The notes: generated by a model from the letters alone, not told the origin. Positions 1-42,203 are shown, numbered from the stretch's first letter. The stretch is DNA of 42,203 nt from an uncultured Actinomycetes bacterium (GCA_903868545.1 CAIPVR010000315.1:1-42203); one strand, 5' to 3'. A program made the numbers and translations.

Positions 1-258
1 GGCGTGTACGGGGTGTCGATCGGGTCGTTCTTCGCCGGGGAGTCGATGTTCCACACGGCGACCGACGCGTCCAAGGTGGTGCTGGTGCACCTGTGCGACC
101 TGCTCGCGGAGGTGCCGGAGCCGTTGTTCGACGTGCAGTGGCAGACGCCGCACCTGGCCAGCCTCGGCGTGGTGGAGATCCCGCGGACCGAGTACCTGCG
201 ACGCCTGGCCCGGGCCACCGCCGGCCCCTGGCCTCCTGCCTTCCTCACCGGGAAATAG
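1..258 (+). CDS. aat: Leucyl/phenylalanyl-tRNA--protein transferase, C-terminal part
   Basis: The window opens inside this gene; only the last 85 codons are present, in frame from base 1. The segment GVYGVSIGSFFAGESMFH, followed by FDVQWQTPHLASLG, is the conserved C-terminal core of L/F-transferase. This cytosolic enzyme moves Leu or Phe from aminoacyl-tRNA to the N terminus of proteins that start with Arg or Lys, marking them for ClpS/ClpAP-type degradation (family knowledge). The C-terminal end looks normal, finishing about 20 residues after the conserved core. It converges on the membrane protein gene at 308 with only about 50 bp between the stops and no obvious strong hairpin. Confidence 0.93.
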   Translation, partial: GVYGVSIGSFFAGESMFHTATDASKVVLVHLCDLLAEVPEPLFDVQWQTPHLASLGVVEIPRTEYLRRLARATAGPWPPAFLTGK

Positions 259-307
259 GGGTCCGCAACGCCCGTTCCGGGCGCGGAGGCTCCGGAGATC
301 GCTGGGG

Positions 308-1435
308 TCACACCAGGGCGTTGCGCCGCGTGCTCTGGACCCGCCAGATCAGGAACGTGATGATCCCGATCACGATCTGTGGCAGCAGCGTGGCCGCCCG
401 CCACAGCAGGTCGGCCGCGAGCGCGTCGTCCTTGTTCATGCCGAACGCCGAGAGCAGCCCGACGAGGGCGGCGTCGACGGTGCCGAGGCCGCCGGGCGTG
501 ATCGGGATGAAGCCGGCGAGCCGGGCCAGCGCGAAGGCCGCGAAGATCTGCACCGGGTTCACGCCGGTGGACTCCCCGCCCAGGCCGTAGATCGCCACCA
601 GCAGCACCAGGAACTGGCAGAACTGCTGGCCGAAGTTGGCCGCGGTGATCAAGCCCCAGCGGTCGCGCACCACGTCGACGGTCTGGTCGCGGAAGCGGAG
701 GACGCCGTCGGTCGCGGTCGTCGGTGCGGCCGACGGCCGCACGCGGTGCACCAACGCGTCGCCCCAGCCGCCGAGCTTCCGCGCCCAGGCCTCGCTGCGG
801 AGCACCAGGGCGAGGGCGCCCACCAGCAGGACCAGCGCCACCAGCCCGCCGACCGCGCCGAGCACCTCGTTGGTGGTCACGCCGCCCTGGGTGAGGAGGG
901 CGAGCACGCCGAGGACGGGCAGCGCGAGAGTGACCAGGAGGTTCCACACGCTGGTGATCCCGATGCCGGACGACGCGACCGCCGGCCCCACCCCGTACCC
1001 GCTCAGCATGGCGTACTGGACGCCGACCCCGAAGGCCCCACCGGCGGGCACCGCGTTGGAGATCATGAAGGAGGTCTGGCGGACGTTGAACGCGTCGCCG
1101 TAGTTCAGGGTGGGCAGCGCCGCGTTGTACGGGAACACGTACACGACGATGTTGATCACGGTGGCGGCGAGCAGCGCGGCCACCGCCCCGATCGACATCT
1201 GCTGGATCGAGTCCCAGGCCGCGGCGTAGTTGGCGAACTTGGGGAAGATCCCGACGAACACGATGACGAGGACGACGACGGTGAGGAGGCCGGCCACCAC
1301 CTGCTTCTTCCGGTCCACCTTCGGCGTTGCCCCTGCGGGCGCGCCCGCCGCGGGCCCGACGGCGGCGGCGTCGGACGGGTCGTCGCCCGGGTTGGGCGGC
1401 ACCCCGGGGGAACGGTCGGCCGGCCCGTCGGTCAT
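308..1435 (-). CDS. Lysylphosphatidylglycerol synthase-like multi-membrane protein (UPF0104 family)
   Basis: A 375-residue protein with a hydrophilic, Pro/Ala/Asp-rich N terminus of about 45 residues, then many hydrophobic helices beginning with KKQVVAGLLTVVVLVIVFVG. The pattern, including the late segment FALARLAGFIPITPGGLGTVDAALVG cut by a conserved PGGLG, matches the integral membrane domain of lysylphosphatidylglycerol synthase/flippase proteins. No soluble aminoacyl-transferase domain follows, so this is the membrane-only form; its substrate cannot be read from sequence. I chose the ATG at 1435 because longer readings run into the divergent gene, and because TAGGGT lies 7 nt upstream with no ribosome-binding site, as expected for a leaderless transcript. 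Confidence 0.8.
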   Translation of the reverse strand: MTDGPADRSPGVPPNPGDDPSDAAAVGPAAGAPAGATPKVDRKKQVVAGLLTVVVLVIVFVGIFPKFANYAAAWDSIQQMSIGAVAALLAATVINIVVYVFPYNAALPTLNYGDAFNVRQTSFMISNAVPAGGAFGVGVQYAMLSGYGVGPAVASSGIGITSVWNLLVTLALPVLGVLALLTQGGVTTNEVLGAVGGLVALVLLVGALALVLRSEAWARKLGGWGDALVHRVRPSAAPTTATDGVLRFRDQTVDVVRDRWGLITAANFGQQFCQFLVLLVAIYGLGGESTGVNPVQIFAAFALARLAGFIPITPGGLGTVDAALVGLLSAFGMNKDDALAADLLWRAATLLPQIVIGIITFLIWRVQSTRRNALV

Positions 1436-1442
1436 CGCCGCC

Positions 1443-1478
1443 ACCCTAGGGGCGCCGCACCGGACCGGTGCGTACAGT
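1443..1478. promoter_or_regulatory. Divergent -10 elements of the membrane protein and VOC genes
   Basis: On the minus strand TAGGGT occupies 1448-1443, 7 nt before the ATG at 1435. On the plus strand TACAGT occupies 1473-1478, about 39 nt before the VOC start, which has its own GAGGGGG ribosome-binding site. Neither hexamer has a convincing -35 partner. Confidence 0.45.
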
Positions 1479-1516
1479 GGGCCTGCCGAACCCGGCCGAC
1501 CGAGGGGGATCCGTCG

Positions 1517-2077
1517 ATGGGAGTGCACCACGTGGCCCTGGCCACCGCCCGGATGGCCGACACCCACCGCTTCTACACCGAAGCGATGGGGTTCGACCTG
1601 GTGAAGGTGGTGGTGAACCCCACACCCGAGGGGGGCTGGGCCAAGCACGCCTTCTACCGGATCGACGACGGCGGCAGCGGCCGGCCCGGGATGATCGCGT
1701 TCTGGGACCTCCACGGTGACTACCCCGAGGTACACGGAGCGATGAGCGGTGCGGTGGGCCTGCCCGACTGGGTGAACCACCTCGCCTTCGACGCCGTGGA
1801 CGAGGCGCACTACGACGCCGCGCTCAAGCGGTGGCTCGACCTGGGACTCGACGTGGTGGAGGTGGACCACGAGTTCTGCCGGTCGATCTACACCACCGAC
1901 CCCAACGGCACGATGGTCGAGTGGTGCCAGGACACCCGCGAGCTCGACGAGGACGACGCGGCGCGGGCCGCCGCGGTCATCGGCGACGTCGAGCCGGACT
2001 TCGACCCGCCGCCCGCGGGCTTCCGGGCCTGGGAGGCGGATCCCGAGCGACGGCCCGAGTGGTCGCTGCCCCGCTGA
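1517..2077 (+). CDS. VOC (glyoxalase/dioxygenase superfamily) protein
   Basis: A 186-residue protein with the paired beta-alpha-beta-beta-beta layout of the vicinal oxygen chelate fold: [20 protein letters not shown] opens module one, and [12 protein letters not shown], then [16 protein letters not shown], forms module two. His4/His5, the His of VNHLAF and the Glu of VEW are candidate metal ligands, so a metal-dependent glyoxalase or ring-cleaving dioxygenase activity is possible; the substrate is unknown. The ATG has a GAGGGGG ribosome-binding site 8 nt upstream. The last 45 residues are a charged tail outside the fold. The alpha/beta hydrolase gene begins 13 bp after the stop, so the two are probably co-transcribed and may act on the same compound. 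Confidence 0.83.
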
Positions 2078-2090
2078 CCACGCGACCCGG

Positions 2091-3275
2091 ATGAGCCCGG
2101 CGCGGCCCTGGTTGGGCTACTGGCCGGAGGTGGCCGACGAGCCGGCGGCGGCGCCCGGCCGCGAGCCCCTCGCCCTGGTGGCCGACGACGGTGCGGTGGT
2201 CCGGGGCCTGTTGTGGACACCACCCGCCGGCACCCCGTGGCGCACCGCCGTCGTGCTGGCGCACCCGCGCGGCGACTTCACGGTGCACTACGCGGCACCG
2301 CTCCTCGCCGCCGCCGGGTTCGCGGTGCTCGGGCTCGCGACCCGCTACGTCAACAACGACACCGACTGCCTCCACGAGGCGTGCGTGCTCGACGTGCGCA
2401 CCGGGGTGGGGGAACTCCGGCGCCGGGGGGCGGCGGCCGTCGTGGCCCTCGGCAACAGCGGCGGCGGGTCGCTCATGGCGCTCGCCCAGGTAGGGGTCGG
2501 CGGGCTCCCCCCGCTCGGCGCCGACGGCTTCGTGGCGCTGGCCGCCCATCCGGGCGAGGGCGTGTTCATGCTGCAGGTGATCGACCCGTCGGTCACCGAC
2601 GAGGGCGACCGCTTCTCGGTGGACCCGGAGCTCGACATGTACCACCCCGACAACGGCTGGCGGCCCTGGCCGGAACCGTGTTCGTACGACGAGGCGTTCC
2701 TCGCCCGCTACCGCGCGGCCCAGCGTGAACGGGTGGCCCGCATCGACGCGCTGGCCGACGAGGCCGTCGCGCAGCGGGCGGAGGCCCGTGCCGCGCTGGC
2801 GGACGCGACTCCCGGGTCCGCGGGGTGGTCGGACCTGCGGCGCCGGGCGGTGGCTGCCCGCTACCTGACCATCTACCGGACACTCGCGGACCCCGCCTAC
2901 CTCGACCCGTCGATCGAACCCGACGACCGGCCACTGGGCACGGTGTTCGCTCCCGGCGACCCGATGGTGGGCAACTACGGCTACGGCGGCCTGGCGCGCA
3001 CGATGACCGACCGCGGGTGGCTGTCGACGTGGTCGGGCCTGCGATCCGGCGCCGAGATGGCCCGGACCCTGCCGGCGGTGACCGCGCCGACGCTGATCCT
3101 CCATCCCACCGGCGACACAGAGATCCGGCTGAGCCAGGCCCGGGCCCTCCGTGACGCGTCCGGCGCCGAGGACCTCACCTACGCCGAACTCCCCGGGGCC
3201 ACCCACTACCTCCACGGGCGCCGCCGCGAGGCGCTCGACATGGTCATCGACTGGCTCCGGCCGCGCTTCCCCTGA
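2091..3275 (+). CDS. Alpha/beta hydrolase fold protein
   Basis: A 394-residue probable serine hydrolase. The nucleophile elbow is GNSGGG with Ser123, the likely acid is Asp342 in [10 protein letters not shown], and the likely base is His372 or His375 in GATHYLHG. An oxyanion segment [11 protein letters not shown] precedes the elbow. Between about residues 170 and 290 a long insertion containing Arg/Ala-rich helices forms a lid, which makes the protein longer than the usual 270-300 residues. There is no signal peptide, so it should be cytosolic. It follows the VOC gene with 13 bp between them. I cannot name a substrate; an esterase, lactonase or C-C bond hydrolase would all fit the fold. Confidence 0.8.
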
Positions 3276-3337
3276 GCCCGACCCGGACCACGTCCACGCA
3301 CCCTCCGCGTCGGGGTGACCGCGTAACGAGGTATCGG

Positions 3338-3366
3338 TTGCCGAGCGGCGTCGGCTCCGTTATGAA
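3338..3366 (+). promoter_or_regulatory. Candidate sigma-70-type promoter in a gene-free region
   Basis: TTGCCG at 3338-3343 and TATGAA at 3361-3366 are separated by exactly 17 nt. This is one of the better -35/-10 pairs in the window, yet no coding sequence follows on this strand. Transcription would start near 3373 and run toward the strong hairpin at 3579-3610. Confidence 0.4.
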
Positions 3367-3372
3367 ACACAT

Positions 3373-3610
3373 GTCACACAAGGCAGATGGGGGTGCTTCG
3401 ATCCGTCGGCGTGGTCTGGTCGCTCGGCCGGCGGGGAGCGAGTAGCGAAACCGACCCCGGAGCATCCGGGCCCGGAGGACTCTGGCGACGGCTCTGGCTG
3501 TGCCGTCGCAGGGGGGAGTCCTCGAGGAGCGGAGGCGGGCGACGCTCAACGACGAGCGCCGTGGAACTGGAAAGCGCATGCGGGGGAGGGTCCCAGGACC
3601 CTCCCCCGCA
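3373..3610 (+). ncRNA. Candidate structured small RNA between convergent genes
   Basis: The 351-bp stretch 3276-3626 holds no convincing gene. Downstream of the promoter-like pair the plus strand can fold into several hairpins: TCGCTC/GAGCGA (3420-3425 with 3436-3441); CCCGG/CCGGG (3456-3460 with 3466-3470); and a compound stem with GAGGACT/AGTCCTC outside (3475-3481 with 3517-3523) and GCGACGGC/GCCGTCGC inside (3485-3492 with 3502-3509). It ends at a 15-bp perfect hairpin. I do not recognise it as tmRNA, SRP RNA, RNase P RNA or a known riboswitch. The transcript would converge on the ABC permease gene. Structure is seen; transcription is inferred. Confidence 0.3.
3579..3610 (-). terminator. 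Strong hairpin terminator downstream of the ABC exporter
   Basis: Perfect 15-bp inverted repeat (arm TGCGGGGGAGGGTCC, two bases between the arms) starting 16 bp after the stop of the ABC permease. No clear T-tract follows on the minus strand. Because it is symmetric it could also stop plus-strand transcription from 3373. Confidence 0.7.
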
Positions 3611-3626
3611 ACGCGTCCCGCCGCCG

Positions 3627-5231
3627 TCAGGTGAGATCGCGGCGGCGGACCCCCCAGAGCCCGAGCGCGCCGAGGGCCCCGGCCACCAGGGTGAGCACGA
3701 GGAGCGGTACCGCCGAGAACTCGCCGCCCGGGAGCCGAGGGACGTGGCTGAACGGCGAGAGGTCGAGCAGCCACTGCCCCACGTCGAGCAGGGGGCCCAC
3801 CTCACCGATCAGGATGAACGTCACGAGCGCCGCCCAGGCCCCCACGGTGAGGCGCGGCGTCCACCCGAACAGCAGCAGGGTCACTGCGACGAGCACCCAC
3901 ACCGCCGGCAGCTGCGCCGCGGCGGCGCCCACCAGCCGGACGGCCTGGCCTGCGTCACCGGTCACCGCCGCCCGGGCCACCCCGGCGGTGAGTCCCGCGG
4001 TGACGAGCAGCAGTGCCGTGCCGAGGAGCGCCACGCCGACGTGGCCGCCGGCCCACCGGAGCCGACCGACCGGTGCCGCCAGGAGCGGCTCGGCCCGCAG
4101 GGCAGCCTCCTCGGAGCGGAGCCGCGACGCGGCCTGGATCCCGTAGGCGGCCGCGAAGATGCCCGCGAAGGTGAGCTCCACCGCCAGGAACGCATCGATC
4201 AGGCCCTGCTCGCCGCCGAGGGTCCGGATGAAGTCCCGGGCGGCGGGACTCGTGAGCATGTCGCCCACGCTCGAGGCGATCGAGCCGAGCAGGAGCCCGA
4301 GCGCGGCGAAGCCCACCAGCCACGCGGCGAGCACCCCTCGCTGGAGTCGCAGGGCGAGCGCCTCCGGTGAACGCAGGCCGGACGGCGCCCGGGCCGGGCC
4401 CGCGCGCTCCGGCAGGACCCCCCCGCCGAGGTCGCGCCCGGCGGCGAGCATCCCGGCCGCGGCCACCACGAGCGCCGTGAAGGCCAGCGTGATCCCCAGC
4501 ACCCACCACCGGTTCCCGGCGTAGGGACGGAACTGCTGGGCCCACCCGATCGGCGACAGCCAGCTCAACCAGCGCGGGCCGTTCGCTCCGGCGGCGTCGC
4601 CCATGGCGCGGACCGCGTAGACGATCCCGAGGACCGCGGACGCGAGCCCGATGGACGAACGGGCCGACACGGTGAGCTGCGCGCACACCGCTGCCACGGC
4701 GGCGAACGCCAGTCCCACACCGGCCCACGCGGCGCCGAACGCGAGCGACCCGTCGAGGGGCAGCCCGGCCGCACGCAACCCTGTGGCGGTGGCCGCGCCC
4801 AGCGCCAGGTTCATCACCGCGGCCACCACCAGCGCCGCGCCGAGGGGAGCCAGACGCCCCACGGCGGTGGCACCGAGCAGCTCCAGCCGACCCGACTCCT
4901 CGTCACGGCGGGTGTGGCGGACCACCGCCACGATCGACAACAACGCCACCATCAGCGCGCCGAACCCGCCGAGCTTGATGATCGACACCGCCCCGAGCGA
5001 GGACGGGTCGTAGATACGGCCGTAGAGGCCCACCAGCGCGGGTGAACGGTTGATGCTGTCGGCCGCCGCGACCCGCGACGCAGTGGTCGGGTAGAGGTCG
5101 GCGGTGGCGCCGGCGGAGGAGGCCGCGGACACCACGAACACCGCGATCCACACCGGGATCAGCAGCCGGTCGCGCCGGAGGCCGAGGCGGACCAGCGCCC
5201 CGGTGCCCGCGAGCTCAGTCACCGGCATCAC
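3627..5231 (-). CDS. ABC-2 type transporter permease (polyketide-exporter-like)
   Basis: About 534 residues with roughly twelve hydrophobic helices in two similar halves, as in the double-length permeases of actinobacterial antibiotic exporters (TnrB3 type). Each half ends in a hydrophobic stretch, and the middle has a loop with [17 protein letters not shown]. The gene begins with tandem GTG-ATG codons (5231 or 5228) and overlaps the end of the ATPase gene by about 14-17 bp, so translation of the two is coupled. It would pair with the upstream ATPase as a membrane exporter. The exported compound, whether lipid, antibiotic or other hydrophobic molecule, is not indicated by the neighbours. A strong terminator follows. 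Confidence 0.85.
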
Positions 5232-6123
5232 CGGCGTCCCCTGCGCCGTAGTAGCCGAGGAACAGTTCCTCGAGGGAGGGCGGGGCGCAGGTGAGCGTCC
5301 GCACGCCCACCGTCGCGAGTTCCCGGAGTACCGCGTCCATCCCGCCCGGTTCCACCTGGCAGCGGACCGAGGTCCCGTCGATCTCCAGCTCCTGCACGCC
5401 GTCGAGCGCGGCCAGGCCGGGAGGCGGACGGTCCGCGAGTTCCGCCTCCAACCGGGTCCGGGCCAGGTGGCGGAGTTCGGCCAGCGCCCCCGTCTCCACC
5501 GTGCGGCCCTCCCGGATGATCGTCACCCGGTCGCACACCGCCTCCACCTCGCCGAGGATGTGGCTCGACAGCAGCACCGTCCGTCCCCGCGAGCGCTCCG
5601 CGGCCACGCAGGCCCGGAACTCGCTCTCCATCAGCGGGTCCAGCCCGGAGGTGGGTTCGTCGAGGAGGAGCAGTTCCGCGTCGGAGGCGAGTGCGGCCAC
5701 CAGGGCCACCTTCTGGCGGTTGCCCTTCGAGTAGGCCCGGCCCTTGCGGGTGGGGTCGAGGTGGAACCGCTCCACGAGCTCGTCGCGTCGGACCCGGTCG
5801 AGCCCACCACGCAGCCGGCCGAGCAGGTCGATGGTCTCCCCGCCGGTCAGGTTCGGCCACAGCGCCACGTCACCGGGCACGTACGCCAGGCGACGGTGCA
5901 GGTCCACGGCCTCCGTCCAGGGGTCGCCACCCAGGAGCCGGAGGGCGCCGGCGTCGGCACGGACGAGGCCCAGGAGGATCCGCAGCGTGGTGGTCTTCCC
6001 CGAGCCGTTCGGGCCGAGGAAGCCGTGGACCTCGCCGACCTCCACCGTCAGGTCGAGACCGTCGAGCGCACGGGTCCGCCCGAAGTCCTTCACCAGGCCG
6101 GTCACCTCGATCGCTGCGCCCAT
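5215..6123 (-). CDS. ABC transporter ATP-binding protein
   Basis: A 302-residue nucleotide-binding subunit: Walker [10 protein letters not shown] near residue 36, a variant signature YSKGNRQK in place of LSGGQ, Walker [14 protein letters not shown] and the switch [15 protein letters not shown]. The last 90 residues form the C-terminal extension common in DrrA-type exporter ATPases. The ATG at 6123 is preceded by GGAGGTGG at a good distance, and TACGCT at 6159-6154 can act as its -10 element. It forms a two-gene exporter operon with the overlapping permease. Genes of this pair are often annotated as drug resistance, but nothing here fixes the substrate. Confidence 0.92.
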
Positions 6124-6245
6124 CCGGCCACCTCCGTGTCGGGACCGTTGCACAGCGTAGAACCAGCGACGGCGGCCGATCGGCCGTCGTAGCCCGACAT
6201 CCCGTCGGCGGCGACGGCCGGGCCCGATCCCTTCCCGGGCGGTCC

Positions 6246-6665
6246 TCAGGTGGCGGAGGGGAGCAACTCGGCGATCAGGCCACGGACGCGCCGCTCGATC
6301 TCGTCACGGATCGGGCGGACCGCCTCGATCCCCTGCCCTGCCGGGTCGGCCAGCTGCCAGTCGAGGTAGCGGGTGCCCGGGTAGTACGGGCACTCGTCGC
6401 CGCACCCCATCGTGATCACCACGTCGCTCGCCTCCACCGCGGCGTCCTCGAGCCGCTTGGGCCGGGCGCCCATGGCGGCGAGGTCGATGCCCACCTCGGC
6501 CATGGCGGCCACCACGGCGGGGTTCACCTCGTCGGCCGGCGCGGTGCCCGCCGAGCGGACCTCGATGCGGTCGCCGGCCAGGTGGGTCAGGAACCCGGCG
6601 GCCATCTGCGAACGCCCTGCGTTGTGGATGCAGACGAACAGGACCTCGGGTCGTTCGGTGCTCAT
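6246..6665 (-). CDS. arsC: Arsenate reductase, LMW-phosphatase-fold (ArsC)
   Basis: A 139-residue protein with the P-loop [10 protein letters not shown] (Cys12, Arg18) and, later, [12 protein letters not shown] (Cys88, Cys92) and [11 protein letters not shown] with the catalytic Asp. This is the low-molecular-weight tyrosine phosphatase fold used by ArsC enzymes that reduce arsenate to arsenite. Whether electrons come from thioredoxin (as with the three-cysteine pI258 type) or from mycothiol/mycoredoxin cannot be settled from sequence. The ATG overlaps the stop of the aquaporin gene as ATGA, so it is the third gene of a tightly coupled arsenic operon. The product, arsenite, would leave through the neighbouring channel. 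Confidence 0.9.
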
Positions 6666-7429
6666 GTCGGAGGGGCCTCCTCGTCGGATCCGGGCGGGCT
6701 CGGGTGCGGATAGAAGAATCGGACGAGGGCGACGGCGATCGCCATCCCGACCAACTGCATCACGATGAACAGCGGCGCGGAGGCCGGGGCGATCCCGGCG
6801 AAGGTGTCCGACAGGGTGCGAGCCACGGTGACCGCGGGATTGGCGAAGCTGGTCGACGACGTGAACCAGTAGGCCCCGGCGATCCACGCCCCGACCGCGA
6901 ACGGCACCGCCCGGGCACGGCCCGTGCGGACACAGCCCTGGATCACCAGGAGCAGCCCGACCGTGGCCACCACCTCGGAGAGCCACAGCGCCGGCGAGGA
7001 ACGGTCGGTGGTCGAGAACTGCACCGCCGGCAGTTCGAACATCAGGTTGGCCACGACCGCTCCCAGGCAGCCACCCACCACCTGGGCGACCACGTAGAGG
7101 CCCGCGTCGCGCGTGGAGATGGTGCCGAGGAAGCGGTCGGTGAGCGTCACCACCGGGTTGAAATGGGCACCCGACACCGCGCCGAACATGAGGATGAGCC
7201 CGATGAGGGCTCCCCCGGTGGCCGCGGCGTTCTCCAGCAGTTGGAGCCCCACGTCCGACGGCGACAGCCGGGCGGCCATGATCCCGGACCCGATGACCGC
7301 GACGATGAGGAACCCGGTGCCGAGCGCCTCGGCAGCCAGACGCCGGGCCAGGTCGAGTCGGAGGGCACCCGTGCCGGTCTCGGTCTCGACGGCCAGCGAC
7401 GCGTCGGGGACGGGCAGATGTTCGCTCAC
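6662..7429 (-). CDS. Aquaporin/MIP-family channel of the arsenic operon
   Basis: A 255-residue protein with six predicted helices and the two half-helix motifs of the MIP family: SGAHFNPVVTL first (NPV rather than NPA) and SFANPAVTVAR second. Placement between two ArsC-type genes points to arsenite conduction, as known for AqpS in the Sinorhizobium meliloti ars operon, where a channel replaces the ArsB/Acr3 pump. The GTG at 7429 has GGAGGG at good spacing. It overlaps the upstream ArsR fusion as GTGA and the downstream arsC as ATGA. The altered first NPA box should affect pore selectivity (inference). No arsB or acr3 gene is present in the window. Confidence 0.88.
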   Translation of the reverse strand: MSEHLPVPDASLAVETETGTGALRLDLARRLAAEALGTGFLIVAVIGSGIMAARLSPSDVGLQLLENAAATGGALIGLILMFGAVSGAHFNPVVTLTDRFLGTISTRDAGLYVVAQVVGGCLGAVVANLMFELPAVQFSTTDRSSPALWLSEVVATVGLLLVIQGCVRTGRARAVPFAVGAWIAGAYWFTSSTSFANPAVTVARTLSDTFAGIAPASAPLFIVMQLVGMAIAVALVRFFYPHPSPPGSDEEAPPT

Positions 7430-8109
7430 GCAGCCCTCCGGCTCGTGGTGACCGCCCCGATCCGCTCCCGGAGCTCGTGCACGGTTGCGTCGAACGCGCC
7501 GGCGGTGCCGGAGGGCACCGGGTCGGCGATGGACCAGTGCCACCAGCCCTCGCGATCGCCGAGCTCCTCGTGCGCACGGTCGCACACCGTGACGACGAGG
7601 CCCGCCGTCGGCGCATCGGCCAGAAGGCCCGGCATCGCCCCGGACAGATCGGCCCCGGCCCTCCGGGCCGCGGCCACCGCGCCCCGGTGCACCCGTTCGG
7701 CCGGATGCGTCCCCGCCGAGGCCGCCGGACCTCCGGTGAGCGCGGTCCACAACACGGCGGCGAGCTGGCTGCGGGCGGAGTTGTGGGTGCACACGAACAG
7801 CACCTCGGACGGTTCGGCCGGGCAGCGGCCGGCACCGGAGCCGGGCCCGCCGGGAACCAGGTCGGCGAGGGCTCCGTGGCGGAGGTGCACGTAGCGGCGG
7901 CGGCCGTCGCCGCTGGAACGCGACCGGTCGACCAGTCCGGCGGACTCGAGCACCGCGAGGTGGTGGGCCAACAGGTTGGAGCCCAGCCCGAGACGGCGGC
8001 CCAGTTCGGCGGGGGCCCGGTCCGACCACACCAGCTCGTCGACGATCGCCAGTCGTGCCGGGTCCCCCAGCGCCGCGTGACGCGCGGCCCGGTCGTCGAG
8101 GTGGTCCAC
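7426..8109 (-). CDS. ArsR-type regulator fused to an LMW-phosphatase/arsenate reductase domain
   Basis: Residues 1-85 form an ArsR winged helix (AALGDPARLAIVDEL, then LLAHHLAVLESAGLVDRSR, wing DGRRRYVHL). From about residue 95 an LMWP domain follows, with P-loop VCTHNSARS and a late DPVPSG loop. Fusions of this kind are known in actinobacteria. The regulator half has no cysteine, so the classic CVC arsenite site is absent; the only cysteines are at the linker and in the LMWP half. I use the GTG at 8109: CAGACT lies 6 nt upstream and TTGACC 18 nt further, giving a leaderless mRNA. A TTG at 8145 would lengthen it by 12 residues but would lie in the operator. Confidence 0.82.
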   Translation of the reverse strand: MDHLDDRAARHAALGDPARLAIVDELVWSDRAPAELGRRLGLGSNLLAHHLAVLESAGLVDRSRSSGDGRRRYVHLRHGALADLVPGGPGSGAGRCPAEPSEVLFVCTHNSARSQLAAVLWTALTGGPAASAGTHPAERVHRGAVAAARRAGADLSGAMPGLLADAPTAGLVVTVCDRAHEELGDREGWWHWSIADPVPSGTAGAFDATVHELRERIGAVTTSRRAA

Positions 8110-8115
8110 GCCGGC

Positions 8116-8160
8116 AGTCTGGTCCGCCGACGTGGAATCGGTCAATGATCATTGACCGAT
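8116..8160 (-). promoter_or_regulatory. ars promoter and perfect 24-bp palindromic operator
   Basis: Positions 8137-8160 form a perfect palindrome, each 12-base half reading ATCGGTCAATGA and then its complement. On the minus strand its TTGACC (8145-8140) serves as the -35, followed 18 nt later by CAGACT (8121-8116) and 6 nt later by the GTG at 8109. A bound ArsR dimer would cover the -35, so autorepression is the simple reading. Confidence 0.75.
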
Positions 8161-8184
8161 CGGCGCCAACCGGCGCCGGGTCGG
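8156..8184 (-). terminator. Hairpin after dnaB
   Basis: CGGCGCC (8161-8167) pairs with GGCGCCG (8172-8178) around an AACC loop, and a bulged extension pairs CCGAT with GGTCGG. It lies about 30 bp after the dnaB stop and just before the ars operator, so it may separate the two units. No T-tract. Confidence 0.4.
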
Positions 8185-8214
8185 CCGGCGGACGGGCCGC
8201 TTCGTCGGCGGTGT

Positions 8215-10659
8215 TCAGTCGCCCTTCGCCATGTTGGCGAAGAGGGTGCAGTAGTCGAGGAACACGAGACGGGCGATGCCGGTACGGCCGGCGCGGTGCT
8301 TCGCCACGATCACCTCGGCCGTGTCCTTGTCGGGGGTGTCGGGGTGGTACACCTCGTCGCGGTAGAGGAACATCACCACGTCGGCGTCCTGCTCGATCGA
8401 GTTGTGCACCACCACGCCGTTGGCCACGAAGTTGTGGGTGCCCACCACGGTGGCATCGAAGACCTCCCGCTCCCCCATCGGTTCGATGGCCACCACCTCG
8501 TCCCAGAAGACGTCGGAGGTGGCGACCGCGCTCAGTTCCTTGCTGTCGACCGCGTCGGCGATGCGGGCGAGACGCTCGCGGCTGGAGGAACGGGGCCGGT
8601 TCTCCGTGCCCAGGAGGTAGCCGCCGCAGTACGACTCGCCGATGGCCTCGGCGAGCTGCCGCTGGGTCATGCCGAGACGGTCGAGCTCGCGCACCACCAC
8701 GTCGCGCACCTCGCAGGGCACGGTGTCGACGTTCGGGTTGGTGGCCACGGTCGCGAGCACCTCGAGCGCCGCGGCGGCCGCCGCGCCGCGCTCCCCCGCG
8801 ATGCCCACCCGCTCCAGGAAGCGGATCTGGTGCTCGGCTCCGTGCACCCAGAGCCGCCAGCGCGGGCGGCCGCTGCCCACGTCGGTGATGCGTGACTGCA
8901 CGCCCACCCGCAGCAGCAGCAGCTGGAGCCGGTCGATGAGCGTGCGGTGACGGCTCGTGGCGAACAGCCGCACCAGCGGCCGACCCCTCAGTTCCGTGAC
9001 CGACAAGGAACCGATCCGACCGAAGACCTCCGCCACCACCGCGGCGAGGTCCTCGTCGCCGAGCGACGCCGCCGCTGCCGGCATCCGGCCGGAGGAGGCC
9101 CACCGGGCCGCCAGTTCGCCGAGCGGCTCGTCGGGCTGGCCGGACAGGGCCTCGGCCATCGGTACCGGCGACTCGGGCCGGCCCAGGGAGCGGGGCACCG
9201 CCACCCGCGACCCCACGGAGAGTTCGTCGAGGCGGGCCCAGCGGTTCACCGTGCGGAAAGGATGGTTGGCCGTGGCCTCCACCATCCGCCCCGAGCCGAG
9301 GCGCAGCCGGAACACCTGCTTCGTGCCGCTGGGGAAGGCGTGGGTCATCACGGCGGGGACGAGCTTCCAGTCGTCATCGAGGCTCCACACCGGGGTGTCG
9401 CGGGCGCCGCTGTCCAGCAGGTCGCCGAGCGTGACCTCCGTGTTGGTGTCGGCCCGCAGGACGCGGGTGTCGCGGGTGAGGCACCCCGACTCGCGGAGGT
9501 CGGCCAGCATCGGCCGCTTGTCGGAGCGCAGCTCGAGCTGGCGGGACAACTGCGACAGGGCCACCACGGGCGCCTCCAGTTCACGGGCGAGCACCTTGAG
9601 GCCGCGGCTGATCTCGGCCACCTCCACCTGCCGGCTCTCCGCGCCCGAACGGCCCTGCATCAGCTGGAGGTAGTCGACCACGATCATGCCGAGCGGCATG
9701 TCGAGGCGGTCCTGCAGCCGGCGGGCCTTGGAGCGGATCTCCATGACGGTCAGTGCGGGGTTGTCGTCGATCCAGAGCCGGGCCTCGCCGAGCCGGCCCA
9801 TGGCCTTCGTGATCTTCGTCCAATCGGCGTCGGTGAGCCGACCGGTCTTGAGCTTCGAGGCGTCGATCCGCGCCTCGGCCGCGATGAGGCGCTGCGTGAG
9901 CTCCAGATGGCCCATCTCCAGCGAGAAGAACAGCACCGGGAGCTGCTCACGCACTGCGGCGTGACCGGCCATCCCCAGGGCCAGGGCGGTCTTGCCCATG
10001 GCCGGACGGGCGCCCACCACCACCAGCGCACCCGGCTGGAGGCCCGAGAGCATGGCGTCGAGGTCGGTGTAGCCGGTCGGGGTGCCGGTGACCGCGTCGC
10101 CCCGTTCGTAGAGCGCCTCGAGCTGTTCGAGGCTGCGGTCGAGCAACGGTGACAGCTCGGAGAGCGTGTCGGAGTTGCGGCGCTGGGCGACGGCGAAGAT
10201 CGTGCTCTCGGCGGAGTCGATGGTCTTCTCGATGTCGTCGAGGGGGCTGTAGCCCAGCTCGGCGACGTCGTTGGCCGCGGTGATCAGGCGGCGCAGCAGC
10301 GCCTTCTCCTCGACGATCCGTGCGTAGTGCTCCGCGTTGGTGATGGCCGGCGTGTTGGCCTGCAGCGTGAGCAGTGTCGCCCCGCCCCCCACCGACTCGA
10401 GGACGCCGACCCGGTCGAGTTCCTCGGCCACGGTGAGCGGATCCACTCCTCGACCGCTGGCGTAGAGCGCCTGGATCGCGTCGAAGATGTGGCGGTGGGC
10501 CGGCTTGTAGAAGTCGTCGGCCCCGACGATCGTGGCAGCGGCCGACACCGCGTGCTCGCTCAGCAGCATCGCCCCCAGCAGCGACTGCTCGGCCTCCAGG
10601 TTGTGGGGCGGCACCCTCAGTCGTGAGGGCTCGTCGGGCCGTGGGGGGGTGTCGGACAT
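8215..10659 (-). CDS. dnaB: Replicative DNA helicase DnaB, interrupted by an intein
   Basis: An 814-residue precursor. The N-terminal primase-interacting domain (PPHNLEAEQSLLGAMLLS) is followed by the RecA-like helicase core with Walker A GARPAMGKT (216-224), FFSLEM, and Walker B VVDYLQLMQG. The reading is split after LRESG by a 361-residue intein (residues 393-753) and resumes as SIEQDADVVMFLYRDEVY. Removal gives a 453-residue helicase of normal length. The ATG at 10659 has GGAGGA upstream; a longer in-frame reading would run into rplI. DnaB unwinds DNA ahead of the replisome. It follows rpsF-ssb-rpsR-rplI on the same strand, but a 140-bp gap rich in hairpins and DnaA-box-like sites suggests separate control. 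Confidence 0.97.
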   Translation of the reverse strand: MSDTPPRPDEPSRLRVPPHNLEAEQSLLGAMLLSEHAVSAAATIVGADDFYKPAHRHIFDAIQALYASGRGVDPLTVAEELDRVGVLESVGGGATLLTLQANTPAITNAEHYARIVEEKALLRRLITAANDVAELGYSPLDDIEKTIDSAESTIFAVAQRRNSDTLSELSPLLDRSLEQLEALYERGDAVTGTPTGYTDLDAMLSGLQPGALVVVGARPAMGKTALALGMAGHAAVREQLPVLFFSLEMGHLELTQRLIAAEARIDASKLKTGRLTDADWTKITKAMGRLGEARLWIDDNPALTVMEIRSKARRLQDRLDMPLGMIVVDYLQLMQGRSGAESRQVEVAEISRGLKVLARELEAPVVALSQLSRQLELRSDKRPMLADLRESGCLTRDTRVLRADTNTEVTLGDLLDSGARDTPVWSLDDDWKLVPAVMTHAFPSGTKQVFRLRLGSGRMVEATANHPFRTVNRWARLDELSVGSRVAVPRSLGRPESPVPMAEALSGQPDEPLGELAARWASSGRMPAAAASLGDEDLAAVVAEVFGRIGSLSVTELRGRPLVRLFATSRHRTLIDRLQLLLLRVGVQSRITDVGSGRPRWRLWVHGAEHQIRFLERVGIAGERGAAAAAALEVLATVATNPNVDTVPCEVRDVVVRELDRLGMTQRQLAEAIGESYCGGYLLGTENRPRSSSRERLARIADAVDSKELSAVATSDVFWDEVVAIEPMGEREVFDATVVGTHNFVANGVVVHNSIEQDADVVMFLYRDEVYHPDTPDKDTAEVIVAKHRAGRTGIARLVFLDYCTLFANMAKGD
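8401..9483 (-). mobile_element. DnaB intein with an eroded LAGLIDADG region
   Basis: The intein runs from Cys393 (CLTRDTRV, block A) to the terminal VVVHN, with Ser as the +1 residue, all as required for protein splicing. Block B is present (VEATANHPF, with the TxxH pattern), as is block F (REVFDATVVGTHNFVANG). The middle aligns from memory with mycobacterial DnaB inteins (LLLLRVGVQSRI, FLERVGIAGERG, NVDTVPCEV), but no LAGLIDADG-like GDG segment is seen, and the second motif reads EVFGRIGS where an acidic residue is expected. Splicing looks intact while the homing endonuclease looks dead. The insertion point RESG/SIEQ is the known site used by cyanobacterial and other DnaB inteins. Confidence 0.93.
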
Positions 10660-10692
10660 CGGGCCCCATCCTCCGCTCACTGTCCTGTGGGC

Positions 10693-10715
10693 ATCCAGAG
10701 GATCACCCTCTGGAT
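10693..10715. repeat. Inverted repeat in the rplI-dnaB gap
   Basis: ATCCAGAGG (10693-10701) and CCTCTGGAT (10707-10715) form a perfect 9-bp stem with a 5-nt loop, 34 bp upstream of the dnaB start. It could be an attenuator or a protein site in the dnaB leader; no function is recognised. Confidence 0.5.
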
Positions 10716-10719
10716 TTCC

Positions 10720-10802
10720 CGTGGATACGTGCCTGCCGGCGGGGAGGAAGCCTGTGGATGCCCGCCGCCGCCTGTGGACGACGGCGGGCATCCTGTGGAT
10801 CA
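10720..10802 (-). promoter_or_regulatory. Series of DnaA-box-like sites upstream of dnaB
   Basis: Read on the minus strand, four sites share one orientation: GTATCCACG (10728-10720), GCATCCACA (10761-10753), TCGTCCACA (10781-10773) and TGATCCACA (10802-10794). The last three are spaced 20 and 21 bp apart, about two helical turns. The box consensus is TTRTCCACA (established knowledge). They fill the gap before dnaB, and the last one includes the rplI stop codon. Confidence 0.5.
10757..10792 (-). terminator. Hairpin after rplI
   Basis: Perfect 11-bp arms GATGCCCGCCG (10757-10767) and CGGCGGGCATC (10782-10792) around a 14-nt loop that carries one DnaA-box-like site. It starts 7 bp after the rplI stop and could end the rpsF-rplI transcript. 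Confidence 0.5.
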
Positions 10803-11255
10803 GCTCGCGACGACCTCGATGGTGATCGGGAACTGCACGTCGGTGTGGAGTCGGGCCGTCACGTGGTGCGTGCCCAGCTCCTTGATGTGCTCCTCCATGA
10901 GCAGGTCCTTGCGGTCGAGCTCGATGCCGGTCTGCGCGGCCACCGCGTCGACCACCTCGGCGGAGGTGACGGATCCGAACAGGCGGCCGCCCTCGCCGGC
11001 ACGCGCCGACACCTCGATGGTGCGGGGTACGAGCTGGGTGGCGATCTCCTCGGCCGCCTCACGAGCCTTGGCGTCCTTGGCGTCGCGGGCCCGGCGCATG
11101 GCCTCGGCCTGCGCCGTGGCGCCCTCGCTGGCCGGGATCGCCAGGCTCCGAGGCGCGAGGAAGTTCCTCGCGTACCCCTTGGAGACCTCGACGATGTCGC
11201 CGCGCTTGCCGAGCCCGTCCACGTCGGCGCGGAGGATCACCTTCACCGCGGTCAT
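10800..11255 (-). CDS. rplI: 50S ribosomal protein L9
   Basis: A 151-residue protein with the L9 N-terminal domain ([32 protein letters not shown]), a long connecting helix rich in Ala/Arg/Glu, and the C-terminal RNA-binding domain ending ITIEVVAS. Length and domains are typical. L9 binds 23S rRNA near the L1 stalk. The ATG at 11255 overlaps the rpsR stop as ATGA and has GGAGGTGGAGG just upstream. That supports this start over the more usual M/V-KVIL start three codons later. It is the last gene of the rpsF-ssb-rpsR-rplI unit. Confidence 0.97.
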
Positions 11256-11689
11256 GCCTCCACCTCCTCGGTGGCGGCCGTCTCGACCACGGCCTCGTCG
11301 GTGGCGGGCTCGAACTCCTCGGTGGGCGCATCGCTGCGATCGGGACGGGGCCCGTCGCCGCGGTCGCCACGCGGGCCACGACGGTCGTCGCCGTCACGGT
11401 CGCGGTCGCGGCGGCCGCCCCGCTGCGTGGTGACCCGGTTCGTGTAGGGGATGAGCGCCATCTCACGGGCGTTCTTGATCGCCTTGGCGATCTCCCGCTG
11501 CTGCTGCGTGTCGTTCCCCGTGACCCGACGGGCCCGGATCTTGGCGCGGTCGGACATGAACCTGCGCAGCAGGTTGGCGTCCTTCCAGTCCACGTACTCG
11601 ATGCCCTCGGAGTTGAGCACCGACACCTTCTTCTTGACCTTGCGGTTGCTGTCCTTCGGCTTCCCGCGCTTCTGCGGTGGCTTGCCCAT
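11252..11689 (-). CDS. rpsR: 30S ribosomal protein S18 with a long charged C-terminal extension
   Basis: Residues 20-90 are a normal S18 ([26 protein letters not shown], then [17 protein letters not shown]). At 145 residues the protein is far longer than the usual 75-90. The extra 55 residues begin with a basic Arg/Asp/Gly repeat ([20 protein letters not shown]) and end acidic ([22 protein letters not shown]). S18 binds 16S rRNA as a heterodimer with S6, whose gene lies two genes upstream. The start ATG shares its A with the ssb stop (TGATG), and the stop overlaps rplI, so expression of these proteins is coupled. Confidence 0.96.
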
Positions 11690-12135
11690 CAGAACGGCTC
11701 CTCATCGTCGTTGTACCCGCCGGCCGGCGGGGCCGCGGGCGGCGGGGCGTCGTAGCCGCCACCGCCGCCGTCACGGCGTTCGGTCTTGTGCACCTGGGCG
11801 GTGGCCCAGCGGAGGCTGGGGCCCACCTCGTCGGCGAGCACCTCCACCTTCGAGCGCTTCTCGCCGTTGTCGGTCTCCCACGAGCGGGTCTGGAGACGGC
11901 CGGTGACCATCACCCGGGTGCCCTTGGTGAGGGACTCGCTCACGTTCTCGGCGAGGTCACGCCAGCAGACGATGTCGAAGAAGGAGACCTCCTCCTCCCA
12001 CTCGTTGCTCTGCTGGTTGCGCCAGCGCCGGTTCACCGCGAGGCCGAAGTTGGCCACCGCGGCGCCGCTCGGGATGAACCGCAGTTCCGGGTCACGGGTG
12101 AGGTTCCCGATCAGCTCCACGTAGTTGCCTGCCAT
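11689..12135 (-). CDS. ssb: Single-stranded DNA-binding protein
   Basis: A 148-residue protein with the OB fold ([62 protein letters not shown]), then a Gly/Pro/Ala-rich disordered linker and the acidic tip DDEEPF that docks replication and repair partners. It coats single-stranded DNA at forks as a tetramer. The start ATG at 12135 follows GGAAGGGGAACCTCC, and 17 bp separate it from the rpsF stop. The order rpsF-ssb-rpsR-rplI is the standard bacterial arrangement and matches the mycobacterial Rv0053-Rv0056 block (from memory). Confidence 0.97.
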
Positions 12136-12152
12136 TGGAGGTTCCCCTTCCG

Positions 12153-12485
12153 TCAGCCTGCGCCCGCGAGGAGGCCACGGCGGGTGGCCTCCTTCTCGGG
12201 CAGCCGGATCAGCTTGTGGCGGACGACGTCGTCCGCGAGTCGGAGGAAGCGGTCGAGCTCGTCGAGGTTGGGGGCCTCCGTCACGATCTCGAGGACCGTG
12301 TAGACGCCTTCGTGCTTGTGGTTGATGGGGTAGGCGAAGCGTCGCCGGCCCCAGTTGTCCACATTGGGCACGGTGCCGCCGTCGGCGGCCACCATCTCCC
12401 GGACTCGCTCGATCACGGCACGGTTGGCCGCGTCGTCGACGTCCTGGTCGACGATGATCATGAGTTCGTACGCGCGGATCGGCAC
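12153..12485 (-). CDS. rpsF: 30S ribosomal protein S6
   Basis: A 110-residue protein, MPIRAYELMIIVDQDVDDAA at the N terminus, WGRRRFAYPINHKHEGVY in the centre and a basic C-terminal end, as expected of S6. It binds the central domain of 16S rRNA together with S18. The start is GTG at 12485 with AAGGGAGA 6 nt upstream. It is the first gene of the rpsF-ssb-rpsR-rplI unit; two strong hairpins lie in its leader. Confidence 0.97.
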   Translation of the reverse strand: MPIRAYELMIIVDQDVDDAANRAVIERVREMVAADGGTVPNVDNWGRRRFAYPINHKHEGVYTVLEIVTEAPNLDELDRFLRLADDVVRHKLIRLPEKEATRRGLLAGAG

Positions 12486-12503
12486 GTGCGCTCTCCCTTC
12501 GGA

Positions 12504-12539
12504 CCTGGGCCTCGCCCAGGGTCCTGCGGTCCGCAGGAC
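12504..12539 (-). promoter_or_regulatory. Two tandem hairpins in the rpsF leader, possible S6:S18 feedback site
   Basis: CCTGGGC/GCCCAGG (12504-12510 with 12514-12520, 3-nt loop) directly adjoins GTCCTGCG/CGCAGGAC (12521-12528 with 12532-12539, 3-nt loop). Both sit in the leader 20-55 nt before the GTG. A leader motif bound by the S6:S18 complex is known in many bacteria, but I cannot confirm that its core is present here. Confidence 0.5.
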
Positions 12540-12576
12540 AGGGACCCGGTGTCGGCCGGGCGATGTTGACCGGGCG

Positions 12577-12582
12577 AGTGTA
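12577..12582 (-). promoter_or_regulatory. Candidate -10 element of the rpsF operon
   Basis: TACACT on the minus strand, about 90 nt before the rpsF start, would place the two leader hairpins inside the transcript. No clear -35 is seen. Confidence 0.4.
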
Positions 12583-12687
12583 GACGCAGGTGGTGCCGTG
12601 GGCCATCGGGCCCCGGGGTGTGCTGCGTCCGACCGTTCACGACGTCATGGTCGCGAGGGGGTGTGACAGCGGGGCCCCGAGGGCCCG

Positions 12688-12712
12688 CCGGCCGGGGTTC
12701 AGCCCCGGCCGG
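12688..12712 (-). terminator. Terminator hairpin spanning the panB stop codon
   Basis: Arms CCGGCCGGGG (12688-12697) and CCCCGGCCGG (12703-12712) are perfect over 10 bp, with the panB TGA (12701-12699) in the 5-nt loop. There is no T-tract; this would be a GC-only terminator. Confidence 0.6.
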
Positions 12713-13562
12713 AGCCGTAGAGCGCGAGGGCCTCGGACTGCTCGGCGTCGAGGTGGTACGACTCGGCGTCGGCCGGGAACGCCCCGCAGCGCACGTCGGC
12801 GGCGAAGGCCGACATGGCCTCCACCGCGGAGCCCTTGAGCTCGGCGTAGCGGCGCACGAACTTCGGGACCACGCGGTCCTCGAGGCCGAGCACGTCGTGG
12901 AACACCAGCACCTGGCCGTCGCAGTGGCGGCCGGCCCCGATCCCGATCGTGGGGATGTCGAGGGCGTCGGTGACCATCCGGGCCACCTCGTCGGGCACCC
13001 CCTCCAACACGATCGCGAAACACCCGGCGTGCTGGAGGGCCTTGGCGTCGGCCACGAGCTGCAGCGCCGCCTCCGACTCCTTCGCCTGCACCCGGAACCC
13101 GCCCATGGCGTGCACGGACTGCGGGGTGAGGCCGAGGTGGCCCATCACCGGGATCTCGGCGTCGACGAGCGCCTCGATCATCGGCACCCGCTTCCGGCCG
13201 CCTTCCAGCTTGACGCACTGGGCACCGGCGCGGACGAGCTGGGCCGCGTTGCGCACCGTCTCCTCGGTGGACACGTGGTAGCTCATCCAGGGCAGGTCGC
13301 CGACGATGAGGCAGTCCGGCTTGGCCCGGGCCACCGCCGCGGTGTGGTGGGCGAGGTCGTCGACGGTCACCTGGAGGGTGTCGTCGTAGCCGAGGACCAC
13401 CATGGCCACCGAGTCGCCCACCAGGATCATGTCGACCCCGGCCTCGTGGGCGATCCGGGCACCCGGAGCGTCGTAGGCGGTGACCATCACCAGTGGTTCG
13501 GAGCCGTCGCGCGCCTTGCGCGCCCGGATCGAGGGAACGGTGGGTCGTGCGGATGGAGCCAT
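12699..13562 (-). CDS. panB: 3-methyl-2-oxobutanoate hydroxymethyltransferase
   Basis: A 287-residue protein of normal length for PanB, the first committed enzyme of pantothenate synthesis, which adds a hydroxymethyl group from methylene-tetrahydrofolate to 2-oxoisovalerate. Diagnostic stretches are VTAYDAPGARIAHEAGVD, ILVGDSVAMVVLGYDDTL (metal-binding Asp), VKLEGG, MGHLGLTPQSVHAMGGF, IVLEGVP and PTIGIGAGRHCDGQVLVFHD. The ATG at 13562 has AGGAGG 6 nt upstream. panC and panD are not in this window, so the gene stands alone. Its -10 (TACCGT) overlaps that of the small divergent gene at 13633. Confidence 0.97.
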   Translation of the reverse strand: MAPSARPTVPSIRARKARDGSEPLVMVTAYDAPGARIAHEAGVDMILVGDSVAMVVLGYDDTLQVTVDDLAHHTAAVARAKPDCLIVGDLPWMSYHVSTEETVRNAAQLVRAGAQCVKLEGGRKRVPMIEALVDAEIPVMGHLGLTPQSVHAMGGFRVQAKESEAALQLVADAKALQHAGCFAIVLEGVPDEVARMVTDALDIPTIGIGAGRHCDGQVLVFHDVLGLEDRVVPKFVRRYAELKGSAVEAMSAFAADVRCGAFPADAESYHLDAEQSEALALYGSGRG

Positions 13563-13616
13563 GGCTCGCCTCCTGGGTCGGGTCCGGCGCCCCGTGGCTG
13601 CCGGCCGTCACCGAAA

Positions 13617-13626
13617 ACGGTAGACC
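13617..13626. promoter_or_regulatory. Overlapping divergent -10 elements of panB and the small zinc-ribbon gene
   Basis: On the minus strand TACCGT (13622-13617) serves panB; on the plus strand TAGACC (13621-13626) lies 6 nt before the ATG at 13633. The two hexamers overlap by two bases, so the genes may compete for polymerase. Confidence 0.35.
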
Positions 13627-13632
13627 ATCCCC

Positions 13633-13812
13633 ATGGGCACCTGCCAGAGCTGCGGTCGCGACGAGGACGTGGAGGCCGTGCAGCGGGTCTACCTGCTCGA
13701 GGGCACCGAGGCCCCCGCCGAGGGCGGCGAGCCCCCGGTGCGGGTGGAGGACGAGGTGGAGTACTGGTGCTTCACCTGCCGTGAGAGCTACCCGCACGTT
13801 CCCGTGGCCTGA
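13633..13812 (+). CDS. Small protein with two CxxC pairs (putative zinc ribbon)
   Basis: A 59-residue open reading frame starting MGTCQSCGRDEDVEAVQRVY and ending with WCFTCRESYPHVPVA. The two pairs, CQSC at residues 4-7 and CFTC at 46-49, are spaced 39 residues apart, as expected for a zinc ribbon; the intervening part is acidic and probably an extended beta hairpin. There is no membrane segment. TAGACC lies 6 nt before the ATG and there is no ribosome-binding site, so the mRNA would be leaderless. It sits in the panB-ponA gap and ends 67 bp before the oppositely oriented PBP gene. I do not recognise a named family; partners and function are unknown. Confidence 0.65.
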   Translation: MGTCQSCGRDEDVEAVQRVYLLEGTEAPAEGGEPPVRVEDEVEYWCFTCRESYPHVPVA

Positions 13813-13878
13813 CACCGACCGCCTGCCCGGCCCGCCCGGTGATCGGCCGGACGGTCGGCGCGAGGGCGGCTCCCGCGA

Positions 13879-16107
13879 TCAGCCCGGGGACGCCACCGCG
13901 GGGCTCGGTGCCACCGTGGTGGGCGGCGCCACCGTGGTGGTGGGCCGGGGTGGGGCGGTGGTGGTGGGCCGCGGCGCCGCCGTGGTGGTGGTCGCGGGCA
14001 CCGAGGTGGTGGTCGTGGACGAGCCGGGAACCGTGCTCGACGTGGACGACCGCGGCACCGAGGTGGACGAGGTCGACCCACCCGAGGTGGGGCTCATCGA
14101 CGAGTTCAGGATCCGCTTCCCGGCGTCGGCCACGGGGAACCTGCACGGCGCAGTGCCCCTGGTGGCCTTCGACATGAAGTTGCGCCAGATGCCGGCGGGG
14201 ATCGTCCCGCCCGCCACCTGCTGGCCCTTGAAGCTCTTCATCTCGCGCGGCTGCTCGTAGCCCATCCACACCGCGGCGGTGAGGTTGCACGTGTACCCGG
14301 TGAACCAGGCGTCCTTGGCGTCGTTGGTGGTGCCGGTCTTCCCGGCGGCGGGGACCCGGAGCCCGGCGTTCTTCCCGGTGCCGTTCTGGAGCACGCCCTG
14401 CAGCACCGCCGTGACCGTGTCGGCCACCGCCGGTTGGACGACCTGCCGGCGCTCCACCCCGGTGGCGGCGTCGAACAGCACGGTGCCGTCGGCGGCCTCG
14501 ATCCGACGGATCGAGTACGGGCTGATGTGGGTGCCACGGTCCATGAAGGTGCTGTAGGCGGACGCCATGTCGAGCACCGACACCTCCTCGGCGCCGAGCA
14601 CGAGGGAGTACACGGGGTCGAGCTGGGCGGTGACCCCCAGGCGACGGGCCATCTCGGCGAGACGTTCCGGCCGGATCGTGTCCACCATTCCGGCGTACAC
14701 GGTGTTGGTGGAGTTCCACGTCGCCTGCTCGACGGTCTCGATGCCGTGGTCGGACTTGTCGTAGTTCGCGGGCTTCCACACCTGGCCCGCCCCGGCGTAG
14801 ACGCCGGGGAACTGGGTGGTCGGCGGGGCGCGGAACCGGGACTTCACCGAGTAGCCGTCCTCCACGAAGGCCGCGAGCGCGAACGGCTTGAACGTGGAGC
14901 CCGGCGCACGGCCCGAGCCGCCGCCCTCGGCCCCCAGGGCCAGGTTCACCTTGTCGGTGGTGTAGTCCCGACCACCGACCATGGCCCGGATCCGGCCCTC
15001 GTCGTCGATCGCCACGAGCGAGCCCGTGGGCCCCTCCGGCTGGTCGAGCGTGTCGTACACGGCGTCCACGGCCGCCTGCTGCAGCGTGGGGTCGAAGGTG
15101 GTGTACACCCGCAGCCCCCTCGTCTCGGCGCCCGGGCCGTACCGGGCCCGCAACTGTTGGCGGACCCACTCGACCCAGTACTCGGAGCCCAGCTCGGTGT
15201 ACTTCACGTCGCCGAAGTCGCTGCGCTGGGCGACCCGGGGCCGGATGGTGGGCGGCTGGACCGTGCCGTCGGGCCGATTGGTCGCCGCCGTCACCCACGG
15301 GAGGTCCGCCGCCGACTCGGCCTCGGCACGGGTGATGGCCCCGGTCGCCACCATCCCGTCGAGCACCGACCGGCGCCGGCGGTCGGCCACCGCCGGGTGC
15401 TGCACGGCGTCCGCGGTCTCGGGCGAGCGGATCAACGAGGCCAGGTAGGCCGCCTGCGGCAGCTGCAGGTCCTTCACCCCCACGCCGAAGTAGGTCCGCG
15501 ACGCCGCCTCCACGCCGTAGGCGCCACGGCCGAAGTACACCTCGTTGAGGTACCGGGTCAGGATCTCCTGCTTGCCCAGTTCCCGTTCGAGCTTCACGGC
15601 CAGCACCGCCTCGCGGGCCTTGCGGTCGAGCGTCCGCTCCGAGGACAGATAGACGTTCTTGACGTACTGCTGGGTGATGGTCGACCCGCCCTGCTGGGAC
15701 TCCGAGTCCCCGAGGACCGTCTGGTAGAGCGCCCGGCCGATGCCCATCGGATCCACGCCGTTGTGCTCGAAGAAGTTGCGATCCTCCGCGGCGAGCACGG
15801 CCTGGACGAGCACCGGCGGCAGGTCCTCGTAGCGGACCGTCACCCGTTCCTCCTCCGCGGTGAGCCGGGCCATCGCGTTGTCGAAGCCGCACTGGCCGTC
15901 GCCCACGTTGAGGTCGCAGACGAACGACGTCTCGATCGGCCGCTGCGCCGGCGGCAGCCGCAGGGTGTTGAGCGCCGCCCACAGCCCGCCCACGGCCACC
16001 ACCAGGAGCACGAGGGCGCCGTACCAGACGGCCCGCAGCCGCCAGAAGATGCTGCGCCGACCCTCCGGGCGGGCCGGGCGACGTGGTGACGGGGTGGATC
16101 GGGTCAT
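13879..16107 (-). CDS. Class A penicillin-binding protein (transglycosylase/transpeptidase)
   Basis: A 742-residue bifunctional peptidoglycan synthase. A basic cytoplasmic N terminus is followed by one membrane helix (about 28-50). The GT51 domain carries EDRNFFEHNGVD (catalytic Glu), QGGSTITQQ and RKAREAVLAVKLE. The transpeptidase domain carries SxxK GSTFKP, SxN STN and KTGTT. The last 75 residues are a low-complexity Thr/Pro/Ser tail (TTTTSVPATTTTAAPRP), probably a wall-spanning segment. DUF5318 lies directly upstream on the same strand, the same pairing as Rv0049-ponA1 in M. tuberculosis (from memory). The ATG at 16107 has no clear ribosome-binding site. Confidence 0.95.
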   Translation of the reverse strand: MTRSTPSPRRPARPEGRRSIFWRLRAVWYGALVLLVVAVGGLWAALNTLRLPPAQRPIETSFVCDLNVGDGQCGFDNAMARLTAEEERVTVRYEDLPPVLVQAVLAAEDRNFFEHNGVDPMGIGRALYQTVLGDSESQQGGSTITQQYVKNVYLSSERTLDRKAREAVLAVKLERELGKQEILTRYLNEVYFGRGAYGVEAASRTYFGVGVKDLQLPQAAYLASLIRSPETADAVQHPAVADRRRRSVLDGMVATGAITRAEAESAADLPWVTAATNRPDGTVQPPTIRPRVAQRSDFGDVKYTELGSEYWVEWVRQQLRARYGPGAETRGLRVYTTFDPTLQQAAVDAVYDTLDQPEGPTGSLVAIDDEGRIRAMVGGRDYTTDKVNLALGAEGGGSGRAPGSTFKPFALAAFVEDGYSVKSRFRAPPTTQFPGVYAGAGQVWKPANYDKSDHGIETVEQATWNSTNTVYAGMVDTIRPERLAEMARRLGVTAQLDPVYSLVLGAEEVSVLDMASAYSTFMDRGTHISPYSIRRIEAADGTVLFDAATGVERRQVVQPAVADTVTAVLQGVLQNGTGKNAGLRVPAAGKTGTTNDAKDAWFTGYTCNLTAAVWMGYEQPREMKSFKGQQVAGGTIPAGIWRNFMSKATRGTAPCRFPVADAGKRILNSSMSPTSGGSTSSTSVPRSSTSSTVPGSSTTTTSVPATTTTAAPRPTTTAPPRPTTTVAPPTTVAPSPAVASPG

Positions 16108-16264
16108 GACGGACGGGAGCGCCCGACGGGTCGGGGCGGCAACAGTCTGCCCGGCCGGGACGGCGGCGTCCCATCACGTGCCGGTGGCCCGGCGGCAGCG
16201 GGAAGGATCACCCAGCGTCCGCCGCACCCGGCGGGGCGGCCGGTGGGCGGCCCGGGCCCTCGGC

Positions 16265-16666
16265 TCAGGCGGGTTGCCGGCCGACGGGATCGACCCGCAG
16301 CAGGTGGTTCCAACGGCAGGCCAGGCAGACCTCCACCGTGTAGCAGCGTGCGCCCACCCGCCCCTCGGTCACCTTGCGGAGCTCGGCCCGGCCCGCCACG
16401 ACCTTGCCGCCGGCCGGCAGGCGGGGACCGAACACGTAGCGCACGAGGCGCAGCTGCGACTCGCCGCAGACCGGACACGGGGCGGTGGCGCGCTGCGAGC
16501 AGTTGTGGCCCACCCGCAGCAGTTCGGACTGCGCGTCACAGACGTCGGTGCGGTCGAGTTCGCCCGCCCGGAACCGGTGCAGCAGCTGCCGACGGGCGAA
16601 GCGGTAGTCCACACTGCCGGGGGTCGGGCCCGGCCGGCCCGGCGTCTCCGGTTGCAGGAACGGCAC
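16265..16666 (-). CDS. DUF5318 family protein with two CxxC pairs
   Basis: A 133-residue protein. After a Pro/Gly-rich start comes VDYRFARRQLLHRFRAGELD, DVCDAQSELLRVGHNCS, then CPVCGESQLRLVRYVFG and finally VEVCLACRWNHLLRVDPVG. The layout, with paired cysteines in CPVC and CLAC, matches the actinobacterial DUF5318 family encoded next to ponA. The four cysteines probably bind zinc; the role is unknown. I chose the GTG at 16666 because TAGCCT lies 8 nt upstream, giving a leaderless transcript, and an earlier start would cross that promoter. The gene after it on this strand is the class A PBP, so a role in envelope growth is plausible (inference). Confidence 0.8.
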   Translation of the reverse strand: MPFLQPETPGRPGPTPGSVDYRFARRQLLHRFRAGELDRTDVCDAQSELLRVGHNCSQRATAPCPVCGESQLRLVRYVFGPRLPAGGKVVAGRAELRKVTEGRVGARCYTVEVCLACRWNHLLRVDPVGRQPA

Positions 16667-16674
16667 GGTGTCCG

Positions 16675-16763
16675 AGGCTACCGGTCCGGGCCGTCGTCCA
16701 CGGCGTCGGGCACCCACCGGCCCGCCACAGGTCCACGAACCGGCGCCGGGGCTGGGCGAGAAT
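16675..16763. promoter_or_regulatory. Divergent leaderless-type promoters of DUF5318 and the methyltransferase
   Basis: On the minus strand TAGCCT (16680-16675) is 8 nt before the GTG at 16666. On the plus strand GAGAAT (16758-16763) is 6 nt before the GTG at 16770; this is a weaker match. Neither start has a Shine-Dalgarno sequence. Confidence 0.45.
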
Positions 16764-16769
16764 GGCGCC

Positions 16770-17585
16770 GTGCCACCGTCCAGTTCCTCCTCGTCGCGGA
16801 CCGTCCGCCGCCACCCGTCGGCGGGCAACCTGGACGCCCGGCCCGCGCTGGTGCGCGACGGCGACCAACCGGTGGCGCTCGCGCCCGCCAGTTTCCCCCA
16901 CGGCGCCGAGGCATCACGCGAGCTCGTGCAGTTCGGCCCCGACCTCGACCACGAGGTCCTCAGCAAGATGGTCGGCCCCACCGACGGCCGTCGCATCCTC
17001 GACCTGGGCTGCGGCGCCGGGGCCGCCGCCGTGGCACTCGCCCGCCGGGGGGCCCGGGTGATCGCGGTCGAGTCGTCGACGGCCCGCCTGGCCCAGGCCC
17101 GCGCTGCTGCCGAGGTGGCCGAGGTGAAGGTGGAGTTCCACCACAGCGACCTGGCCGACCTCGCCTTCGTCCGGGCCGACAGCATCGACTCGGCCCTCGC
17201 CGTCTACTCACTCGCCGGTGTGCAGGACCTGGGCCGGGTGTTCCGTCAGGTGCACCGCGTCCTCAAGCCCGAGGCACCCTTCACCGTGTCGCTCCCCCAT
17301 CCGGTGGCCTGCATGCTGGAGTTCGACGACGACCAGCAGCCCCCGTACCTCGGCCGAACGGCGTGGAGCTCGTCGGCCATCACCTGGCGGGCCGGTGGCG
17401 ACGAGGGGATCACCCACGTCCACCAGATCGGCGACGTGTTCACCACGCTCACGCGCTCGAACTTCCGGGTCGACGCCCTGTTGGAGCCACGGGCCGAGGG
17501 CACGACGAGGGGTCCGCACAGTTCCCCGCTCGACGACTGGGTGCCCTCCACCCTGCTGGTGCGGGCGCGGAAACTCGGGATCTGA
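16770..17585 (+). CDS. Class I SAM-dependent methyltransferase
   Basis: A 271-residue protein with the Rossmann methyltransferase core: motif I ILDLGCGAGAAAVALARRG, motif II acidic end VIAVESS, then HHSDLADLAF, a motif IV region SALAVYSLAGVQDLGRVF and the post-core strand VLKPEAPFTVSLPHPV. The substrate is not evident; PHPVACMLEF and a long C-terminal insertion resemble small-molecule methyltransferases more than rRNA enzymes. The GTG at 16770 is preferred over an in-frame GTG at 16668, since the latter would lie in the promoter region of the divergent gene. The last motif, DWVPSTLLVRARK, completes the beta sheet. Confidence 0.82.
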   Translation: MPPSSSSSSRTVRRHPSAGNLDARPALVRDGDQPVALAPASFPHGAEASRELVQFGPDLDHEVLSKMVGPTDGRRILDLGCGAGAAAVALARRGARVIAVESSTARLAQARAAAEVAEVKVEFHHSDLADLAFVRADSIDSALAVYSLAGVQDLGRVFRQVHRVLKPEAPFTVSLPHPVACMLEFDDDQQPPYLGRTAWSSSAITWRAGGDEGITHVHQIGDVFTTLTRSNFRVDALLEPRAEGTTRGPHSSPLDDWVPSTLLVRARKLGI

Positions 17586-17619
17586 GCGGCGGGGCGACCG
17601 GCCCGTCGGCGCCGACGGC

Positions 17620-18063
17620 TCAGGCCCCGCCCGTGCCGTCGTGGCGGACCACCACCACCGGGCAGCGGGCGTGGTTGACGCAGTAGGTCGTCACCGAGCC
17701 GAGCAGCAGGCCCATGAAGCCGCCGTGGCCGCGTGAGCCCACCACGAGGAGGTCCGCATCGGCCGACAGCGCGATGAGCCGCTCCCCTGCATGGCCCTCG
17801 AGCACCTCCGAGGTCACGTCCACGCCGTCGAGCCCGCCCTCGAGACGCACGGTGTCGATGGCGGCGTCGAGCATCGTGCCGGACGCGGCCCGCAGGTCCG
17901 ACGGGTCGGGCGCCGCCACCTCGTAGCCGGTCGACATGATCGGCGTGCTGAAGGTGCCCACGACCTTGAGCGGGCAGCCGCGGAATCGGGCCTCCTCGGC
18001 CGCCCAGCGAAGGGCGTCCAGCGCGTTCTCGGACCCGTCGACCCCGACCACGATCCCGCTCAT
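17620..18063 (-). CDS. Universal stress protein (UspA family)
   Basis: A 147-residue single-domain Usp: IVVGVDGSENALDALRWAAEE at the N terminus and the ATP-binding loop VVGSRGHGGFMGLLLGSVT, matching G-2x-G-9x-G(S/T), then VNHARCPVVVVR. An ATP-binding type is therefore likely. The ATG at 18063 overlaps the stop of the CCA-adding enzyme gene (ATGA) and has GAGGAGC 7 nt upstream, inside that gene. The two are therefore translated from one mRNA, although a functional link is not obvious. Confidence 0.92.
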   Translation of the reverse strand: MSGIVVGVDGSENALDALRWAAEEARFRGCPLKVVGTFSTPIMSTGYEVAAPDPSDLRAASGTMLDAAIDTVRLEGGLDGVDVTSEVLEGHAGERLIALSADADLLVVGSRGHGGFMGLLLGSVTTYCVNHARCPVVVVRHDGTGGA

Positions 18064-19640
18064 CGGCGAGCTCCTCTCGTCACCCCGGAGTCTCGCGCCG
18101 GTGACGAGGCGGTGTCGTCCGCGGTGTCGTCCGCGGTGGCGGCCACCGGGTCGTCCGCGGTGTCGCCGTCGTCCCGCGCGGCCCACCAGCGGTCCAGTTC
18201 CTCGAGCGCCCGGTCGTGGCCGAGCGGGCCGTGCTCCAGGCGCAGCTCGAGCAGGTGCTCGAGCGCCCGCCCCACCTCCGGACCCGGCGGGAGGCCCAGG
18301 TGGTCCATCACCTCGCGGCCGTCGAGGTCGGGTCGGATCGCCCGCAGCTCCTCGGAGCGCCGGAGTTCCCCGATGCGCTCCTCGAGCTCGTCGATGCGGC
18401 GGGCCAGCGCCTCGGCCTTGCGCCGGTTCCGGGTGGTGCAGTCGGCCCGGGTCAGCGCGAGCAGCTCCCCGAGCAACGGCCCGGCGTCACGCACGAAGCG
18501 GCGGACCGCCGAGTCCGTCCAGCCCATCTGGTACGTGTGGAACCGGAGGTGCAGGTAGACGAGCTGGGTCACGTCGTCCACGGTGCGGTTCGGGAACTTC
18601 AGCGCCCGCATCCGGTCGCGGGTCATCCGCGCGCCCACCACCTCGTGGTGGTGGAACGACACCCCGCCGCCCTGGATGGACCTCGTCCGGGGCTTGCCCA
18701 CGTCGTGGAACAGCGCCGCCAGGCGCACCTCCGGCGTCCGGGCCGACTGCGCGACCACGGCGATCGTGTGGGCCAGCACGTCCTTGTGGCGGTGGATCGG
18801 GTCCTGCTCCAGGCGCATGGCCGGCAGTTCCGGGAGGAACCGGTCCGCCAGCCCGGTGTCGTGCACGAACCACAACCCGGCCGAGGGGTCCTCCACCATC
18901 AGGAGCTTCACCAGCTCATCACGGACCCGCTCGGCCGACACGATCGAGAGCCGGTCGGCCATGCCCACCACCGCGGCCCGGAGGGCCGGGTCGGGCTCCA
19001 ACCCGTAGCCGGCGATGAACCGGGCCGCGCGCAGCATGCGCAGGGGGTCGTCGGAGAACGACACCTCCGGGTCCAGCGGCGTGCGGAGCCGGCCGGCGAG
19101 CAGGTCGTCGAGACCCCCGAACGGGTCGATGAGACCCGGATCGGCGGACGTCACCTCCAGCGCCATGGCGTTCACCGTGAAGTCGCGACGGGACAGGTCG
19201 TCGGCCACCTCGCGGCTGAACTCGACGTCGGGCTTCCGGCTGTCGGGCCGGTACGCCTCGGCCCGGTGGGTCGTGATCTCGTAGGTGTGGCCCCCGATCC
19301 GGCAACCGATCGTGCCGAAGCGCTCGCCCTGGGTCCACAGCGCCTCGGCCGCCGGCCCCACCACGGCCTTCACCTCCGAGGGGGTCGCGTCGGTGGTCAG
19401 GTCGACGTCGGCCTCCTCCGCCGGGATCTCGCCGTCGGGGGTCTCCCCGGGGAGCGCCCCGCCGGTGATGTCCTCGGTGGTGATGTCCTCGGCGGTGACG
19501 GCCCCCGGCACGATCCCCGGCCGTGCGAAGCCGTCCCGCACCCGACCGCCCACCACGTAGAGACGGAACCCCGCCGCCGCGAAGCGGTCGCCGAGCGGAC
19601 GCACGTCCGACAGGAGGTCACGGAACTGCGGGGGGATCAC
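18060..19640 (-). CDS. CCA-adding tRNA nucleotidyltransferase with HD domain
   Basis: A 526-residue member of the poly(A) polymerase/CCA family, equivalent in position to mycobacterial PcnA. The head carries VVGGRVRD (29-36) and the catalytic DVD (78-80) in EADVDLTTDA, then DLSRRDFTVNAMAL and DPLRMLRAARF. An HD domain follows (AALFHDVGKPRTRS). Two features are odd. About 35 residues rich in AEDITTEDITGG are inserted between GGRVRD and DVD inside the active-site region, where the usual gap is short. The C terminus is a low-complexity tail (DDTADDTAS). The GTG at 19640 has TACCCT 7 nt upstream and no ribosome-binding site. Confidence 0.93.
   Translation of the reverse strand: MIPPQFRDLLSDVRPLGDRFAAAGFRLYVVGGRVRDGFARPGIVPGAVTAEDITTEDITGGALPGETPDGEIPAEEADVDLTTDATPSEVKAVVGPAAEALWTQGERFGTIGCRIGGHTYEITTHRAEAYRPDSRKPDVEFSREVADDLSRRDFTVNAMALEVTSADPGLIDPFGGLDDLLAGRLRTPLDPEVSFSDDPLRMLRAARFIAGYGLEPDPALRAAVVGMADRLSIVSAERVRDELVKLLMVEDPSAGLWFVHDTGLADRFLPELPAMRLEQDPIHRHKDVLAHTIAVVAQSARTPEVRLAALFHDVGKPRTRSIQGGGVSFHHHEVVGARMTRDRMRALKFPNRTVDDVTQLVYLHLRFHTYQMGWTDSAVRRFVRDAGPLLGELLALTRADCTTRNRRKAEALARRIDELEERIGELRRSEELRAIRPDLDGREVMDHLGLPPGPEVGRALEHLLELRLEHGPLGHDRALEELDRWWAARDDGDTADDPVAATADDTADDTASSPARDSGVTRGARR
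19464..19493 (-). repeat. Two tandem 15-bp repeats in the CCA-adding enzyme gene
   Basis: GGTGATGTCCTCGGT at 19464-19478 is followed at once by a copy differing in one base (19479-19493) and then a partial third. It encodes the repeated pentapeptides TAEDI/TTEDI in the insertion of the nucleotidyltransferase head. Confidence 0.8.
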
Positions 19641-19647
19641 CGGCCGA

Positions 19648-19653
19648 AGGGTA
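19648..19653 (-). promoter_or_regulatory. Leaderless-type -10 of the CCA-adding enzyme gene
   Basis: TACCCT on the minus strand, 7 nt before the GTG at 19640; no ribosome-binding site between. Confidence 0.5.
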
Positions 19654-19719
19654 CCGGCCGGCGGCACCACCCCCGGGAGCGGCGCGGGACAGGCGGAGGA
19701 TGGCGGTCGGCGGTCGGCC

Positions 19720-20724
19720 TCAGTCGAGGTCGCGGGCGGCCCGGACCCGTTCCACCACGTCGTGGCCGGGCCCGCCCGAGCTCGGCGGCTCGGGATGCAG
19801 GCGCTCACCGAGCAACGCCGCCACGGTCGCTGCCGACGAGTGGGCCAGCGCCTCGAGGTCGTACCCGCCCTCCAGGAAGGCCACCACGCGCCCGGCGGGG
19901 ACGAGGGCGGCCAGGTCGGCGGTGAGGTCGGCGAAGTCACCGGCCGTCAGCCCGAGGTCGGTGAGCGGGTCGTCGCGGTGGCCGTCGTAGCCGGCCGACA
20001 GCAGCAGCCAGGTGGTGCCGTGGCGGGCGAGTGCCGGCGCCACCAGCTGCTCCACGGCGTTCCGGTACACCTCGCCGGTGGCGCCCGGCGGGACCGGCAC
20101 GTTCAACGTGGTCCCGATCCCGTCACCGGTCCCCGTCTCGGAGGCCAGTCCGGTGCCCGGGTAGAGCGGCTGCTGGTGCCACGACACGTAGAGCACCCGT
20201 CCGTCGTCGTAGAAGATGTCCTGGGTGCCGTTGCCATGGTGGGCATCGATGTCCACCACGGCCACCCGCTCCCCCGCCGCGGCGAGGGCCGCGGCGGCCA
20301 CCGCCACGTGGTTGAAGAGGCAGAAGCCCATCGCCCGGTCGGCCGTGGCGTGATGGCCGGGCGGCCGCACGGCCACGAACGCGGCGTCCGCCTCGCCGCC
20401 GCGGAGCCGTTCCACCGCGTCGAGGCCGGCCCCCGAGGCGAGGCGGGCCAGGTCGGCGGAGTACTCCCCCACCACCGTGTCGCCGTCGAGCTGGGTCCGC
20501 CCGGACCGGCAGAACTGGTCGATGCCCCGCACGAACGCCGCGGGGTGCACCCTGTGCAGTTCCTCGTCGGTCGCCGGACGTGGCCGGGTCCAGGCCACCG
20601 CCTCGCCGAGGTCGTGCAGGGTGAGGCCGTCGAGCACGGCGGTCAGCCGGTCGGGGCGCTCCGGGTGGAACGGCCCGGTGTCGTGGGCCAGGAACCGCTC
20701 GTCGGCGTACATGAGCACGGCCAC
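19720..20724 (-). CDS. HDAC-superfamily deacetylase (AcuC/acetylpolyamine amidohydrolase-like)
   Basis: A 334-residue zinc hydrolase of the arginase/deacetylase fold: HDTGPFHPERPDRL at the N terminus, VRPPGHHA with the catalytic His pair, VAVVDIDAHHGNGTQ with Asp and His zinc ligands, LLSAGYDGHRDDPL with the second Asp, and AFLEGGYDLEAL. All catalytic positions are present. Substrates in bacteria include acetylated lysine on enzymes and acetylpolyamines. A GNAT acetyltransferase is divergently encoded next door, which suggests, but does not show, an opposing pair. The GTG at 20724 has TACGCT 6 nt upstream and no ribosome-binding site. Confidence 0.93.
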   Translation of the reverse strand: MAVLMYADERFLAHDTGPFHPERPDRLTAVLDGLTLHDLGEAVAWTRPRPATDEELHRVHPAAFVRGIDQFCRSGRTQLDGDTVVGEYSADLARLASGAGLDAVERLRGGEADAAFVAVRPPGHHATADRAMGFCLFNHVAVAAAALAAAGERVAVVDIDAHHGNGTQDIFYDDGRVLYVSWHQQPLYPGTGLASETGTGDGIGTTLNVPVPPGATGEVYRNAVEQLVAPALARHGTTWLLLSAGYDGHRDDPLTDLGLTAGDFADLTADLAALVPAGRVVAFLEGGYDLEALAHSSAATVAALLGERLHPEPPSSGGPGHDVVERVRAARDLD

Positions 20725-20730
20725 CGGGCC

Positions 20731-20760
20731 AGCGTACTGTCGGAGGGGTTCGCCTATCCT
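20731..20760. promoter_or_regulatory. Divergent -10 elements of the deacetylase and GNAT genes
   Basis: TACGCT on the minus strand (20736-20731) is 6 nt before the deacetylase GTG. TATCCT on the plus strand (20755-20760) is about 55 nt before the GNAT ATG, which has its own AGGAGA further down. Confidence 0.45.
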
Positions 20761-20815
20761 CGGCGTCGGGCCACCCCGCCGGAAACCCACCCCCGCAGGA
20801 GACCGGAACGACGGC

Positions 20816-21532
20816 ATGACCACCCGCCAGACCCTGACCGTGGGCGCCGACCGCTTCCGGGTCGGGCCGTGGCACGCGGATCGTTCCATCGCGTACCTGG
20901 CCCTCCCGCCGGAGGTGGCCCGGCCGTCCGACGACGGGCTCCGGCGCTGCGTCGACCGGCTCGCCGACGCGGGCTACAGGTCGATCATCACCTCGGCGCT
21001 GCACCCGGAGGAGGCCGGGGCGTTCCTCCGGCTCGGCTTCGCGGAGTACGACCGCCTCCGCGTACTGGCCCACGATCTGCGCGACATCGACCCGCCGCGG
21101 CCGGCGCTCGATCCGTCCGTGCGGCTCCGCCGGGCCCGGCGGGGCGACCGCACCCCGGCCCTGGTGGTCGACGGGCGGGCCTTCCCACCCTTCTGGCGCA
21201 TGGACCGGGCCGGGCTCGCCGAGGCGGAGTCGGCCACACCCTCCCGTCGTTTCCGTGTCGCGGTGCGCAACGGCGTGGTGGGGTACGCCATCACCGGCCG
21301 CGGCGGCAGCCAGGCGTTCCTGCAGCGGCTGGCCACCGATCCCGATCTCGCCGGGCACGGGGTGGGCAGCGCGCTGGTGGTCGACTCCCTGCACTGGGCC
21401 GTCCGGCGCCGCTGCCGACGCCTGCTCGTGAACACCCAGCGCGAGAACGACCGGGCCCTCGACCTGTACCGCCGGCTGGGCTTCCGGCCGACCCCCACCG
21501 ACCTGGTCGTCCTGAGCCGGCCGGTGCCGTGA
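20816..21532 (+). CDS. GNAT family N-acetyltransferase
   Basis: A 238-residue protein. The C-terminal half is a clear GNAT domain: FRVAVRNGVVGYAITGRGG, then FLQRLATDPDLAGHGVGSAL (acetyl-CoA loop, Q/R-x-x-G-x-G/A-like), RLLVNTQRENDRALDLYRRLGF. The N-terminal half (MTTRQTLTVGADRFRVGPWH, SIITSALHPEEAGAFLRLGF) looks like a second, degenerate GNAT unit. The acceptor is unknown. The ATG lies 17 nt after GCAGGAGA. Its stop overlaps the GTG of the DUF6049 gene (GTGA), so it heads a run of co-oriented genes that continues through the kinase and sigma factor. In mycobacteria this spot before the DUF6049 gene holds mutT4 (from memory). Confidence 0.87.
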   Translation: MTTRQTLTVGADRFRVGPWHADRSIAYLALPPEVARPSDDGLRRCVDRLADAGYRSIITSALHPEEAGAFLRLGFAEYDRLRVLAHDLRDIDPPRPALDPSVRLRRARRGDRTPALVVDGRAFPPFWRMDRAGLAEAESATPSRRFRVAVRNGVVGYAITGRGGSQAFLQRLATDPDLAGHGVGSALVVDSLHWAVRRRCRRLLVNTQRENDRALDLYRRLGFRPTPTDLVVLSRPVP

Positions 21533-23730
21533 GGACCGCCGCGCGGCGACCGTCGATCCGGCGGTGGCACCGGGTGGCGGTGGTGACGACCGCGCTGGTC
21601 GCGGTGGTGGCCGCGTCGACCGGCACCGGCCCGTCCGGCGCCGCCGGCGCGCTCCCGCAACAGGCCCCGGGTCCCGCCGGGCCGACGGGCGCCGGTGCCG
21701 CGGACGGTCCGCTCACGATCGCCGGGGTGAGCCCGTGGGTGGCGGCGGACGGCACCTTCGAGGTGCGCTTCTCGCCCACCGTCCTCCCGGAGGGCGCGGT
21801 GCTCCGCTACACGGTCCACCAGCGCCTACGCGAGGGACGCGCCGGTTCGGTGCGAGCCTCGCTCGACACGGTGCTCGACGGCGCCTCCCCGGGGCCGGTC
21901 CTGCGCGGTCCGGTGGAGGTGCCCGCCGCGCAGCTCGGCGACCCGGCGACCGGGCCCGTGCTGAGCATCGCCATCGACCCCGCACGCGGCACCAGCACCC
22001 GCGTCTACGTGCCCGACGCCGGGATCCACCCGGTCACGCTCGAGCTGGTCGACGTCGACGGCCGTGACCTGTGGACCGACACCGTGCTGCTCAACCGGCT
22101 CCCGTCCTCGCCGGTCGAGGGTGCCGACGGGGCACCCGCCCGAATGGCGGTCACGCTGCTGCTGCCCGTGGAGGGCCCACCGAGCCTCGAACCCGACGGC
22201 ACCGCCACACTCGACCCGGTCACACGGTCCGCGGTGGCGTCGGCCACCTCGCTGCTCACCGCCGTGCCGGAGGCTCCGCTCACGCTCGGGCTGCGACCGA
22301 ACACGCTCACGGGCGTGGTGCGTTCCGGTTCCGCCGCCGACGAGGCCTTCGTCCAGGCGCTGCGTGCCCCGGCCGTCCGGGCCTCGGTCGCCCGCAGATC
22401 CGACGTGGCGATCGACGCGGGAGGCCTCGTGGAGGCCGACGCGTCCGACGAGCTGCTCCGCCAGCTGCTCGAGGGCGGCGCCACGCTGAACGAGGTCACC
22501 GGACGTGAACCCCGGGTCGACACGTGGTTGCTGGACGACACCGTGAGCCCGGCCGCACTGCCCGTCCTGGCCGGCGCCGGCACCCGCCGCCTGCTCCTCC
22601 CCGCCGAACGGCTCCGGCTGCCGTCCGGTGTCAGCACCCAGGACGCCCGCTCCCGCGCGCTCGGCCTGCAGGACGGCCAGGGCCTCACCGTGACCGCCGA
22701 GGACCCGTTCCTGACGCTCCGCCTGACCGACCCGCGGCGTGACCCGGGGGTCCGGGCGAACCAGGTGGCGTCGTCGCTGATGTCCGGGTGGTTCGGCGCG
22801 GCGGAGGAGGGTGCCACGGCCTTCCCCGGGCCCTCTGCAGTGGTGGTCGTCCCGCCGGCCACCGACGCCGCGGCGTTGCGCGCGCTCCTGCCCGCCTTCG
22901 CCGACGGCGGTCCGCTCACCACCGATCCCGCCGCCGTGCCCACTGCCGCAGCGCGCCTGGGCGGGCGCGCGGCCACCGCCTCACTGGCCCCGCGCGTGCC
23001 CGCCGACCAGGACGGTCCGGTCCTCGCGACCCGCTCCGGCCGGACGTTGATCGACGCCTACCGCCGGATGGCGGGGACCGCGGAACCCGACCTCGAGCTC
23101 TGGTCGGAGCTCAACTCCGAGATCCTGTCCACGCAGATGGACGCCGGTCGACGGGCCCGGACCAGGGCGGCGATCACCGCGGACATCGAACGCCACGCCG
23201 CTCGCGTCGAACTGCCGCCGCAACGTCGGGTGGTGCTGACCAGTCAGGACGCCACCGTCCCCCTGCGGTTCCGCAACGGTCTGCCCTACCCGGTGCAGGT
23301 GATCGTCCGCGCCAGGTCACCGCGGCTCGACGTGAAGGGCGACGACACGAAGCTGGTCACCCTCCGGCCCGGCGAGAACCGGGTGGACCTCCAAGTGACG
23401 GTCCGTGCGCCCGGCACCGCCCTGCTGCGGCTCGACGTGCGGTCACCCGACGGCGTGATCCAGCTGGGGCGGACCGACCTGCCCGTCACGTCGTCGTCGA
23501 TCTCCGGTGTGGGGGCCGCGCTGTCCGTCGTGTCGTTGCTGGTCCTCCTCGGATGGTGGCTCCTGACCGTACGGCGCCGCCGACGGGACGACGCCCGCAC
23601 TGCCGGCAACCACCCGTCGCAGCGTCGGGGGCCCGACCGGGCCGGGACCGGGGCCCCCGACCGGACCGGTCCCGCGGAGGGCTCCGGGAGCGAGGCCCCG
23701 ACGGCCGGTAGCGTCGGCCCCGGTGGATGA
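21529..23730 (+). CDS. DUF6049-type exported, membrane-anchored protein
   Basis: A 733-residue protein with a signal peptide (RRWHRVAVVTTALVAVVAAS), a large extracellular part, one membrane helix near the C terminus (ISGVGAALSVVSLLVLLGWW), then RRRRRDD and a charged, disordered cytosolic tail. Near residue 560-640 a beta-rich domain (RVVLTSQDATVPLRFRNGLP, VTVRAPGTALLRLDV) resembles an immunoglobulin-like fold. Composition and position between the PcnA-like gene and the kinase match Rv3909 of M. tuberculosis. The GTG overlaps the GNAT stop; an alternative start further in would lose the signal peptide. No enzymatic motif is visible; an envelope-assembly role is inferred from neighbours. Confidence 0.8.
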   Translation: MRTAARRPSIRRWHRVAVVTTALVAVVAASTGTGPSGAAGALPQQAPGPAGPTGAGAADGPLTIAGVSPWVAADGTFEVRFSPTVLPEGAVLRYTVHQRLREGRAGSVRASLDTVLDGASPGPVLRGPVEVPAAQLGDPATGPVLSIAIDPARGTSTRVYVPDAGIHPVTLELVDVDGRDLWTDTVLLNRLPSSPVEGADGAPARMAVTLLLPVEGPPSLEPDGTATLDPVTRSAVASATSLLTAVPEAPLTLGLRPNTLTGVVRSGSAADEAFVQALRAPAVRASVARRSDVAIDAGGLVEADASDELLRQLLEGGATLNEVTGREPRVDTWLLDDTVSPAALPVLAGAGTRRLLLPAERLRLPSGVSTQDARSRALGLQDGQGLTVTAEDPFLTLRLTDPRRDPGVRANQVASSLMSGWFGAAEEGATAFPGPSAVVVVPPATDAAALRALLPAFADGGPLTTDPAAVPTAAARLGGRAATASLAPRVPADQDGPVLATRSGRTLIDAYRRMAGTAEPDLELWSELNSEILSTQMDAGRRARTRAAITADIERHAARVELPPQRRVVLTSQDATVPLRFRNGLPYPVQVIVRARSPRLDVKGDDTKLVTLRPGENRVDLQVTVRAPGTALLRLDVRSPDGVIQLGRTDLPVTSSSISGVGAALSVVSLLVLLGWWLLTVRRRRRDDARTAGNHPSQRRGPDRAGTGAPDRTGPAEGSGSEAPTAGSVGPGG

Positions 23731-25276
23731 CGCGCGGGCCGGACGTCGGGGGCTGGATCCTGCCGCCGCGGCCGGGAGCCTGACCGGCGCCGTCCTCTGC
23801 GGCCGGTACCGGCTGGATCGCCAGATCGGGATGGGCGGCATGGCCCAGGTCTGGGAGGGGACCGACACGGTCCTCGGCCGACGGGTCGCGGTGAAGGTGC
23901 TGCACCCGCACCTGGCCCAGGACCAGGCCTACGTGCACCGCTTCCGTCAGGAGGCCGTGGCCGCCGCGCGGCTGAACGCCCCCGGCATCGTGGGCGTGTT
24001 CGACACCTGCAGCGACGACGGTCTCGAGGCGATCGTCATGGAGCTGCTCGATGCCCGCACGCTGCGCGAACTCCTCGACGAGCGCGGGACCCTGGACGCC
24101 GACACGACCCGGCGGATCGGGCTGCGCCTGCTCGACGCGCTCGAGGCCGCGCACACCGCCGGGCTGGTGCACCGCGACGTGAAGCCGTCGAACATCCTCC
24201 TGTGCACCGACGGCCGGGTGAAGATCGCCGACTTCGGCATCGCCAAGGCCGACGACCACCCGGACCTCACCCGCGACGAGTCCGTGGTCGGGACCGCCTC
24301 GTACCTGGCACCGGAACAGCTCACCTCGGGCGAGGTCGACGGGCGGGCGGACCTCTACTCCCTCGGGCTGGTGCTCTACGAGTGCCTCACCGGTCGGCTC
24401 CCCTTCACCGGCGACACGAGCGCCGCGGTCGCCGTGGCCCGGCTGCACACCGATCCGGTTCCACCCCGCCGCGTGCGCGCCGACGTGCCGCCCTCGCTGG
24501 AGGTCGCGGTCATGGGGGCGCTGGTGAGGGACCCGGCCGGGCGGTACCCCACGGCGGCGGCGTTCCGGGCCGCCCTGCTGGAGCCCGTGGCACCGGTGGT
24601 GCGGGCCCGCCATGCGCCCGCGGAGCCCGACACCGCGGAGACGGAGGCCGTTGCCGGGTTCGGTCGGTCCGAGCGCAGCTGGCTGCTGCGGGCGTTCCTG
24701 ATCCTCCTCGTCACCGCCGCCCTCGTGGTGGCCGGACTGCTGCTGCGGGCCGCACAACAGTCCGACGAGCCGGTGGTGACCACTCCCCCGAGCCCGGCCC
24801 CCCCGGGCGGGGGCGCCCTCCCGGTGGCCCGGATGGTGGCGGTCGACCCGCAGGGCTCCGGCACCTCCGGTGAGAACGACGCACTCGCCGGCGATGCCGC
24901 CGACGGCGACCCGGCGACGGCGTGGCGGACCGAGACCTACGACTCCCCCACGTTCTTCGGCACCAAGAAGGGTGTGGGCCTCGCAGCGGTCCTGCAGGAG
25001 CGGTCACGTATCAGCGGTGTCCGCGTACGCGGCTCGACCAACGGTTGGTCGGGCACGGTGTACGTCCTCGACGGGGCCGACCCTGCGAGGTTCGACCCGG
25101 CGACGGCGACGGCGGTGGCCCCGCTGGACGACGTCCGCGGCCCGGTCGACGTGCCGGTCGACGCGGCGGGCCGGACGGTGGTGCTGTGGATCACGGACCT
25201 GGGGGCGGACGTGGGCGAGGGCCGACACCGCGTGGAGATCTCGGAACTGACGGCGCTCGGCACACCGGGGAGCTGA
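23723..25276 (+). CDS. Membrane Ser/Thr protein kinase with discoidin-like extracellular domain
   Basis: A 517-residue protein. The Hanks-type kinase domain (about 27-290) has the glycine loop IGMGGMAQVWEG, Lys58 in VAVKVL, catalytic HRDVKPSN (Asp152), metal-binding DFG (Asp170) and GTASYLAPEQ, so it should be active. One helix (about 320-342) leads to an extracellular part of about 165 residues (ALAGDAADGDPATAWRTETY, GVRVRGSTNGWSGTVYV) resembling a galactose-binding/discoidin domain. It lies between DUF6049 and the sigma factor, where M. tuberculosis has Rv3910, a MurJ fused to a pseudokinase and a similar ectodomain. Here no MurJ part is present. The GTG overlaps the DUF6049 stop by 8 bp. 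Confidence 0.9.
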   Translation: MDDARAGRRGLDPAAAAGSLTGAVLCGRYRLDRQIGMGGMAQVWEGTDTVLGRRVAVKVLHPHLAQDQAYVHRFRQEAVAAARLNAPGIVGVFDTCSDDGLEAIVMELLDARTLRELLDERGTLDADTTRRIGLRLLDALEAAHTAGLVHRDVKPSNILLCTDGRVKIADFGIAKADDHPDLTRDESVVGTASYLAPEQLTSGEVDGRADLYSLGLVLYECLTGRLPFTGDTSAAVAVARLHTDPVPPRRVRADVPPSLEVAVMGALVRDPAGRYPTAAAFRAALLEPVAPVVRARHAPAEPDTAETEAVAGFGRSERSWLLRAFLILLVTAALVVAGLLLRAAQQSDEPVVTTPPSPAPPGGGALPVARMVAVDPQGSGTSGENDALAGDAADGDPATAWRTETYDSPTFFGTKKGVGLAAVLQERSRISGVRVRGSTNGWSGTVYVLDGADPARFDPATATAVAPLDDVRGPVDVPVDAAGRTVVLWITDLGADVGEGRHRVEISELTALGTPGS

Positions 25277-25280
25277 CCGC

Positions 25281-25910
25281 GTGGCACGCGTACGCCGACG
25301 GACCGACCTCCGGCGCCTCGGCGACGAGCAGCTGGTGGAGCTGGCCGCTGCCGGGGACGGGCCCGCACTGGAGGAACTGCTGGGCCGACACCGCGGCCGG
25401 CTCCACGCCGTGTGCCGACGGGTCTGCCACGACCCCGACGAGGCCGAGGACGCCCTCCAGGACGCCCTGGTCGCCATCACGCGGGGCCTGCCCGGCTTCC
25501 GGGGAGGCTCCTCGTTCAGCACCTGGGCCTCACGCATCGCCACCAACCGCTGCCTCGACGAACTCCGGCGACGTTCGCGCCGTCCCGAGCCGGTCGAGCC
25601 CCACGCCGAACGGCTCGTCCGTGCCGCACCAGAGGCGGCGGCACCCGACACCACGGCCGTGCGCTCCGCCGACCGCGACCTCCTGATCGAGGCCCTGGCC
25701 CGGCTGCCGGAGGACCAACGCGACGTGGTGGTCCTGCGCGACGTGCTCGACCTCGACTACTCGGGCATCGCGGAGGAACTGGGGGTCCCGATCGGCACCG
25801 TCCGCTCCCGTCTGGCCCGGGGACGGGCACGGCTGGCGATGGAGTTGGCCCCGGAGGGGAACCGGAACGACGGCGACGACGTCGGTATCGGGGAGGACCG
25901 AGATGACTGA
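25281..25910 (+). CDS. ECF-type RNA polymerase sigma factor (SigM-like)
   Basis: A 209-residue sigma-70 family protein. Region 2 carries DPDEAEDALQDALVAITRGLPGFRGGSSFSTWASRIATNRCLDE; region 4 carries LPEDQRDVVVLRDVLDLDYSGIAEELGVPIGTVRSRLARGRARL with the helix-turn-helix. There is no extra C-terminal domain, only a short charged tail. It starts with GTG 4 bp after the kinase stop, and its end overlaps the next gene by 8 bp. Order and neighbours match M. tuberculosis sigM (Rv3911), next to an anti-sigma gene and trxB. The overlap with a single-pass membrane protein gene points to control by anti-sigma sequestration. Confidence 0.95.
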   Translation: MARVRRRTDLRRLGDEQLVELAAAGDGPALEELLGRHRGRLHAVCRRVCHDPDEAEDALQDALVAITRGLPGFRGGSSFSTWASRIATNRCLDELRRRSRRPEPVEPHAERLVRAAPEAAAPDTTAVRSADRDLLIEALARLPEDQRDVVVLRDVLDLDYSGIAEELGVPIGTVRSRLARGRARLAMELAPEGNRNDGDDVGIGEDRDD

Positions 25911-26736
25911 CCACGACGGGACCGGGACCGGCCCGGAACGTCCGACCGCCGGTGGATCGTGGCTCGAGGACGACATCGCCGTGGGCGCGGTGCTGGACGA
26001 CGAGGCCACCGAGGAGGAACTGGCCCGTGTCCTTGCGGAACCGCGTCTGCTCGCCCGGCTCGAGGAACTCCGGCGTGTGCGGTCGCTCCTCGGCCCCGTC
26101 GACGACGCCGCCGGGGAGCTCCCGGGCGTGACGGCTCCGGTCACCGCCATCGACCCTCGACGGCGCCGGGCCGACCGCCCGTCGCCCCCCCGACGGGTGG
26201 TCACGGGCCGGGTGGCCGCAGCGGCCGTCCTCGCCGTGGTGGTGCTGGGTGGTGCGGTCCTCGCCGCACGGGGCGGCGACGGCGACTCGACCGCCACCTC
26301 CTCCGCCGCCACCACCGACGCCGCCACCACCCCTGCCGACAGCGCGACGGACGCGTTCGACCGCGGCACCGGTGCTCCGGGCGGTGCCGGGGAGGCCCGC
26401 GACACCGCCAGGGCCGACGCCCCGGCCGACACCGACCCGAACGATCCGGTCGCCGGAGCAGCACCCGACGCTGCGGCGGATGCGACGGCGGAACGGGCGG
26501 CCAGCGGGCCCCTGGACCTCGGCGAGGTGGCCGACGCCGGCGCGCTCGCGGGACGCACCGCCGACCTCACCCCCGGCCTCCCGCCCGGCACGCCGTGTGC
26601 CGGCGAGTTGGCCGTCCGGCGTGTCACGTCGGTGGCGACAGCACGCCTCGCCGGCACCGACGTGGTCGTCGGCGCCGGCCCCGACGGGGTGCTCGTGGTC
26701 CTCGACCGGTCGACGTGCAGGACGTTCGGCGGGTGA
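25903..26736 (+). CDS. Putative anti-sigma factor, single-pass membrane protein
   Basis: A 277-residue protein. The N-terminal cytosolic part of about 98 residues has charged helices (DDEATEEELARVLAEPRLLARLEEL) suited to binding a sigma factor, though no zinc-binding HxxxCxxC motif is present. One membrane helix follows (VAAAAVLAVVVLGGAVLAA, about 99-118), then a long Ala/Asp/Thr-rich extracellular linker and a small C-terminal domain with two cysteines (TPCAGELAVRRV, STCRTFGG). The ATG overlaps the sigma gene by 8 bp. Sequence similarity to known anti-sigma factors is weak, so the assignment rests on position and topology. The two cysteines could form a disulfide outside the cell, and the next redox genes are trxB and trxA. 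Confidence 0.65.
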   Translation: MTDHDGTGTGPERPTAGGSWLEDDIAVGAVLDDEATEEELARVLAEPRLLARLEELRRVRSLLGPVDDAAGELPGVTAPVTAIDPRRRRADRPSPPRRVVTGRVAAAAVLAVVVLGGAVLAARGGDGDSTATSSAATTDAATTPADSATDAFDRGTGAPGGAGEARDTARADAPADTDPNDPVAGAAPDAAADATAERAASGPLDLGEVADAGALAGRTADLTPGLPPGTPCAGELAVRRVTSVATARLAGTDVVVGAGPDGVLVVLDRSTCRTFGG

Positions 26737-26762
26737 CGGTCGCCCGGTGCGGTCGAGGAACG

Positions 26763-26768
26763 TAGGCT
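26763..26768 (+). promoter_or_regulatory. Leaderless-type -10 of the small membrane protein gene
   Basis: TAGGCT, 8 nt before the ATG at 26777. No -35 match stands out. Confidence 0.45.
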
Positions 26769-26776
26769 CCCGACCC

Positions 26777-27121
26777 ATGTCCGACCCCAGTGCCCCGGAG
26801 TCCGCCCGCACGGCCGGCACCGCCACGTCGCCCACCGAGCAGGACTGGACCGACCAGGTCACCGACCTCATCGTCGACACGGTCGACAAGGTCCGGGCCC
26901 GGACCACCGGCCCGATCCTCGAGGGTGCCAAGGGACTCGTCTACGCCGTCGTGGCGATGATCGTCCTCGTCCCGATCATGATCATGGGCACCGCCGGTGC
27001 GGTCCGCTTCCTCAACTGGCTGCTGCCGGGGGACGTGTGGGTCGCCTACGCCGTCCTCGGTGCGGTCCTCGTGCTCCTCGGGGCCTGGTTGTGGTCCAAG
27101 CGCGCCCCGCGCGTCCGCTGA
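26777..27121 (+). CDS. Small two-helix membrane protein of unknown function
   Basis: A 114-residue protein. The first 50 residues are polar and contain a likely amphipathic helix (VTDLIVDTVDKVRARTTGPI). Two hydrophobic helices follow (LVYAVVAMIVLVPIMIMGTA and WVAYAVLGAVLVLLGAWLW), ending in a basic WSKRAPRVR. TAGGCT at 26763-26768 lies 8 nt before the ATG and there is no ribosome-binding site, so the transcript would be leaderless and independent of the sigma unit. It sits between the putative anti-sigma gene and trxB. I do not recognise the family; a membrane-organising role would be a guess. Confidence 0.75.
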   Translation: MSDPSAPESARTAGTATSPTEQDWTDQVTDLIVDTVDKVRARTTGPILEGAKGLVYAVVAMIVLVPIMIMGTAGAVRFLNWLLPGDVWVAYAVLGAVLVLLGAWLWSKRAPRVR

Positions 27122-27194
27122 CCCGGTCCGCTCCCACGACCACATCTGTCCGCCCACCTGCCCCGAACTCCTCGACCCCCCCCCGGAGGCCACC

Positions 27195-28187
27195 GTGTCC
27201 GCCGAGCCGAACGGCACCGACCGCAACGACGACGTCCGCCCCGTGGTGATCGTGGGATCCGGTCCCGCCGGACTCACCGCCGCGATCTACACCGCCCGCG
27301 CCAACCTCCAGCCGCTCCTGGTGGAGGGTGAACCCTCCTCCACCAGCGACCAACCGGGCGGTCAGCTGATGCTCACCACCGAGGTGGAGAACTTCCCGGG
27401 ATTCCCCGACGGGATCATGGGACCGGAGCTGATGGCGTCGTTCCGCCAGCAGGCCATGCGGTTCGGCACCGACATCCGCACCGAGAAGGTCACCCGGGTC
27501 GACCTCTCGTCCCGACCGTTCGGGGTGTGGGTCGGTGATCCCGAGGCGCCGGAACCCACCTACCGGGGCCAGGCGCTGATCGTGGCCACCGGGGCCAGTT
27601 CGCTGATGCTGGGGATCGAGGCGGAGCGGCGGCTGCTCGGGCACGGGCTGTCCACCTGCGCCACCTGCGACGGGTTCTTCTTCCGCGACCAGGACATCTG
27701 CGTGGTCGGCGGCGGCGACTCGGCGCTCGAGGAGGCCATGTTCCTCACCCGGTTCGCCCGCTCCGTGACCGTGATCCACCGCCGCAAGGAGTTGCGGGCC
27801 TCCAAGATCATGCAGGACCGGGCGTTCGCCAACGAGAAGCTGTCGTTCCTCTGGGACTCGGTGGTGGACGACATCGTCGGCGAGACCACCGTGGAGGGCG
27901 TGGTGGTGCGCGACGTGCAGACCGGCGAGGTGACCACCAAGCCCTACACCGGTGTGTTCGTCGCCATCGGCCACCGGCCGAACACCGACCTCTTCCGCGG
28001 ACAGCTCGACCTGAAGGACAACGGCTACCTCATCACGGCTGCCGACACGTCCCGTACCTCGGTCGAAGGGGTGTTCGCCTGCGGCGACGTGCAGGACGAC
28101 TGGTATCGCCAGGCCATCACGGCCGCCGGCAGCGGCTGCATGGCGGCGATCGACGCTGAACGCTGGCTGGAGGCGCAGGGCCACTGA
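27195..28187 (+). CDS. trxB: Thioredoxin reductase
   Basis: A 330-residue flavoprotein with the FAD fingerprint VVIVGSGPAGLTAAIYTARA, the redox-active STCATCDGFFFRD (Cys155, Cys158), the NADPH fingerprint VVGGGDSALEEAMFL and the final FAD motif GVFACGDVQDDWYRQAITAAGSG (read in two parts). It moves electrons from NADPH to thioredoxin, whose gene comes next. I chose the GTG at 27195: GGAGG lies 5 nt upstream. A run of nine C bases sits at 27176-27184, just before that ribosome-binding site. A strong hairpin follows the stop and separates trxB from trxA, so the two are not simply one transcript. Confidence 0.96.
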   Translation: MSAEPNGTDRNDDVRPVVIVGSGPAGLTAAIYTARANLQPLLVEGEPSSTSDQPGGQLMLTTEVENFPGFPDGIMGPELMASFRQQAMRFGTDIRTEKVTRVDLSSRPFGVWVGDPEAPEPTYRGQALIVATGASSLMLGIEAERRLLGHGLSTCATCDGFFFRDQDICVVGGGDSALEEAMFLTRFARSVTVIHRRKELRASKIMQDRAFANEKLSFLWDSVVDDIVGETTVEGVVVRDVQTGEVTTKPYTGVFVAIGHRPNTDLFRGQLDLKDNGYLITAADTSRTSVEGVFACGDVQDDWYRQAITAAGSGCMAAIDAERWLEAQGH

Positions 28188-28193
28188 GCCCCA

Positions 28194-28216
28194 GCGGACT
28201 CAGATGCTGAGTCCGC
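28194..28216 (+). terminator. Terminator after trxB
   Basis: GCGGACTCAG (28194-28203) and CTGAGTCCGC (28207-28216) pair perfectly over 10 bp around ATG, 6 bp after the trxB stop. The following bases AAGGAATCTT contain only a short T-run. Confidence 0.7.
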
Positions 28217-28243
28217 AAGGAATCTTCCGGGCGTGCCGCTGGT

Positions 28244-28249
28244 TACAGT
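28244..28249 (+). promoter_or_regulatory. Candidate -10 of trxA
   Basis: TACAGT lies after the trxB terminator and about 75 nt before the trxA ATG, which has GGAAGGA as a ribosome-binding site. No -35 match is clear. Confidence 0.4.
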
Positions 28250-28323
28250 CCCCGGGACGTCAGCAGCAGCGCCGGCGTACCGTCCGACAGCGAGACGAAC
28301 CTCCGACCCGGGAAGGACCGAGC

Positions 28324-28647
28324 ATGGGTGCCATCCAACAGCTCTCCGAAGCGACCTTCGCCGAGGAGGTGAACGCCTCCGACGTGCCGGTCGTGGTGGA
28401 CTTCTGGGCCGAGTGGTGCGGGCCCTGCAAGATGATCGCCCCCATCCTCGAGGAGATCGCCACGGAGCAGGACGGCAAGGTCCGTGTCGCCAAGGTCAAC
28501 GTCGACGAGAACCCCGGCCTGGCGCGACAGTTCAATGTGATGAGCATCCCTACGATGATCGTCTTCAAGGATGGTTCCGAGGATCAGCGCATCGTCGGTG
28601 CCAAGGGGAAGCCCCAGCTGCTCGAGGATCTCGCCCCCTACCTCTGA
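28324..28647 (+). CDS. trxA: Thioredoxin
   Basis: A 107-residue thioredoxin of standard length: VVVDFWAEWCGPCKMIAPIL with Cys32 and Cys35, VNVDENPGLARQFNVMSIPT with the cis-proline, and IVGAKGKPQLLEDLAPYL at the end. It reduces protein disulfides in the cytosol using electrons from trxB. GGAAGGA lies 7 nt before the ATG. In M. tuberculosis the equivalent gene (trxC, Rv3914) lies between trxB2 and the cwlM gene, as here. It could also supply electrons to the arsenate reductase encoded elsewhere in this window (inference). Confidence 0.97.
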   Translation: MGAIQQLSEATFAEEVNASDVPVVVDFWAEWCGPCKMIAPILEEIATEQDGKVRVAKVNVDENPGLARQFNVMSIPTMIVFKDGSEDQRIVGAKGKPQLLEDLAPYL

Positions 28648-28726
28648 GGTCGCCGGCAGCCGGTAGTGTCGGGCCCGATCGCAGTCCGGCGACCGGCGCG
28701 GCCGGTCCCTCCTCCAGGATCCGACC

Positions 28727-29698
28727 CTGACCCTCGCCGCTCTCCCGCTGTCGTCCGGCTCCGCCGGGCCCGCCGTCGCCGACCTGCGCCGTCGTCTCGC
28801 CGCGGCCGGCCACGCCACCGACGACCCGGCCGACGCCTACGGGCGGTCCACCGAGCAGGCGGTCCGCCGCTTCCAACGCGCCAAGGGACTGCGTGAGGAC
28901 GGCGTGTGCGGACCCTCCACCTGGTCCGCACTCGTGGAATCCGAGTTCGGTCTCGGCGACCGCCTGTTGTGCCTCCGGTCGCCGATGATGCGCGGCGACG
29001 ACGTGGCCGAACTGCAGCTTCGGCTCGGTGCCATGGGCTTCGACGCGGGCCGTGTCGACGGCATCTTCGGCGGCGCCACCCGACGAGCCGTCGGCGACTT
29101 CCAGCGCAACGCGGGTCTCGTCTGTGACGAGGTCTGCGGCCCCGACACGGTGGAGGCACTGCGCCGCCTCGAGGGCCGCGCCGGAGAGGCAACGGTCACT
29201 GCGGTACGTGAGCGGGAGCGGCTCCGCCGCAACACCGGTCCGCTGCACGGGATCGAGGTGGTGGTCGGCGGCGACGAGCGTGCGAGGTCCGTGGCCACCC
29301 GGCTCGCCGCGGCGCTCCGCGAGACCGGGGTCGAGGCGCATCTGGCCGAGGGCGACTGGTCCGAGCAGGCGGCCCACGCCAACGAGCGGGACGCCACCGT
29401 CTACCTCGGGATCAGCGTCACCGACAGCCCCGGCATCGAGGCCGCCTACTTCTCGGTCCCGGGGTTCGAGTCCCATGGCGGTCGGCGACTCGCCGAACTC
29501 GTGGTCGAGGAGCTGCCCGCCCCGCCGGGATGGGGCGTCGGTGCCATCCGGGGAATGCGCCTCGCCGTACTTCGGGAGACCCGGGCACCGGCGGTGGTGC
29601 TCCAGCTGGGCGGCCCCGACCAGGTGGAGGAGCAGGGTGGCCTCGTGGTCACCTCGCTCGTGCGAGCGCTCCGTCTCTGGTCGTCCGACCCGGTCTGA
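28727..29698 (+). CDS. CwlM-like protein: two peptidoglycan-binding domains and a degenerate amidase_3 domain
   Basis: A 323-residue protein. The first PG-binding repeat is VADLRRRLAAAGHATDD to FQRAKGLREDGVCGPSTW; the second is VAELQLRLGAMGFDAGRVDG to FQRNAGLVCDEVCGPDT. An amidase_3-like domain follows, but where the zinc His and catalytic Glu belong it reads IEVVVGGDER and VLQLGGPD, so hydrolysis seems impossible. M. tuberculosis CwlM (Rv3915), also inactive, activates MurA when phosphorylated. No ATG, GTG or TTG precedes the first repeat; the only fitting start is CTG at 28727, with AGGA 8 nt upstream. A GTG at 28904 would remove most of repeat one. TAGTGT at 28664-28669 may be the -10. Confidence 0.85.
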   Translation: MTLAALPLSSGSAGPAVADLRRRLAAAGHATDDPADAYGRSTEQAVRRFQRAKGLREDGVCGPSTWSALVESEFGLGDRLLCLRSPMMRGDDVAELQLRLGAMGFDAGRVDGIFGGATRRAVGDFQRNAGLVCDEVCGPDTVEALRRLEGRAGEATVTAVRERERLRRNTGPLHGIEVVVGGDERARSVATRLAAALRETGVEAHLAEGDWSEQAAHANERDATVYLGISVTDSPGIEAAYFSVPGFESHGGRRLAELVVEELPAPPGWGVGAIRGMRLAVLRETRAPAVVLQLGGPDQVEEQGGLVVTSLVRALRLWSSDPV

Positions 29699-29738
29699 AC
29701 CCGCTCCGGCCGAGCAGTCGACCTACCAGCAGCGTGTC

Positions 29739-29761
29739 CTCACCCTCGATCACCGAGTGAG
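29739..29761 (+). terminator. Weak bulged hairpin after the CwlM-like gene
   Basis: CTCAC pairs with GTGAG and, after a 2-nt bulge, TCG with CGA around ATCAC. It lies between the convergent cwlM-like and parB genes. Confidence 0.35.
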
Positions 29762-29813
29762 ACCTGACCGGGGGGCACCGACCCTTCACTTCACGGTTCA
29801 GGAGTCCACAGCG

Positions 29814-29834
29814 TTGCCCACACCCTGTGGACAA
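29814..29834. promoter_or_regulatory. DnaA-box-like pair between the CwlM-like gene and parB
   Basis: TTGCCCACA (29814-29822) and TGTGGACAA (29826-29834) face each other 3 nt apart. The second is an exact TTGTCCACA on the minus strand. They lie between the 3' ends of two convergent genes, so they are unlikely to act on a start. Confidence 0.45.
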
Positions 29835-29848
29835 CCCACCCCGGACCG

Positions 29849-30772
29849 TCAACTGATGATCAAGCGGTAGATTCGCTCGAGGTCCTCGAGGTTCGCGAAG
29901 TCGATGACGACCTTGCCCCGCTTGGCCGACATGGTCACGTTCACCCTCGTGTCGAGGTGCCCGGCGAGCAACTCCTCGAGTTCCAGCAGGCCCGGCGGAC
30001 GGAGTGGCTCCCTCGGTTCCGGCTGGGGTGTGCCATCCTCCGACCGGTCCTCCGGCTGTGCGGTGTCGTCCCGACCCGCCTCCAGCTCGAGCCGCTCGCG
30101 GACGAGAGACTCCACGTCGCGGACGCTGAGTTGCTCGGCAACCGCCCGCTTGCCCAGGGCCTCCTGGTAGGCGCGGTCGGGATGGCCCAGCAGCGCCTTG
30201 GCGTGACCGGCCGACAGGAGGTTCTCCCCCACGAGGCGCTGGACCGCCGGCGGGAGCTGGAACAGACGGAGCAGGTTCGCCACGGCCGATCGGCTCCGCC
30301 CGACCCGCTGTGCCACCTGATCCTGCGTGTAACCGAAGTCCTCGATCAGCTCCTGGTAGGCCGCCGCCTCCTCGAGCGGGTTGAGGTCCTGACGGTGCAG
30401 GTTCTCCACCAACGCCTGCTCGAGGGACCCCACGTCGTCGGCGCCGCGGACCACCACGGGGATGGTCTGGAGACCGGCACGCTTGGCGGCGCGCCACCGG
30501 CGCTCCCCCGCGATGAGCTCGTAGCCCTCGTCGGACTGGCGGACCAGCACCGGTTGCAGGACCCCGAGCTCCTTCACCGACTCCGACAGCCCCTGGAGGG
30601 ACTCCTCGTCGAAGGTCCGCCGCGGCTGGTGCGGGTTCGGACGGATGGCGTCGACCGGAACCTCGAGGAGGCCCGGTCCGAGCGTCAACTCGTCGTCGGC
30701 GGCGGGCGAACTCTCGGTGCCGACCGGGATCAGCGAACTCAACCCCCGACCCAATCCTCCCTTACGCGCCAC
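29849..30772 (-). CDS. parB: Chromosome partitioning protein ParB
   Basis: A 307-residue protein. The CTP-binding N-terminal domain has PNPHQPRRTFDEESLQGL and the GERRWRAAK box (AGERRWRAAKRAGLQTIP); the ENLHRQDLNPLEEA segment and the helix-turn-helix TQDQVAQRVGRSRSAVANLL bind parS. The C-terminal dimer domain ends DFANLEDLERIYRLIIS. ParB spreads from parS to form the partition complex near the origin; two perfect parS sites lie about 1.2 kb upstream. GTG start at 30772, overlapping the parA end by 11 bp. A Pro/Glu/Asp-rich linker (PEDRSEDGTPQPEPREPLRP) precedes the dimer domain. Confidence 0.97.
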   Translation of the reverse strand: MARKGGLGRGLSSLIPVGTESSPAADDELTLGPGLLEVPVDAIRPNPHQPRRTFDEESLQGLSESVKELGVLQPVLVRQSDEGYELIAGERRWRAAKRAGLQTIPVVVRGADDVGSLEQALVENLHRQDLNPLEEAAAYQELIEDFGYTQDQVAQRVGRSRSAVANLLRLFQLPPAVQRLVGENLLSAGHAKALLGHPDRAYQEALGKRAVAEQLSVRDVESLVRERLELEAGRDDTAQPEDRSEDGTPQPEPREPLRPPGLLELEELLAGHLDTRVNVTMSAKRGKVVIDFANLEDLERIYRLIIS

Positions 30773-31841
30773 CGGAGACCTCCCGTGCCAGTTCCCGGTA
30801 GGCGACCGCTCCCCGGGAACTCGAGTCGAACGTCGTGATCGGCTGCCCGAAGGAGGGCGCCTCGGACAGCTTGATGTTCCGCGGGATCTTGTTGCGGAAG
30901 ACCCGGTCGCCGAAGTGCTCCTCCACCTCCCGGGCCACTTGATCGGCCAACCTCGTACGGCTGTCGTACATCACCAGCACGATGCCGCTGATGTGGAGCG
31001 CCGGATTGAGCTGCTTGCGGACCAGCTCCACGTTCCGCGTCAGCTGGGCGAGACCCTCCAGGGCGTAGTACTCGCACTGGATCGGCACGATCAGCTCGGT
31101 GGCGGCGGCGAGGCCGTTCACGGTGAGCAGCCCGAGTGACGGGGGGCAGTCGATGAGCACGTAGTCGTAGTCGTCGATCACCTCGGCCAGGGCATTCTTC
31201 AGTCGGAGCTCACGGCTGAGTGCCGGCACCAGTTCGATCTCCGCCCCTGCCAGATCGAGGCTCGCAGCCCCGACGAAGAGGTTGCGCATCTCCGTCGGCT
31301 CGATCGCGTCCTCCAGCGGGACATCGTGCAGCAGCACGTCGTACATGTTGTGATCGAGGTTCCGGTAGTTGATCCCGAGCCCGGTGGTCGCGTTCCCCTG
31401 GGGATCCAGGTCGATCACCAGGGTCCGGAGGTCGCGTTCCGCCAGAGCTGCTCCGAGGTTCACCGTGGTGGTGGTCTTGCCGACGCCACCCTTCTGGTTC
31501 GCAATGGCGATGATCCGCGGCAACGGCGGAATCACCCGGGTCGCCCGGGCGGTCGGCGACGGCTCAGGGTCGGCCTGGCGCCCGGCGGGCTCCATCTCCG
31601 GGGGTTCGGCCGCACTCGACGCCGGCGCCGGCGACTCGAGTTCGTCCGTCGCCACGTTCACGTGGTCGGCAGGGGTCGCAGCCTCCCGACCCTCCTCCCG
31701 ATTCTCGACGGCGTCGCCCGCACGATCCCACGATGCGGCGGGCACCCCCTCGGGCCGGTCGGTGCCGGCGGTCAGGTCGTTCACTCCGGACCCTGCGGCG
31801 TCCGGTGGCTGCTCACCCGACTGGCTCGGGGCATCGGACAT
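30762..31841 (-). CDS. parA: Chromosome partitioning ATPase ParA with a long disordered N terminus
   Basis: A 359-residue protein. The deviant Walker A is IIAIANQKGGVGKTTTTVNL at about residue 110; DLDPQGNATTGLG, DCPPSLGLLTVNGL and VMYDSRTRLADQVAREVEEH follow, as in ParA/Soj. The first 100 residues are unusual: acidic, Pro/Ala/Glu-rich and without predicted structure. ParA usually starts shortly before the Walker box. The ATG at 31841 has GGAGGACGG just upstream, so the extension is likely real. With ParB it moves the newly copied origins apart and binds DNA non-specifically when ATP-bound. It follows rsmG across a 348-bp gap that holds the parS sites. Confidence 0.96.
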   Translation of the reverse strand: MSDAPSQSGEQPPDAAGSGVNDLTAGTDRPEGVPAASWDRAGDAVENREEGREAATPADHVNVATDELESPAPASSAAEPPEMEPAGRQADPEPSPTARATRVIPPLPRIIAIANQKGGVGKTTTTVNLGAALAERDLRTLVIDLDPQGNATTGLGINYRNLDHNMYDVLLHDVPLEDAIEPTEMRNLFVGAASLDLAGAEIELVPALSRELRLKNALAEVIDDYDYVLIDCPPSLGLLTVNGLAAATELIVPIQCEYYALEGLAQLTRNVELVRKQLNPALHISGIVLVMYDSRTRLADQVAREVEEHFGDRVFRNKIPRNIKLSEAPSFGQPITTFDSSSRGAVAYRELAREVSGGA

Positions 31842-31948
31842 CCGTCCTCCATGGCTGCAGTCGGCAGGAATCGTCCCCGATCGGGGAGCGGCGCCCATCC
31901 TCGCCGGTCCGGTCCGGCGGGTCAAGGATCCTCACCGACACACACTCG

Positions 31949-31964
31949 TGTTCCACGTGGAACA
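31949..31964. promoter_or_regulatory. parS site 1
   Basis: The perfect 16-bp palindrome TGTTCCACGTGGAACA, one change per half from the general TGTTTCACGTGAAACA. It lies about 108 bp upstream of the parA start in the 348-bp parA-rsmG gap (31842-32189), which has no gene and otherwise holds only a 14-bp palindrome at 32154-32167. Confidence 0.92.
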
Positions 31965-32082
31965 CGACAAGCGTGTCGGCTCCCGCAGCCGAGGGCGGAG
32001 ACCCATCACCGACACCCGGGTCACCCGCGACACCACGATGTGATCAGCTCCGACCCGGTCCGACCCGGTGGCCCTCGCCCGG

Positions 32083-32098
32083 TGTTCCACGTGGAACA
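32083..32098. promoter_or_regulatory. parS site 2
   Basis: Identical to site 1, TGTTCCACGTGGAACA, centre-to-centre 134 bp away. A ParB nucleation pair this near parAB would also allow ParB to affect parA transcription. Confidence 0.92.
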
Positions 32099-32153
32099 GC
32101 GGGAGCGGTGCCGGTGCCGTCGAACCCGACGTCGGCGGAGTCGGTCCGAGCGA

Positions 32154-32167
32154 GTGCTGGCCAGCAC
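32154..32167 (-). terminator. Small palindrome after rsmG
   Basis: GTGCTGGCCAGCAC is a perfect 14-bp palindrome 23 bp past the rsmG stop. As RNA it folds as GTGCT/AGCAC around GGCC. It may be a weak terminator. Confidence 0.35.
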
Positions 32168-32189
32168 CTGACGTCGTGCGCCGCCGGTG

Positions 32190-32819
32190 TCAGAACAGGG
32201 GTCGTTTCGTGGGACGACCCGACCGACGGGGATAGACGTCCGTGACCGGCGAGGTGAGGACCAGTTCCTGCACGGTCGCTCCGTCCGAGCTGTATCGGGA
32301 ACCGACCTCGAGCCCGAGGAGCGCGAGCCCGGCAGCCGGCCACCGCAACGGGTCGGGCGGACCGGGTGGTTCGCTGACCAGGAGGGATCCGTTGACCGCC
32401 AGGAATCCCGCCGCGCATTCTGCCGTCACGGCCGGGGGACCGAACGACCGTGCCGTGACCACATCGAACCGGGCCCGCAGGTCCGGAAACCGGGCCGCGT
32501 CCTCCGCCCGCGCCCGGACCACGGTCACGGCCGTGGCACGACCGAGTCGATCCAAGGCGGTCCGGAGCACGGCGCACCGTCGCTCCTGCGCGTCGAGCAG
32601 AGTGAGGTCGAGGTCGGGCCGCTCGGCTGCGAGAACCAGCCCGGGAAGACCTCCGCCCGAGCCCATGTCGAGGACCCGGGCGGATGAGGGGATCGCCCGG
32701 GCGAAGACACGGGCGTTCTCGATGTGGACCTCCAGCGGTCCGTCACCCAGCAGGCCGAGCGACCGGCTGGTGGCGAGGGCCGCGACCAGTTCCGGGTCAG
32801 GTGCGGCTGCGGCGGTCAT
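32190..32819 (-). CDS. rsmG: 16S rRNA (guanine527-N7)-methyltransferase
   Basis: A 209-residue SAM methyltransferase (GidB): VLDMGSGGGLPGLVLAAERP as motif I, LTLLDAQERRCAVLRTAL as motif II, VRARAEDAA as motif III and FDVVTARSFGPPAVTAECAA as motif IV. It makes m7G527 in 16S rRNA; loss gives low-level streptomycin resistance in other species. The N-terminal part is shorter than in most RsmG proteins. The order jag-rsmG-parA-parB is conserved in bacteria. The ATG at 32819 has no strong ribosome-binding site; jag ends 67 bp upstream. Confidence 0.95.
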   Translation of the reverse strand: MTAAAAPDPELVAALATSRSLGLLGDGPLEVHIENARVFARAIPSSARVLDMGSGGGLPGLVLAAERPDLDLTLLDAQERRCAVLRTALDRLGRATAVTVVRARAEDAARFPDLRARFDVVTARSFGPPAVTAECAAGFLAVNGSLLVSEPPGPPDPLRWPAAGLALLGLEVGSRYSSDGATVQELVLTSPVTDVYPRRSGRPTKRPLF

Positions 32820-32886
32820 CTCGACCCCGGAACACCGACACGGACGACCGGCCCGAACCCCCTGGCACGGGGCACCGGGGATCCGG

Positions 32887-33780
32887 TCAGGCCGGCCGGA
32901 TCACGACCCGACGGCGGGGATCCTCACCGACAGAGCTGGACTCCACGCCGTCGAGCGAGGCAACCGTGTCGTGCACCACCTTGCGGTCGGCGCTCGACAT
33001 CACCTCGAACACCACCTCATCACCGGACTCGGTCACCTTGGTGGCGGCGTCGGTCACGAACGCGGCGAGGGCCTGCTTGCGCATCTCGCGGACGTTGGAC
33101 ACGTCCACCACCACCTTGCCGTGCTCACGACCGTCGGCCTGACGCTGGAGGACGTTTCGGCTGATCTCCTGGATCGCATCGACCGTGCCGAGACGAGGGC
33201 CGATCAGGAGACCCACTTCGCTGCCATCGATGTGGGCCGACACGATATCGTCCTCCACACTCACCTCGACCGTGGTGTCGAGCCCGAAGGCAGCGCCCAG
33301 GCCGGCCAGGAATTCCTCGATCGTGCTCGCCTGCTCAGCCGTGTCCATCTGCTCGCGCTCCTTCTTCGGGGCAGCCTCGGTGGCTGCCGTTCGCTCCTGC
33401 TGACCACCTGATTCACCCCGACGACCGTTTCGGCCGCCACCGGACGACTTCCGTGCCGATCCGCCGGAGGTCTGCTTCGCACCGGAGGACGAACGTTCGG
33501 CATCTGCATCCCGTGAGCCGCCGCCTGCGGCCGTCGCCTCATCCTTCTTGTCGCCACCGCGGCGGCGGCGCCGTTCCTGCTTCGGCCGGGGCGCCTTCGG
33601 GGCGATGCGGGCCCGGACACGCGCCTCTCCCCTGGTACGCCCGAACAGGCCCTGCCGCGGTTCTTCGAGAATCTCGAACTCCGCTTCGGACGCATCCACG
33701 CCCAGTTGGTCCAGGACCAGTTCCTTGGCCTGCTCGACGTCCTTACCCTTGGTCTCGACCCACTCCACGGTGGAACTCAC
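32887..33780 (-). CDS. jag: RNA-binding protein Jag/KhpB
   Basis: A 297-residue protein in three parts. The Jag-N domain (STVEWVETKGKDVEQAKELV to EEPRQGLFGRTRGEARVRAR) is at residues 1-60. A long basic and Gly/Ser/Glu-rich linker spans about 61-150. The KH domain has GLLIGPRLGTVDAIQEI, and the R3H end has SSADRKVVHDTVASLDGV, keeping the R-x-x-x-H signature. KhpB binds many RNAs with KhpA and affects cell elongation in Gram-positives. The start GTG overlaps the yidC stop (GTGA), so membrane insertase and RNA-binding protein are coupled. The linker of about 90 residues is longer than in firmicute Jag. Confidence 0.94.
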   Translation of the reverse strand: MSSTVEWVETKGKDVEQAKELVLDQLGVDASEAEFEILEEPRQGLFGRTRGEARVRARIAPKAPRPKQERRRRRGGDKKDEATAAGGGSRDADAERSSSGAKQTSGGSARKSSGGGRNGRRGESGGQQERTAATEAAPKKEREQMDTAEQASTIEEFLAGLGAAFGLDTTVEVSVEDDIVSAHIDGSEVGLLIGPRLGTVDAIQEISRNVLQRQADGREHGKVVVDVSNVREMRKQALAAFVTDAATKVTESGDEVVFEVMSSADRKVVHDTVASLDGVESSSVGEDPRRRVVIRPA

Positions 33781-34946
33781 CCCTTCTGACTGTTGTCGTT
33801 ACGACCGTCGGTCGCCCGCGGTTCACCGGACTTGCGGCCGCTGGATCGGGTGGTACTGGTTCCCGACTTGCGACCCGCTGCGTTCTGCTTCGCTCGCTGG
33901 CTCTTGACCGATGAACCGGCCCCGTTCTTCGAAGCGGCGGCACCCTTGCCGGCTCCCGAGCCCTTCGCGGAACCACCGGCCTTGGCGGAAGCACTGCCCT
34001 TCGCAGTAGCACTGCCCTTCGCGGGACCGGAACCCTTGCCGCCGCCGTCGGTGTCGGCGATCTCGGCAGTGGCCTTCTTTCCCTTGGGCGTGGCCTCGGT
34101 GGCGGTCGTCTCGATCGGGCCCGTCGCCTTCTCCTTGGAGTAGATGCTCCGGGTGATGTAGGCGTTGGTGCCGATCCGACAGAAGTTCTGGGTGCACCAG
34201 TAGAGAGCCAGGCCGGAGGGGAACCCGAAGGAGAACACCGGCAGGAAGAAGGGCATGATCTTCATGATCGCCTGCTGCTGCGGGTTCACGCTGGCGTTGT
34301 CCTTGTTGCGGGCCTGCAGCTGTCGGTTCTGGTAGATGCCGGTGACCAGGATGACCAGCAGGAGGAAGAGGTAGGGCAGGGCGACCAGCAGGCCGTTCCT
34401 CAACGCCTCGGAGGCCGACAACGACAGGTCCATGCCGAGGAACTTCATGGTGTTCGTCTGCGACAGGGACTGGTAGAGCTCGGTCCCGGTGTTCAGGTGC
34501 TGCGGACGGAAGTTCTGGTCCGTGAAGATCCACGGGGTCAGTTCCTGCGCCCGCTGGACCTGGCCGCCGATGTGGCCGATCCCGCTCCCGAGGCCGCCGG
34601 CGCGGGTGGTGAGCCCGCGGAGCAACTGGTACATGATGATGAACACCGGCATCTGGGCCAGGATCGGGAGACAGCCCCCGAGCGGGTTGATGGAGTTCTC
34701 CTTGTAGAACTTCATCAACTCCTCGTTGAGCTTCTCCCGGTCGTTCTTGTACTTCGCCTGGAGACGCTTCATCTCCGGCTGGAGCCGCTGCATCTGCAGC
34801 ATCGATCGGGTGCTCTTCACGGTGAGCGGGGTGATGAGGACCATCACCAGCACCGTGAGCAACATGATCGACAGGCCGTAGCTCGGTATCAACGTGTAGA
34901 AGAAGTTGAGTACCGAGCCCAGCAGGTCGAAGAACCCTTCGAACAT
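33777..34946 (-). CDS. yidC: Membrane protein insertase YidC
   Basis: A 389-residue Oxa1/Alb3/YidC protein. Helix one (LLGSVLNFFYTLIPSYGLSI), the coiled hairpin TRSMLQMQRLQPEMKRLQAK, PLGGCLPILAQMPVFIIMYQ, a helix near LVALPYLFLLLVILVTGIYQ and FFLPVFSFGFPSGLALYWCT give the conserved five-helix core without the large periplasmic domain. The ATG at 34946 shares its A with the yidD stop. The C-terminal 110 residues are a very basic low-complexity tail made of Lys-Gly-Ser-Ala units (GSATAKGSASAKAGGSAKGS), fit for contact with ribosomal RNA. The tail is unusually long, even for actinobacteria (family knowledge). Confidence 0.97.
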   Translation of the reverse strand: MFEGFFDLLGSVLNFFYTLIPSYGLSIMLLTVLVMVLITPLTVKSTRSMLQMQRLQPEMKRLQAKYKNDREKLNEELMKFYKENSINPLGGCLPILAQMPVFIIMYQLLRGLTTRAGGLGSGIGHIGGQVQRAQELTPWIFTDQNFRPQHLNTGTELYQSLSQTNTMKFLGMDLSLSASEALRNGLLVALPYLFLLLVILVTGIYQNRQLQARNKDNASVNPQQQAIMKIMPFFLPVFSFGFPSGLALYWCTQNFCRIGTNAYITRSIYSKEKATGPIETTATEATPKGKKATAEIADTDGGGKGSGPAKGSATAKGSASAKAGGSAKGSGAGKGAAASKNGAGSSVKSQRAKQNAAGRKSGTSTTRSSGRKSGEPRATDGRNDNSQKG

Positions 34947-35272
34947 CAGGCGGCCTTCCGGTCGGGGACGGGGTCGTAGCCCTGGGTTCCCCAGGGATGA
35001 CAACGGGAGAGCCGGCGAACGGCCAGCCAGGAGCCACGGACGGCACCGTGCAGCTGGAGCGCCTCCACCGCGTAGGTCGAACAACTCGGGACGTGCCGAC
35101 AGGGGGAGGGACGACCGCTCGCAGCCATCTGGTAGATCCGGACGAGCCCGATCAGCGGCCTCGCCGGCAGCGAGCCACGGGGCGTCGCCGAAGCGGGAGC
35201 GGTTCGGTCGGCCTCCCCGGGGCCGACTGAAGTGACGCCTGTCACATCGGAGGGTTCGGACGTCTCATGCAC
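34946..35272 (-). CDS. yidD: Membrane protein insertion efficiency factor YidD
   Basis: A 108-residue protein. The conserved YidD core is [64 protein letters not shown]. The first 38 residues are a polar extension not seen in short YidD proteins. Three cysteines in the core are conserved in the family. YidD helps YidC insert proteins. Start GTG at 35272, overlapping the rnpA end by 8 bp; the stop shares a base with the yidC start. Confidence 0.94.
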
Positions 35273-35609
35273 GGCCGGCGGGCCCCTCGTTGAGGACTCG
35301 GTCCATCCGCTGCGCCAGGTCGGCGACCCCGAGCCGTTCGACGCCGGGCCGGGCCACGATCAGGCACCAGACCGCAGGGAAGCGGTCACGACGGTCGAGG
35401 TCGCGGGCCGCCGCCCGCATCCTCCGGCGGACACCGTTGCGGACCACTGCCGAACCCACCGAGCGAGGGATCGCGAAGGCAAGGCCACCCACGGCGGGAT
35501 CGTCGGGGCCGACCGGGAGGACGACCAGTGAGACCGGACCGCTGCGATGCCGAGCACCGTGCTCACGGAGCCTGCGGAAGACCGCACGCGACCTGATCCG
35601 GCCGATCAA
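35265..35609 (-). CDS. rnpA: Ribonuclease P protein component
   Basis: A 114-residue basic protein with the RNR-like motif [20 protein letters not shown] and the start [20 protein letters not shown]. It binds the RNase P RNA and helps it process the 5' ends of precursor tRNAs. The start codon is TTG at 35609, overlapping the rpmH stop (TTGA). The order rpmH-rnpA-yidD-yidC is near universal. Confidence 0.95.
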
Positions 35610-35740
35610 GCCGACAGCTGGTGGCGGCCCTTGCGCCGGCGGTTCTTCAGGATGGCGCGCCCGGCGCGGGTGGACATCCGGTGCCGGAAGCCGTGCTTGC
35701 GGGCACGACGCCGGTTGTTGGGCTGGTAGGTGCGCTTCAC
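35606..35740 (-). CDS. rpmH: 50S ribosomal protein L34
   Basis: A 44-residue basic protein: [20 protein letters not shown], then [20 protein letters not shown]. Length and sequence are typical of L34. GTG start at 35740 with a CGGAG box 5 nt upstream. It is the first gene of the minus-strand rpmH-parB run, diverging from dnaA across the origin. Confidence 0.98.
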
Positions 35741-36170
35741 GTCGACTCCGTGCTTCTCCGACGGCCGATGCCGCCCTGGTGCCCGGGAAGGGTCCCGGTT
35801 GCGGAGTCGTCGTCGGCGACGAGGGGCCCGGCCCGTCGGCCCGTCAGCAGGCCGCTCCGCAGGTCGTCGAGCCGGTGGGGCACGACGACCGAACCACGGT
35901 ACTGCCGGGGGGATCACCGGCGCCAGTACCGACCCGATCAGCCGGTCATCCCGCTCGTCGAGACACGCTGCGTGGTGAGAGGGCCACTTCCTGTTCTGAG
36001 ACGCTGGTCACAACTTGGAGTTGCAGCGGGGAATCCTCATGACTACGTTGCCCGGACCGGGGCGTCACGACAGCGTGATCCACACCCCCGGAAGCCTGCA
36101 ATGACGCCGGTACCGCTCATTTTCCACAGATGTGGACGTCGTTGTGGATGAACTCGCAGGGAGGCCGGCC
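35741..36170. other. Origin region, rpmH-dnaA gap
   Basis: 430 bp without a gene. It holds the rpmH leader, a dnaA promoter (36021-36049) and DnaA-box-like sites at 36076-36084 (TGATCCACA), 36120-36128 (TTTTCCACA) and 36143-36151 (TGTGGATGA, reverse). There is no strongly AT-rich stretch. With the gap after dnaA it forms a bipartite origin candidate. Confidence 0.7.
36021..36049 (+). promoter_or_regulatory. dnaA promoter
   Basis: TTGCAG (36021-36026), a 17-nt spacer and TACGTT (36044-36049). Transcription would start near 36056, so the DnaA-box-like sites downstream lie in the 5' leader, which suits autoregulation. Confidence 0.6.
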
Positions 36171-37565
36171 GTGGTGGTGGCTGATGGACCAGAGGTCTGG
36201 GACCAGGTCGCGCCGGTGCTCTCGGCCCAGGTCAGTGACGCTGTCTGGAGTTCGACCTTCCAGGACGTCCGCGGTACGGACCTCGTCGACGACGTGCTCA
36301 CCATCACGGTGCCGAGCCAGCTCGCCCGTCAACGCATCGAGACCCGCTATCTCGGCCTGATGCAGGCGGCGCTCGCGGACGCTGGCTTCCCCGATCTCGG
36401 CCTCGTCGTGGAGGTCGAGATCGATGACATCCGCCCGGAGTTCGAGGTCGTCGACCTCACCGACACCGAGCCCGATGCCGAGGACCAGGCCGACGGACCG
36501 GACCGACGGGCCCCGGCCGAACGACGCTCCCAGGAACCGGCGGGCCGCCGCTACACCTTCGACTCGTTCGTGATCGGGCCCTCGAACCGCTTCGCCCATG
36601 CCGCTGCCCTGTCCGTGGCCGAAACACCGGCACGCAGCTACAACCCCCTGTTCATCTACGGCGGCGCAGGGCTCGGCAAGACCCACCTGCTGCAGGCGAT
36701 CGCCTCGTACGTCCGGGAGAACTACCCCGGCTACCGGGTGCGCTACATCTCCACCGAGACGCTCCTCAACGAGTTCGTCGATGCGATCCGCAAGAACGCG
36801 CAACCCGAGTTCAAGCGGCGGTACCGGGAGATCGACGTGCTGCTCGTGGACGACATCCAGTTCATGGAGGGCAAGGAGCAGCTCCAGGAGGAGTTCTTCC
36901 ACACGTTCAACACCCTCCACGACGCGCAGCGTCAGATCGTCCTGTCGTCGGACCGAGCGCCCGACGCGATCGCCACGCTCGAGGATCGGCTCCGCAGCCG
37001 CTTCAAGATGGGGCTGATCACCGACATCCAGCCCCCGGACTTCGAGACGCGGCTGGCCATTCTCCAGAAGAAGGGGGAGCAGGCCGGTTCCCGGGTGCCG
37101 GCCGACGTCCTCAACTTCATCGCCACGAACGTGACGTACAACATCCGCGAGCTCGAGGGGGCGCTGATCCGGGTGAGCGCGTACGCCACGCTGAACGACA
37201 CCGAGCTCACGGTCGAACTGGCCGGCGAGATCCTCGCCGACACGATCAGCTCCACGAAGCCCCGCCAGATCACCCCGGCGTTCATCCTCGAGAAGACCGC
37301 CGAGATGTTCGGACTCGACATCGAACAGCTGCAGTCCAGGAGCCGTACGAGGGACCTGGTGCACGCCCGGCAGATCGGCATGTACGTCTGCCGTGAGCTC
37401 ACGGATCTCTCCTACCCGCAGATCGGCAAGGAGTTCGGCGGTCGGGACCACACCACGGTCATCCACGCCTACGAGAAGGTCTCCACCCGGATGAAGGACC
37501 GTCGCAAGACCTACGAGGACGTCACCTCCCTCATCCAGCAGATCCTCGCCGGCGGACAGGCCTGA
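36171..37565 (+). CDS. dnaA: Chromosomal replication initiator protein DnaA
   Basis: A 464-residue protein with the four usual domains: domain I (EVWDQVAPVLSAQVSDAVWS), a short acidic linker II, the AAA+ domain III with Walker A GGAGLGKTHLLQAI, Walker B VLLVDDIQF and an ATP-sensing arginine region, and domain IV with the signature YPQIGKEFGGRDHTTVIHA. DnaA opens oriC. I chose the GTG at 36171 because AGGGAGG lies 6 nt upstream. Longer in-frame GTG starts at 36132 and 36144 have no ribosome-binding site and would put a DnaA box into coding sequence. Confidence 0.97.
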   Translation: MVVADGPEVWDQVAPVLSAQVSDAVWSSTFQDVRGTDLVDDVLTITVPSQLARQRIETRYLGLMQAALADAGFPDLGLVVEVEIDDIRPEFEVVDLTDTEPDAEDQADGPDRRAPAERRSQEPAGRRYTFDSFVIGPSNRFAHAAALSVAETPARSYNPLFIYGGAGLGKTHLLQAIASYVRENYPGYRVRYISTETLLNEFVDAIRKNAQPEFKRRYREIDVLLVDDIQFMEGKEQLQEEFFHTFNTLHDAQRQIVLSSDRAPDAIATLEDRLRSRFKMGLITDIQPPDFETRLAILQKKGEQAGSRVPADVLNFIATNVTYNIRELEGALIRVSAYATLNDTELTVELAGEILADTISSTKPRQITPAFILEKTAEMFGLDIEQLQSRSRTRDLVHARQIGMYVCRELTDLSYPQIGKEFGGRDHTTVIHAYEKVSTRMKDRRKTYEDVTSLIQQILAGGQA

Positions 37566-37898
37566 TCCCGCCCCGGTCACCCTGCACGTTCGTTCCCGCT
37601 CGTCGCCTGGTCCGGCCGGGAGGTGGATCGCGCGGTGGACGACCCGCCGGGGGAGTGGGATCGCGTTGTCGGAAGGACAGCGGTCGCGCTGTGCACGAAG
37701 CCCCGCAACCGACGCGTCGTCCACAGGCGCCGACGAATCACAACGTTGTCACGGGGACGGAGGCGCGGAGCCTGTGGACCGGCGCGGCCCGCCGTTGCAG
37801 GCCTGCGCTAGGTTTCCCACAATCCACAGTCCCTACAACTACTGCCACTGGTTGGACAACGAGGACGGCAACAGCAGTGGTGGAAAGCGAGACCGGCC
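37566..37898. other. Origin of replication, dnaA-dnaN gap
   Basis: 333 bp without a gene, the usual oriC place in actinobacteria. DnaA-box-like sites are TCGTCCACA (37717-37725), TGTGGACCG in reverse (37773-37781), TTTCCCACA (37813-37821) and CAATCCACA (37820-37828). A perfect 10-bp palindrome ACAACGTTGT lies at 37740-37749. The least GC-rich part is 37805-37875, near TTTCCCACAATCCACAG and CTACAACTACTG, which may be the unwinding element. Fewer exact boxes are present than in Streptomyces origins. Confidence 0.75.
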
Positions 37899-38990
37899 GT
37901 GAAGTTCCGATGCGAGCGAGACATCCTCGTGGAGGCGCTGGGCACTGCCGGGCGCGCCGCCACCACTCGCCCTGCGCTGCCCGTGCTGTCCGGCCTGCGG
38001 CTGTCGCTCGAAGGTGACCGGCTCGAGGTCACCGGTAGCGACCTGGACCTGACGATCAGCACCACCGTCGAGGTCGCGGGCGCGGAGGACGGCGTGGCGG
38101 TGCTGCCGGCCAAGCTCGTGGGCGACATCGTGCGGAACCTCGAACCCGGTGCCGTGGAACTCGACACGTCCGGCGAACGGCCCCGCATCTCGGCCGGTCG
38201 TTCGGAGTTCTTCCTGAACGCCATCCCGGCCGACGAGTACCCGCTGCCGTCGGAGCCCCAGGGCGAGACCGTGGTACTCGGCGCGGAACACCTCGCCGAC
38301 GGCCTTCGTCAGGTCGTCGGTGCGGCATCGACCGACGAATCCCGCCAGATCCTGACCGGTGTCCTCATGGCCGCGGAGGCCGATGGTCTGCGTCTGGTCT
38401 CCACGGATTCGTACCGACTGGCCTTCCGTGACCTCCCCGGCAACGCTGCGCTGGAGCAGGGCCAGCACGTGCTCGTGCCCTCGCGGGCCCTGCAGGAACT
38501 GGCCCGGGCCCTCGGCGACGCCTCGGAGGTGCGACTCACGCTGGCGGAGCAGATGGCGTCGTTCGAGGTGGGTCCGCTGCGGCTCGTCACCCGCCTGATC
38601 AAGGGTGACTTCCCGGACTACGAGAAGCTGATCCCCTCCGACATGCCCAACTGCCTCACCGTGGAACGCCAGACGTTGCAGGACGCCATCCGCCGGGTCC
38701 GCCTGATGGCCCGCGAGAACAGCCCGATCCGCCTGAGCATGGGACCTGACGGCCTCGAGCTGCGGGCGATCACCCAGGACGTGGGCGAGGCGGTGGAGGA
38801 GCTGGACGCGAAGTACGACGGTGAGCCCCTCACCGTGGCGTTCAACCCCGACTACCTGATGAACGGCCTGGAGGTCAGCCCCGGCGAGGAGGTCTCGCTC
38901 GAGACCCGTGACGCCCAGCGGCCGGCGGTCCTGCGCTCCACCGGGAGCACGGATTTCCTCTATCTGCTGATGCCCGTCCGGGTGGGCTGA
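37899..38990 (+). CDS. dnaN: DNA polymerase III subunit beta (sliding clamp)
   Basis: A 363-residue clamp with three similar domains: MKFRCERDILVEALGTAGRA, then VLGAEHLADGLRQVVGAAST and QTLQDAIRRVRLMARENSPI. The C-terminal end LLMPVRVG is the canonical clamp tail (LMPV/MR). The dimeric ring tethers polymerase to DNA. Start GTG at 37899, after GGAAAGCGAGA. recF starts 28 bp after its stop. Confidence 0.98.
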   Translation: MKFRCERDILVEALGTAGRAATTRPALPVLSGLRLSLEGDRLEVTGSDLDLTISTTVEVAGAEDGVAVLPAKLVGDIVRNLEPGAVELDTSGERPRISAGRSEFFLNAIPADEYPLPSEPQGETVVLGAEHLADGLRQVVGAASTDESRQILTGVLMAAEADGLRLVSTDSYRLAFRDLPGNAALEQGQHVLVPSRALQELARALGDASEVRLTLAEQMASFEVGPLRLVTRLIKGDFPDYEKLIPSDMPNCLTVERQTLQDAIRRVRLMARENSPIRLSMGPDGLELRAITQDVGEAVEELDAKYDGEPLTVAFNPDYLMNGLEVSPGEEVSLETRDAQRPAVLRSTGSTDFLYLLMPVRVG

Positions 38991-39018
38991 CCGCCCCGCT
39001 CGGGCGGCCGCCGGACGC

Positions 39019-40125
39019 ATGCGGATCCGACGCATCTGGTTGAGCGACTTCCGTTCGTACCGCGAACTGGAGCTCGAGCTGCCCGCGGGACTGACCGTGC
39101 TCGTGGGCGACAACGGGCGTGGCAAGACCAACCTGGTGGAGGCGGTGTCGTACCTCTCCACGCTCCGGTCGTTCCGGGGTGCCCCGACCGAGGCGCTCGT
39201 GCGTGTGGGGGCCGACCGGGCCGTCGTCCGGGCCGAGGTGGACCACGACGGCCGTGAGGCCCTGGTGGAGGCGGAGGTGGTCCCGGGCGGCCGGGGTCGG
39301 GTGCTCGTCAACCGTCAGCGGCTGTCGCGCACGAGCGACCTCCTCGGCGTGGTCCGCACCACGGTCTTCGCTCCCGATGACCTCGAACTGGTCAAGGGTG
39401 GTCCGGCCGGCCGCCGCGAGCTCCTCGACGACGCCCTCGTGTCGCTGCGCCCGGCCGACCACCTGGTCCGCTCCGAGTGGGAGCGGGCGCTGCGCCAGCG
39501 CAACGCCTTGCTCAAGCAGGTCCACGGACGCCTCGACGAGTCGGCGGCACTCACGCTCGAGGTCTGGGACGACAAGGCGGCCCGGGCCGGCGAACGGCTC
39601 ACCGACCTCCGGGCCGCCCTGGTCGAGCGGCTGGTACCGCTGGTGGGCCGGGCCTACACGGACCTGTCCGGTGAGGAGGCAGCGGTCACCGTCGAGCTGC
39701 GGTCGGCCTGGCGGGAGGACGGCCTCGCGGCTGCACTCGTGCGGCACCGCCCCGACGATCTCCGCCGGGGTGTCACCACCGTCGGTCCCCACCGGGACGA
39801 GTTGTACCTCGCACTGGACGGCATGCCGCTGCGGACCCATGCCTCCCAGGGCGAGCAGCGGTGTTGTGCGCTGGCGCTGCGGCTGGCCGTGCACCGGCTC
39901 CTGGCCGAGGAGTTCGGTGAACCCCCGGTCCTGCTGCTCGACGACGTCCTGTCGGAACTGGACCCGGACCGGGCGGCGGCCCTGCTCCGGTCCCTTCCGC
40001 CGGGCCAGACGCTGCTCACCACGGCCGTCGGCGTGCCGGCCGGTGTGGAACCCGCCCTGGTGGGTACGGTGGGCACGGGCGCGACCGGCACGGTGGTGGA
40101 CACCGGCGTCGACCGGGATCGCTAG
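39019..40125 (+). CDS. recF: DNA replication and repair protein RecF
   Basis: A 368-residue SMC-like ATPase: MRIRRIWLSDFRSYRELELE, Walker A VGDNGRGKTNLVEA, signature ASQGEQRCCALALRLA and Walker B VLLLDDVLSELDPDRAAALL. RecF helps load RecA on gapped DNA. ATG start at 39019. The TAG stop lies inside the -10 hexamer of the next gene. Confidence 0.97.
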   Translation: MRIRRIWLSDFRSYRELELELPAGLTVLVGDNGRGKTNLVEAVSYLSTLRSFRGAPTEALVRVGADRAVVRAEVDHDGREALVEAEVVPGGRGRVLVNRQRLSRTSDLLGVVRTTVFAPDDLELVKGGPAGRRELLDDALVSLRPADHLVRSEWERALRQRNALLKQVHGRLDESAALTLEVWDDKAARAGERLTDLRAALVERLVPLVGRAYTDLSGEEAAVTVELRSAWREDGLAAALVRHRPDDLRRGVTTVGPHRDELYLALDGMPLRTHASQGEQRCCALALRLAVHRLLAEEFGEPPVLLLDDVLSELDPDRAAALLRSLPPGQTLLTTAVGVPAGVEPALVGTVGTGATGTVVDTGVDRDR

Positions 40126-40128
40126 CGT
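40123..40128 (+). promoter_or_regulatory. Leaderless-type -10 of the DciA gene, overlapping the recF stop
   Basis: TAGCGT, whose first three bases are the recF stop, lies 7 nt before the ATG at 40136. Confidence 0.5.
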
Positions 40129-40135
40129 CGCCGCC

Positions 40136-40462
40136 ATGGGATGGGAGCCGTTGCCGGAGGACCGACGCACCACCCGGCGTCTCGACGAGGTGCTCGAGCG
40201 GCTCCACCGGACCCTCGGGCTCGCCCGGCCGGATGCCGTCCGCACGCTGCAGGAGGGCTGGCCCCGGCTGGTGGGTCCGACGCTCGCGTCGGCGTGCGCC
40301 CTCGAGTCGTTGCACGACGGTCGGTTGGTGGTCGCGGTGCAGGATCCGGCCGTCGCCGAGCACCTCCGTTGGCAGGCGGCCGACCTGGTCGTGGCCGCCA
40401 ACGAGCTGTGCGGCGGGGAGGTGGTGACCTCCGTGGAGGCCCGTGTGCGTCGGCCCGGCTGA
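40136..40462 (+). CDS. dciA: DciA/DUF721 family protein
   Basis: A 108-residue protein with the DUF721 core: LERLHRTLGLARPDAVRTLQ, EGWPRLVGPTLASACALESL, HDGRLVVAVQDPAVAEHLRW. In actinobacteria this gene sits between recF and gyrB (Rv0004 in M. tuberculosis). DciA is the ancestral loader or operator of DnaB, replacing DnaC in most bacteria. Here its presence fits with dnaB being in the same region. There is no ribosome-binding site; TAGCGT lies 7 nt upstream. Confidence 0.92.
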   Translation: MGWEPLPEDRRTTRRLDEVLERLHRTLGLARPDAVRTLQEGWPRLVGPTLASACALESLHDGRLVVAVQDPAVAEHLRWQAADLVVAANELCGGEVVTSVEARVRRPG

Positions 40463-40512
40463 GGCACCTGCGACGCCTGTGGTGACGGTCCCGACCGGGC
40501 TCCCGTGCCCGC

Positions 40513-40529
40513 TCCCGGGCGGCCCGGGA
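40513..40529 (+). terminator. Hairpin after the recF-dciA unit
   Basis: TCCCGGG (40513-40519) and CCCGGGA (40523-40529) around CGG, about 50 bp after the dciA stop. No T-tract. Confidence 0.5.
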
Positions 40530-40548
40530 ACACCCCGTCGCGGTGGTA

Positions 40549-40567
40549 GGGTGACGCCTCGTCACCC
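40549..40567. repeat. Inverted repeat at the gyrB promoter region
   Basis: GGGTGACG (40549-40556) and CGTCACCC (40560-40567) pair perfectly around CCT. It overlaps a possible -10, TAGGGT (40547-40552), so it may be an operator or a leader hairpin. Confidence 0.5.
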
Positions 40568-40583
40568 ACCGCCCGGGGCCACG

Positions 40584-40603
40584 TCATCCACACGTTGTCC
40601 ACA
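40584..40603 (+). promoter_or_regulatory. Two DnaA-box-like sites upstream of gyrB
   Basis: TCATCCACA (40584-40592) and TTGTCCACA (40595-40603) are in the same orientation with 2 nt between them. The second equals the box consensus. They lie 75-94 bp before the gyrB start, downstream of the possible -10. Confidence 0.6.
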
Positions 40604-40656
40604 GGCTCGCCCACCAGGGTGACCGAGGGGTCCGAACCCGTGGTCCGGGGCCCTGA

Positions 40657-42203
<1,547 letters not shown>

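Follow-up and report, generated by a model that had tools for sequence, protein, structure and literature searches.

A probable unfused, catalytically intact counterpart of the mycobacterial MurJ pseudokinase Rv3910 in an uncultured Actinomycetes bacterium

Within a 42,203-nucleotide stretch of DNA from an uncultured Actinomycetes bacterium (hereafter the window, which is the whole of C315, one of the 335 contigs in a draft genome), we analyzed a transmembrane kinase gene that is best explained, together with the mechanism proposed below, as an unfused form of the kinase and ectodomain portion of Rv3910 in which the catalytic residues are intact, an explanation we regard as probable. It is, moreover, very likely from sequence comparison that murJ and the kinase were ancestrally separate neighbours, that fusion to a dead kinase arose secondarily, and that in the lineage of the window murJ subsequently moved away from this locus. 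In mycobacteria, the MurJ pseudokinase is an important and puzzling regulator of an essential step in cell-wall synthesis, and living relatives with an intact, MurJ-separate kinase reveal where that pseudokinase came from.

The kinase gene and its locus across the phylum

The gene reads from a GTG at 23723 to a stop ending at 25276 and carries the motifs of a Hanks-type Ser/Thr protein kinase, both by its Pfam Pkinase match (E 1.3e-44) and in a residue table across homologues. The original prediction had named Lys58, Asp152, Asn157 and Asp170 as retained, and all four are found in the 517-aa frame along with the alpha-C glutamate, completing an intact catalytic set (K58, E77, HRD D152, N157 and DFG D170, numbered from the GTG). 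The kinase accordingly looks active, intact motifs being by themselves no proof of activity. At its N-terminus (23723-23800) the window protein reads VDDARAG where several relatives from family f1 have a Thr motif (DETRVG, EQTQIDG); this motif resembles FHA-binding sites and is absent from the window protein.

Features of the kinase locus, in window coordinates
Feature	Position	Strand	Basis and remarks
GNAT acetyltransferase, upstream neighbour conserved in the class	20804..21532	+	start approximate
DUF6049 membrane protein	21559..23730	+	E 4e-14; start approximate; 8-base overlap with kinase start
Free transmembrane Ser/Thr kinase	23723..25276	+	517 aa, GTG start; frame call and Pfam
Kinase domain, about aa 27-285	23801..24577	+	Pfam PF00069, E 1.3e-44; residue table across homologues
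Predicted transmembrane helix, aa 321-341	24683..24745	+	hydropathy scan
Predicted extracytoplasmic CBM32-like jelly-roll domain, aa 363-517	24809..25273	+	AlphaFold2, VIA, profile matches
ECF sigma factor, SigM-like	25281..25910	+	NF007225, 4.9e-41, under its cut-off
Putative anti-SigM, one apparent membrane segment	25903..26736	+	position and sequence; 8-base overlap with sigM
TrxB-like reductase	27087..28187	+	family match; start approximate
TrxA	28324..28647	+	gene position; homologous neighbours in relatives
CwlM-like protein, two PG-binding domains and degenerate amidase domain	28766..29698	+	start tentative; without the mycobacterial phosphorylated C-terminal tail

The predicted correspondence of the neighbours (DUF6049; SigM, TrxB, TrxA, CwlM) to Rv3909-Rv3915 is borne out by family matches, and for TrxA by position and homology. 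SigM is the best equivalog for the ECF sigma factor downstream of the kinase, a PG_binding match supports the CwlM-like neighbour, and ParB and TrxB likewise rest on family matches, with ParA assigned from position and homology in relatives; the putative anti-SigM returned no informative match in family searches. The open frame of the CwlM-like protein continues, still homologous, upstream of its first ATG/GTG/TTG over window positions 28667-28904, a stretch that covers a first PG-binding domain.

To place this arrangement in context, we compared about 60 related loci, which were picked by ectodomain match and are unevenly sampled. The profile, built from 24 ectodomains, finds matches in 134 of 296 genomes of the phylum and in 122 of 198 genomes of the class; among these matches, similar kinases at other loci (for example L113-L115, L118-L120, L123 and L124) were excluded as orthologues. 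A scan of the genome contigs with P0001 returned 2 loci, one of them a close relative. The usual Actinomycetota locus runs DUF6049-murJ-(degV)-kinase-sigM-trxB-trxA-cwlM, and the fullest order is pcnA<, HDAC<, GNAT>, DUF6049>, murJ>, degV>, kinase>, sigM>, trxB>, trxA>, cwlM>, <parB, <parA, with different groups lacking different pieces of it in the neighbourhoods read. In G434, G440, G399, G364, G355 and G336, which belong to other orders of the class, murJ adjoins the kinase, as it also does in other families of the window's own order.

Several further patterns were seen at these loci. A DegV-family gene (in L066 at 6992-7828, Pfam-confirmed, and its equivalents) separates murJ from the kinase across much of the class, and persists after the departure of murJ in several families. 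In a subgroup of the class (L132, L133 and L207-L209), DUF6049 and murJ are gone from the locus, leaving a short pseudokinase followed by sigM. In five loci (L054 from G008, L206, L215, L216 and L217), no sigM match immediately follows the kinase, and much of the remaining locus is kept.

The kinase is a separate gene in all sampled lineages except family f50, where it is dead and forms part of a MurJ fusion; f50 is Mycobacterium-like on the strength of a match at about 1e-128 between the pseudokinase of its locus L105 and the solved chains of the Rv3910 pseudokinase (3UQC/3OUN/3OTV). Throughout the window's order, the catalytic motifs are kept, where covered, in every homologue examined (about 35 sequences); the glycine loop of L217 is absent from the frame as read. 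Elsewhere, motifs are lost in f45, f50, f54, f57, f74, f77, f37 and f34, and within the class in f25, f26, f101, f106 and f109, with the catalytic Asp lost in L116 and L140. The kinase is dead yet unfused in several of these lineages, including f45 (L102-L104), which we infer to be Streptomyces-like.

Ectodomain, proposed mechanism and candidate partners

The predicted resemblance of the ectodomain to that of Rv3910 held up, as the ectodomain profile matches the MurJ-fusion proteins of f50 (E about 1e-15 to 1e-24) and L105 is an Rv3910-type pseudokinase; at the level of profile matches, homology between the window ectodomain and that of Rv3910-type MurJ-pseudokinase fusions is confirmed. Structure prediction with AlphaFold2 (pLDDT 94.8, pTM 0.90) gave a confidently predicted CBM32-like fold, whose best VIA-align match is the chitosan-binding module 4zy9 (Z 15.5, rmsd 2.2, 125 residues) and which Foldseek groups with CBM32 and F5/8 type C modules (E 2.1e-6). 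The likeness to these modules is one of predicted fold (Z up to 15.5), whereas sequence identity is about 10-20%. A Pfam search at E up to 0.1 reported no CBM32 or F5/8 match for the window protein, and the ectodomain sequence had no match among solved structures, leaving the predicted fold as the only informative comparison. CBM32-like folds also occur in proteins without sugar binding, and the shared modelled fold does not by itself establish it.

We tentatively propose a single-pass receptor kinase whose CBM32-like outer domain would bind a cell-envelope glycan, e.g., peptidoglycan or a lipid-linked sugar. Glycan binding would bring kinase domains together, leading to autophosphorylation of the activation loop, after which the kinase, now active, would phosphorylate envelope-synthesis or SigM-pathway proteins. 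The broader evolutionary scenario is plausible but equally tentative: the ancestor of Actinomycetota may have had a glycan-sensing receptor kinase that carried a CBM32-like ectodomain, differed from the PASTA kinases and was linked to lipid II flipping and SigM, and the catalytic domain of this kinase may have died at least three times and become a scaffold, in mycobacteria through fusion to MurJ.

As to partners, a hand recount of the 45 TrxB-bearing loci in a tallied set that over-represents family f1 found the kinase adjacent to sigM in 41/45 and to murJ in 23/45. The link to sigM is kept more often than that to murJ, which on this gene-order evidence makes the SigM pathway no weaker a candidate than MurJ. 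A stronger version, in which the kinase would mainly serve that pathway, e.g., by phosphorylating the anti-sigma factor or SigM upon sensed envelope damage, strikes us as rather doubtful. Besides the adjacency counts, it draws on the tight packing of the genes, with small gaps or overlaps of 4-8 bases, and on lineages where sigM still follows the kinase at loci without murJ and DUF6049; however, adjacency differs from interaction and is kept by dead kinases too, and no sigM match lies beside the kinase in L054, L206 and L215-L217.

The mycobacterial circuit comprises PknB, FhaA, MurJ and CwlM, and in the Rv3910-type fusion a PknB-phosphorylated threonine recruits the FHA domain of FhaA. The partner of M. 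tuberculosis CwlM depends on its phosphorylation, MurJ being bound by the non-phosphorylated form and FhaA by the form phosphorylated at T382; the PknB sites T382/T386 lie in the C-terminal tail of the protein (PMC6180346). An analogue of this circuit in the window's lineage, with the kinase controlling lipid II flipping in trans through phosphorylation of MurJ or CwlM, appears unlikely. In keeping with it, murJ and the kinase were in all probability ancestrally adjacent, and the genome encodes an orthologous murJ, a PknB with PASTA repeats (contig C270), and FhaA. The search for an FhaA homologue succeeded both through an FhaA_N domain, found in 18/18 genomes searched including that of the window, and through a frame on C10, which is followed by FHA-like and PP2C-like frames, taken on sequence and gene order to be FhaB and PstP. 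Against it, the window-lineage CwlM stops short of the T382/T386 tail (PMC6180346), the mycobacterial PTGTFTF being absent; the MurJ on contig C329 ends soon after its last membrane segment, without the long mycobacterial C-terminal linker; MurJ N-terminal tails differ strongly among relatives; and murJ is no longer in the locus. Since both the CwlM tail and the MurJ linker are absent, the mycobacterial circuit is not transferable as it stands. The absence of the tail weakens the earlier suggestion that the kinase could act on CwlM. The amidase domain of the window-lineage CwlM looks degenerate, and linker sequences vary. We also observed, on reading the sequence, two further PASTA-like proteins after PknB on C270 (L017, 5433-7603), with similar PASTA matches near PknB in G004.

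Kinase ancestry and the displacement of murJ

We next consider the ancestry of the kinase, for which a placement with PknB would have contradicted the original prediction. In a careful kinase tree, the locus kinases and all pseudokinases split from PknB, PknA and other kinases with support 89/89, and the window kinase falls in the locus clade of its own order (99/94), away from PknB; some placements in this tree are unsure because the pseudokinases are long branches, and with the pseudokinases removed the split has an SH-aLRT of 94. Constraining the same-order kinases to group with PknB costs 25 log-likelihood units, so this grouping is disfavoured only marginally (p-AU 0.056). The trees offer moderate support for grouping the kinase with the locus kinases rather than PknB. 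The alternative, a PknB-family paralogue that entered the locus by recruitment and lacks orthology to the Rv3910 pseudokinase, is disfavoured by these trees, the AU result being marginal, and we consider it very improbable overall: the best PDB sequence matches are PknA and PknB, but such likeness is expected for any intact kinase, the ectodomain is shared with the locus kinases, PASTA domains are absent, and the position between murJ/DUF6049 and sigM is constant throughout the phylum.

For the direction of change, we built a quick tree from TrxB, TrxA, ParB and ParA of the same loci (59 loci) and counted changes by parsimony. Fusion requires 1 change on this neighbour-gene tree, the intact/dead state 3, and murJ position 6, where the direction from intact to dead assumes that dead kinases never regain all motifs. 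Because unfused kinases prevail in the phylum and the tree needs a single fusion change and three intact/dead changes, the comparison supports a free active kinase as the ancestral state, from which the mycobacterial fusion to a dead kinase is derived. The original prediction of an ancestral state therefore stands for the free active kinase and fails for the absence of murJ, which is derived, given that murJ adjoins the kinase in relatives. Its other suggestion, a split of the fusion, was not borne out. That the gene is the product of such a split, with MurJ discarded, has in its favour nothing beyond the present absence of murJ; the fusion was seen only in f50 and needs one change, murJ is a separate adjacent gene in relatives within the order and the class, and a dead kinase would need to recover all catalytic residues. 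Parsimony on the neighbour-gene tree largely rules out gene fission, and we assign it only a very slight probability.

The genome search for murJ found full copies on contigs C329 and C150, neither beside the kinase, and a weaker MATE-like match on C41. The C150 copy adjoins steA and belongs to a separate paralogue clade. In a MurJ tree from a quick search, with SH-aLRT supports and no bootstrap, the C329 copy groups with relocated MurJs from families f1, f3, f6 and f7 (SH-aLRT 98), this clade is sister to the in-locus MurJs of f8, f10 and f15 (SH-aLRT 99), and both together are nested among the in-locus MurJs of the phylum. The four families also have the relocation site in common (SBP-vWA-h251-murJ> <proB <obgE), in which a solute-binding gene, a vWA gene, a 251-aa gene and murJ face proB and obgE, the neighbourhoods being partial in some genomes. 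The simplest reading of tree and site is one relocation of murJ in the window's part of the order, and by the same comparisons the absence of murJ from the window locus is a separate, derived change. We considered a foreign replacement for the C329 murJ, which is ruled out as its tree position fits vertical descent. Separately, a distant-type MurJ lies at the relocated site in L191 (G007) and at the ancestral locus in L063 (G037, 10429-13005), and these two look like in-place replacements by foreign copies.

The predicted absence of a MurJ half beside the kinase was confirmed. The DUF6049 stop overlaps the kinase start by 8 bases, leaving no adjacent murJ frame, and the SigM start lies 4 bases past the kinase stop; with this spacing, no assembly gap conceals murJ. 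The same arrangement is found in about 12 genomes of the same family, including the one-contig, 4.66-Mb G004. An assembly break or misread frame, for which the draft state of the genome could be cited, is ruled out as the cause by the overlap on one contig and by the identical order in the one-contig relative, and retains virtually no probability.

Comparison with known systems

Our literature search, which did not reach most subscription papers and so yields a weak negative, found no description of the free kinase. Free kinases of this type permit direct tests of the ectodomain ligand, of the kinase substrates, and of the function left after catalysis is lost, and would add to the PASTA kinases a second class of receptor kinase at the cell envelope. 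With PknB-type PASTA kinases (NF033483), the window kinase shares a single-pass receptor architecture and a similar kinase domain, but its predicted ectodomain is CBM32-like where theirs is made of PASTA domains, for which a Pfam search found no match in the window kinase; it occupies a separate tree position, and its NF033483 score of 349.5 bits is below the cut-off of 450. The Streptomyces-like pseudokinase of f45 is likewise a separate gene, located downstream of murJ and followed by sigM, and has the shared ectodomain, whereas its catalytic motifs are lost. Rv3910 itself (MurJ/MviN; 3UQC, 3OUN, 3OTV) resembles the window gene in its locus between DUF6049 and SigM, its kinase-like domain, its one membrane helix and its homologous ectodomain, and differs in that the MurJ domain is part of the same polypeptide there and a separate gene here, and in that the catalytic residues absent from the fusion are intact in the window kinase.
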